A stretch of 45,751 bases of DNA from Bacteroidia bacterium (lineage in GTDB: Bacteria > Bacteroidota > Bacteroidia > Bacteroidales > Prolixibacteraceae): positions 1 to 45,751 of the forward strand of contig JAPLDS010000024.1 of the NCBI GenBank assembly GCA_026391295.1. The letters are read 5' to 3'. The stretch's first letter is position 1. Each line of letters opens with the position of its first letter. The notes below the pieces were generated by a model. The model had not been told where the DNA came from, did no database searches, and saw only the letters and a list, made by a program, of their open reading frames with translations. Positions 1 to 45,751 of the stretch are shown here, piece after piece. The translations under genes were made by a program, and so were the position numbers.

Positions 1-216
1 AAAAAGATTGAAGATTTAATTGAGCGTGAGATCATCAAAACACCCTTGCCTCCAGAATTTCAAGAAGGACCGATCTATAATCCAAGCAGTGGAAAACACT
101 TTGGCAAAAGACCACCTGCAAGATCAAACGATCATCCAAGAACTGGCATACTAACCAAAAAGAAGATCTTTAGACATCGCGACAGAGGTACACACCAAGG
201 TCATCAAACAGAATAG
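1..216 (+). CDS. DEAD-box RNA helicase, C-terminal end only (partial)
   Basis: The frame is open from the first base of the window and stops at 214-216, giving 71 residues of a longer protein. The visible part begins KKIEDLIERE and continues into IIKTPLPPEFQEGP, which resembles the segment just after the second helicase domain of RhlE-type DEAD-box proteins, where an 'IE..IG.EI....LP' stretch ends the core. The rest is a basic, low-complexity tail rich in Lys, Arg, His and Gly, as these helicases often carry for RNA binding. The stop is only 21 bases from the stop of murI on the other strand, so the two genes converge. The helicase assignment rests on a short segment and is an inference; no catalytic motif is inside the window. 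Confidence 0.6.
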   Translation, partial: KKIEDLIEREIIKTPLPPEFQEGPIYNPSSGKHFGKRPPARSNDHPRTGILTKKKIFRHRDRGTHQGHQTE

Positions 217-237
217 GACTGACTTGACAAGTTGATT

Positions 238-1068
238 TTAAAGTTGAATCTTTTCAGCTTTAACTTGGCGACCAAGAAAAAGAGTTGCCCTTGGCTCAAA
301 GTTCTGAACAGACTCTGTAGTTAAGAGTTTTAACGAACCCTTCTTCGAACAATTCAACTCCATCTCAGGATGTCGACGAAGGTAATCATGAAGACTTGAC
401 GCTACAATTGGTCCTTGTTCAAGCAGCTGAACATGAGGGGGAAGGAATTTCTGAATACTTGGAATAAGCAATGGATAATGGGTACAGCCAAGGATTACTG
501 TATCGATATCAGGATCCTTTTTGAATAGATTCTGAATATTTTTTGAAACAAAATAATCGGCTGCGACACTCTCCAACTCATCATTTTCGACCAATGGAAC
601 CCACATTGGACAGGCCTCTTGCGTAACCAAAATCTCATTGTTGGAAACTTTAGCAATCTCCATCGGATAAGAGCCAGATAGGATAGTCCCAGTGGTACCC
701 AACACCCCAACATGACCATTGGTGGTATACTGTGGTATTTTCTCTACACTTGGCCGAATAACCCCTAAAACACGCTTTGACGGAGCAATCAAAGGCAAAT
801 CATTTTGTTGAATAGTCCTTAAGGCTTTAGCAGAAGCGGTATTGCAAGCAACAATAACCAATTCACAACCCTGGGAAAAAAGATAGGTAATTGCCTGAAG
901 AGTATATTCATAAACGACATCGAAAGATCGAGAGCCATAAGGAGCCCTTGCATTGTCGCCAAGATAGATATAATCATAATCTGGCAACTCCGCCATAATA
1001 GACTTCAAAATGGTCAGGCCACCATAGCCAGAATCAAAGACACCAATCGGTTTATAATCTTGCGGCAC
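238..1068 (-). CDS. murI: Glutamate racemase
   Basis: A 276-residue cytoplasmic enzyme that interconverts L- and D-glutamate to supply D-Glu for peptidoglycan stem peptides. The N-terminus GVFDSGYGGLTILK is the family signature with Asp12 and Ser13. The two catalytic cysteines are Cys75 in VACNTASA and Cys195 in GCTHYPLL, so the active site is complete. Length is normal. The start is GTG at 1066-1068; there is no ATG in frame close upstream and the family signature begins eight residues in. It lies downstream of the ompH pair, but a strong hairpin and U-tract (1161-1194) separate them and a promoter-like sequence sits at 1091-1120, so murI is probably transcribed on its own. Assignment is secure. 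Confidence 0.97.
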   Translation of the reverse strand: MPQDYKPIGVFDSGYGGLTILKSIMAELPDYDYIYLGDNARAPYGSRSFDVVYEYTLQAITYLFSQGCELVIVACNTASAKALRTIQQNDLPLIAPSKRVLGVIRPSVEKIPQYTTNGHVGVLGTTGTILSGSYPMEIAKVSNNEILVTQEACPMWVPLVENDELESVAADYFVSKNIQNLFKKDPDIDTVILGCTHYPLLIPSIQKFLPPHVQLLEQGPIVASSLHDYLRRHPEMELNCSKKGSLKLLTTESVQNFEPRATLFLGRQVKAEKIQL

Positions 1069-1090
1069 TAGTTTAAATTTAATATTGACC

Positions 1091-1120
1091 TAAAAGTACA
1101 AAAACTATCTCAAATGCAAA
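1091..1120 (-). promoter_or_regulatory. Predicted promoter for murI (Bacteroidota type)
   Basis: Read on the minus strand, TTTG (1117-1120) is followed after 18 bases by TACTTTTA (1091-1098), one mismatch from the Bacteroidota -7 consensus TAnnTTTG, about 22 bases before the GTG start. Its position directly after the ompH terminator fits an independent murI transcript. Prediction from motif only. Confidence 0.45.
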
Positions 1121-1160
1121 TTTAAATTTCGAGTGATGCAAAAGAGAGATCTAATTAGAC

Positions 1161-1194
1161 AAAAAAAATAGGGCACCTAGTAAGGTGCCCTATT
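1161..1194 (-). terminator. Rho-independent terminator after the ompH pair
   Basis: A perfect 11-bp stem (1167-1177 with 1184-1194; core GGGCACC/GGTGCCC) with a six-base loop is followed on the minus strand by a run of eight T (1161-1168 is all A on the plus strand). It lies just after the ompH stop at 1218 and should end the bamA-ompH-ompH transcript before murI. Confidence 0.9.
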
Positions 1195-1217
1195 CATATC
1201 TTATACTGGTTGAGTAA

Positions 1218-1736
1218 TTATTTTTTAGTAATTCCCAATTTAGCTTTTACCAATGGAGTTAAGTCAATTGATTGCTCAGAATGAAACAACACTTGATTCG
1301 CTTCAAAAACATAAATTAAACCTTGTTCTTTTGCAACATCTGTAATTGCTTTACGTGCTTTTTCAACAACTGGTTGAAATTGTTTGGCTTCTTCTTTCTG
1401 AAGACTCTCTTGAGCTGTTTGTTGGAAAGTCTGGATCCGTTCTTGGATACTTTGAACTTCATCTTGTTTCGCTTTTACAACTGCTTCATTCGCATCTTTT
1501 GCTTGAGCTAAAGCAACATATTCTTTACCTTTCTCGCTATATTCTTTTTGCATTGCTTGTAATCTAGACTCTAAATCAGCTTGTGTTTTTTCCAAGGCAG
1601 TTTTAGCAGCATCACGCTCAGGCATTGCGGCTAGCAATTGTTGAAAATCAATATGGCCAAATTTCAAAGTCTGTGCAGATAAATTTCCCGCAAAAACTGC
1701 AGCGCAAATAACTATTACTTTAATAAAATTTTTCAT
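1218..1736 (-). CDS. OmpH/Skp-family periplasmic chaperone (downstream copy)
   Basis: A 172-residue exported protein. Residues 1-21 form a signal peptide (basic start, hydrophobic core, ...NLSAQ cleavage region). The mature part opens with KFGHIDFQQLLAAMPE, typical of the OmpH/Skp family, and then has a long charged, Gln/Lys/Glu-rich stretch (about residues 45-125) predicted to be the coiled-coil tentacles that hold unfolded outer-membrane proteins in Skp. The C-terminal end (TDVAKEQGLIYVFEANQVLF) returns to the small beta body. It is the second of two ompH genes behind bamA, with 41 bases between them, so it should serve outer-membrane protein delivery to BamA. The chaperone role is from the family; the copy-specific role is unknown. 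Confidence 0.9.
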   Translation of the reverse strand: MKNFIKVIVICAAVFAGNLSAQTLKFGHIDFQQLLAAMPERDAAKTALEKTQADLESRLQAMQKEYSEKGKEYVALAQAKDANEAVVKAKQDEVQSIQERIQTFQQTAQESLQKEEAKQFQPVVEKARKAITDVAKEQGLIYVFEANQVLFHSEQSIDLTPLVKAKLGITKK

Positions 1737-1777
1737 GTTTGTTTTTTGATTTAAAATTTGTTGGCAAATATAGACTA

Positions 1778-2287
1778 TTAATTTTTATATCCAAGTTTTT
1801 GCAGGATCTGATCACTTAAATCATACTTAGCATTTGAGTAAACCATTGAAAGACTACCTGACTTATCGAAGACCATTGCGTAACCTCCTTGTTCAGAAAT
1901 TTCTTGAATGACTTTAAAAACATCGTCTTGAATTGGCTTAATTAAAGTCTGTCGCTTCTGGAACAACTCCCCTTCAGCACCAAAATATTGACGTTGTAAT
2001 TTCTTATATTCCTTCTCTTTCGTAATGATTATATCTTCACGTTTTCGCTTCATATCATCGGAAAGCAAGACAGCCTCAGCCTGAAAATCTTTATACATCT
2101 TATCAAGCTCACCATGGATGGTTTCAAGTTCCTTTTGATATTGAACGGAGAACTTATCCAATTGATCTTGGGCAGCTTTAAACGAAGGGATATTGCTCAG
2201 AATATATTGTGTATCAACAAAAGCATATTTCTGTGCAAAACCAGCAAAAGCACTACTAAACAATAAAACAAGTAGTATTTTTTTCAT
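1778..2287 (-). CDS. OmpH/Skp-family periplasmic chaperone (upstream copy)
   Basis: I place the start at the ATG at 2285-2287, giving 169 residues that begin MKKILLVLLFSSAFAGFAQ, a clean signal peptide. The frame is open a further 21 codons to 2350, but that extension would put a non-export-like sequence before the signal peptide. The mature start YAFVDTQYILSNIPSF matches the OmpH family, and the central part (about residues 40-120, rich in Lys, Glu, Gln and Asp) is the likely coiled coil. It lies directly downstream of bamA and upstream of the second ompH copy. The two copies are clearly divergent paralogues rather than a recent duplication, since little identity is visible outside the family pattern. 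Confidence 0.9.
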   Translation of the reverse strand: MKKILLVLLFSSAFAGFAQKYAFVDTQYILSNIPSFKAAQDQLDKFSVQYQKELETIHGELDKMYKDFQAEAVLLSDDMKRKREDIIITKEKEYKKLQRQYFGAEGELFQKRQTLIKPIQDDVFKVIQEISEQGGYAMVFDKSGSLSMVYSNAKYDLSDQILQKLGYKN

Positions 2288-2358
2288 TTTACTTAAAATT
2301 AGCGAATTAAAATCTATCAAATATAACTCAAATACTTTTACAATAATCAAGCCAATAT

Positions 2359-4968
2359 TTAGAATTGTTGACCCATAATAAAGTGGAACTGACTACCCCC
2401 GGTCCCTTTCGTATATCCATCATCAAATCCATAACCCCAATCAAAGCCCATCAAACCAAACATAGGTAAGAATATTCGAATTCCCAGTCCAGCAGAACGT
2501 TTAATACTAAATGGATTGTAGTTTGCAAAATCAAACCAAGAATTACCGGCTTCAAAGAAACTTAAGCCATAGATGGTAGCCGATTGGCTTAAGGTTATCG
2601 GATAACGCAATTCCATAGTTAATTTCTCATATATATTTCCTCCGTTTGCTGGTGTTACGGAGTTGTTAGCGTAACCTCTTAAACCAATAATATCGCTACC
2701 ATACATACTATATCCAGACATACCATCACCCCCAACTCGGAAGCTTTCAAATGGAGATCGAAGGTTTTTATTGTAATATCCCAAGAAACCAGTCTCATAC
2801 TTAGAACGCAGTACCAACTTGCTATTTACGCTAAGTGGAGTAAATACATCACCTTTAAACACCCATTTATGAAACTCAATTAAATTATAACGCTCCTCAG
2901 AAGTTAGCATTGGGCTAGCGTAGTCTTTATTCGAGAATAACGAATAAGGAGGGGTAAATTGAAGCATAAAAGAGAAGTTAGAACCTCTTTTGGTATACAA
3001 TGGATTATCTGTTGAATTACGTCCAAAAACGGTCTTAAAGCTAAAGTTATGAGAAGTACCATTCTTAAAAAAGAAATACTGCCAATTATCCAGCACATAA
3101 AGTTGATAAGACAATTCGTGGTACATAGTAAAAAAGTCATCCGGAAATTTCAGACGATATCCTAAACCAACAGAGCCACCAATAACTCCCATTTTCTGGG
3201 TGATCACATAGTTGTAAGGATTATAATATCCCCCTCCGTAACCTCCACCACCATAGCCACCGCCATAGCCGCCACCATAGCCGCCACCGCCATAACCACT
3301 TCCATATCCACTTCCATAACCAGAATAGTTACCGGCATAATTATAAGACTGATTACCGCTGGTTTGTTTTGAATAATATAGTGAGAACGTAAACGAGTTT
3401 GGTTTTTTTCCTCCAAGCCAAGGTTCGGTAAACGATAAACTATACGATTGGTAATAACTACCATTTGTTTGCGCTCTTAATGAAACGGCCTGTCCGTCTC
3501 CTGTAGGCAATGGTTTCCAGGCCTTTTTATTTGGAATATTTCGGATAGAAAAATTTGAGAATTTTAATCCAACAGTCCCTACGAACATTCCGGCACCCCA
3601 ACCTCCTGATAATTCAATCTGGTCATTTGCACGCTCCTCCAGTTCGTAATTAATATCTACAGTGCCATCCTCCGGATGAGGAAGCACATCAGGTTTGATT
3701 GTTTCAGGATTGAAGTGACCCATCTGAGAAAGTTCCCTCACAGATCGGATAATGTTTTCTTTACTAAACAATTGTCCTGGACGAGTAAACAATTCACGAC
3801 GAGCCACATGCTCATTGGTTTTCGTGTTTCCACGGATACCAACTTTATCAATGGTAGCTTGAGTTCCCTCAACCATACGCATTTCAAAATCAATTGAGTC
3901 ATTTTGAACATTCACCTCAACTGGAGTCAGGTTAAAGAATAAGTAACCAGTATTTAGATACTCATTTGATACCGCATCATCATCTTCAGTTAAACGTTTA
4001 TCTAGAAGTTTCTGATCAAAAATATCACCCTTTTTAATTCCCAAAACACGATTTAATTGAGGATCGCCAAGAACCGTATTTCCTACCCAACGAATATTCC
4101 TAAAGTAGTATCTCCGACCTTCATCAATCCAATATTTAAGGCTTACTTTGTTATTGGCAGTATCCTTGGTGATTGAATCAGCTATGATCATAGCATCACG
4201 GTAACCCTTTTCGTTATATTTCTTTATTAAGTTGATTTTATCTTCCTCAAACTTATCTTCAAGGAACTTTTTAGAAGAGAAGAAATTTCGCAGTTTTTTT
4301 GCCTTAGTCTTCTTCATAGATGCCTCCAAGACTTTAGTGCTAAGAGATTTAACACCAACAAATTGAATAGTGCTAATCTTAACTTTTTCCTTCTTATTCA
4401 CTTTAATATCTAAAACAACCTGATTCTCTTTTGCCGGATCATCACGTTGCAAAACTTCGACCTCTGTATTATAAAATCCCTTCCCTTGAAACAAAGCTAA
4501 TATTTGACGTTTAGCTGTATTGATTAGGTTATCAGTTACTTGACCTCCAATAAGAAGCATCACTTTTTTCTCGATATCTTCTCGCTCACTTTTAGAAACT
4601 CCAGTGTAATTCTTCTTAGATAAACGCGGTCGTTCTTGTAAATAAATATTCAACCAAATCTTAGACCCCACAATTTTTGTTGCAGTAATCTTTACATCTG
4701 AGAATAGTCCTTGACGCCAATATTTTCGCAGTGCAGAGGTTATTTGGTCGCCTGGAATGGTTAATTCTTCACCAACGGCAAACCCCGAAAGATTTTTTAG
4801 TACTTCGGTATCTAAGAAACGTATTCCGCTAATTTCAATACCGCCCAATGTATACTTCTTGGCAGAATCGTAATTAATCGAAAAGTTGGTACTGTCAGCC
4901 ACCGTTTGTGCCATAAGACTATAGCTACCTAACACGAACAGGGAAAAAATTATAATTTTTTTGTACAT
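2359..4968 (-). CDS. bamA: Outer-membrane protein assembly factor BamA
   Basis: An 869-residue Omp85 protein that inserts beta-barrel proteins into the outer membrane. Residues 1-21 are a signal peptide (…SLMAQ). About residues 40-440 hold the POTRA repeats (for example ISGIRFLDTEVLKNLSGFAVG, VGVKSLSTKVLEASM and VGIRGNTKTNEHVARRELF). From about residue 455 the 16-strand barrel begins (QIELSGGWGAGMFVGTVGLK), with the conserved VRGY-type segment seen here as IGLRGYANNSV, and it ends HFIMGQQF with the terminal aromatic needed for barrel recognition. A Gly/Tyr-rich stretch at about residues 547-583 is an unusual insert, reported as a finding. The gene starts two bases after the uppS stop, so the two are coupled, and two ompH chaperone genes follow. 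Assignment is secure. Confidence 0.97.
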   Translation of the reverse strand: MYKKIIIFSLFVLGSYSLMAQTVADSTNFSINYDSAKKYTLGGIEISGIRFLDTEVLKNLSGFAVGEELTIPGDQITSALRKYWRQGLFSDVKITATKIVGSKIWLNIYLQERPRLSKKNYTGVSKSEREDIEKKVMLLIGGQVTDNLINTAKRQILALFQGKGFYNTEVEVLQRDDPAKENQVVLDIKVNKKEKVKISTIQFVGVKSLSTKVLEASMKKTKAKKLRNFFSSKKFLEDKFEEDKINLIKKYNEKGYRDAMIIADSITKDTANNKVSLKYWIDEGRRYYFRNIRWVGNTVLGDPQLNRVLGIKKGDIFDQKLLDKRLTEDDDAVSNEYLNTGYLFFNLTPVEVNVQNDSIDFEMRMVEGTQATIDKVGIRGNTKTNEHVARRELFTRPGQLFSKENIIRSVRELSQMGHFNPETIKPDVLPHPEDGTVDINYELEERANDQIELSGGWGAGMFVGTVGLKFSNFSIRNIPNKKAWKPLPTGDGQAVSLRAQTNGSYYQSYSLSFTEPWLGGKKPNSFTFSLYYSKQTSGNQSYNYAGNYSGYGSGYGSGYGGGGYGGGYGGGYGGGGYGGGYYNPYNYVITQKMGVIGGSVGLGYRLKFPDDFFTMYHELSYQLYVLDNWQYFFFKNGTSHNFSFKTVFGRNSTDNPLYTKRGSNFSFMLQFTPPYSLFSNKDYASPMLTSEERYNLIEFHKWVFKGDVFTPLSVNSKLVLRSKYETGFLGYYNKNLRSPFESFRVGGDGMSGYSMYGSDIIGLRGYANNSVTPANGGNIYEKLTMELRYPITLSQSATIYGLSFFEAGNSWFDFANYNPFSIKRSAGLGIRIFLPMFGLMGFDWGYGFDDGYTKGTGGSQFHFIMGQQF
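3222..3330 (-). repeat. In-gene minisatellite encoding Gly/Tyr repeats in bamA
   Basis: Within bamA the coding strand carries short tandem units of GGC/GGT and TAT codons. They encode GYGSGYGSGYGGGG followed by several GYGGG-type units (about residues 547-583). The units are 9-15 bases long with synonymous differences between copies, so the tract is old enough to have diverged but could still change length by slippage or recombination in multiples of three. Confidence 0.85.
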
Positions 4969-4970
4969 TT

Positions 4971-5711
4971 TTAGCTTCTGATTTGTTCACTTGTCTTTCC
5001 AAATCTTCTCTCTCTATTTTGGAAATCGACGATGGCTTCAAACAAATTCTCTTTACGAAAATCTGGCCATAATATATTAGAAAAATAAAATTCACTATAA
5101 GCGAGCTGCCAAAGTAAAAAATTACTAATTCGAAATTCTCCACTCGTTCTGATTAGCAATTCCGGATCAGGTATTCCAGAGGTAGATAAACAATTTGAAA
5201 AAAACTTTTCATCCACATCCGCAACTTCTATTCCCCCAATCTTAACCTCTAGGCTAATCTTTTTAACTGCTTCAAGAATATCCCATCTACCGGAATAGCT
5301 CAATCCTAGGATTAATTTTAACCCTGTATTTTTTGATGTGCTTTGAATGGCTTCAGTTAATTTACTTTCTACCTCAGTTGGAAAACAACAAAGATTACCA
5401 ATCACTAACATCTTTACATTCTTTTCATTCAAGTTATCGATCTCCTGAACAACTGCATCAACCAAAAGAGCCATAAGGGCATTAACTTCTTCCTTAGGTC
5501 TATCCCAGTTTTCAGTAGAAAATGCATACAACGTAAGGTATTCTACCCCTAATTCACCGGCGCCTTCAACAATTGAACGAACAGATTCCACCCCTTGACG
5601 GTGACCAAAAATACGTTCATTGCCATGCTTTTGAGCCCACCGACCATTCCCGTCCATGATGACAGCAACATGTCGGGGTATGCCAATCTTGTTTACTAAG
5701 TCAATAGTCAT
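4971..5711 (-). CDS. uppS: Isoprenyl (undecaprenyl) diphosphate synthase
   Basis: A 246-residue cis-prenyltransferase that condenses isopentenyl diphosphate units onto farnesyl diphosphate to make the C55 lipid carrier for peptidoglycan and surface polysaccharide. The signature HVAVIMDGNGRWAQ carries catalytic Asp20, and the distal motif PELLIRTSGEFRISNFLLWQ (about residues 186-205) holds the Arg and Ser residues that bind the diphosphate of the homoallylic substrate; the usual 'RTSGE.R.SNFL.WQ' pattern is intact. Length is normal. It is 37 bases downstream of the DUF6089 gene and two bases before bamA, so it is in the same operon. The exact chain length made cannot be read from sequence. Confidence 0.95.
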   Translation of the reverse strand: MTIDLVNKIGIPRHVAVIMDGNGRWAQKHGNERIFGHRQGVESVRSIVEGAGELGVEYLTLYAFSTENWDRPKEEVNALMALLVDAVVQEIDNLNEKNVKMLVIGNLCCFPTEVESKLTEAIQSTSKNTGLKLILGLSYSGRWDILEAVKKISLEVKIGGIEVADVDEKFFSNCLSTSGIPDPELLIRTSGEFRISNFLLWQLAYSEFYFSNILWPDFRKENLFEAIVDFQNRERRFGKTSEQIRS

Positions 5712-5748
5712 TCTATTTTTTTCTGCGTGTCATAAACATGACAACTAG

Positions 5749-6543
5749 CTACTTCGGCGGCAAGTATGTATGTGAAGGTCCAGTGCCAGAAAGTATTGGA
5801 TTCTGGTATCTTTTAGGATCTTTTAGATTATCTATATTATCTGAGAATGTTTTTCGAACCATAAATTCGACCATTCCACCCACTCGTTTCGTTAAATTAA
5901 ATTTTATTCCTGCCCCAACAGGAATAGTCGCTGTTAAAACATCTAAACTATTTGTCTTTTTGCCTTTGTCATCGACATAAGGAGAATAAAGACTAAGAAG
6001 GGGACCTCCAGGAGCTGCAGGAAATGTAGGATCATAATCTAAAATAAACGAGTTACTTAAGGGAGCTCTAGAATATAGAACCCCTAAACCTAGCGACATA
6101 AATGGTGTAAACCATTCTTTCTTCATACTTCCAATCTTATAGTTTCGGAAATTAAATTCAAATACGCCTTCAACGGTTTGAACAGTACGACTAAATTTAT
6201 ACGCAAAATTCGGATCCGCTTGATAAGTAGGTGGCGCAGTCGTTGGAATAAACGTTGGAAGATTGATCAAACTATTTGAAAACAAACCTTCAGCTTGAAT
6301 AGTACCAGTAAGAATCTGTCCTCGAAGGGCTAGACGTTTATTGAAATTCAAGCGGCCAAAAACTCCATAAAGCAACGTAGCTGATTTGGTATAATCTACC
6401 TTTTCCATATCACCCCAATAAGCGGTTACAGCAACCTCTGCTCCAATATCTGCCGTACGCTGTGCATAAACACAACCACTTGAAAATATAAGCATTACAA
6501 TCACTATAAACTTTCTCATCTTCAAATTATGCAATGATTTCAT
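5749..6543 (-). CDS. DUF6089-family outer-membrane beta-barrel protein
   Basis: A 264-residue protein with a signal peptide and a mature start (RTADIGAEVAVTAYWGDM) typical of the DUF6089 family found immediately upstream of uppS and bamA in many Bacteroidota. Alternating hydrophobic and aromatic residues, and segments such as RLALRGQILTGTIQAEG and GVFEFNFRNYKIG, suggest a small membrane barrel. Its function is not known; the constant company of bamA suggests a role in, or dependence on, outer-membrane biogenesis. The first ATG (6541-6543) gives a long n-region; a second ATG at 6517-6519 (MRKFIVIVMLIFSSGCVYAQ) would give a more standard signal peptide and may be the real start. The family call is from recall of the N-terminal pattern and the gene order. 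Confidence 0.82.
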   Translation of the reverse strand: MKSLHNLKMRKFIVIVMLIFSSGCVYAQRTADIGAEVAVTAYWGDMEKVDYTKSATLLYGVFGRLNFNKRLALRGQILTGTIQAEGLFSNSLINLPTFIPTTAPPTYQADPNFAYKFSRTVQTVEGVFEFNFRNYKIGSMKKEWFTPFMSLGLGVLYSRAPLSNSFILDYDPTFPAAPGGPLLSLYSPYVDDKGKKTNSLDVLTATIPVGAGIKFNLTKRVGGMVEFMVRKTFSDNIDNLKDPKRYQNPILSGTGPSHTYLPPK

Positions 6544-6589
6544 TTAGAAACAAGAATATGTAAAGCTATTCTGTTTTTACTAAAGCATA

Positions 6590-6597
6590 CAAAAGTA
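6590..6597 (-). promoter_or_regulatory. Predicted -7 element for the DUF6089-uppS-bamA-ompH operon
   Basis: TACTTTTG on the minus strand matches TAnnTTTG exactly, 46 bases before the first DUF6089 ATG, in the 136-base gap after nadK. No clear -33 TTTG at the right distance is visible. It would allow the envelope operon to be transcribed separately from nadK. Confidence 0.4.
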
Positions 6598-6679
6598 ATA
6601 GATTAACCCAAATTTCCCTTTTTTACAACAAAAATTAACGTATAATAATTCGTTTTAATGCTTTATGGAACTCGGAGTT

Positions 6680-7558
6680 TTAATTTCGCTTATCAATTCC
6701 CCACATTAACTTATTTCTCAGGGTACTATAAAACGACTGATTATCAAACTGTAGCACATTAATGGAAAAATCAGCCTTTTTGAGCCGCATCACAATATCA
6801 GACCCAAATGCATCAGAACGAGAATCCAACGAAGCTAAATATCGCTCTCCACGACCTTCAATCATCAACTTAATCTCTTCACTATCAGGAACTACTACTG
6901 GCCGAATAGCCAAATTATGAGGTGCAATGGGGGCAATAATAAAGTTTGCAGCTGTTGGAGTAATAATTGGACCACCTACGCTCAATGAATAGGCTGTTGA
7001 TCCAGTTGGAGTTGAAATGATGAGCCCATCTGCCCAATAAGAGTTCAAATAATCTCCGCCTACCTCAACATGAACAGTAATCATTTGCGAAGTATCTTGT
7101 TTATGAACCGTAAACTCATTTAAGGCATAAGGGAAATCAGCAAATAAACCGAGGTCGTTTTCGAGTTTAATTAGTGAGCGAGGTTGTAAATAATATTGAC
7201 CTGCAAAGAAACGTTCTAGAGCACTCTCTAATTCAGCCTGAGCGACATCAGCCAAAAAGCCTAATCGTCCACTATTGATCCCAACCATGGGAATTCCAGA
7301 GTCACGCACCAATGATATAGCCTCGAGAAAGGCTCCATCACCGCCGATACTAAAGAAAAAATCAATATTTTTCAAATCCTTATGACTTGAAAAATCGGAC
7401 ATGTGAACAGGCTTAAAATCCAACTCACGCTCCATATAGGCTAAAAATGGACGATAAATTACTACCTCAACCTTACGTTGACTAAGTATTTCAAATAACC
7501 GCTTTAAACTCTCATAAAAAACCGGCTTGATATTTCGACCAAAAACTGCAATTCTCAT
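6680..7558 (-). CDS. nadK: NAD kinase
   Basis: A 292-residue cytoplasmic enzyme that phosphorylates NAD to NADP. The two family motifs are present: IGGDGAFLEA with catalytic Asp74, and the glycine-rich GLIISTPTGSTAYSLSVGGPII segment, shown here in part as PTGSTAYSLSVGG (about residues 184-196). The N-terminus MRIAVFGRNIKPVF and the length are normal for Bacteroidota enzymes. It begins six bases after the stop of the CBS-domain gene, so the two are co-transcribed, and it precedes the DUF6089-uppS-bamA block by 136 bases. This nadK-CBS pairing is a recurring order in the phylum. Confidence 0.96.
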   Translation of the reverse strand: MRIAVFGRNIKPVFYESLKRLFEILSQRKVEVVIYRPFLAYMERELDFKPVHMSDFSSHKDLKNIDFFFSIGGDGAFLEAISLVRDSGIPMVGINSGRLGFLADVAQAELESALERFFAGQYYLQPRSLIKLENDLGLFADFPYALNEFTVHKQDTSQMITVHVEVGGDYLNSYWADGLIISTPTGSTAYSLSVGGPIITPTAANFIIAPIAPHNLAIRPVVVPDSEEIKLMIEGRGERYLASLDSRSDAFGSDIVMRLKKADFSINVLQFDNQSFYSTLRNKLMWGIDKRN

Positions 7559-7564
7559 TGAATA

Positions 7565-8236
7565 TTAAGTATTTATATAACGCATCAAAAGATCATATCG
7601 ATCATCAAAAAATGATTTATTCTCTGACTGATCTTGATAGGTTGCTTTAATCAAATAATCGTATCGCGTAAAGGTCTGAATAATTCCTGAAAGGTCAACA
7701 GCACTAACTTTTATGGTAACTTCCATTTTCTTTGATGCTCCTGGTTTTTTAGAGATATAAAGACTAAGAATTCGTGCATCGTTCCCCTCGATAATTTGAG
7801 AAATTTGCGAAAGCGAATAATCCGAATCTAACAATTCTAAGACTATAATACCCCCTGGTTCACTTGACGAAAATAATTCAGACAGTTTAAGTGCTAAAAC
7901 TTCACGTGTAATTGAACCGATATAGGTATTATCAAAATCTAAAACAGGCACGATAGAAACCTCAAAATTAAGAGCTATGCTAGCCACTTCAAAAATATGC
8001 TGATTCCCATACACATAAGGCTGAAGTGCTATTGGACTTATAATTTTATCAATCTTATTCTCAAAATTTTCAGCATCATAAATAGCCTTCTCAGAGATCA
8101 CTCCAACAAAAAGCTTATCCACAACCACTGGAAGATGAGAAATTCGAAATATCTCCATTAGCGCAAGCACTTTTGAACCAAACTCATCTGGAGTTACAAT
8201 TGGAATGGATTCCGATATGAGATTTTTAGCAATCAA
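7565..8236 (-). CDS. CBS-domain protein of unknown role
   Basis: A protein with two CBS motifs (an ISESIPIVTPDEFGSKVLALM...HLPVV half and a VYGNQHIFEVASIALNF...IVPVLDFDNTYIGSITREVL half) followed by an ACT-like tail of about 70 residues that contains GGIIVLELLDSDYSLSQISQ. CBS pairs usually bind adenine nucleotides. The frame is open to an ATG at 8377, but that start would overlap the beginning of pdxJ on the other strand by 71 bases and adds a hydrophobic N-terminus unlike relatives. I therefore choose TTG at 8234-8236, giving 223 residues beginning (M)IAKNLISESIP, close to the usual length. The start is uncertain; other GTG/TTG codons lie between. It is coupled to nadK, so a nucleotide-sensing role is possible but unproven. 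Confidence 0.75.
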   Translation of the reverse strand: MIAKNLISESIPIVTPDEFGSKVLALMEIFRISHLPVVVDKLFVGVISEKAIYDAENFENKIDKIISPIALQPYVYGNQHIFEVASIALNFEVSIVPVLDFDNTYIGSITREVLALKLSELFSSSEPGGIIVLELLDSDYSLSQISQIIEGNDARILSLYISKKPGASKKMEVTIKVSAVDLSGIIQTFTRYDYLIKATYQDQSENKSFFDDRYDLLMRYINT

Positions 8237-8306
8237 AACTGTACAATTTTTGTCTTTAAATCGAATCAAAGTTGTAAATTGCACACTCAAATAGTGATTT
8301 AAAACA

Positions 8307-9023
8307 ATGGCTCGATTAAGCGTAAATATAAATAAAATTGCGACACTGCGGAATACCAGAGATGGAAATATACCCAATGTTTTATTAGCTGCAGTAAATT
8401 GCGAGCGATTTGGGGCTCAGGGAATCACTGTGCATCCGCGCCCTGACGAAAGACATATCCGTTATGCTGACGTAAGAAGCTTAAAACCAATCATAACAAC
8501 AGAATTCAACATTGAAGGATTTCCCAATCGTTCATTCTTAGATTTAGTCTTAGAAGTAAAAGCAGACCAGGTAACATTAGTCCCAGATGCCGACGATGCC
8601 ATTACCTCAAATGCTGGTTGGGATACCATAAAGCATAAAAATTTACTAACGGATATCGTTGCCGAGTTGAAAGATGCTGGGATAAGAGTATCACTGTTTG
8701 TTGGTGCAGACGAAAAGATGGTTGAAGGAGCAGCTATTATTGGAGCAGACCGAATCGAACTCTATACTGAGCCTTATGCTTCCAACTATACACTAAATCG
8801 TGATGACGCTATAAAACCTTTTATGCACGCCGCGATTGCAGCTAAGGATTTTAATCTTGGAGTCAATGCAGGTCACGATTTAAACCTGGACAACCTACAA
8901 TTCTTCAACGAGTCGATCCCCAATTTATTAGAAGTCTCAATTGGTCACGCCTTAATTGCGGATGCCCTATACCTGGGTCTGGAGCAAACCATACTCAAAT
9001 ACAAAGCTTGCCTAGGCGAATGA
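8307..9023 (+). CDS. pdxJ: Pyridoxine 5'-phosphate synthase
   Basis: A 238-residue TIM-barrel enzyme that condenses 3-amino-2-oxopropyl phosphate with 1-deoxy-D-xylulose 5-phosphate to make pyridoxine 5'-phosphate, the last ring-forming step of the DXP-dependent vitamin B6 route. The start MARLSVNINKIATLRNTRDG and the segment GITVHPRPDERHIRYADV are family hallmarks, as are VTLVPDADDAITSNAGWD and the C-terminal EVSIGHALIADALYLGLE phosphate site. Length is normal. It is divergent from the CBS-nadK genes with about 70 bases between the chosen starts, and its TGA overlaps the ATG of the next gene (ATGA), so it is translationally coupled to the hydrolase. Confidence 0.97.
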   Translation: MARLSVNINKIATLRNTRDGNIPNVLLAAVNCERFGAQGITVHPRPDERHIRYADVRSLKPIITTEFNIEGFPNRSFLDLVLEVKADQVTLVPDADDAITSNAGWDTIKHKNLLTDIVAELKDAGIRVSLFVGADEKMVEGAAIIGADRIELYTEPYASNYTLNRDDAIKPFMHAAIAAKDFNLGVNAGHDLNLDNLQFFNESIPNLLEVSIGHALIADALYLGLEQTILKYKACLGE

Positions 9024-9829
9024 GTGTAACCTTACACTATAGAAAATCAGGGCATGGCGAACCGGTGGTAATTCTTCACGGCCTCTATGGTTCATCTGAC
9101 AACTGGAGCAGTATAGGAAGAGCACTCGAGGCACGATTTACCGTTTATATCCCCGACTTACGAAATCATGGCACCTCACCTCACGCTCCTTCACATACCT
9201 ACCAAGACCTATCTGACGATCTTTACCAGTTTTTCATCGATCACCATATTACCCGAGCTATTATCTTAGGCCATAGCATGGGCGGAAAAGCAGCGATGAT
9301 GTTTTCGGCCGAATACCCTGAGCTTATCAAAGGACTCGTGATAGCCGATATAGCTCCAAAGAGTTATTACTTAATCGACCGACCTTTTACAGCCGTACTT
9401 CAGCATGAAATAATTTTAGGTCTAATGGAGAATCTCGATCTGACAGCTGTTCATTCACGTAAAGAGATTGACCATTATCTTGCCGAAAAACTGAAAGACA
9501 GCACCTTACGACAGTTTCTAATCAAAAACATACATCGCACAAAAGAGAATCACTTCGAATGGAAAATTAACGTCCCAGTGCTTAAAAAAGCACTAATCTC
9601 CATTAGTAGTGGCATGAATAGTGATTGGTTTGATGATAGGCTACCGATCCTTCAGTATCCAGTTACCTTTATTCGGGGGTTGCGATCTGACTATATCACA
9701 AACGATGACATTCCAATGATTAAAGGAATCTATCCCGATGCGCGAATTATCGATATTGCAGATGCGGGTCATTGGCTGCACGCCGAACAACCGGAGAAAT
9801 TCATTGAAGCCTTACAGTCGGTTATATAG
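9020..9829 (+). CDS. Alpha/beta hydrolase (YbfF-like esterase)
   Basis: A 269-residue cytoplasmic alpha/beta hydrolase. The oxyanion segment ILHGLYGSSDNW (residues 18-29), the nucleophile elbow GHSMGGK with Ser86, and the histidine segment DAGHWLHAEQP with His251 are visible, so a complete catalytic apparatus is likely. The pattern is closest to the YbfF esterase group, but the substrate cannot be inferred. I take the ATG at 9020, whose first bases overlap the pdxJ TGA, rather than a TTG four codons upstream. The gene is coupled to pdxJ, but no vitamin B6 role is established. Its 3' end overlaps the malQ 3' end by 18 bases on the other strand. Confidence 0.9.
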   Translation: MSVTLHYRKSGHGEPVVILHGLYGSSDNWSSIGRALEARFTVYIPDLRNHGTSPHAPSHTYQDLSDDLYQFFIDHHITRAIILGHSMGGKAAMMFSAEYPELIKGLVIADIAPKSYYLIDRPFTAVLQHEIILGLMENLDLTAVHSRKEIDHYLAEKLKDSTLRQFLIKNIHRTKENHFEWKINVPVLKKALISISSGMNSDWFDDRLPILQYPVTFIRGLRSDYITNDDIPMIKGIYPDARIIDIADAGHWLHAEQPEKFIEALQSVI

Positions 9830-11293
9830 CTCGGTCAGAAATTTTAAGTGTTCTCCACTCTCCTTCAGATTAACCTGGTCACTTAACCTCCAGCGCCAAT
9901 TATTCTCAATAGTCCCAGGGGTATTCATCCTTGCTGTAGAATCAAAACCTAAAATATCCTGCAAAGGGAGAATGGCAGTTTGTGCTGAGGATCCCATAAC
10001 AGAACGGATCATCGACCAATGATTAAGGGTTGAATTCCCTAAATAGGTTTTCAATAAACGACGCTCTTCCCCTTTAACCTTATTTATCCAACCAGTTGTG
10101 GTATCATTATCATGAGTCCCTGTATAAACGATAAAGTCCGACTCATAATTATGGGGCAGATGTTCGTTTGTCGAATCAGATGCAAATGCGAATTGTAGCA
10201 CCTTCATGCCCGGAAGTTTGAATTTTTTACGCAACTGATGAACCTCCTCGGTAATTGTTCCAAGATCTTCCGCAACAATTGGCAAATGACCGATCTGACC
10301 TTGCAAGATAGATAAAACAGCCTCTCCGTCAGCTTTCAACCACTCACCTTTCACTGCAGTCTTTTCACCGAATGGAATTGCCCAATACGATTCTAATCCT
10401 CTAAAATGATCTACACGAACGAGATCAAACATCCTTAAATTAAAATGCAAACGAGCAATCCACCAATTATAATTCTGATTTCGTAATTCCTGCCAGTTAT
10501 AGAGTGGATTTCCCCATAACTGTCCTGTCTCACTAAAATAGTCTGGAGGAACTCCCCCAACAGCAATTGGCTTATTCTGCTCATCAAACTGAAAAAGTTT
10601 CTGATTAGTCCAAACATCAACACTGTCATATGAAACATAAAGAGGTACATCGCCAACTATTTGTATCTTCTTTTCATTCGCATATCGCTTCAGTGCAAAC
10701 CACTGTTTAAAGAACATAAACTGAATAAATCGCTGGTATTCAATATCATCTCTATAGGTCCGATAATGCACATGGAGGGCATCCGGATTTAAACTTACGA
10801 GCGATGCTTCCCAATGACTCCAGTCTTTACCTTTCAAGTTTTTACGACAGGCATAAAACATCGACCAATCCTCGAGCCACCAGCTATTTTCATCCCAAAA
10901 ATGGAGATAATCATTCCATCCAAAACCACCAATCTCCCGAAATCGATTAAATGCCTTATCTAAATATGGCTCTCTAAATTTGCGCACCTGATGATAATCA
11001 ACACTCTCTAGAGGGAATGCCTTTTCAGGCTTAGCTATCTTGTCAATCAGCAGTCCTAATTTTTCCAGTTCATCTAAATCAACCAAATCAGCATTTCCTG
11101 CAAATGCCGAATAGCACTGATACGGCGAATGACTAAAATCGGTGGGTCCTAATGGGAGAATTTGCCAGATCTGCTGACCTGAATCGGCAAGCCAATCGAC
11201 AAAATTATATGCCTCAATACCTAATGAGCCAATGCCATATTTCCCGGGCAATGAGGTAGGATGAAGCAATATTCCAGAGGTACGATTAGACAT
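9812..11293 (-). CDS. malQ: 4-alpha-glucanotransferase (GH77)
   Basis: A 493-residue cytoplasmic enzyme that transfers alpha-1,4-glucan segments in maltodextrin and glycogen metabolism. Start is the ATG at 11291-11293 giving MSNRTSGILLHPTSLPGKYG, the standard GH77 opening; the frame is open 34 codons further but only because it runs into repeat DNA. Family motifs are RVDHFRG (nucleophile Asp), PIVAEDLG (acid/base Glu) and TGTHDND (third carboxylate), all intact. The compact length is that of the simple bacterial type without the starch-binding N-terminal domains seen in some Bacteroidota. Its upstream region is a 445-base array of imperfect repeats, which may sit in its leader transcript. Confidence 0.95.
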   Translation of the reverse strand: MSNRTSGILLHPTSLPGKYGIGSLGIEAYNFVDWLADSGQQIWQILPLGPTDFSHSPYQCYSAFAGNADLVDLDELEKLGLLIDKIAKPEKAFPLESVDYHQVRKFREPYLDKAFNRFREIGGFGWNDYLHFWDENSWWLEDWSMFYACRKNLKGKDWSHWEASLVSLNPDALHVHYRTYRDDIEYQRFIQFMFFKQWFALKRYANEKKIQIVGDVPLYVSYDSVDVWTNQKLFQFDEQNKPIAVGGVPPDYFSETGQLWGNPLYNWQELRNQNYNWWIARLHFNLRMFDLVRVDHFRGLESYWAIPFGEKTAVKGEWLKADGEAVLSILQGQIGHLPIVAEDLGTITEEVHQLRKKFKLPGMKVLQFAFASDSTNEHLPHNYESDFIVYTGTHDNDTTTGWINKVKGEERRLLKTYLGNSTLNHWSMIRSVMGSSAQTAILPLQDILGFDSTARMNTPGTIENNWRWRLSDQVNLKESGEHLKFLTELYNRL

Positions 11294-11314
11294 ATAATTA
11301 AATAATAAAATAAA

Positions 11315-11735
11315 CACATTAGGCACATAGGCCACATTAGAAAGCACACTAAAATTTATTGTGTCTATTGTGTTTCTTTTTTTTCTTTTTACCACATAGG
11401 CACATAGGCCACATTAGAAGGCACACTAAAATCTATTGTGTCTATTGTGTTTCTTTTTTTTCTTTTTACCACATAGGCACATAGGCCACATTAGAATCTA
11501 TTGTGTCTATTGTGTTTCTCTTTTTTTCACCACATTAGGCACATAGGCCACATCAGAAGGCACATTAGACTCTAGTGTGTCTATTGTGTTTTTCCTACTG
11601 TGTTCTATAGTGTTTCTCTTTTTTCTTTTCACCACATTAGGCACATAGGCCACATTAGAATCTATTGTGTCTATTGTGTTTCTCTTTTTTCTTTTTTTCA
11701 CATAGGCACATAGAGCACATGAGAAGGTACATCAA
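11315..11735. repeat. Array of six imperfect interspersed repeats between the S9 peptidase gene and malQ
   Basis: Six copies start at about 11315, 11393, 11470, 11531, 11633 and 11699, with spacings of 78, 77, 61, 102 and 66 bases. Each opens with a variant of CACATAGGCACATAGGCCAC followed by ATTAGAA, most then have TCTATTGTGTCTATTGTG and end in a T-rich tract. The opening block and the TATTGTG block are imperfect inverted complements (CACATTAGA against TCTATTGTG with one mismatch), so each copy can fold as a hairpin. The last copy is partial. This fills the whole 445-base gene-free gap at 11294-11738. It resembles the short GTG/CAC-rich intergenic repeats found in many Bacteroidota; no mobile gene or direct-repeat-and-spacer CRISPR layout is present. 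Confidence 0.85.
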
Positions 11736-11738
11736 AAT

Positions 11739-13829
11739 TTATTTCAACCATTTATCCAACCATTGGAAATAGACTCGTTGCCAAAGAATTCCATTTTGTG
11801 GTTGAAGAACCCAATGACACTCATCTGGAAAGAATAAAAATTCAGCAGGTATGCCCCTTAATTTAGCCGCATTATAGGCACCCATACCTTGAGTATAAGG
11901 AATTCGCAAATCCTTTTCTCCATGAATAACTAGAAGTGGGGTATCCCAATTTTGAACAAATTTATGCGGCGAGAAATTCTTATAAGTATTCTGAGCCACT
12001 TTGTTATTCATATCCCAATAAGCTCCGCCATTATCCCAATTGACAAACCACATCTCATCTGTTGTCGAATACATCGCTTCGAGATTGAAAATTCCGCAAT
12101 GCGAGACAAAAGCCTTAAATCGTTTTTGATGATGACCTGCAAGATAATAGACAGAATAGCCACCATAACTTGCACCAACAGCTCCTAATCGATCTTTATC
12201 CACAAAAGGCTCTTTAGCCATATGGTCTATGGCCGACAAGTAATCTTTCATATTCTGACCCCCATAATCACCGGAGATCTGCTCGTTCCATGCTTGGCCG
12301 AAACCAGGAAGACCGCGACGATTAGGAGCCACGATAATATAGTCATTAGCAGCCATCATCTGAAAATTCCATCGATACGACCAGAACTGACTTACCGTAC
12401 TTTGCGGACCGCCCTCACAGAATAACAGGGTAGGATATTTCTTTTTCGGATCAAAATGAGGCGGATAGATAACCCACATCTGCATCTGTTTGTGGTCTGT
12501 GGTTTCGATCCATCGACTTTCAACTTTCCCAAAAGTAAGTTGATCCATCAAACCTTTAGTGGCTGTTGTAATTGGTTCATCTTTTCCGGTCAGTGGATCG
12601 ACACGATAAATTTCTGCTGGATTAGACATCGAAACTTTCGAGGCTACTAGCTGCGAACCAGCAATTGCAACATCTTGATAATCATGTACTCCATCCGTAA
12701 TTCGTATAATCTTATGATCCTGAAGGTCAAGTCGATATAATTCATCAGTAGCATGAATATCAGAAATGAAATAGATTGACTTAGCATCAGCAGTCCAAGT
12801 TAACCCTTTCACATTCTGATCAAAACTAGCTGTGTAATCAACTTTCTCACCACTTTTTAGATTCGCTACAAAAAGTCTATTTTTATCTGCTTCATAACCA
12901 TCGCGGGCCATACTTTCCCAAGCTAACATTTGACCATCGGGAGAGAAAACGGGGTTTGTATCATAACCCATCATACCCTCTGTGAAATTTGTGGTAACGC
13001 CTGTTTCGAGATTATAAAGATAAATATCTGAATTTGTTGATAAGGTATAAGCTTTACCCACCACCTTCTTACAGGTATATGCAATAGTTTTTCCATCAGA
13101 ACTCCAGTTGATTTGCTCAATGCCACCCATTGGTTTCATTGGAGAATCAAACCGCTCATCCTTCATTAGATCCTTATCTCCACTCAGACCAGAAGAGGTG
13201 TAGGAAGCGAGAAAAATATGCTGATAGGTGTAATCATGCCAGCTATCCCAATGGCGATACATGAGATCAGTCTCAAGTCGAGCATTTGCCAGGGGCAGAT
13301 CTGGATATAGATCATGAATATTCTGATCTAACTTAACCGATTTTATATAAAGAATATGCTTCAGATCAGGCGAATATTTGAATCCGGAGATGCCATCAGC
13401 AACATTCGAAATTTGAACCTTATCCGATCCATCAGGATTCATCTCCCAAAGTTGTGCAGACCCTGATTTAGATGAGATATAGCCAATTTTCAATCCATCA
13501 GGACGCCATTGCTCCTCCCCCTCTTTTTCTGCGGTATCGGTAAGTTTTTTGGCTTCTCCACCAGCTATTGGACTAAGATAGATATCGCGATATGATTTAT
13601 TCTCCGAGATATTAAAATTGGTAATGCCATAAATTACAGACTTGCCATCAGGAGAAACCTGCATACCACCGATACGTCCAAACGACCACAGCACTTCAGG
13701 GGTCATTCTATCTGAAGTAAGCTTTGGAGTTAATGGAACGAAATTAGGCTTTACTGGAGTTGGTTTTTCATTTTTCATGCAGGCTGTAAAAGAGATCAGA
13801 ATAATAAAAAATAAAGATAATTTCTTCAT
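11739..13829 (-). CDS. S9-family (prolyl oligopeptidase-like) peptidase, probable lipoprotein
   Basis: A 696-residue exported serine peptidase. Start is the ATG at 13827-13829 (MKKLSLFFIILISFTACMKN), eight codons inside the longest frame; the ...SFTAC end looks like a lipobox, so it is probably a lipoprotein. Residues about 35-430 form a WD40-like beta-propeller (PDGKSVIYGI, PDGLKIGYISS, PDLKHILYI and PDGQMLAWES repeats). The C-terminal alpha/beta hydrolase domain has GASYGGYS with Ser554, HGEKDLRIP with the Asp, and DECHWVLQPQN with the His. Such enzymes clip short peptides, dipeptidyl-peptidase or acylaminoacyl-peptidase type; which one is not determinable here. It stands alone between thrC and the repeat array. 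Confidence 0.93.
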   Translation of the reverse strand: MKKLSLFFIILISFTACMKNEKPTPVKPNFVPLTPKLTSDRMTPEVLWSFGRIGGMQVSPDGKSVIYGITNFNISENKSYRDIYLSPIAGGEAKKLTDTAEKEGEEQWRPDGLKIGYISSKSGSAQLWEMNPDGSDKVQISNVADGISGFKYSPDLKHILYIKSVKLDQNIHDLYPDLPLANARLETDLMYRHWDSWHDYTYQHIFLASYTSSGLSGDKDLMKDERFDSPMKPMGGIEQINWSSDGKTIAYTCKKVVGKAYTLSTNSDIYLYNLETGVTTNFTEGMMGYDTNPVFSPDGQMLAWESMARDGYEADKNRLFVANLKSGEKVDYTASFDQNVKGLTWTADAKSIYFISDIHATDELYRLDLQDHKIIRITDGVHDYQDVAIAGSQLVASKVSMSNPAEIYRVDPLTGKDEPITTATKGLMDQLTFGKVESRWIETTDHKQMQMWVIYPPHFDPKKKYPTLLFCEGGPQSTVSQFWSYRWNFQMMAANDYIIVAPNRRGLPGFGQAWNEQISGDYGGQNMKDYLSAIDHMAKEPFVDKDRLGAVGASYGGYSVYYLAGHHQKRFKAFVSHCGIFNLEAMYSTTDEMWFVNWDNGGAYWDMNNKVAQNTYKNFSPHKFVQNWDTPLLVIHGEKDLRIPYTQGMGAYNAAKLRGIPAEFLFFPDECHWVLQPQNGILWQRVYFQWLDKWLK

Positions 13830-13983
13830 TGTCTGAATTTTTAGTGTGAGCAAAAATATTCGAAATAACTAAACGCAAATCAAAATAATCCTTTAGCTAA
13901 ATAAACCACCAAATGCAAGATGGTATCGCAGTAGCTAAATTAGACAGTAACTCTAACGGAACAAGATATAAAATCTAATAAAT

Positions 13984-15282
13984 TTAATCTAACTCATTTA
14001 GGTAGGCACGGAAAGCACTATAATCTGAAGAAAGTTGAATCGTCTGTTTAGTCCCCTTCATGAAATTTTGCAATTTCTGTGGCATTGGAACATTACCTTT
14101 CCCAACAATTGGCTCAACCGTATCGGTAAACTTAGCAGGATGAGCTGTTTCTAAAAATATACCAGTCTCACCATCCTTCAAAAGTTCTTGTAATGCGCGA
14201 TAACCCACCGCTCCATGCGGATCAAGCAGATAGCCAGTTTGTTGAAAAACAGCTAAAAGAGTTTCTCGAATTTGTTCGTCATTGTAAGTTGTCCCAACCA
14301 TATCTGCAGCAATTGCGCTATGGTCATTCTTATATAGATCAAGGATACGAGCAAAATTACTTGGGTCACCCACATCCATGGCATTAGCTATCGTAGAGAC
14401 CGATGGACGTGGAGAATAGACACCAGTCTTAAGGTATTGAAAAACAATGTCGTTTAAGTTATTTGCGGCGATAAATTTATGTATTGGCAAACCCATTTTT
14501 TTTGCAAATAATCCTGCAGTAAGGTTTCCAAAATTTCCACTCGGAACCGAGAACACCACCTCGCGCGATTTATCTTCCAACTTAGCCCATGCATTAAAAT
14601 AGTAAAAAGCTTGCGGTAAGAAACGGGCTACATTGATTGAATTAGCGGAAGTTATGGTGATCTGTTTTTTTAGCACGTCATCCATAAAAGCTGACTTCAC
14701 CAAGGCTTGACAATCATCGAATGTACCCTCTACTTCAAGAGCAGTAATGTTTTGACCTAAGGTAGTGAATTGCATCTCTTGAATCTCACTGACCTTACCT
14801 TTGGGATAAAGGACATGTACTTTGATACCAGGCACTCCTAAGAAACCATTTGCCACAGCACTTCCAGTATCACCAGAAGTAGCTACCAGCACATGCACCA
14901 TTTTTTTCTCTTTGCCTAAAAAATGAGACAATAAACGGGCCATAAAACGAGCCCCAACATCTTTAAATGCAGCGGTTGGACCATGAAAAAGTTCCAAGGA
15001 ATAAATATCCTTACTTACACTCACAAGCGGAGTATCAAAGGATAAGGTATTAAACACAATCTTCTGAAGAGTATATTCAGGAATATCTTCACCAAAGAAA
15101 TGTTTCGCTACCTCAAAAGAGATTTCTTGAAAATTCATCCCGTCGATCTCTTTGAAGAAAGATTCGGGCATAGGGACAATGCGCTCAGGCATAAACAATC
15201 CACGATCGGCAGCTAACCCCTGATTCACAGCTAAATCAAGTGTAACATCTGGCGTATTGTGGTTGGTGCTGTAATAGTTCAT
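13984..15282 (-). CDS. thrC: Threonine synthase
   Basis: A 432-residue pyridoxal-phosphate enzyme that converts O-phospho-L-homoserine to threonine. The PLP-binding segment FHGPTAAFKDVGARF contains Lys107. The N-terminus MNYYSTNHNTPDVTLDLAVNQG and the downstream VATSGDTGSAVANGF (cofactor phosphate cup) are typical of the longer bacterial type. It is the last gene of the leftward set thrA - ApgM-like - thrC, 86 bases after its neighbour, so all three threonine-branch steps from aspartate semialdehyde onward lie together. No obvious terminator is visible in the 154 bases after it. Confidence 0.96.
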   Translation of the reverse strand: MNYYSTNHNTPDVTLDLAVNQGLAADRGLFMPERIVPMPESFFKEIDGMNFQEISFEVAKHFFGEDIPEYTLQKIVFNTLSFDTPLVSVSKDIYSLELFHGPTAAFKDVGARFMARLLSHFLGKEKKMVHVLVATSGDTGSAVANGFLGVPGIKVHVLYPKGKVSEIQEMQFTTLGQNITALEVEGTFDDCQALVKSAFMDDVLKKQITITSANSINVARFLPQAFYYFNAWAKLEDKSREVVFSVPSGNFGNLTAGLFAKKMGLPIHKFIAANNLNDIVFQYLKTGVYSPRPSVSTIANAMDVGDPSNFARILDLYKNDHSAIAADMVGTTYNDEQIRETLLAVFQQTGYLLDPHGAVGYRALQELLKDGETGIFLETAHPAKFTDTVEPIVGKGNVPMPQKLQNFMKGTKQTIQLSSDYSAFRAYLNELD

Positions 15283-15368
15283 GGTCTAATATTTCGTATT
15301 CTGACGTTAAAACTTTTATTTTTTGACCAATCAAATTGGACGGGGCAGTATAAAAAAGTTGAATAATG

Positions 15369-16580
15369 TTACTTTGCTTTTAATAATTCCAGCATAAACT
15401 GATGACTCTCCAAAATGCCATAATCTCCTTTACGCGCAGCAATCTCATCGTACTGTGTCACTTCATCTGGAGTAATGCCTGGATACCAAATCAAAAATGG
15501 AACTGCATCACGTGTATGGGTTTTTAGTTTCCATGGAGTGGGATGATCGGGCAATATGGCAATTGCAACGGGCTCATCCATTCTTGATATTTGCTCAACA
15601 AGGTATTTTACCACTCGATGGTCGAGGTATTCAATGGTTCTTAATTTAAGATCATAATCACCCTCGTGACCGGCTTCATCGCTGGCTTCAATATGCAAAT
15701 AAACAAAATCTTTAGTCTTTAGCTGTTCGAATGCAGCAATTGCCTTCCCCTCGTAGTTCGTATCGTATAATCCGGTTGCGCCCTCCACCTTAATCACTTC
15801 AAGGCCTGCATAAACACCAATGCCTTGAATAAGGTCAACGGCCGATATAACGGCTCCACTCTGGATGCCAAACATCTGCTTCAAAGTCTTCATCGAAGGC
15901 TTATAGCCAGGTGACCATGGCCAAATAGAGTTAGCTGGATCTTTTCCCTCGCTTTTACGCTTAATATTTACAGGATGATTTTCTAATAGTTCTCTTGACT
16001 TAGTAACCAATTCAACTAATAGCTTCGCAGTTTCGTCTCCTGCACTATTTGTAGAGGTAGGTAATAATTCATTTACCACTCCTCCAACGTAATCATGAGG
16101 TGGAGCGCACTTAAGTGATTTATTACCTCCTTTTATAACGAGCAGATGTCGATAAGAAACGCCAGTATAAAAGTGAACCTTCTCATTGCCAAACGCTGCG
16201 TTAAGTGTCTGAATAAGCTCATCTGCTTCAGCTGTAGAGATATGTCCAGATGAATGATTTTTTATTTTCTCGTCGGATATACAGATCAGATTACAACGTA
16301 GCCCTAGATCGCCCTCTTCAAGATTAACTCCGATGCTGGCCGCTTCGATTACGCCTCGTCCTTCAAAAACCGCCTCCACATCGTAACCCAGAACTGCAAG
16401 ATTTGCCACTTCACTTCCTGGATGTAACCGCTCAGGTATCGTCTTTAAAAGACCAGAACGACCTTCTGCAGCCAATCGATCGATATGAGGGATATGAGCC
16501 GCCATTAAAGGGGTCAACCCATTATGCTCTAGCTCAGGCTGATCCGACATGCCATCACCTAGGATAACTATATATTTCAT
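15369..16580 (-). CDS. ApgM-family phosphotransferase, probable homoserine kinase
   Basis: A 403-residue member of the alkaline-phosphatase superfamily, by sequence like the archaeal-type cofactor-independent phosphoglycerate mutase. It has Asp9 in LGDGMSD, the nucleophile Ser56 in HPGSEVANLAVLGYD, and metal-binding segments ASDEAGHEGD and LPDHPTPWKLKTHTRD, so two-metal chemistry is likely. Its position between thrA and thrC, 16 bases after thrA, matches the group proposed as a homoserine kinase (TIGR02535, named from gene context) that stands in for ThrB. Seen: family motifs and location. Inferred: the reaction, homoserine plus ATP to O-phosphohomoserine. The alternative is a true phosphoglycerate mutase; databases often label it so. 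Confidence 0.85.
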   Translation of the reverse strand: MKYIVILGDGMSDQPELEHNGLTPLMAAHIPHIDRLAAEGRSGLLKTIPERLHPGSEVANLAVLGYDVEAVFEGRGVIEAASIGVNLEEGDLGLRCNLICISDEKIKNHSSGHISTAEADELIQTLNAAFGNEKVHFYTGVSYRHLLVIKGGNKSLKCAPPHDYVGGVVNELLPTSTNSAGDETAKLLVELVTKSRELLENHPVNIKRKSEGKDPANSIWPWSPGYKPSMKTLKQMFGIQSGAVISAVDLIQGIGVYAGLEVIKVEGATGLYDTNYEGKAIAAFEQLKTKDFVYLHIEASDEAGHEGDYDLKLRTIEYLDHRVVKYLVEQISRMDEPVAIAILPDHPTPWKLKTHTRDAVPFLIWYPGITPDEVTQYDEIAARKGDYGILESHQFMLELLKAK

Positions 16581-16597
16581 TGTAAGATTCTTAACTA

Positions 16598-19021
16598 TTA
16601 AATATTCGACACTTTGATTAGGTCAGCGAAGACCCCCGCAGCAGTTACAGCAGCACCAGCACCATATCCTTTAATCAACATAGGATATTCATTGTAACGC
16701 TCACTGGTAAGTAATAAAATATTATTACTTCCTTCCAAATCATAAAATGGGTGACCTGGATCGACAACGACTAATGTTACTGAAGCCTGACCTTCATTCA
16801 TGACACCAACAAAGCGCCATTTTTGCTTTTTCTGTTCAAGAACAACTCTTTGTTTTTCAAATACTTCATCCATTTCGCTAATTGTATTCCAGAATTCATC
16901 CATCGATGAGGTGAAATACTTCTTTGGGATAAAGGAGTTATTTTTAACATCCCCTTGTTCTAATACATACCCAGATTCACGTGCGAGAATAACTAATTTT
17001 CGAATAACGTCGATTCCACTTAAATCAATTCGCGGATCTGGTTCGGCATAACCCATTTCCATAGCCATCTTAACCGCCTTGCTAAATGGAATTTCTGCAC
17101 TTAAAGTATTGAAAATATAATTTAATGTTCCAGATAATACAGCTTCAATGCGAACAATCCGATCGCCTGAGCGCATTAGATCATTGATGGTTGAGATCAG
17201 CGGCAGTCCTGCACCTACATTGGTCTCAAACAAAAACTTAACCCCATGCTTAGCAGCCATCTCTTTTAATTCGCGATAACGGCTATATTCTGACGAAGCA
17301 GCCACTTTGTTAGCAGCGACAACTGAGATGTAATTTTCAAGTGCGTAGAGGTAGTAATTAGCCACCTTATCATCCGCTGTACAATCAACAAAAACAGAAT
17401 TAAACAAATTCATCTCGACCATTGTCTCAGTAAATTGTTTCAGATCTGATTTGATTTCTGATTGTCCAATCGTATTTTTTAAGTCTTTAACATCAATACC
17501 TTCCCGGTCGAAAATCATCTTACGAGAGTTCGCTACACCGGAAAGCTTAAGTTTTAATCGATGCTCTTTAAGAAGTTTTTTCTGCTGTCGACCAATCTGC
17601 TCCAATAAATCACGACCTACAGTACCAATTCCGACCAAGAATATATTTAGTTCGACAAATGGAGATAGGAAAAAAGCTTCGTGAACGACATTCAGTGTTT
17701 TTTTCAGGTCTGAGTTTTTAACTACCCAAGAGATATTTAATTCAGATGCCCCTTGTGCTATAGCGACTACATTGATCCCATTCTTACCTAAAGTGTGGAA
17801 AAGTTTTCCTGCAATTCCTGCTGAATGTTTCATGTTTTCGCCAACAATGGCCAAAATAGAAAGTTCATTCTCACACGCTAGCTTACTGATCATTCCTGAA
17901 GCAATCTCACGTTCAAATTCACTCGAAATAGCCTCTTGTGCGATAGATTCAAATTTCGAATCAATGGCAAAACTTATTGAGTTTTCTGAAGATGCTTGAG
18001 AGATTAGAATTACATTGATCTCTTTATGTGCTAAGGCTCCAAACAGACGCATTGAAATACCGGTTACCCCAACCATTCCAAGCCCTTGGATTGTGAAAAG
18101 GGAAATACCTGAGATTGAAGAGATCCCTTTTATTGGGTGATCCTTACCTTGCAATTCCACCTGGCTGATCAATGTTCCGTCGCCTTCTGGATTCAAAGTG
18201 TTTTTAATATGAATAGGTATATTTTTCTGATAAACAGGAAGAATTGTTGGAGGATAAATCACTTTGGCACCAAAATGGGATAATTCCATTGCCTCAGAGT
18301 AGGTTAGCATGGGAATTGTATAGGCTTTACTGATCACGCGAGGATCTGCAGTCATAAATCCATCCACATCAGTCCATATCTCCAATTGAGTTGCATGTAC
18401 ACCAGCTGCAAATAAAGCAGCGGTATAATCTGAGCCACCTCTACCTAGGGTGGTACTCGAACCATCAGAGCCAGATGAAATAAATCCAGGGGCAACAGCA
18501 AATTTCGCAACCTCTGAACACCCTTTTGAAATCAGTTTATAGGTCAGATCAAAATCAACATTAGCCCTACCATAAGAAAGATCTGTTTTGATATACAAGC
18601 TGCTATCTAACAAAGGGATATTTAAATATCTGCTAATCAACAAAGAAGATAATCGCTCACCAAAACCAAGAATCTGATCTAATATCTTATTCGAAAGTAT
18701 CTTAGAACTAAGAACTTCCGCTGTAACTAATTCAAGTTTTTCAAAAAGCGGACAAAGGGCTTCAAAGGCACTTTCAGTCAAGTCTTTGGCATACAACCCT
18801 TCAATCACATCTTTATGTCTTTTCCGAATCGCCTTATGTTCGTCAGTCAGGTCAATTCCTTTAGCTGCATCATGCGCTAAACCAACAAGCATGTCGGTGA
18901 CTCCGCCCAGAGCAGAAACAACGACAATTATTTTTTCTTGTTGAGAAAGTACGATCTCTCCGATTCTTTTGATATTATCAGCCGAGCCTACAGAGGTCCC
19001 TCCAAATTTCAATATTTTCAT
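16598..19021 (-). CDS. thrA: Bifunctional aspartate kinase / homoserine dehydrogenase
   Basis: An 807-residue fusion that carries out the first and third steps of the aspartate pathway. The kinase half opens MKILKFGGTSVGSADNIKRI and has GRGGSDYTAAL (about residues 193-203). Two ACT-type regulatory segments follow at about residues 300-450 (VTGISMRLFGALAHKEINV and HTLGKNGINVVAIAQGASE). The dehydrogenase half starts near residue 460 with the NAD(P) site VGIGTVGRDLLEQIG and carries NVGAGLPLIST and the EAVLSGTLNYIFN catalytic region. Length is close to E. coli ThrA (820). It is the first gene of the threonine set. Feedback control by threonine is expected from the ACT segments. I see no leader-peptide attenuator in the 174 bases upstream. 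Confidence 0.97.
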   Translation of the reverse strand: MKILKFGGTSVGSADNIKRIGEIVLSQQEKIIVVVSALGGVTDMLVGLAHDAAKGIDLTDEHKAIRKRHKDVIEGLYAKDLTESAFEALCPLFEKLELVTAEVLSSKILSNKILDQILGFGERLSSLLISRYLNIPLLDSSLYIKTDLSYGRANVDFDLTYKLISKGCSEVAKFAVAPGFISSGSDGSSTTLGRGGSDYTAALFAAGVHATQLEIWTDVDGFMTADPRVISKAYTIPMLTYSEAMELSHFGAKVIYPPTILPVYQKNIPIHIKNTLNPEGDGTLISQVELQGKDHPIKGISSISGISLFTIQGLGMVGVTGISMRLFGALAHKEINVILISQASSENSISFAIDSKFESIAQEAISSEFEREIASGMISKLACENELSILAIVGENMKHSAGIAGKLFHTLGKNGINVVAIAQGASELNISWVVKNSDLKKTLNVVHEAFFLSPFVELNIFLVGIGTVGRDLLEQIGRQQKKLLKEHRLKLKLSGVANSRKMIFDREGIDVKDLKNTIGQSEIKSDLKQFTETMVEMNLFNSVFVDCTADDKVANYYLYALENYISVVAANKVAASSEYSRYRELKEMAAKHGVKFLFETNVGAGLPLISTINDLMRSGDRIVRIEAVLSGTLNYIFNTLSAEIPFSKAVKMAMEMGYAEPDPRIDLSGIDVIRKLVILARESGYVLEQGDVKNNSFIPKKYFTSSMDEFWNTISEMDEVFEKQRVVLEQKKQKWRFVGVMNEGQASVTLVVVDPGHPFYDLEGSNNILLLTSERYNEYPMLIKGYGAGAAVTAAGVFADLIKVSNI

Positions 19022-19136
19022 TCAAAAATTATTAAGTACAAAAAGTCACGACTTAAACCCTATGACCCATTTTGTTCTAGATTTACCTAAGAAAAAGATA
19101 CTACTTAGAATTTAATTTTTTGCAGTCACAAAAGTC

Positions 19137-19175
19137 AAAAAAAAATCTGAACCCTAAAATTTATGGTTCAGATTT
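19137..19175 (-). terminator. Rho-independent terminator after recA
   Basis: A perfect 11-bp stem (AAATCTGAACC at 19143-19153 with GGTTCAGATTT at 19165-19175) is followed on the minus strand by a run of nine T (19137-19145). It starts 20 bases past the recA stop and separates the bcp-recA transcript from thrA. Confidence 0.9.
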
Positions 19176-19195
19176 CTTTTTCCTTTAACCATAAT

Positions 19196-20218
19196 TTATT
19201 TATCCAATGAAGGCGTATAACTTGCAATGATCTTTGCTTCAAGCTCATCTAGCAATTCAGGGTTATCCTTCAACAAGGATTTAACACCCTCGCGACCTTG
19301 ACCAAGCTTCGTTTCACCATAGCTAAACCATGAACCAGCCTTTTTAATTATTTCAATCTCAACACCTAGATCAATAATCTCACCTATTTTTGAGATTCCT
19401 TCACCGTATAGAATGTCAAATTCAGCTTTACGGAATGGTGGAGCAACTTTATTTTTTACAACTTTAACTCGGGTGTGATTTCCTTGAACATCGTCACCAT
19501 CTTTAAGCTGGCCAATTCTACGAATATCTAGACGAACGGATGCATAAAACTTAAGTGCATTACCACCTGTGGTCGTCTCAGGATTCCCAAACATTACGCC
19601 AATTTTATCACGCAATTGGTTAATAAATATCACGCAAGTCTTAGTTTTACTAATACTTCCAGTAAGCTTACGAAGTGCTTGTGACATAAGTCTTGCTTGA
19701 AGACCCATTTTAGAATCTCCCATTTCACCTTCGATCTCTGCTTTAGGAGTCAAAGCTGCAACTGAGTCAATAACAATAATATCAATTGCGCCAGAGCGGA
19801 TAAGGCTATCGGCGATCTCCAAAGCTTGCTCGCCATTATCTGGTTGAGAGATTAATAATTCATTGATGTTAACCCCTAATTTCTGAGCATAAGTAGGATC
19901 GAAAGCATGTTCTGCATCAATAAAAGCAGCGATACCGCCAACTTTTTGTGCTTCTGCAATAGCATGAATGGCCAATGTGGTCTTTCCTGAAGACTCAGGA
20001 CCGAAAATCTCGATTACTCGACCTTTGGGATATCCACCAATTCCCATGGCTAAATCTAAGGCGATAGAACCCGAATGAATTGCCTGCACATCGTCAACAG
20101 GTTGATCACCCATTCTCATAATTGAGCCTTTACCATAACTCTTCTCAATTTTCTCCATTGTCAGCTGGAGGGCTTTCAACTTCTCACTATTGACTTTTTG
20201 CGAATCTTCCTTTGCCAT
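19196..20218 (-). CDS. recA: Recombinase RecA
   Basis: A 340-residue ATP-dependent strand-exchange protein central to homologous recombination and the DNA-damage response. The Walker A motif is GPESSGKTT with Lys79, Walker B is [11 protein letters not shown], and the [24 protein letters not shown] stretch, shown here in part as [15 protein letters not shown], is loop L2 and its neighbour. Length is slightly short because the acidic C-terminal tail is brief, as in other Bacteroidota. It starts 14 bases after the bcp stop, so the two genes form an operon ended by the hairpin at 19137-19175. No palindromic SOS box is obvious before bcp. Confidence 0.98.
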
Positions 20219-20232
20219 GACTATATAGTTGT

Positions 20233-20700
20233 TTATTTTATTAATAACTCTTTAGATATCTGATCCGTATGCTCCTTTGTGTCTACTTTTTTAAACACTT
20301 TTTGAATAAGGCCATTTTCGTCGATTACAAAGGTCGTCCGAACAACACCCATATACGTCTTGCCATAATTCATTTTTTCGCCCCAAACACCATAAGCTTG
20401 CAAAATGACTTTCTCGGTATCGGCAATAAGGTTGAATTTCAAACCATATTTTGAAGCGAATTTAGCATGAGAAGCCTCACTATCAGGACTCACTCCAATA
20501 ACTTCGAATCCTTTTGAGATCCAATACTCATAATTCTCGCTCAGATTACATGATTCAGCAGTGCACCCTGGTGTATCATCTTTAGGATAAAAATAGAGAA
20601 TGACCTTTTTCCCTTTAAACATTGAAAGATTTATCTGCTCACCCTTTTGTGTGACTCCAGCAAAATCAGGCGCCACTGCACCTTCTAATAATTGACTCAT
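20233..20700 (-). CDS. bcp: Thioredoxin-dependent peroxiredoxin (Bcp/PrxQ type)
   Basis: A 155-residue cytoplasmic peroxidase that reduces hydrogen peroxide and organic hydroperoxides using thioredoxin. The active site PGCTAESC has the peroxidatic Cys46 and a second Cys51 five residues on, the atypical two-cysteine arrangement of the PrxQ group. The thioredoxin fold is evident from [15 protein letters not shown] and the conserved [12 protein letters not shown] segment. The sequence GGAAATG gives a fair ribosome site. It is directly upstream of recA, pairing peroxide defence with DNA repair in one transcript. Confidence 0.95.
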
Positions 20701-20969
20701 TTCCTAGTATTTAGAATAATATTATTTCTTAGCTCAAGCTTAAATCAAATAAAATTTATGTCAAGTGCTATTTTTTTCTTTCAAAAAGTGGAAGTCCTTA
20801 AGAAATTAAGATCTTCTCGATGATTATTATACAAATATATGAATTTAAAGAAAATGGACTCAACTAAGAAAGCATTAAACTGAGAAAAATTATGAAAAGT
20901 TTATAACAATGATCGAAATTGTATAATTTTAGCTCGTAATTGTAAGACGTAACATTGACAAAAAGCATA

Positions 20970-22283
20970 ATGTGCAAAAAAGTTAACTCCATCCTAATTG
21001 CAATCTTAATTGCAATGTGCTTTAATAATCTCAAGGCACAGGAAACATCTGGAGATGAAAAACTTGCGATAGAATATTTCAAGCAAAAAGAGTATGAAAA
21101 GGCGCTCCCTTTATTTACTGAATTAATCAGCAAATCGCCCGACAATGCTATGCTTAACTATTATTATGGCATTACGCTTTTAAAGAATAATCGTTACAAA
21201 ATGGCGGCTAAGGAGGCGTTATTAAATGCAGTTGTTGACAACACCCCTTCAAATGCCAATTTCTACCTTGGCAATTATTTTCATGCATTGGGCAATTGGG
21301 CCGAAGCAATGGATTTTTACAAACGATATAAAGGGAGCAAGCAAGAGTCGAAAGAGTTGGAATACGACAAATATGTTTCGCTATGTTCGAAAAATATCAA
21401 TCCATTCAAACCCGACAACGGGGATGACAAAAAAGTATTTACCGATTCGATAAAATCACCTATCAAGCAACCTGATGAAAAGTCGTTTCCAATTCCAGAT
21501 TCTTTAAAAGCTGAATGGTTTAATTTTGAAATCAACAATCAATTAACCTATCATCGCATTAACGATTTTCAAAGTGAGGCAGCAAAAATCCTCTTTACCA
21601 AAGCATGGCTAGCAACCAGTAAAAACGACTCAATTGTTCGCAATACGGACTCCCTTCGGAAGGCACATGAAGAGACAAATAGCGTTACAACACGCCTTGC
21701 CTTAGTCCAACGCATTGTTGACGCTGAACAGCAATCCTATCAATTATTACGTGATCGCGAAAAGTATTTTGAGCAAGCGCGAGTAAAAGAATCGGGATAC
21801 TGGGAGAAAACTGGGAATGATACGATGGCGCAATTCATCAATCAAATAGCCCTTAGAGAGAAGGCCAGAGCAGATGAAATATTGAGCGCTCAAAAGAAGT
21901 TAGAGGAGAAGGTTGCAATTGTGCCTATTATTCAGACTCCTATTGAAACGTCAACTAAAACTGAATCCGCAAATCAAAGCTCTGTCGACACAAAAGAGGT
22001 TATCGTATATAAAGTTCAAATTGGTTCTTTTCTAAATGGAAAACTATCACCGGCATTTAAAGCTAAATATGATAAATTATCGAAATTTAGAAAGGTTGAG
22101 AAATTTATTGACCCTAAGAAAAATCACCTATACACCATTGGAAGCTTTATGGTATATAAGGATGCCGTTTTATTGAAAAACCAACTTATCATGGAGGGTC
22201 TTAAAGGTTCGGTTATCATTGCATTTAAAAATGGTGAACGAGTTCCTTTGCAGTCAGTCGTTAAAGAAGCAATAGTTAAATAA
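20970..22283 (+). CDS. Exported TPR and SPOR-domain protein
   Basis: A 437-residue protein. I use the ATG at 20970 rather than a TTG five codons earlier; it gives a signal peptide MCKKVNSILIAILIAMCFNNLKAQ. About residues 30-115 are tetratricopeptide repeats (AIEYFKQKEYEKALPLFTELI and NAMLNYYYGITLLKNNRYKMA and NFYLGNYFHALGNWAEAMDFY). The centre (about 120-330) is charged and probably helical. The C-terminal part (about 350-430) is a SPOR domain (VYKVQIGSFLNGKLSPAFKAK and LYTIGSFMVYKDAVLLKNQL). SPOR domains bind glycan strands stripped of stem peptides, often at the division site. The role of this protein is unknown; a periplasmic scaffold near peptidoglycan is a reasonable inference. clpS follows after 14 bases. 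Confidence 0.85.
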   Translation: MCKKVNSILIAILIAMCFNNLKAQETSGDEKLAIEYFKQKEYEKALPLFTELISKSPDNAMLNYYYGITLLKNNRYKMAAKEALLNAVVDNTPSNANFYLGNYFHALGNWAEAMDFYKRYKGSKQESKELEYDKYVSLCSKNINPFKPDNGDDKKVFTDSIKSPIKQPDEKSFPIPDSLKAEWFNFEINNQLTYHRINDFQSEAAKILFTKAWLATSKNDSIVRNTDSLRKAHEETNSVTTRLALVQRIVDAEQQSYQLLRDREKYFEQARVKESGYWEKTGNDTMAQFINQIALREKARADEILSAQKKLEEKVAIVPIIQTPIETSTKTESANQSSVDTKEVIVYKVQIGSFLNGKLSPAFKAKYDKLSKFRKVEKFIDPKKNHLYTIGSFMVYKDAVLLKNQLIMEGLKGSVIIAFKNGERVPLQSVVKEAIVK

Positions 22284-22297
22284 AGAGAAAATATTTC

Positions 22298-22573
22298 ATG
22301 GGTATTGAAAAGCAAAAAAACAGAACTGCACCAACAGATATCGACAAAGAAAACCTATGCACGTTGATTCTACACAACGATGACTATCACACATTTGACT
22401 ATGTCATAGAATCTTTAATTGAGATTTGTGAACTCGATGCCATACAGGCCACACAGTGTACTTATCTGATTCACTACAAAGGAAAGTGCGATGTAAAGAG
22501 AGGGTCTAAATCCTTTTTATTACCGATGCGTAGAGCTTTAGCAAAAAGGGATCTAAAAGCTGTTATCAGCTAA
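22298..22573 (+). CDS. clpS: ATP-dependent Clp protease adaptor ClpS
   Basis: A 91-residue adaptor that hands N-degron substrates to ClpAP. The family core is visible: LCTLILHNDDYHTFDYVIESL with Asn27 and Asp28, and YLIHYKGKCDVKRG with His59, which correspond to the three residues of the N-degron pocket (Asn34, Asp35, His66 in E. coli ClpS). The last third (LLPMRRALAKRDLKAVIS) fits the usual C-terminal helix and strand. It lies 14 bases after the TPR/SPOR gene and may share its transcript. No clpA is in the window. Confidence 0.92.
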   Translation: MGIEKQKNRTAPTDIDKENLCTLILHNDDYHTFDYVIESLIEICELDAIQATQCTYLIHYKGKCDVKRGSKSFLLPMRRALAKRDLKAVIS

Positions 22574-22609
22574 AACAGACCATGAAAATTCAGCCAACTC
22601 ACTGGCTAT

Positions 22610-23269
22610 CTATGATCGTTTAAATTTACTTAACAAGAAGACCTTAAGCTTATCTAGCTTGCTTAATATTGGAGTATAATTAATCTTATCAAGCCTAGGA
22701 AATAAGGCATTTGTTTCTCGCATATACTGAAGATATTGTTCCCCAAAATGGTTTATAAGTTGCTTCTCCTCTCGAGCAACAATATATTTATAGAACGGAG
22801 TTGCCGTAATTAAAAATGCTGGACCAACCAACCAGTTCTGAAGCATAAAAATCTGAGCTATTGCAACTGCAGCTATTGCAGCATACATCGGATGTCTAAC
22901 CCATTTAAACAAACCATCTGTAACTAACTTCTGTCCTTCACGCACCGCTGTATTTACAGACCAGGAAGAGCCTAATTCGGTATATGCTTTAAAGAAGAGC
23001 CAAAATCCAAAACAATACAATGCAAAAGCCGGAAAGCCCAACCATTTGGGTAAGTTGTAATCAAACCACGAAAACCAAGTTGAAAAGAGGTAAATAAGGG
23101 GCAATATTTGATAGCCAATAAGCACAAAAATTGAGTACTGACGCTCTTGTTCATTGAAATAGCTCCAGTAATTATTCAAAATGAATCTGCGGATATAGGC
23201 CACGAGCAGAATCAGCTGAAAAACCATACCGCAAAGAAAAAATATTTCAAGATACGCGCGATCCATCAA
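22610..23269 (-). CDS. Isoprenylcysteine carboxyl methyltransferase-family membrane protein
   Basis: A 219-residue inner-membrane protein with about five hydrophobic segments (for example FFLCGMVFQLILLVAYIRRF and YSIFVLIGYQILPLIYLFSTW, then LGFPAFALYCFGFWLFFKAY). The C-terminal half carries the ICMT/PEMT pattern: KWVRHPMYAAIAAVAIAQIF, then REEKQLINHFGEQYLQYMRETNALFPRL, quoted here in two halves as EEKQLINHFGEQYLQYM and RETNALFPRL, which binds S-adenosylmethionine in relatives. Bacteria lack prenylated CAAX proteins, so the substrate is unknown, perhaps a lipid or small molecule. It converges with clpS with 36 bases between the stops; a short AGCCA/TGGCT stem lies there. Confidence 0.8.
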   Translation of the reverse strand: MMDRAYLEIFFLCGMVFQLILLVAYIRRFILNNYWSYFNEQERQYSIFVLIGYQILPLIYLFSTWFSWFDYNLPKWLGFPAFALYCFGFWLFFKAYTELGSSWSVNTAVREGQKLVTDGLFKWVRHPMYAAIAAVAIAQIFMLQNWLVGPAFLITATPFYKYIVAREEKQLINHFGEQYLQYMRETNALFPRLDKINYTPILSKLDKLKVFLLSKFKRS

Positions 23270-23327
23270 CTAAATTAAATTAAATAGTAAATCCTTTAAA
23301 CATGCTATCAAAATAAGTTATTTTTTT

Positions 23328-23549
23328 TCAATGTTTAAAAGTTTCAAGATAAAGATCTTCAACTTTCTTTCGTGCCCATTGTGTTTTACGAAGAAACTTA
23401 AGAGATGAATTAACACTTGGATCAATAGCAAAACAATTTATACGAATTCTGCTAGATAATTCATCCCATCCGTAGTGGTCAACAAGCTCTTTCACAATAT
23501 TCTCGAGTGTGATTCCATGTAACGGATTATTTTTTTGCTCAGGTGGCAT
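23328..23549 (-). CDS. VF530-family putative DNA-binding protein
   Basis: A 73-residue protein whose sequence is the VF530/DUF2132 pattern almost end to end: [29 protein letters not shown], seen in parts as [10 protein letters not shown] and [11 protein letters not shown], then [20 protein letters not shown] and [11 protein letters not shown]. The family is small, single-domain and helical; it is described as possibly DNA-binding but its role is not established. It starts 16 bases after the stop of the DEAD-box helicase gene on the same strand, so the two are likely co-transcribed. The match in length and motif is close. Confidence 0.9.
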
Positions 23550-23565
23550 AGTTTAAATAAAAAGC

Positions 23566-24915
23566 TTAAAATTTAAACTTTGGAGGTTTGACAACAGCTA
23601 CAGGTTGTTTTTTCTTTATTCCGAATTTAGGATTACGTTGACCAGGACCGCCAAGATTAATCTTTTTATTCTTTACTTTTTTCTCATGAAATGCCCCTTG
23701 TGATTCTTTTATCGCACTTCCCGAGGAGTAATAAGTCTTGTCAAATAGATTAGTTGGGTTCTCTTCTTCGGTAAATAAATTAGAGATTATAAGGTTCTCA
23801 GGTAATGGTTGTTGTGGTATCTTCCAGTTCATCATAGCCTCAGCCTCACCAAGTGCTTCAACTTCCTTTGGAGTGATGAAAGATAGCGCGGCACCTTCCT
23901 TATCTGCCCTTCCTGTTCGACCAATACGATTGATATAATCGCCAGGCGTCTCTGCCACCTCAAAATTAATAACGTGCGATATATTGCTGATATCTAATCC
24001 ACGAGCAACAAGGTCGGTCGTAACAAGGATCCGATATACACCCTCTTCAAAATATTTCAGAGCATTAATTCGAAAATTCTGTGACTTATTAGAATGAAGC
24101 ACTCCAACTTTTCCCTCAAATTTTGAATGTATCAATTCAAACAAACGATCAGCTGTTTTTTTTGTATTCACAAAAACCAAGACCCTATTAAAGTCTTGAT
24201 TTTCTGTCAAAAGCAATTCTAATAAATTAACTTTAGTCTGATAATTCGGCACATGATACATCCATTGAGAGATCTTTGCTACCGGAGTACCATGAGGCTC
24301 AACTTCAATGCGAATAGTATTCGAAAAAAAATCGGTGATTAAACGATCAACATCCTCCGTAAGGGTTGCACTAAACATTAAGTTTTGACGTTTGGGAGCT
24401 ATAATTTCCATCAAACTTATTAGCTGTGGTCGAAAACCTAGGTTTAGCATCTCATCCACCTCATCAATAACAAGTTTCTGAATAGATTTAAGCCGAAGTA
24501 ATCCTGTCATTGCAAGATCCACCAAGCGCCCAGGTGTTGCTACTAAGACATCAAGGCCTGCATACAACTGTTCTTTTTGATTATTAATATTGGTGCCCCC
24601 GTATACGCCGACTACTCGAACCGACATATAAGTAGTTAGTTTACTTATCTCTTCAACTACTTGAAGGACTAATTCTCGTGTTGGAACCAAAATTAGAATC
24701 CGTGGATCTTTTTGTTTTGAGAATGTATACTGTCTTAATATAGGCAGTAAATAGGCCAATGTCTTCCCAGTTCCGGTCTGTGCAATCCCAATAACATCCT
24801 TTCCAGACATCACAACCGGAAATGCCTTTTGCTGAATCGGCGTTGGATTAGTAAATTCCAGATCTGCCAAAGCCTTAAGCAATGCACCATTTAAATTTAA
24901 TTCTTCAAAAACCAC
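23566..24915 (-). CDS. DEAD-box RNA helicase (with DEVD motif II)
   Basis: A 449-residue ATP-dependent RNA helicase. The Q motif is FTNPTPIQQKAFP, Walker A is AQTGTGKT (residues 45-52), motif Ib VATPGR, motif III SAT in LMFSATLTEDV, motif IV VLVFVNTKKTADRL, motif V VTTDLVARGLDI and motif VI NRIGRTGR. Motif II reads DEVD (151-154) rather than DEAD, and motif VI starts with Asn where His is usual; both keep the acidic and arginine residues needed for catalysis. The C-terminal 70 residues are basic and low-complexity (VKNKKINLGGPGQRNPKFGI), a likely RNA-binding tail. It is followed by the VF530 gene. The particular RNA substrate is unknown. Confidence 0.93.
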   Translation of the reverse strand: MVFEELNLNGALLKALADLEFTNPTPIQQKAFPVVMSGKDVIGIAQTGTGKTLAYLLPILRQYTFSKQKDPRILILVPTRELVLQVVEEISKLTTYMSVRVVGVYGGTNINNQKEQLYAGLDVLVATPGRLVDLAMTGLLRLKSIQKLVIDEVDEMLNLGFRPQLISLMEIIAPKRQNLMFSATLTEDVDRLITDFFSNTIRIEVEPHGTPVAKISQWMYHVPNYQTKVNLLELLLTENQDFNRVLVFVNTKKTADRLFELIHSKFEGKVGVLHSNKSQNFRINALKYFEEGVYRILVTTDLVARGLDISNISHVINFEVAETPGDYINRIGRTGRADKEGAALSFITPKEVEALGEAEAMMNWKIPQQPLPENLIISNLFTEEENPTNLFDKTYYSSGSAIKESQGAFHEKKVKNKKINLGGPGQRNPKFGIKKKQPVAVVKPPKFKF

Positions 24916-24937
24916 CCTAGACTATTTTTAGTTGGGA

Positions 24938-24945
24938 CAAAGGTA
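24938..24945 (-). promoter_or_regulatory. Predicted -7 element for the DEAD-box helicase gene
   Basis: TACCTTTG on the minus strand matches TAnnTTTG exactly, 22 bases before the helicase ATG. No TTG lies at the expected distance upstream, so only the -7 element is supported. Confidence 0.35.
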
Positions 24946-25032
24946 CATCGATTTGATCAGAAGATGATCATCGTGCAACCTCGAAAAATCAAAGATCGAT
25001 AAGAGATAGAATACGAAAGATAGATTTACAAC

Positions 25033-25075
25033 AAAAAAAGGGTCTTTAGCAAACCTATAGATCGCTAAAACCCTT
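25033..25075 (-). terminator. Terminator after the small lysine-rich gene
   Basis: On the minus strand a 12-bp stem with one bulged base (25064-25075 pairs with 25038-25050; core GGGT..TTTAGC against GCTAAA.ACCC) is followed by seven T (25033-25039). It lies 83 bases past the stop of the 35-residue gene and before the helicase gene, so its only plausible client is that small gene. Confidence 0.8.
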
Positions 25076-25158
25076 GTATTTTGAAACGCAAAACAAGATC
25101 CAATTTATGTCAAGAACACAGAATAGATCTTATTTTTGCAAAGAGAATCAAGTATAAT

Positions 25159-25266
25159 TTATCTTTTAGAATCCCGTTTGGCCTTCTTTTCAGCCCGTTT
25201 TTCTTTCAGATTTTTCTCTGGTTCTTTTTTATTTTTATCCTTGGTAGGGCTTTTCTCTTTGCTCAT
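25159..25266 (-). CDS. Small lysine-rich protein, 35 residues
   Basis: An ATG at 25264-25266 opens a 35-codon frame beginning MSKEKSPTKDKNKKEP and ending in LKEKRAEKKAKRDSKR. About half the residues are Lys or Arg, the rest mainly Glu, Asp and Ala; there is no hydrophobic segment or cysteine. A TAnnTTTG element lies 38 bases upstream and a terminator 83 bases downstream, so it looks like an independent transcript. The Ala/Lys/Glu/Arg end would suit a helix and nucleic-acid or ribosome contact, but the function is unknown. I recall similar small KEKRAEKKAKK-type proteins in sphingobacteria, which would need a search. It fills most of the otherwise gene-free gap 24916-25379. Confidence 0.65.
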   Translation of the reverse strand: MSKEKSPTKDKNKKEPEKNLKEKRAEKKAKRDSKR

Positions 25267-25304
25267 AATCGTAGTTGTTAAAATATTTTTGAATGTTTAC
25301 TCTT

Positions 25305-25312
25305 CAAAAATA
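25305..25312 (-). promoter_or_regulatory. Predicted -7 element for the small lysine-rich gene
   Basis: TATTTTTG on the minus strand fits TAnnTTTG, 38 bases before the ATG of the small gene. The surrounding DNA is very AT-rich, so the match could be by chance; there is no well-placed -33 element. Confidence 0.35.
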
Positions 25313-25379
25313 ATAAATATTGAATTAAAATACCATTTAAAAATGCAACTTTGAAATATACAAAGTAAAATATCCCGTA

Positions 25380-26324
25380 ATGAAAATTTTAAAGCATTTA
25401 AAGCACTTTTTAAAATTCTTGCCATCTAGTGTTCATTTAAAGTTCGGATTAATTTTAGTTGTAATTTTCAGTGCCAATTATTTAGCTAAAGGGAAATGTA
25501 AAGCCATATTCGCCAACGGATCAGTTCCAGTAAAACTAGCAGGTGGATTTCAATTTGCCGAGGGTCCTTCCTGTGATAAAGAAGGAAACATTTTCTTTAC
25601 TGATCAAAATAGCAACAAGATCTATAAATGGTCGATTCAAAATAAACTGACAACCTTTGGCGATAATTTTGGCAGAGCGAATGGAACATACTTCACAAAA
25701 GATGGGGCACTAATAACTTGTTCTGACGAGAAAAACGAGTTGTGGTCAATTGCGCCAAATGGACAAATAACAATCCTAATTCGCGATTTTGAAGGGAAAA
25801 AGCTCAACGGGCCAAATGACTTATGGATTGCCCCAGACGGTGGAATGTATCTTACTGACCCTTTTTATAGAAGACCTTGGTGGGACCACCAAAAATCAGA
25901 ACTGCAAGGGGAGAATGTCTATTTCTTAGCTCCAGGATCTAACAAGCTTATTAAAATCATCGATGATTTAGTTCAACCCAATGGCATTGTTGGAACGCCT
26001 GATGGCAAATATTTATATGTTGCCGATATTCGAAGCAAGAAAACATGGCGCTACAAAATTGGAACGAAGGGTGAATTAACCGACAAGCAACTCTTTGCAG
26101 AAAAAGGGTCAGACGGGATGACAATTGACAATCGAGGCAATGTTTATCTAACTGGCAATGGGGTAACTGTATTTACTAAAGATGGCAAAGAAATTGCAAA
26201 AATCTCTACACCAGAGAGTTGGACAACAAATGTCTGCTTCGGAGGGAAAGATCGTCATTTGCTTTTTATTACTGCCGTTAAATCGGTCTATGGAATGAGG
26301 ATGAAAACTAAAGGGGTAGAATAA
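25380..26324 (+). CDS. SMP-30/gluconolactonase/LRE-family protein
   Basis: A 314-residue six-bladed beta-propeller with an N-terminal hydrophobic segment (LKFGLILVVIFSANYLA, about residues 21-37) that may be a signal peptide or anchor. The metal-site residues of the family are visible: Glu in FAEGPSCDKEGNIFFTD, Asn in LNGPNDLWIAPDGGMYLTDP and Asp in GSDGMTIDNRGNVYLTG. Members hydrolyse sugar lactones or related esters with a divalent metal. No sugar dehydrogenase that would make the lactone is next to it, so the substrate is open. It is followed after 224 bases by the NagB-PIG-L gene and probably has a separate transcript. Confidence 0.9.
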   Translation: MKILKHLKHFLKFLPSSVHLKFGLILVVIFSANYLAKGKCKAIFANGSVPVKLAGGFQFAEGPSCDKEGNIFFTDQNSNKIYKWSIQNKLTTFGDNFGRANGTYFTKDGALITCSDEKNELWSIAPNGQITILIRDFEGKKLNGPNDLWIAPDGGMYLTDPFYRRPWWDHQKSELQGENVYFLAPGSNKLIKIIDDLVQPNGIVGTPDGKYLYVADIRSKKTWRYKIGTKGELTDKQLFAEKGSDGMTIDNRGNVYLTGNGVTVFTKDGKEIAKISTPESWTTNVCFGGKDRHLLFITAVKSVYGMRMKTKGVE

Positions 26325-26486
26325 ATATGAATTTGCGCTGATGATTTACATTTGAGCCACTATACATTATCCGCACAAAACAGGAACTTTCCATACCGCT
26401 CAAAAAGCAGATTTAAGGCTCCAAAACAATAGTGTTTTAAAGTCCTGTCAAGCGCATTGAATTCAGTCATATTGTAAAATATTTAT

Positions 26487-26494
26487 TATTTTTG
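26487..26494 (+). promoter_or_regulatory. Predicted -7 element for the NagB-PIG-L / GHL10 operon
   Basis: TATTTTTG matches TAnnTTTG, 54 bases before the ATG at 26549. The rest of the 224-base gap (26325-26548) shows no gene. There is no well-spaced -33 TTTG. Confidence 0.35.
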
Positions 26495-26548
26495 TAATTC
26501 CTAACTGGAAATAAAACATTTGAAAAAATCGAACAAATAAAGGCTCAC

Positions 26549-28534
26549 ATGAATCTCTCACATAAACTCCAAAGTAAAAATCCTATTTTCGACGGTTCGT
26601 CAACATTTCTCCCTACCAATCTGACTCAAAGAGACATGTTAACAAAATATGAGAAAATTCCCACTTATATTTTCTCGGAAAGTTCAGAGGCGACAATTGC
26701 TGTTGCTGCGGAGATCGCAGAACTGATCAAAGAAAAGAACAAAGAAGGTAAGAAATGTGTACTCGGACTTTGCACTGGATCTACCCAAATAGGAATATAT
26801 GCTGAACTTGTTCGATTGCATAAAGAAGAGGGTTTAAGTTTCGCAAATGTTATCACATTCAATATTGACGAGTATTACTCAATCTCGCCAAATGATTTCC
26901 AGAGTTACAATCAGTATATGAGGAATCATCTGTTCAATCATATTGACATTAAACCAGAAAACATACATATTCCAGATGGCACAATAGTTTTAGAAACAGT
27001 TCACGACTATTGTCGGGATTATGAAAAAACGATTGCAGATGCTGGAGGCATTGACTTAATGATTCTTGGAATAGGAAGAACAGGTCACATTGGATTTAAC
27101 GAGCCTGGATCTGGTCGCAATACTCGCACACGAATAATTACCCTTGATACAGAGACACGCCAAGAGGATGCAAACCAATTCCAGGGAATTTCTAATGTAC
27201 CTAGAAGAGCTATTACAATTGGAATAGACACCATCCTTAATGCTCGAAAAATAATCCTAAGCGCATTTGGTGAATACAAAGCAAAGGTTGTTCAGAAAGC
27301 CATAGAAGAAGAACTAGACAGTACAACACCAGCATCTTGCATCCAGTTGCATCCCAATGCTAAATTTGTATTAGACAGCTCAGCTTCAGCCCAGCTAATC
27401 AGAGTAAAAACCCCTTGGTTATTAGACAGCTTAGACTGGACAGATGACCGATTAATCCGAAAAGCCGTATTATGGCTTTGTAGCCAGACAAAAAAGCCAG
27501 TCTTAAAACTAACGGTAAAAGATTATAACGACTATGGTCTAAGCGATTTAAAAGCTACCTATTCGGAACAATACAAATTAAACATAAAAGTCTTCAACGA
27601 CCTCCAACACACAATTACTGGATGGCCGGGAGGAAAACCAGGTGTTGATGACACCTTTAGACCAGAACGTGCTGAGCCAGCACAAAAAAGAATTGTCATC
27701 TTTAGTCCACATCCAGACGATGATGTAATATCCATGGGTGGAACATTGCTAAGACTTGTAGAACAAGGACATGAAGTGCACGTTGCGTATCAGGTATCGG
27801 GGAATTTTGCGGTATCAGATGAATATGTCACTAGATTTCTTGGCTTTCACCATGAATACATCGAATATTACGATCAAAAGAACTCAAATGCGAAAGAACA
27901 AGAGCTTAAAGTTCTCTCATTTATCAAAGACAAGAAGGAGAACATGCTTGATATTCCTGAGCTAAGAAAAGTAAAAGGACTGATTAGAAGGATGGAAGCT
28001 CGTTCAGCCTTGCGTTATTTTGGCATTCCAGAGTCAAACATACACTTCTTAGATCTCCCATTTTATGAAACAGGAAAGAAAGAAAAAAGTCCTGTTGGAG
28101 AAAAAGATGTCAACATTTTAATTGATTTCTTAAATAATATAAAGCCTCATCAAATCTTTGCTGCTGGCGATCTTGCAGATCCACATGGAACGCATAAAGT
28201 ATGTTTAGATGCTATTTTAATTGCTTTAGAGGCTAGCAAAGAAAAAGAGTGGATGAAAAATTGCTGGCTTTGGCTGTATAGGGGAGCTTGGGCAGAATGG
28301 GAAGCAGACGAAATTGAGATGGCTGTGCCTATTAGTCCTGTTGAATTAAGCAGAAAACGTGAAGCGATCCTTAGACATCAATCTCAAAAGGAGGGTGCGA
28401 TGTTTATGGGAGAAGATGATCGTGAATTCTGGGAACGTGCAGAACAGCGCAACAGAGCCACTGCTCAGTTATACGATAAATTAGGGATGGCAGAATATGA
28501 AGCTATGGAAGCTTTTGTAAAGTACTATCCTTGA
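26549..28534 (+). CDS. nagB: NagB-like glucosamine-6-phosphate deaminase fused to a PIG-L deacetylase domain
   Basis: A 661-residue cytoplasmic two-domain protein. Residues about 35-290 are the sugar-phosphate isomerase fold of NagB: LGLCTGSTQIGIYAELVRLH, FNIDEYY with Asp107, and GIGRTGHIGFNEPGSG with His180 and Glu185. Position 178 is Thr where E. coli NagB has Asp141 of its catalytic triad. Residues about 380-600 are a PIG-L/LmbE domain with the zinc motif SPHPDDDVISMGG (His388, Asp390, Asp391) and a distal ADPHGTHKVC histidine. Such fusions are usual in Bacteroidota and are labelled glucosamine-6-phosphate deaminase. The role of the second domain, perhaps N-deacetylation, is not established. 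A good AAAGG lies before the ATG. Its TGA overlaps the next gene's TTG start. Confidence 0.9.
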   Translation: MNLSHKLQSKNPIFDGSSTFLPTNLTQRDMLTKYEKIPTYIFSESSEATIAVAAEIAELIKEKNKEGKKCVLGLCTGSTQIGIYAELVRLHKEEGLSFANVITFNIDEYYSISPNDFQSYNQYMRNHLFNHIDIKPENIHIPDGTIVLETVHDYCRDYEKTIADAGGIDLMILGIGRTGHIGFNEPGSGRNTRTRIITLDTETRQEDANQFQGISNVPRRAITIGIDTILNARKIILSAFGEYKAKVVQKAIEEELDSTTPASCIQLHPNAKFVLDSSASAQLIRVKTPWLLDSLDWTDDRLIRKAVLWLCSQTKKPVLKLTVKDYNDYGLSDLKATYSEQYKLNIKVFNDLQHTITGWPGGKPGVDDTFRPERAEPAQKRIVIFSPHPDDDVISMGGTLLRLVEQGHEVHVAYQVSGNFAVSDEYVTRFLGFHHEYIEYYDQKNSNAKEQELKVLSFIKDKKENMLDIPELRKVKGLIRRMEARSALRYFGIPESNIHFLDLPFYETGKKEKSPVGEKDVNILIDFLNNIKPHQIFAAGDLADPHGTHKVCLDAILIALEASKEKEWMKNCWLWLYRGAWAEWEADEIEMAVPISPVELSRKREAILRHQSQKEGAMFMGEDDREFWERAEQRNRATAQLYDKLGMAEYEAMEAFVKYYP

Positions 28535-30270
28535 AACTAACAACCCCTCGAAATTTGATTCAAGTCCAGCTACAGAAATGGAAGGGTAATTTTCAACACT
28601 TCTCGAACAAGTATAGACTTTCAGGATTAAAATATGGTCTTTTAGTTCTTGTATTTGCATTATTATCATCAAGATATGCTTCTGTATCCGTTGCAAAAGG
28701 TGCAGAAAAAAAAGAGTTCAGAGGGGTATGGATCGCTACAGTAAACAATGTCGACTGGCCTTCGGCGCCAGGTCTTCCGGTGGAGGTCCAAAAAAAGGAG
28801 CTCCGTGATCTAGTTGAGCAAATTGAACGGCTAAATCTTAACGCAGTATTTTTACAAATTAGACCAACCGCAGATGCCTTTTACGAGTCAAAAACTGAAC
28901 CATGGTCTTACTTTCTTACTGGCAAACAAGGCACACCCACTTCCCCATTCTTTGATCCTTTAGCTTTTGCAATTGAACTTTGTCATTCTAAAAACATTGA
29001 GCTTCATGCTTGGTTCAATCCATTCAGAGTAAGAAATTCAGGGCACTATAAACTTAGCCCAGCTAATTTTGCCAGTAAACATCCGCTGTATATTAGAGAA
29101 TATGATCATAAGTCATTTCTAGATCCTGGAATTCCTCAAGTGCGCAATCATATCATCCGAGTCATAATGGAAGTGGTTCGAAATTATGATATCGATGCCG
29201 TTCATCTGGACGACTATTTTTACCCCTATCCAGCAAATGGGATTAGATTTCCTGATCTCAAAACATTTAAACAATTTGGCAAAAATTACTACCCTAAAAA
29301 ACTCGGTGATTGGAGGCGGGAAAACATAAATCTATTTATATCTAATCTCCATGATAGCATCAAATCGGCAAAGCCATCTGTTAAACTAGGAATTAGTCCA
29401 TTTGGTGTCTGGAGAAACAAAAGAGATGATAAAAATGGCTCTGCTGGAGTTAAAGGACTTACCTCTTACGACGACCTCTATGCTGATGTATACAAGTGGT
29501 TATATAAAGACTGGATCGACTATGTTATTCCGCAGCTCTACTGGGAGCAAGGAAATAGATTTGGCGATTTTGAAACAATGGTTCAGTGGTGGAGTAACAA
29601 TAGTTTTGGCAAATCACTTTATATTGGACAAGCATTATATAAATCTACTGGTAGTGTAAATATCTTCACTAACCCGAAAGAGATCGGTGATCAGATAAAA
29701 ATATTAAGAAAATCTGAAAACGTAGGTGGGTTTGCCTTATATAGCGCAACACACCTTGCCAAACTTTCATCATCAGCACATGATGAACTAGCAGCCTTAT
29801 TAATACCGCCTCCAGAAGAACCACTAGCTATTGTTTCGAATAAGATTATTGACAACGAAGGAAAATTAGTAACTCAGGCAAGCCAACTTGACTATATAAA
29901 CGCAAATAGGCATTCGATACCTGACAGTATAAATCAACGATTTAATTTAGCAGCAAACAGAAGTATTCCCACGCCAGAACAAGTATCTGTTACGAAATCC
30001 AAGGAAGGCTGGGAACTTAACTGGAATACAGATAGGGTTGCTAATAATCAAGAATTAAAATATTCTCTTATTATTTTTGAAAAAGTTAAGAGTGGCTATC
30101 AGCAAAAGCTCTTGAGTTCAACTAGCGAGAGCCATTACACTTTAATTCGAGATTCTATCAACAGACCAACAAAAGCATTTTTCGGCATCGTAGCATTTAA
30201 CAATAAAGGGTTGAGAAGTGAGATCTCAAAACCCTTTCGAATACGAGGCAAAAGAATCATCTTTCATTAA
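28531..30270 (+). CDS. GHL10-family glycoside hydrolase-like protein (DUF187)
   Basis: A 579-residue exported or membrane-anchored protein. There is no ATG before the domain; the likely start is TTG at 28531, overlapping the nagB stop as TTGA (another TTG is at 28555). A hydrophobic stretch at about residues 34-50 (YGLLVLVFALLSSRYAS) is a signal or anchor. The domain opens with FRGVWIATVNNVDWPSAPG and has NAVFLQIRPTADAFY, HAWFNPFRV, DAVHLDDYFYPYP and YVIPQLYW, the PF02638 barrel pattern. The last 120 residues look like an Ig/FN3-type module. E. coli DigH of this family cleaves peptide-free peptidoglycan glycan, so a similar target is a fair guess. It forms an operon with the NagB-PIG-L gene. 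Confidence 0.88.
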   Translation: MKLTTPRNLIQVQLQKWKGNFQHFSNKYRLSGLKYGLLVLVFALLSSRYASVSVAKGAEKKEFRGVWIATVNNVDWPSAPGLPVEVQKKELRDLVEQIERLNLNAVFLQIRPTADAFYESKTEPWSYFLTGKQGTPTSPFFDPLAFAIELCHSKNIELHAWFNPFRVRNSGHYKLSPANFASKHPLYIREYDHKSFLDPGIPQVRNHIIRVIMEVVRNYDIDAVHLDDYFYPYPANGIRFPDLKTFKQFGKNYYPKKLGDWRRENINLFISNLHDSIKSAKPSVKLGISPFGVWRNKRDDKNGSAGVKGLTSYDDLYADVYKWLYKDWIDYVIPQLYWEQGNRFGDFETMVQWWSNNSFGKSLYIGQALYKSTGSVNIFTNPKEIGDQIKILRKSENVGGFALYSATHLAKLSSSAHDELAALLIPPPEEPLAIVSNKIIDNEGKLVTQASQLDYINANRHSIPDSINQRFNLAANRSIPTPEQVSVTKSKEGWELNWNTDRVANNQELKYSLIIFEKVKSGYQQKLLSSTSESHYTLIRDSINRPTKAFFGIVAFNNKGLRSEISKPFRIRGKRIIFH

Positions 30271-30310
30271 AAAAGAATCCATCAACTAATCAATTGATGG
30301 ATTCTTTTTT
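30269..30310. terminator. Bidirectional terminator overlapping both stop codons
   Basis: A perfect 17-bp inverted repeat (30269-30285 with 30294-30310, core GAATCCATCAA/TTGATGGATTC) with an eight-base loop and A/T ends works in both directions. Its outer bases are part of the TAA of the GHL10 gene (30268-30270) and the TAA of the membrane-protein gene on the other strand (30309-30311). Confidence 0.92.
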
Positions 30311-32429
30311 AATGACCCTCTCCATTTTTAAGGTTTGGCTTAGTCCTCCAACTTGCATCAGGACCAAATCGTGTATGATGAGCTGAATGATTTAGCTTAT
30401 CATATTCTGGGTAATGATAGATGAGTCTATTGGACACAAGGAATAAGACACTTGAAAGTACTAAAACTCCTATAGCTTTAACCCACAATTTTTTATAGAT
30501 AGGTTGATAGTCCTCCTCTTCTACAATAACCACAGCCTCCTGCTCCTTTGGGAGTAGTAAAACTAAAACAGTAGCTATAATGGCATGCACAAAGATCACC
30601 CATTCTGTTAGGAGGCGACTAGGGTTCCATCCGGTTAAAGCACGCTCAAAATTAGCAACAACCATAATCCAAAGTAAGATAAGAAATATAAGTTGACCTT
30701 TAGCTAAGGAGCTTTTAGGAATTATTGGCAACGGCGTTTTGTAATGTCGGATCACAATAACAATAGCAGCTATAGTTAAAAGCAGCCAAGTAAATGTATA
30801 CCAATTCTCAGGAGTCAGGCTAAGGAAATCGGTCCCAGGCAATCTTCCAATAAACGGAACATTCCATGATGCAGGTAAAACCTCTGAAGTTCCATCTGGA
30901 TGTGCAATGGTTTGCGTCCAAACACTTGGCTTTAGTTGTTCAGTCCAAACGGATACATTTTTCACCATATTTAAATAGGTTAATCCCATCAAGACAAGAA
31001 TTACAGCAAAAGCCCTCGTCCAGCGATCTTTTTTTAATACCTCTGGTTTATCCTCATCGTTATGAATTTTTACCCGAGAGGCAATATAAGCAAGAGCTAC
31101 AGCAATTGCGATTCCATTCACAAAGCCATAACTCTGTTCAAGAAAGCTATGCCAATTTTGACCTTGCCATTTACTCCAAGCAGAGGATATTGCACTAAAC
31201 TCGGGTGAACTGGGAAGGATACCTTCATAGCCTAAAATTCGAGGGCTACCAAAAGAAAGCATCAAATGTTTAACCCATTGCATACCAGCAAAACCAAGGC
31301 CTCCAATTATTCCACTTATCAATGAAGCGACTGCCACGGGCTTCAGATTATTCCGCCACATCCAGATGCTAGTCCCACTAAAGACACCTATTATTCCAGC
31401 CCAATCGTCAGAGCGAGGAGGCGTCATCCGAATTCCACCATACTCAGCGAAGAAATTGCCGCCTAGGACTGGTAAAGCTAAGAATGAGATTAGCCAGCCA
31501 CCAGCCATATAAACAAATAAGGAGGAGCCATGCTTAAATTTCCCATATAGTGCGAAGTATACCGTAACTCCAACAATTAAACCAATCAACCAACCAATAT
31601 GCTGTGGATAATCACCAAACCACTGAGGCCAATTATTTAGGAAATTAGTGGGATCAAAAGCTGGCTTCCCAGTTAAAGGATTTAAATAACTTGGATCTCC
31701 TTGAGGATAGGTTAAGGCAGAGGCCAGTTTTGTATCAAGACCCAAAGATCGAAGCAAGAGTTGAATTACCCAGCCCATGAATGCTCCTGCAGCTGCAAAT
31801 AAAGGAAGTCGTAATCTATCACGCTCACCCTTTCGTTGATACAAATCATAAGTGCAACATCCAATCAAAGCGAAAAAGGCAGGCAGGTAGTAGGCATCAA
31901 ACCAATACAATGGATTTTTATGACGAAAGGTATTTGTATCAAAACCAGCGTTAGGCTGCAGCCAGCGAGCAACAGGATCTTCAATTAAATCAAGAACAAT
32001 ATAAGCTCCAACAATAAATAGAAATGGTTTAAATATTGCCACCAACCTCTCACGCGAGGCAACGGCTGCAAAAGCAGTCCCTGCTCCACCAAGAGCAGCC
32101 CACATAAATCCAATCAAAAAAACGGCCATATAGCCATACCATTGGGTTAATGCATGACCACTCTCGGTATATGACAACACCTGCATATAAGATTGTGAAG
32201 CACCGAATCCCCATCCTAGGGCGCCAAAAAAAGCAAAGTAAGGGATTCGATTGCGCCAATCTTCGCGCCCAGAAAGAAGTGCGACTGTAATTGCAGCTAA
32301 GCATCCTGCAAATTCAGCCCCATATTCATGACCAAAATTGCCTCGAATACCCCAGCCGATAGAGAGCGAAACGGCGATTAAATAGATCGACCAAAGTTTC
32401 CAACCCGGATTTAGATTCGTAGAAAACAT
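30309..32429 (-). CDS. Large multi-pass membrane protein, unrecognised family
   Basis: A 706-residue protein with about 17 hydrophobic segments, for example LWSIYLIAVSLSIGWGI, YGYMAVFLIGFMWAALG, HIGWLIGLIVGVTVYFAL, LFVYMAGGWLISFLALP and WYTFTWLLLTIAAIVIVI. Many short loops are rich in Trp, Gly, Pro and Asn, and charged residues near the membrane (GIRGNFGHEYGAEF in the first loop, NFFAEYGGIRMTPPRSDDW in the middle, with RGN..GHEYGAE the most striking) suggest a transporter or membrane enzyme. I cannot name a family and assign no function. It converges on the GHL10 gene, sharing its terminator, and has its own short upstream gap before amtB's terminator. Codon use and length give no sign of damage. 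Confidence 0.85.
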   Translation of the reverse strand: MFSTNLNPGWKLWSIYLIAVSLSIGWGIRGNFGHEYGAEFAGCLAAITVALLSGREDWRNRIPYFAFFGALGWGFGASQSYMQVLSYTESGHALTQWYGYMAVFLIGFMWAALGGAGTAFAAVASRERLVAIFKPFLFIVGAYIVLDLIEDPVARWLQPNAGFDTNTFRHKNPLYWFDAYYLPAFFALIGCCTYDLYQRKGERDRLRLPLFAAAGAFMGWVIQLLLRSLGLDTKLASALTYPQGDPSYLNPLTGKPAFDPTNFLNNWPQWFGDYPQHIGWLIGLIVGVTVYFALYGKFKHGSSLFVYMAGGWLISFLALPVLGGNFFAEYGGIRMTPPRSDDWAGIIGVFSGTSIWMWRNNLKPVAVASLISGIIGGLGFAGMQWVKHLMLSFGSPRILGYEGILPSSPEFSAISSAWSKWQGQNWHSFLEQSYGFVNGIAIAVALAYIASRVKIHNDEDKPEVLKKDRWTRAFAVILVLMGLTYLNMVKNVSVWTEQLKPSVWTQTIAHPDGTSEVLPASWNVPFIGRLPGTDFLSLTPENWYTFTWLLLTIAAIVIVIRHYKTPLPIIPKSSLAKGQLIFLILLWIMVVANFERALTGWNPSRLLTEWVIFVHAIIATVLVLLLPKEQEAVVIVEEEDYQPIYKKLWVKAIGVLVLSSVLFLVSNRLIYHYPEYDKLNHSAHHTRFGPDASWRTKPNLKNGEGH

Positions 32430-32550
32430 GTTTTTTGCGTTTAGTTAGTTGAATGGAAATTGAGACCAAATTAATAAATTACCTATGAAAATAATGATCA
32501 GAATTAAAAAATTCTATTCAACTAATTCGGCAAGCGAGTTTTGATAAATA

Positions 32551-32582
32551 AAAAAGGAGCCGAAATACTTCGGCTCCTTTTT
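32551..32582 (-). terminator. Rho-independent terminator after amtB
   Basis: A perfect 13-bp stem (AAAAAGGAGCCGA at 32551-32563 with TCGGCTCCTTTTT at 32570-32582) and a six-base loop. It lies 23 bases past the amtB stop and ends the leftward ammonium operon. The rest of the gap 32430-32605 holds no gene. Confidence 0.93.
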
Positions 32583-32605
32583 TATTTAAAATGAACGACG
32601 ATTAA

Positions 32606-33988
32606 CTATTCAGCGTCGCTATATGCTGTTTCATGGTGTTGTGTAATATCCAATCCAGCATCTTCTTCTTCTTCAGTAGCACGAATACCTAAAGTCTTCT
32701 CAACCACTTTAAATAAAATGATTGTCATAATGCCTGAATAAATAACTGTAGCAGCGATTGCCATTAATTGAATACCCAACTGTTTTGAGTTACCATAGAA
32801 AGTTCCAGAGTAAGCAGATTGGATTAACGGAGAAGCAAATAGACCTGTTGCAATTGCGCCCCAGATACCACCGATTCCATGTACTCCAAAAGCATCTAAT
32901 GAATCATCGTAACCAAACTTAACTTTAACAACGCTGACCATAAAGAAGCAGAATACAGAAACCAATAGACCTATTACTAAAGCACCTGTTACATCTACGA
33001 ATCCAGCAGCAGGGGTGATCGCTACAAGTCCAGCAACAGCGCCAGTTGCGATACCCACAACGGTAGGTTTTTTATTGATAAACCAATCTAGCAAGGCCCA
33101 TGATAGCGCAGCAGCTGCAGCAGCCACATGAGTCGTTAGGAATGCACTAGCAGCAAGACCATCCGCAGCCAAACCGCTTCCAGCATTGAAACCAAACCAT
33201 CCGAACCATAGTAAGGCAGCACCAATAACAACTAACGGAATATTATGCGGAGCAGTAATATGCTGACCATTTGGCAAGCGACGTTTTCCTAACATAACAG
33301 CGGTAACTAAGGCAGCTATACCTGCATTGATGTGGACTACAGTACCACCAGCAAAGTCAAGTGCGCCTAATTTAAATAACCAGCCGTCAGCTGACCATAC
33401 CCAGTGAGCAACTGGATTGTATACTACAATTGCCCAAAGTAAAGAGAATACTAAGAATCCGCGGAATTTCATACGCTCAGCAAACGCACCAATGATCAAG
33501 GCAGGTGTGATTACCGCAAACATACACTGAAATAAAACAAATACTAAGTGAGGGATTCGTTCTGTTTCTTGAGAGATAAAGTATGGACTAACATCACTAA
33601 TTCCAATACCTTTCAGGAAGGCCCAATCAAATCCACCAATATAAGGAGCCAAAGCGCCTGTTGATGAACCGAAAGCATTACTATAACCAAAAACAATCCA
33701 CTCTAATGTGATAACTGCAGTTAAGATAAAACACTGCATTAAAACGTTTAGAATATTCTTGCTTCTAACTAGACCGCCATAAAACAAGGCTAATCCAGGA
33801 ATAGTCATTAACATTACAAGTGCGGTTGCAACAAGCATCCAAGCAGTATTTCCGGCACTAATAAAAGGGACAGGCTTAACTGCTACTGGAGCCGCTGCTG
33901 CTGCAGCTGCTTGAGCAAAGGAAAGAACTGGCAAAAGCGCTGATAACCCTAGGGGTAAACCGATATATTTTATAAATTTATTTATCAT
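32606..33988 (-). CDS. amtB: Ammonium transporter
   Basis: A 460-residue Amt protein that conducts ammonium across the inner membrane. It has a cleavable signal peptide (MINKFIKYIGLPLGLSALLP...SFAQ) followed by an Ala-rich linker, then eleven transmembrane segments. Family landmarks are MTIPGLALFYGGLVRSKN, the pore segments with the twin His (DFAGGTVVHINAGIAALV and FGVHGIGGIWGAIATGLF) and ALLWFGWFGFNAGSGL. The C-terminal tail (about residues 425-460, LGIRATEEEEDAGLDITQHH) is the usual regulatory helix region but ends acidic. The gene is last in the operon outer-membrane protein - P-II - amtB, 23 bases after the P-II stop, so it should be controlled by that P-II protein. Confidence 0.97.
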   Translation of the reverse strand: MINKFIKYIGLPLGLSALLPVLSFAQAAAAAAAPVAVKPVPFISAGNTAWMLVATALVMLMTIPGLALFYGGLVRSKNILNVLMQCFILTAVITLEWIVFGYSNAFGSSTGALAPYIGGFDWAFLKGIGISDVSPYFISQETERIPHLVFVLFQCMFAVITPALIIGAFAERMKFRGFLVFSLLWAIVVYNPVAHWVWSADGWLFKLGALDFAGGTVVHINAGIAALVTAVMLGKRRLPNGQHITAPHNIPLVVIGAALLWFGWFGFNAGSGLAADGLAASAFLTTHVAAAAAALSWALLDWFINKKPTVVGIATGAVAGLVAITPAAGFVDVTGALVIGLLVSVFCFFMVSVVKVKFGYDDSLDAFGVHGIGGIWGAIATGLFASPLIQSAYSGTFYGNSKQLGIQLMAIAATVIYSGIMTIILFKVVEKTLGIRATEEEEDAGLDITQHHETAYSDAE

Positions 33989-34011
33989 AGCGTTTAAAAT
34001 TAAAATTTGAC

Positions 34012-34359
34012 TTATTTTTTATCGTATAGAGCCTCATCACCTTGATCACCAGTACGAATACGTATTGACTGATCGATTTGAGTAACAAAGATGCGACCAT
34101 CGCCTGATTCTCCAGTATACGCAGATTTCAGGATTGCATTGATTGACTTTTCAACGTTAATATCTCGCACAACGAAAGAGATATAAACTCGATCAATAGT
34201 GTTCACATCATAAGCCACACCACGAAATATAAGTCCTTGTTTAGCTGATCCCTGACCCTTTACTTCCCACCAAGAAAGAAAGTCTATATCAGCTTCATGC
34301 AAAGCTTTTCTTACAACTTCAAATTTTGATTTACGAACAATAGCTTCAACTTTTTTCAT
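34012..34359 (-). CDS. glnK: P-II nitrogen regulatory protein
   Basis: A 115-residue signal protein that binds ATP/ADP and 2-oxoglutarate and plugs AmtB when nitrogen is plentiful. The start MKKVEAIVRKSKFEVVRKAL, the B-loop TGESGDGRIFV and the C-loop IRIRTGDQGDEAL are canonical. The T-loop (residues 35-52, GQGSAKQGLIFRGVAYDV) is one residue shorter than in E. coli GlnB and lacks the GHTE segment, yet it keeps Arg46 and Tyr50, which align with the pore-plugging Arg47 and the modified Tyr51. It lies 26 bases from the outer-membrane protein gene and 23 bases from amtB. Whether the Tyr is uridylylated cannot be told; no GlnD is in the window. The glnK name is from the link with amtB. Confidence 0.94.
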   Translation of the reverse strand: MKKVEAIVRKSKFEVVRKALHEADIDFLSWWEVKGQGSAKQGLIFRGVAYDVNTIDRVYISFVVRDINVEKSINAILKSAYTGESGDGRIFVTQIDQSIRIRTGDQGDEALYDKK

Positions 34360-34385
34360 GACTTTAAGATTTTACGTTTATACTG

Positions 34386-35048
34386 TTACAAAGTAAATCC
34401 TAACACAAAGAATATTTGATCTTTTTCAGGATTTAAGATTACTTTTCCTGTTAAAGGAAGAGAAAATTTATCAGATATTGCAATTGTTTTAGTGGTAGAA
34501 AGACCTAAGTTAACAACATTAAAGTTCTTGTCACTTGAATATTGCTCATTTCCAGCTCCAACAAATATGCTACAAGTCTTCAAAGCTAAAGCAGCTTCCA
34601 CATAAATGTCGTTATTTACGTTAGCAAAAGCATAGTTACCTACAATGCTGAACTTTCCAGAAGTGAATCCAGGAGAAATTTCAAACATATGAGGAGCTTT
34701 ATAAGTAGTATAGTTACCTACACTTCCAGGCTCAGCAGGAAAATAGTAATCAGTAAGGGTTAAGCTAAATCCGCTTTTAAAAGCATAAGTCATAAATAAA
34801 TCGGCTTCCGTAGCGGTTGTAACACCAGACAATGAATAGCTACCCCATGCACCTAATGTAAAACCACCATCTACATATTTGATTGTTGGCTGAACTACAG
34901 GTGAATTTCCAAAATCACTTCCTCTCCAATTGTAACGGTTGTAAAAATCGGCTCCAGTAGTCCAAGCCCCTTTTGTCTCTTGCGCAGATGCGCTAATTGA
35001 AATGATTGAGAACAATGCAACAATTAATCCTAATGTAACTTTTTTCAT
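34386..35048 (-). CDS. Outer-membrane beta-barrel protein, TorF/putative porin-like
   Basis: A 220-residue exported protein with the signal peptide MKKVTLGLIVALFSIISISASAQ. The mature part begins WTTGADFYNRYNWRGSDFG, the 'Y..RY..RG...' opening of the TorF/Gcw_chp putative porin group, and then alternates hydrophobic and polar residues in about ten short strands with aromatic girdles; it ends in FFVLGFTL, a C-terminal barrel signal. It is the first gene of an operon with P-II and amtB. Seen: export signal, barrel pattern, position. Inferred: a porin-like channel for small nitrogen compounds. The solute is not known. Confidence 0.82.
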   Translation of the reverse strand: MKKVTLGLIVALFSIISISASAQETKGAWTTGADFYNRYNWRGSDFGNSPVVQPTIKYVDGGFTLGAWGSYSLSGVTTATEADLFMTYAFKSGFSLTLTDYYFPAEPGSVGNYTTYKAPHMFEISPGFTSGKFSIVGNYAFANVNNDIYVEAALALKTCSIFVGAGNEQYSSDKNFNVVNLGLSTTKTIAISDKFSLPLTGKVILNPEKDQIFFVLGFTL

Positions 35049-35152
35049 AATGGTTCTTTTTTAATTTAACAATGATTATAATAATTCTAAGTAAAAAACA
35101 CTTCAATAAAATTATGCAGTAAAAAGTAAAATTTAAAAGTACACCCCCTATT

Positions 35153-35183
35153 TTTGCATAACTACATCACAAATTTATGCAAA
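35153..35183. promoter_or_regulatory. Candidate operator upstream of the ammonium operon
   Basis: TTTGCATAA (35153-35161) and TTATGCAAA (35175-35183) are perfect complements separated by 13 bases, so the half-sites are 22 bases apart, two helical turns. They lie about 105-135 bases upstream of the outer-membrane protein ATG. ACACCCCC (35141-35148) and CAGACCCCC (35191-35199) flank them on either side. A dimeric regulator site is a reasonable reading; the regulator is unknown. Confidence 0.4.
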
Positions 35184-35474
35184 TTAGAATACAGACCCCC
35201 AGATTTTATGTATATAATCATCAAAATAACATTAATTTAACAATGAAATACCAATTTTAAACAAAAACAAGTCACAACAAGCTAAAAATAAGCATTTTGA
35301 TATTAAAAACTAAAAATCATGCCATTTTGATATATTTTCAAATATAATTAATCATTATATCAAATTAAACAAAAATAAAAGATCAATTAGATATATCATT
35401 TTTGCATTTTAAAAACTAGAATAGCAACTTAAAAAACATTCCAATTACAACATTTCAAGTATCAGAATAAACCT

Positions 35475-35482
35475 TATATTTG
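35475..35482 (+). promoter_or_regulatory. Predicted -7 element for the phosphoesterase gene
   Basis: TATATTTG matches TAnnTTTG, 19 bases before the ATG at 35502. No -33 TTTG is at the expected place, so this is a motif-only call. Confidence 0.4.
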
Positions 35483-35501
35483 GGAAAAGCAGCATTAACA
35501 A

Positions 35502-36887
35502 ATGAAAAGCACTAAAAAGCTAAAGATCTGGGGAGCCATAGCCCTATTAATCCTATTGATTCTATGGTTAAAATGGGACAACTGGTTTTACAATCCCAAA
35601 GAACCTATCTACCAAACAAAATCAGCCCCTTCACGCATACTGATAACATGCTCAGGCGACTTTTTAACCTCAAGGGATATTACATGGCAGTCAGATCCGG
35701 AATCTCAACAGGGAACTATTCAACTTATTGATTTATCAAAACCATCCGATACCACAAAAATAAATGCCGATGGAAAGATCATTAAGACAAGCGGAGGTTC
35801 TTCTGCATACTTTAAAATCAATTTAAAAAATTTAACTCCTGGCAGCACTTATAGATATAGAGTCACTAACAAGTCTGAATCTTCTCAATGGGCTGAATTT
35901 ACACTTGCATCAACAAAAGATCAATCTTATTCTTTTATTTACCTGGGTGATGTGCAAGACTCAATCAATGGTCATTCTAGTGAGCTATTCCAAAAAGCGT
36001 TTGATAGTCAAAAAGAGGCCGCATTTATTATGTTCATTGGAGATATGATAGAGCGCCCTCACGATGCCTTTTGGGGTGAATGGTATAAAGCTGGAGGAGA
36101 TCGCTTTCGAACAACCCCTATCCTAGCCACCCCTGGAAATCACGAATATTACAAAGGAATCACACAAAAACTTGATGAAAGATGGACTGCTCATTTTTCG
36201 TTTCCAACCAACGGACCTGAAAACTTTCTTGGGCGGGCATTCTATTGGGACTTTCAAAACACACGATTTATAAGTATTGACACAAACGGCATACAATCAA
36301 TCCCCTCTGCATTAGAACAAAGAAGCTGGCTGAAAAATGTGCTGGAAACAAACCACCAGAAATGGACGATCGTATTTATGCATCACCCACTTTATTCAAC
36401 TAGTAGAGGACGCGACTACTTCTACCTAAGAACACTCTTCAAATCTTTATTTGAGAAACACAATGTCGACCTCGTATTGGCGGGTCACGATCACGCGTAT
36501 GGCAGAGCATCATCTATCCCAAATTCTGAAAACAACGGAAAACAAGGTCCTATCTATATTGTGGCTCACGCAAGTCCTAAAGTTTACGACATTGACTTTT
36601 CGAATAAAATGGATAAATTAGCTTCAAATACAGCAACCTATCAACTACTCAATGTAACCAAGGACTCAATCAGACTTTCTGCTTTTACAGCAAAAGGTGA
36701 GTATTTCGACGGGTTTAAACTCCAAAAAGATAGCACGGGAGTGAAGAAGGTTACCATCTACACGACTAAGTCCGATCCGAAATACTTAAATCCTACGAAG
36801 AGTTATCTTCAAAAAAATTCAAAAAAGGAGATTGAGAAATACAATGCAGAGATGCAACAATGGATTTCGAAAAAGAGCCTTAATTAA
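35502..36887 (+). CDS. Purple-acid-phosphatase-like metallophosphoesterase
   Basis: A 461-residue protein with an N-terminal anchor or signal (LKIWGAIALLILLILWLKW). About residues 40-145 form the fibronectin-type domain that precedes the catalytic part in purple acid phosphatases (RILITCSGDFLTSRDITWQS and LTPGSTYRYRVTNK). The metallophosphoesterase domain follows with YLGDVQDS, MFIGDMIER, ATPGNHEYY, VFMHHPLYS and LAGHDHAYGR, which supply the Asp, Asn and His ligands of a two-metal site. It faces the periplasm or is outside the cell. It would release phosphate from organic phosphomonoesters, though the substrate is not known. The last 30 residues are Lys-rich. It stands alone before argH, with its promoter element just upstream. 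Confidence 0.9.
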   Translation: MKSTKKLKIWGAIALLILLILWLKWDNWFYNPKEPIYQTKSAPSRILITCSGDFLTSRDITWQSDPESQQGTIQLIDLSKPSDTTKINADGKIIKTSGGSSAYFKINLKNLTPGSTYRYRVTNKSESSQWAEFTLASTKDQSYSFIYLGDVQDSINGHSSELFQKAFDSQKEAAFIMFIGDMIERPHDAFWGEWYKAGGDRFRTTPILATPGNHEYYKGITQKLDERWTAHFSFPTNGPENFLGRAFYWDFQNTRFISIDTNGIQSIPSALEQRSWLKNVLETNHQKWTIVFMHHPLYSTSRGRDYFYLRTLFKSLFEKHNVDLVLAGHDHAYGRASSIPNSENNGKQGPIYIVAHASPKVYDIDFSNKMDKLASNTATYQLLNVTKDSIRLSAFTAKGEYFDGFKLQKDSTGVKKVTIYTTKSDPKYLNPTKSYLQKNSKKEIEKYNAEMQQWISKKSLN

Positions 36888-37028
36888 TTCAACAGAGATT
36901 CTCATTATAAATATAGGACTATTAACTTAAAGAATTTTATCTTACAATCCTTTAAAACTTACTATTTATAGTAGTCATATTTTCTAGGATTATAATAATT
37001 TTACAATCTATATTAAATCAACAAACGA

Positions 37029-38363
37029 ATGAAGCTCTGGGACAAAGGGACTGAAACAAACAAGCTTATTGAGGCGTTTACAATCGGCAAAGACACTGAA
37101 ATGGATTATTTCCTAGCAGAGTTCGATGTGCTAGGATCTCTTGCGCATATTAAAATGCTTGAATCAATAGGATTACTAACAAAATCGGAACTCACCTCGC
37201 TTCAGTCCGAATTAAAAAACATCTACCGTGAAATAAAAGCTGGCAATTTCACAATCGAAGCAGGCAGTGAAGATGTGCACTCCCAAATCGAACTATTACT
37301 GACCCGTAAACTCGGCGACACTGGGAAGAAAATACATAGCGGTAGATCTAGAAACGATCAAGTACTTGTTGACTTAAAACTCTTTGCACGAAGCGAAATC
37401 CAAGACATTACCTTACAGGTTAATGAACTCTTCAACTTATTAATTTCGCAAAGCGATAAATACCAAAAAGTTCTAATGCCCGGCTACACGCATCTTCAGG
37501 TTGCAATGCCATCATCATTTGGACTTTGGTTTGGGGCCTATGCCGAAAGCTTAACTGATGATTTAATCTTGCTCCAAGCTGCGTACCAGATAACAGATCA
37601 AAACCCGCTTGGATCTGCTGCAGGGTATGGCTCTTCATTCCCATTAAACAGGCAGATGACTACTGACCTATTAGGATTTAATAATCTTAATTACAATGTA
37701 ATATATGCCCAAATGGGCAGAGGCAAGGCTGAAAAAATAATCACCTTTGCCTTAGCATCAATTGCAGCAACTCTATCACGGCTAGCTTATGACGTATGTC
37801 TTTTTATGAGTCAAAATTTCAATTTCGTCTCTCTTCCAGATGAGCTAACAACTGGATCAAGTATAATGCCGCACAAGAAAAATCCGGATATATTTGAATT
37901 ACTCCGTTCGCACTGCAATAAACTTCAAGGTTTGCCAAATCAAATCCTACTGATGACAAACAATTTGCCAAGTGGATATTTTCGCGATTTGCAACTGATA
38001 AAAGAGTTGTTTATTCCAGCTTTTGGAGAACTAAAAAGTTGCCTATCAATTTGCAGCTTTGCAGTTGCCAACATGAAAATCAATGAGGATATTTTAGCAG
38101 ACAAAAGATATGAGAATATCTATAGCGTAGAATCTGTCAATGAATTAGTTATCAAAGGCACTCCATTCAGAGAGGCATATAAAGAGATCGGAGAAGCAAT
38201 TAAAAAAGAGGAATTTTATCCGAACAAAAACATTAATCACACTCACGAGGGAAGCATCGGAAACCTCTGCCTTCCGCAGATCCGTAAAAAGATGGAAAAA
38301 ATTGTCGAATCTTTTAATTTCTCAGCTGCTGAAAACGCCACTAAAAGGCTATTGTCGGAATAG
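37029..38363 (+). CDS. argH: Argininosuccinate lyase
   Basis: A 444-residue cytoplasmic enzyme that splits argininosuccinate into arginine and fumarate. The N-terminus MKLWDKGTETNKLIEAFTIG is typical of the phylum, as are SGRSRNDQVLVDLKLF, the catalytic-His segment YTHLQVAMPSSFGLW, and the signature GSSIMPHKKNPDIFELLR with the mobile-loop Ser. Length is near 445, normal. No other arg gene is adjacent; the neighbours are a phosphatase gene and gltB. The 141 bases upstream hold no other gene. Confidence 0.95.
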   Translation: MKLWDKGTETNKLIEAFTIGKDTEMDYFLAEFDVLGSLAHIKMLESIGLLTKSELTSLQSELKNIYREIKAGNFTIEAGSEDVHSQIELLLTRKLGDTGKKIHSGRSRNDQVLVDLKLFARSEIQDITLQVNELFNLLISQSDKYQKVLMPGYTHLQVAMPSSFGLWFGAYAESLTDDLILLQAAYQITDQNPLGSAAGYGSSFPLNRQMTTDLLGFNNLNYNVIYAQMGRGKAEKIITFALASIAATLSRLAYDVCLFMSQNFNFVSLPDELTTGSSIMPHKKNPDIFELLRSHCNKLQGLPNQILLMTNNLPSGYFRDLQLIKELFIPAFGELKSCLSICSFAVANMKINEDILADKRYENIYSVESVNELVIKGTPFREAYKEIGEAIKKEEFYPNKNINHTHEGSIGNLCLPQIRKKMEKIVESFNFSAAENATKRLLSE

Positions 38364-38764
38364 ACCAACTGTAGTAAATTGATCAATTTGACACTAGATA
38401 AAAGTGATTGCGATTTATTTTGCGTCAGTTTATTCTCTTTATGCACATAAATAATTATTTTTTGTTCCATAATGACATTTAATAATTATTTAATATCTAC
38501 CATTAGAAAGCTGATTAACAGCGGATTTGAGCTCCAACTCTCTCAATTCAGTAGAAAATGGTAGAATAAATCTAAATTACAACTAAAAGAAGTAGCAATA
38601 TTTAACGCAAAAATTGTACTTTTGATTTTAGTTTTTAAGGAATAGCCGTAATTTACTTTCATTCTGTTACCGAATACTGCTTTTTCTCGAATAATTACCA
38701 ACAAGAAAACAAAAAATACTTCCAATCTGATTGCAGGGGTGAAGTTTTGCTAATTTTATAACAC
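38364..38764. other. Intergenic region between argH and gltB (401 bases)
   Basis: No gene is credible here. The region contains a perfect 14-bp palindrome AAATTGATCAATTT (38376-38389) just past argH, two copies of the self-complementary AATAATTATT (38450-38459 and 38481-38490) exactly 31 bases apart, and a TAnnTTTG element (38617-38624). The last leaves a leader of about 140 bases before gltB. Confidence 0.6.
38617..38624 (+). promoter_or_regulatory. Predicted -7 element for gltBD
   Basis: TACTTTTG matches TAnnTTTG. It lies 140 bases before the gltB ATG, so the transcript would have a long leader. No good -33 TTTG is present; confidence is low in AT-rich DNA. Confidence 0.35.
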
Positions 38765-41700
38765 ATGGAATCAAATAGTTTCCCGAAAGCCCAAGGGCTG
38801 TATGACCCTAAAAATGAACATGATGCCTGCGGAATAGGCTTCGTAGCACACATTAAAGGTCATAAATCGCACGACATTATCGAACGAGGACTTACCGTAT
38901 TAGTAAATATGGACCATCGTGGGGCCACAAGTTCAGATAACAAGACTGGTGACGGTGCAGGAATTTTAATGCAACTTCCGCACGACTTCTATCTCTCCTT
39001 AAAGATTGCGGTTCCAGAGGCTGGGAAATATGGTACCGGACTTGTGTTTCTTCCAGAAGATAAGAAGGAAGCGGATCATTGCGCTGAGATTTTAAATAAA
39101 TTCGTAGCAGCTGAAGGCCTTCAGTTAATCTCTTGGCGTGATGTGCCTGTTGACAGCAGTGTGATTGGAGAAATAGCAAAACGATCAGAACCATTAATTC
39201 GTCAGATATTTGTTAAAGGAGATTACGAACAAGATATTCTTGAGCGCAAACTCTTCTTAGCAAGAAAACAAGCTGAGCGAAGTATAAGAGAATCAAATCT
39301 CACTCAAAAAGATGCTTTTTGTCTTCCTAGTTTTTCTAGCAAGACATTGATATACAAAGGGATGTTTACGCCAGATCAATTAAGAGACTATTTCAAAGAT
39401 CTCACCAATCCGGCTATGACAAGTGCGATTGCATTGGTCCATTCTCGTTTTAGCACGAATACATTTCCAACTTGGAGTCTGGCACAACCGTTTAGAATGA
39501 TCGCGCACAATGGTGAGATTAATACCATTAAGGGGAATCGTCAATGGATGCATGCTAGAGAGTCGCTTCTTGAAAGTGATCTTTTTGGAAGTGAAATTGA
39601 AAAAATATTTCCAATTATTGAACCAGGAAAATCTGATTCTGCCTCATTTGACAATACGCTAGAGTTCCTTCACTTAGCGGGCCGGAGCATGCCTCACTCG
39701 ATTTGCATGATGATTCCAGAGTCATTTAACGAGAAGAATCCAATTCCTGAGGATTTGAAAGCTTTCTACGAGTATCATTCAACAATTATGGAACCTTGGG
39801 ATGGTCCAGCTTCTATGGTATTCTCTGATGGAAGGTACATCGGTGGAACATTGGATAGAAGTGGATTACGTCCATCTCGCTATGTGATTACCAAAAACGA
39901 TTTGATCGTAATGGGATCAGAAGTTGGGGTTCAAGTATTCAAAGCGGACGAGATTAAAGAGAAGGGGCGTCTAAGACCAGGAAAACTGCTTCTAGTTGAT
40001 ACTGAGCGAGGAATTATTATTCCAGACCAAGAAGTCAAAGCTGAGTTAAGCCAACGAAATCCTTATGGTGATTGGCTTAAAGAGAACAGATTAGAGCTTG
40101 AGAAAATTTCTGTACGACAACGAGTATCATCAAACATAGGTGATCTTTTTGGCCCATACTCAAAGGTATTTGGATATAGCAAAGAGGAGATGATGATTGT
40201 CATCAAAGAGATGGCTGAAACGGCTCAAGAACCTACAAGTTCGATGGGTAATGATACTCCACTTGCCGTTTTATCTGATAAACCAAAACGTTTCTTTAGC
40301 TATTTCAGACAACTTTTTGCGCAGGTTACCAATCCTCCTATTGATCCAATCAGAGAAGGCTTGGTGATGTCGTTAACTCATTACATTGGCTCCGTAAGTA
40401 GCAACATCTTAGAGGAGACACCAAACCATTGTAGCCTAATAAAATTTGATAGTCCAATCATCACCAATACTGATCTTGGCAAGATAAAAGATCTAAAACA
40501 CGAATCGTTTACCCATGCGATTATCCCTATGCTATTCCCAGTTAATGGTGGAGCGGCAGGATTTAAAAAGGCTTTTGATGCTATGTTAGTAGAGGCTGAA
40601 AAAGCAGTAGACGAAAATAAAAACTTCATCATTCTGAGCGACCGCAATGTAGATGAAAATATGGCTCCAATACCATCATTATTATCGGTAGCGGCAGTGC
40701 ATCATCATCTTATTAAGAGTAAGAAAAGAATGCAGATTGGAATTATTGTCGAGAGTGCAGAACCACGAGAAATCATGCATTTTGCATTATTATTTGGTTA
40801 TGGCGCAAGCGTTGTCAATCCATATCTCGCCTTTGCTGCTATTGATTATTTAGTAAATGAAGAGGAAATTAAGTTACCATATGCTGAGGCTCGGAAAAAC
40901 TACATTAAATCGATTGACAAGGGATTGCTAAAAGTGATCTCGAAGATGGGTATCTCTACTTTACAATCTTACCATGGAGCAGAGCTATTTGAGGCAGTCG
41001 GAGTTAGTGATGAACTTATTGATAATTACTTTAAAGGAACACCTTCGCGTATTGGTGGGGTAAGCTACGAAGAGATCTTTAAAGAAGCGATGATCTTCCA
41101 CGATGACGCCTATAAAAATCCAACAAAAAAAGTTTCATTTTCAACGGTTGGAGAATATCACTATAGAAATCAAGGTGAGTTTCATGCTTGGAATCCTCAA
41201 AGTGTTGGATTACTGCAATGGGCGACTAAGTCTGATGATTATCAGACCTATAAAAAATTCAGTAAACTAGTTGATGATCAAAATGCACAGCCTGCATTTA
41301 TTCGTGGCATCTTAAAATGGAAGCACAATCCAATTCCAATTGAGGAAGTTGAGCCAGCTGAAAACATCATGAAACGGTTTGTAACCGGGGCTATGTCATA
41401 CGGATCAATTTCAAAAGAGGCTCACGAGGCTATTGCTGTGGCAATGAATATCATTGGTGGTCGTAGCAATACGGGTGAAGGTGGAGAAGATGCAGGTCGA
41501 TTCGGAACAGATCGAAATTCAAAAATCAAGCAGATTGCATCGGGTCGTTTTGGAGTTACCAATAACTACCTGATCAATGCACAAGAACTTCAGATAAAGA
41601 TTGCTCAAGGGGCTAAACCAGGAGAAGGAGGTCAGTTACCTGGCTTCAAAATCAATAAAATCATTGCTAAATTAAGGCATTCTACGCCAGGAATTACCTT

Positions 41701-43187
41701 GATATCTCCACCGCCTCATCATGATATTTATTCTATTGAGGATTTAGCCCAGCTTATTTTCGACTTAAAGAATGTAAATCCAGATGCTAAAGTCTCAGTT
41801 AAACTTGTGGCAGAATCGGGGGTTGGAACTATTGCAGCCGGTGTAGCGAAAGGGTTCTCAGATATTATAATTGTAAGTGGATGCGAAGGAGGTACTGGCG
41901 CATCACCTGCTAGTTCGATCAAACACGCTGGGTTACCGGCTGAATTTGGAATTGCGGAAACACAGCAGACCTTAGTCATGAATAATCTCCGTGGCCGTGT
42001 TAAACTCCAAGTAGACGGACAATTAAAAACAGGTCGTGATGTGGTAATCATGGGGATGTTAGGAGCCGAAGAATTTGGTTTTGCAACTGGAGCTTTGATC
42101 TCACTTGGATGTATCATGATGCGCAAATGCCATCTTAATACCTGTCCAGCAGGTATTGCAACTCAAAATAAAGAACTAAGAAAACGTTTCTTGGGTAGAT
42201 CACAATTTGTGATTAACTATTTCACGTTTATCTCTCAGGAGATTCGTGAATACATGGCTGAGATTGGGGTTAGAAACTTTGATGATTTAGTTGGTCGTGT
42301 TGATCTGCTTGAGCAAAATCATGAAGTTACCAATTGGAAGATGAAAAATGTAGATTTGTCTAAGTTCTTAAATCTGCCAAAAGAAGCTAAGCTCTATCCG
42401 ATCCGTAACACGCATCCAAATACGAAAAATTTAGATGATGTAATTGACAAGACTTTAATTAAAGAGGCCAATAAAGCGATTAAAAGCGGTGAAAAAGTTT
42501 GGTTATCACATAGCATTCACAATGCAATGCGTACTGTTGGAGCTATGTTGTCTGGTCAAATCTCAAAAAGATATGGTGAAGAAGGGTTACCGAAAGACAC
42601 CATCAACTGCACCTTTACTGGAACAGCAGGTCAAAGTTTTGGCGCATTCTTAGTGAAGGGGGTATCCTTTAAACTGGAAGGTGATTCAAACGATTACCTT
42701 GGAAAGGGTCTTTCGCGGTGAAGTATATATCCAAGGAGTAGCCGGCGAACGCTTCTGCGTAAGGAACTCGGGTGCTAAAGCTGTGGTTGAAGGATCAGGT
42801 GATCACTGTTGTGAATACATGACAGGTGGCCGCACGGTTGTTTTAGGCACAACAGGTCGCAACTTTGCGGCTGGAATGAGTGGAGGTATTGCATATGTCC
42901 TTGATGAAGTAGGTGATTTTGAATACTACTGTAACACAGGACTAGTAGAACTCGGTCCGGTTGAAGACAAAGCAGATATTTCTGAATTACAAGAATTAAT
43001 TGGGAAACATCTTTTATATACCCAAAGTCCATTAGCGAATAAGCTATTAACTAACTGGGAAGAATTCCTTCCTAAGTTCGTTAAAGTTATTCCATTAGAA
43101 TACAAAAAAGTGTTAAACGAAATGAAGTTAAAAGAGGTAAAACGTAAGTTAGAGCTAGCGGAAGATGCTCCTGATAGAAGAGAGTAG
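38765..43187 (+). pseudogene. gltB: Glutamate synthase large subunit, broken by an internal loss and frameshift
   Basis: GltB makes glutamate from 2-oxoglutarate and glutamine-derived ammonia. Frame one (38765-42721, 1318 codons) has the glutaminase with Cys22 in HDACGIGF, the central domain, the FMN domain (EGGEDAGRFGTD, KPGEGGQLPGFK) and the iron-sulfur segment RKCHLNTCPAG. It breaks off after [11 protein letters not shown] with a TGA at 42719-42721. Homology resumes at about 42715 in the +1 frame as [20 protein letters not shown] and runs to the true end at 43187. Normal GltB has about 31-32 more residues between these points (in E. coli a GGLIAIRPP...CLYGATG stretch). So about 90-100 bases, two more than a multiple of three, are missing from the GXGXG beta-helix domain. 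The product should be truncated and inactive unless this is an assembly error. Confidence 0.9.
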
Positions 43188-43237
43188 ATCAATCTTTTAA
43201 AAGACGTTTAACACATTCAACGATTAAAGAAAAGAAA

Positions 43238-44653
43238 ATGGGAAATGCAAAAGGTTTTATCGAAATAGAGCGCAAAGAAGGCGGATATCGGCCAATAAAT
43301 GAGCGCATCTTTGACTATGGTGAAGTGGAGCAAACACTCAACGAGAATGATCGTAAAGATCAAGCATCCCGTTGTATGGACTGTGGCATACCTTTTTGCC
43401 ATAGCTCATGTCCAGTAGAAAGTAATATTCCAGAGTGGCAAGATGCTGTTTATCGTGGGAAATGGGATGAGGCATACGATTTACTTCATGCAACCAATAG
43501 TTTTCCTGAGTTTACAGGTCGCGTTTGTCCAGCGCCATGCGAGAAATCATGCGTGCTAGCAATTCACGATGAAGCGGTTACTATTCGTGAGAACGAATGT
43601 TCTATCGTTGAGAAAGCATTTGATCTAGGTCATGTTGTAGAAGAGATTCCAACACACCGGACTGGAAAGAAAATTGCGATTATTGGCTCTGGACCTGCAG
43701 GTCTTTCTACCGCAGATTTATTGAACAAAGATGGTCATTCAGTGACAGTTTTCGAACAAGATGATAAAGTGGGTGGACTATTACGTTATGGTATACCAGA
43801 CTTCAAGTTAAGCAAAACAGTGATTGATCGAAGAATCAATCTTTTTGAGAAAGAGGGGATCACGTTTAAAGTTAATACCAAAGTTGGTGTAGATATATCA
43901 GCTGATACAATACTAAAAGACTTTGATGCCGTATGTCTAGCCTGTGGTGCGATGGAACCACGTGATCTACCTGCTGAAGGTCGTGAATTAAATGGCATTC
44001 ATTTCGCCATGGAGTTCCTTCGTCAACAAAACAAGGTTGTAAGTGGAGAAGAGATTCCTGAGAATGAAAGATTATCAGCTAAAGACAAAAAAATATTAGT
44101 TATTGGGGGTGGAGACACCGGTTCCGATTGTGTTGGAACATCGATTCGTCAAAAAGCAACTTCGGTGACGCAGATTGAAATATTATCTAAACCAGCAACA
44201 AAGCGAAATGACGACAACCCTTGGCCATATTGGCCTACAACACTAAGAACCTCAAGTTCACATCTTGAAGGCTGCGAAAGAAGATGGAATTTAGCCACAA
44301 AACGCTTCGTAGGCAAAAATGGTTTACTAACAGGTGTAGAAGTGATAACTGTTGAATGGGTCAAAGAAAATGGCCGTATGGTCATGAAAGAGGTCCCTGG
44401 AACACTTGAACTTATCGAAGCTGATTTAGTTTTATTATCTATGGGATTTTTGGCACCAATACATCAAGGATTACTTGATAGCTTAGGGGTAGAGTATGAT
44501 GAAAGAGGAAATGTTAAATCATACAACAATGCAACTAATTTAGATAAGGTATTTGTTGGAGGCGATGCTACTCGTGGAGCTAGTCTTGTTGTTTGGGCGA
44601 TTCGCTCGGGCCGCGATGCTGCCAAAAGAATTCATAAATATGTGATGGGATAA
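43238..44653 (+). CDS. gltD: Glutamate synthase small subunit
   Basis: A 471-residue flavoprotein that passes electrons from NADPH to the large subunit. Iron-sulfur cysteines are in the N-terminal part: RCMDCGIPFCHSSCPV with Cys46, Cys49, Cys54 and Cys58, and RVCPAPCEKSC with Cys97, Cys101 and Cys105. The FAD site is IIGSGPAGLSTADLL (about residues 148-162), and the NADPH site is VIGGGDTGSDC (about 289-299). The end carries VFVGGDATRGASLVVWAIRSGRDAA, seen in pieces as FVGGDATRGASLVVWAI and SGRDAAKRI. Length is normal and nothing is broken. It starts 50 bases after the gltB end and is ended by the terminator at 44673-44707. Intact gltD beside broken gltB is noteworthy. Confidence 0.97.
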   Translation: MGNAKGFIEIERKEGGYRPINERIFDYGEVEQTLNENDRKDQASRCMDCGIPFCHSSCPVESNIPEWQDAVYRGKWDEAYDLLHATNSFPEFTGRVCPAPCEKSCVLAIHDEAVTIRENECSIVEKAFDLGHVVEEIPTHRTGKKIAIIGSGPAGLSTADLLNKDGHSVTVFEQDDKVGGLLRYGIPDFKLSKTVIDRRINLFEKEGITFKVNTKVGVDISADTILKDFDAVCLACGAMEPRDLPAEGRELNGIHFAMEFLRQQNKVVSGEEIPENERLSAKDKKILVIGGGDTGSDCVGTSIRQKATSVTQIEILSKPATKRNDDNPWPYWPTTLRTSSSHLEGCERRWNLATKRFVGKNGLLTGVEVITVEWVKENGRMVMKEVPGTLELIEADLVLLSMGFLAPIHQGLLDSLGVEYDERGNVKSYNNATNLDKVFVGGDATRGASLVVWAIRSGRDAAKRIHKYVMG

Positions 44654-44672
44654 TCCTACAGCTTTTATACAT

Positions 44673-44707
44673 AAAAAAAGACCGGTTGTTTAACCGGTCT
44701 TTTTTTT
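44673..44707. terminator. Bidirectional terminator between gltD and the nitroreductase gene
   Basis: A perfect 15-bp stem (AAAAAAAGACCGGTT at 44673-44687 with its complement at 44692-44706) and a four-base GTTT loop. A-rich and T-rich ends serve both strands. It starts 20 bases past the gltD stop and ends nine bases before the nitroreductase stop. Confidence 0.94.
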
Positions 44708-44715
44708 ATGATGAT

Positions 44716-45345
44716 TTAGATATTAATGAAAAAATCTTCTTTCTTAGTTCTTACCTTTTTCATATGCTGATATTGATCTTCAGAAGAACGGTAACCAACA
44801 GCTAAGACTACTTTTGATTTCAATCCTAATTTTTCAAGACCTAAAACTTTATCAAAATCTGGACCACTAAAACCTTCCATAGGGCAGGTATCGATCCCCA
44901 ATACTGCTGCAGAAACCAGACCATAGCCAAGAGCAATATAAGCCTGTTTACTAACCCAAGTCTCTACTTGTTCAGCATTCATCTTCTGCAATGAACCTTT
45001 CATCATACCGCTAAAATCACCAAGAGCTTCAGCAGGAATGCCTCTAGTTTCAGAAATCAACGAAATATATTGATCCACGGCTTCAGCGTTTATCTCAGTA
45101 TTAGCTGCAAATACAAGTAATGCAGACGAATCCGTAATTTGAGATTGACCCCAAGCTAAGCCACGTAGTTCCTGACGAATTTCTGGATTCTCAACCACGA
45201 TTACTTTATAAGGTTGCAGTCCATAAGAAGAAGCTGACAAACGAATCGCTTCTAAAAGCGTATCCATATCTGCTGCTGAAACTTTTTTTGCTGCGTCGAA
45301 TGCTTTAGTGGCATAACGAGTATTTAACTTTGAAATTAATTCCAT
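44716..45345 (-). CDS. NAD(P)H-dependent nitroreductase-family FMN oxidoreductase
   Basis: A 209-residue FMN enzyme of the nitroreductase superfamily, closest in pattern to NfsB-type proteins. The flavin-binding start LNTRYATKAFDAAKKVSAAD has the usual 'R.S..AF' arrangement (here RYATKAF), SASSYGLQPYKVIVVENP surrounds the FMN site, and ALGYGLVSAAVLGIDTCPMEGF with VLAVGYRSSEDQ marks the C-terminal half. It can reduce quinones or nitroaromatics with NAD(P)H; the physiological substrate is unknown. It is monocistronic by position, converging on gltD, and has about 110 bases before the DUF1460 gene. Confidence 0.92.
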   Translation of the reverse strand: MELISKLNTRYATKAFDAAKKVSAADMDTLLEAIRLSASSYGLQPYKVIVVENPEIRQELRGLAWGQSQITDSSALLVFAANTEINAEAVDQYISLISETRGIPAEALGDFSGMMKGSLQKMNAEQVETWVSKQAYIALGYGLVSAAVLGIDTCPMEGFSGPDFDKVLGLEKLGLKSKVVLAVGYRSSEDQYQHMKKVRTKKEDFFINI

Positions 45346-45456
45346 ATTTTAAAATTTAAAGTGAATAATTATACATATTACAAATCCAGACTAAATTAGT
45401 TCAAACAAGTACATTAACTTAAGGTTAATAAATTTAGGCTGCCCAAAGGATGAAAC

Positions 45457-45751
45457 TTATTTGGCTCGGATTACAAAAATACCATTGCAGTTTTTTGAAT
45501 CGTTTAGGTATCCAATCAAAGGCTTAGGTGTTATAGATACCGATCCCAAAAGAGAAGAGGCATTTAAAAACCAAACATTTCCATTCTGTTTATAGGCTAT
45601 ACCTAGGTGGGAAACATCTAAGCCAGCGATCCGTGTTGTTAGAGCAATTATATCGCCATCTAAGATTTCCGATAGATGAGATGACAACTGCTCTTTAGGG
45701 ATAAAGAAAAATTTAGAAGATGATAATTTCTTCTCTACCTCTTTTATAGGG
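45457..45751 (-). CDS. DUF1460-family (amidase-like) protein, C-terminal part (partial)
   Basis: The frame is open from the right edge of the window to a TAA at 45457-45459, giving 97 residues of the C-terminal end. The visible sequence has SEILDGDIIALTTRIAGLDV, SHLGIAYKQNGNVWFLNASS and LIGYLNDSKNCNGIFVIRAK, the pattern of DUF1460, a papain-like fold group that includes N-acetylmuramoyl-L-alanine amidase-like proteins. The SHLG histidine and the HASS-like NASS segment fit the catalytic region; the nucleophile Cys would be upstream, outside the window. A TTG at 45687 is not a real start, since the frame continues in matching sequence (FIPKEQLSSHLSE). Peptidoglycan peptide cleavage is a family-based guess. 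Confidence 0.8.
   Translation of the reverse strand, partial: PIKEVEKKLSSSKFFFIPKEQLSSHLSEILDGDIIALTTRIAGLDVSHLGIAYKQNGNVWFLNASSLLGSVSITPKPLIGYLNDSKNCNGIFVIRAK

Follow-up and report, generated by a model that had tools for sequence, protein, structure and literature searches.

The gltB gene of the genome under study (G000) breaks off inside the GXGXG beta-helix domain and continues in another reading frame, which raises the question of whether the organism has lost the GOGAT large subunit or whether a piece of the gene was lost from the draft sequence. The locus lies in the window, i.e., the whole stretch of 45,751 nucleotides that was analyzed, which corresponds to bases 1–45751 of the scaffold C35 (93,469 bases) in an assembly of 2.93 Mb in 81 pieces that is 97.5% complete and 1.6% contaminated. 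As set out below, the gap is real as sequence, and the loss of GOGAT by the organism probably is not; from sequence comparison, the missing bases are best explained by a local assembly fault, i.e., a mis-join in the draft scaffold, a reading to which a probability of about 0.84 can be given.

Structure of the gltB Locus

The nearest intact relative found, the genome G006 (contig CAIUAN010000038.1), shares about 90% DNA identity with G000 at gltB. The genes discussed and the join within gltB are the following (window coordinates):

32606..33988, minus strand: ammonium transporter; TIGR00836 above cut-off; full length relative to G006
34012..34359, minus strand: P-II family nitrogen regulator; best models NF007946 and NF008111, both below their curated cut-offs; full length relative to G006
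38765..42721, plus strand: gltB, first reading frame; 1318 aa, then TGA; domains GATase_2, Glu_syn_central, and Glu_synthase plus the initial third of the GXGXG beta-helix domain
42714..42717, plus strand: join in gltB; 95 bases of the nearest relative absent, with no shared bases at the join as judged by the G006 sequence
42717..43187, plus strand: rest of gltB in the +1 frame, 156 codons and stop; C-terminus and roughly the latter half of the GXGXG domain
43238..44653, plus strand: gltD, intact, 471 aa; TIGR01317 above cut-off; 97.5% identity to G006

The first frame of gltB starts at 38765 and runs for 1318 codons to 42718, with a TGA ending at 42721, so that its product would terminate in ...DYLGKGLSR. 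The remainder is read in the +1 frame from 42717, which is open up to the stop at 43187; a 168-aa ORF of this frame, starting with GTG, overlaps the first frame. Pairwise comparison with G006 shows that exactly 95 bases are missing after position 42714, and the alignment of the G000 gene with ten rows from nine same-genus genomes (two rows, L004 and L036, being identical in sequence) displays a single 95-base gap at the join, which occurs in none of the nine. The preliminary description had proposed a loss of about 95 bases with a frameshift in the beta-helix domain beside an intact gltD, and had deduced a length of the form 3n+2, such as 92 or 95; all of this is borne out by the comparison, including the full length of gltD. 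The ammonium transporter and P-II genes lie 4–6 kb upstream of gltB on the opposite strand.

At the level of domains, PF00310, PF04898, and PF01645 (the amidotransferase, central, and synthase domains) are matched almost end to end, whereas the GXGXG domain (PF01493) is matched only at positions 2–69 and 100–188 of 190, the absent part being positions 70–99 or thereabouts. Instead of one intact frame of ~1500 aa, the full-length model NF008730 is matched in two pieces (profile positions 3–1307 and 1340–1474 of 1490), and whichever way the gene is read, the GXGXG domain is short of about 32 residues.

Several accounts of the join can be set aside. A second gltB in G000 is rejected, as PF01493 matches only the two gltB parts and the one further match of PF01645, at C81, is weak and falls in an ORF that, read by eye, looks like a nitronate monooxygenase-like FMN protein. 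The lost piece does not lie elsewhere in the assembly either: a 121-base probe across it has no match in G000, while it is positive in G006 (100%), G004 (79%), G010 (77%), and G005 (75%) and also misses G016, where gltB sits on contig ends. Repeat-mediated deletion or k-mer collapse is rejected since the join has no shared bases, judged by the G006 sequence rather than by that of G000 itself, and a strain chimera is rejected since the identity to G006 runs without a jump between 86.9 and 93.5% over 2 kb (200-base bins).

Elsewhere in the window, positions 11315–11591 hold a repeat array with units of about 77 bases in 3.8 copies; similar sequence adjoins the N run at C35:84816 and recurs at two sites in G006, and the array may be a member of a dispersed repeat family.

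Conservation of gltB in Related Genomes

A gltB match was obtained in 48 of the 61 genomes searched, G000 included. In 40 of the 47 matched relatives, one stop-free open frame of at least 1503 aa contains the query up to residue 1317, starting at residue 10 or before, and in the other seven (G001, G016, G021, G022, G032, G035, and G042) the gene is partial or split. Within the genus, gltB is intact in 13 of the 17 other genomes and was not found in G002 and G003, which are 82% and 68% complete, respectively. The gene of G016 falls on two contig ends, and that of G001 (locus L155, G001 C88:18000-32000) has an in-frame loss of about 78 bases near 6012 and a 47-base N run at 8697–8743; the PF00208 match of G001 is also split over two frames. 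The relatives had at first been taken for sphingobacteria, which is wrong: the record titles among the matches listed place them in the Prolixibacteraceae (Marinilabiliales, Bacteroidia). A functional GltB with the same shorter domain in one frame, which would have spoken against damage, was not seen among the nine genomes aligned.

In G006, gltB is a single frame of 1506 aa, to which the first part of the G000 gene (its first 1317 residues) has 98.7% amino acid identity, and the second part differs at 3 of 156 residues. Relative to G006, omega (dN/dS) is 0.019 in the 5′ part of the gene and 0.016 in the 3′ part. The two genes differ at 20 amino acids; when these are polarized with 12 further genus members, the derived state lies in G000 at 2 and in G006 at 7, the other 11 being ambiguous. 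The relaxed selection and further lesions of a decaying pseudogene are thus not seen, omega being low, only 2 of 20 differences being derived in G000 and both parts being otherwise open. It has to be noted that a very young pseudogene would show neither of these yet; if the loss of gltB is real, it is very young.

Further Losses in the Same Assembly

The comparison with G006 was extended to a sample consisting of the whole of C35 and C11 (184 kb, of which 163 kb aligned) and a 12-kb end of C40, set against stretches of two G006 contigs. The G006 ORFs counted were those of at least 100 aa whose best match had at least 60% identity (128 of 196; the other 68, without an ortholog in the sample, were not counted), and such a comparison of ORF coverage is blind, in either direction, to minor in-frame changes and to losses close to the ends of an ORF. 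A single G000 piece covered at least 93% of 119 of these 128 ORFs. Of the nine exceptions, two lie at scaffold ends, one is due to an N run, and two reflect divergence or the choice of start; the other four are internal losses:

C35, after window position 42714: gltB, 95 bases
C11:49677 (locus L156, about position 1678): fabF, 168 bases, in frame
C11:70271: 310-aa protein, 23 bases, shifting the frame; gene whole in G006
C11:77280: 894-aa protein, 14 bases, shifting the frame; gene whole in G006

None of the four has shared bases at its join, as judged by G006, and the other three show, in 200-base bins, no abrupt jump in identity to G006, although the identity slopes down to 83.5% after the fabF join. 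The 310-aa protein, by eye, looks like a glucosamine-6-phosphate deaminase relative. In the reverse direction, 126 of the 129 counted G000 ORFs (of 147) are full in G006, and no comparable internal loss in G006 was seen over the compared stretch. The three reverse exceptions are fabF itself, an N-terminally divergent ORF, and the ORF at C35:7568-8377; the initial 28 residues of the last one correspond to G006 sequence in a different frame, ahead of the 223-aa ORF there, and are read as a non-coding extension rather than a loss in G006.

The alignment of G000 with G006 contains eight coding indels whose length is not a multiple of three, namely, the 23- and 14-base losses and six that form three self-cancelling pairs (C35 5271/5277, C35 30189/30213, and C11 27786/27843), which were not counted as the lengths within each pair add up to a number divisible by three; this list does not include the 95- and 168-base losses, which lie in the gaps separating aligned pieces. 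Outside the G006 ORFs there are 57 deletions on the G000 side versus 35, an excess that fits assembly faults and real genome shrinkage alike. The N runs in C35 and C11 measure 32 bases (C35:45752-45783, directly past the end of the window), 30 and 40 bases (C35), and 31 bases (C11). Two of the four could be measured against G006, with 32 N standing where about 17 bases are expected and 31 N where about 48 are, the other two lying within repeats or lacking a G006 match. The N-run lengths look like estimates, a mark of scaffolding and not of masking.

The loss in fabF is the telling case. The 168 missing bases encode the HGTST segment, which includes the conserved histidine required by KAS II enzymes, and a search of G000 with TIGR03150 finds a single copy, the broken one. 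Elsewhere in the genus, 16 of 17 genomes yield a copy scoring above the cut-off, which is full length in 15 of them; the exception, G010, yields none and is 64% complete. Judging from other bacteria, fabF should be indispensable to a cell that makes its own fatty acids. As a living cell should not lack its sole fabF, this piece was likely lost by the assembly and not by the cell. As the loss is in frame, ORF calling would yield an apparently normal protein of 361 aa that lacks the conserved-histidine segment.

Explanations for the Loss

The loss in gltB is probably an assembly fault because the same assembly contains three more blunt losses, one of them in the sole fabF; similar faults thus occur elsewhere and also in a needed gene, with four internal losses in 184 kb. 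The N runs of wrong length, the lack of decay in gltB, and the drafts of other genus members that also break in this gene (G016 and G001) likewise favor a fault. In the proposed course of events, two pieces of gltB would have been joined end to end in the draft scaffold with the intervening sequence dropped, and the cell itself would have an intact gene. The draft is presumably metagenomic, and a scaffolder or local assembler with errors of such size may have joined the pieces bluntly and discarded what lay between them; candidate steps are a gap estimate of zero or less, collapse among co-occurring relatives, or a chimeric read. Against a fault, there is no N run at the gltB join and no repeat that would explain a k-mer collapse, four losses versus none is a small number, and a genuine blunt deletion that was fixed or frequent in the population would give the same picture at this one locus.

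The preliminary description had left the choice between recent damage and an assembly fault, of which the latter is favored by the three further blunt losses, one of them in the sole fabF, and the former is unlikely. A real, very recent deletion would make gltB a pseudogene in the strain or in a major part of its population, with ammonium assimilated via the NADP-GDH and glutamine synthetase. This would agree with a gltB that is single copy in G000 and whose lost part has left no trace elsewhere in the assembly, and the low dN/dS fits a very recent event. The enzymes for such a route are encoded as well: both a second gltB and a gdh had been suggested as targets of a search, and while no second gltB was found, an intact NADP-type glutamate dehydrogenase of 445 aa is present at C11:53013 (NF006929 and NF010633 above cut-off), and Gln-synt_C is matched by a gene at C40 and, more weakly, at C28. 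The route through glutamate dehydrogenase that had been proposed for a strain without the GOGAT large subunit is therefore coherent, but gdh is not tied to the loss of gltB. PF00208 is found above the cut-off in 17 of the 18 genomes of the genus, with a strong match in 12 of the 13 same-genus relatives that have an intact gltB, so gdh is no sign of a compensated gltB loss. A deletion in the cell is further opposed by the three similar-looking losses elsewhere in the sample, including that in fabF, and by G006, whose genome is similarly sized (2.8 Mb), whose gltB is intact, and in which the region compared shows no loss of this kind.

It is highly improbable that the split gene still works, through programmed +1 frameshifting or as two assembling polypeptides with a shortened beta-helix; some archaeal GOGATs are built from separate subunits, the GTG-started 168-aa ORF overlaps the first frame, and conserved sequence is kept in both parts, but the residues missing from the GXGXG domain are absent in any reading, the join is found in G000 alone among the genomes aligned, and the query lies within one long frame in 40 of the 47 matched relatives, with a partial or split gene in the remaining seven.

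With a mis-join as the preferred explanation, it is rather unlikely that a single deletion has only just deprived a small-genome Prolixibacteraceae strain of GOGAT and that the strain now depends on GDH while keeping gltD, P-II, and the ammonium transporter. Were this true, the loss of GOGAT would be an early step in the simplification of nitrogen assimilation and would suggest that this lineage can manage with GDH alone; were the other losses also real, the genome would have been caught in a burst of gene breakage. An annotator who took the gap at face value would describe the organism as GOGAT-negative. Before a draft genome is used for such a conclusion, it has to be checked for like losses in indispensable genes, for which fabF serves here.

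Comparison with Known Systems

A literature search on GltB and its beta-helix domain gave no matching paper. Small-scale and structural errors of draft genomes, recognized by read depth and clipped reads, are described in the excerpt available of PMC10582259; there, as in G000, losses of varied size occur beside gaps, but the assemblies in that excerpt are those of human and S. pennellii.

The NADPH-type GltB (NF008730/PRK11750; PF00310, PF04898, PF01645, and PF01493) has the domain order also found in G000, where the gene is likewise a single copy by gltD; unlike it, the G000 gene lacks 95 bases and the frame inside the GXGXG domain. Solved structures related to GltB, matched using the intact G006 protein, include 7mfm and 6s6s. 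In Prevotella ruminicola 23, of the same phylum, glnN-2 adjoins gltBD, whereas none is annotated beside gltBD in G000, and a split gltB is not mentioned in the excerpted text of PMC5552732. According to the same excerpt, P-II and ammonium transporter genes likewise cluster near gltBD in that organism, an NADP-GDH is encoded, and GDH and GS-GOGAT are used together (PMC5552732).
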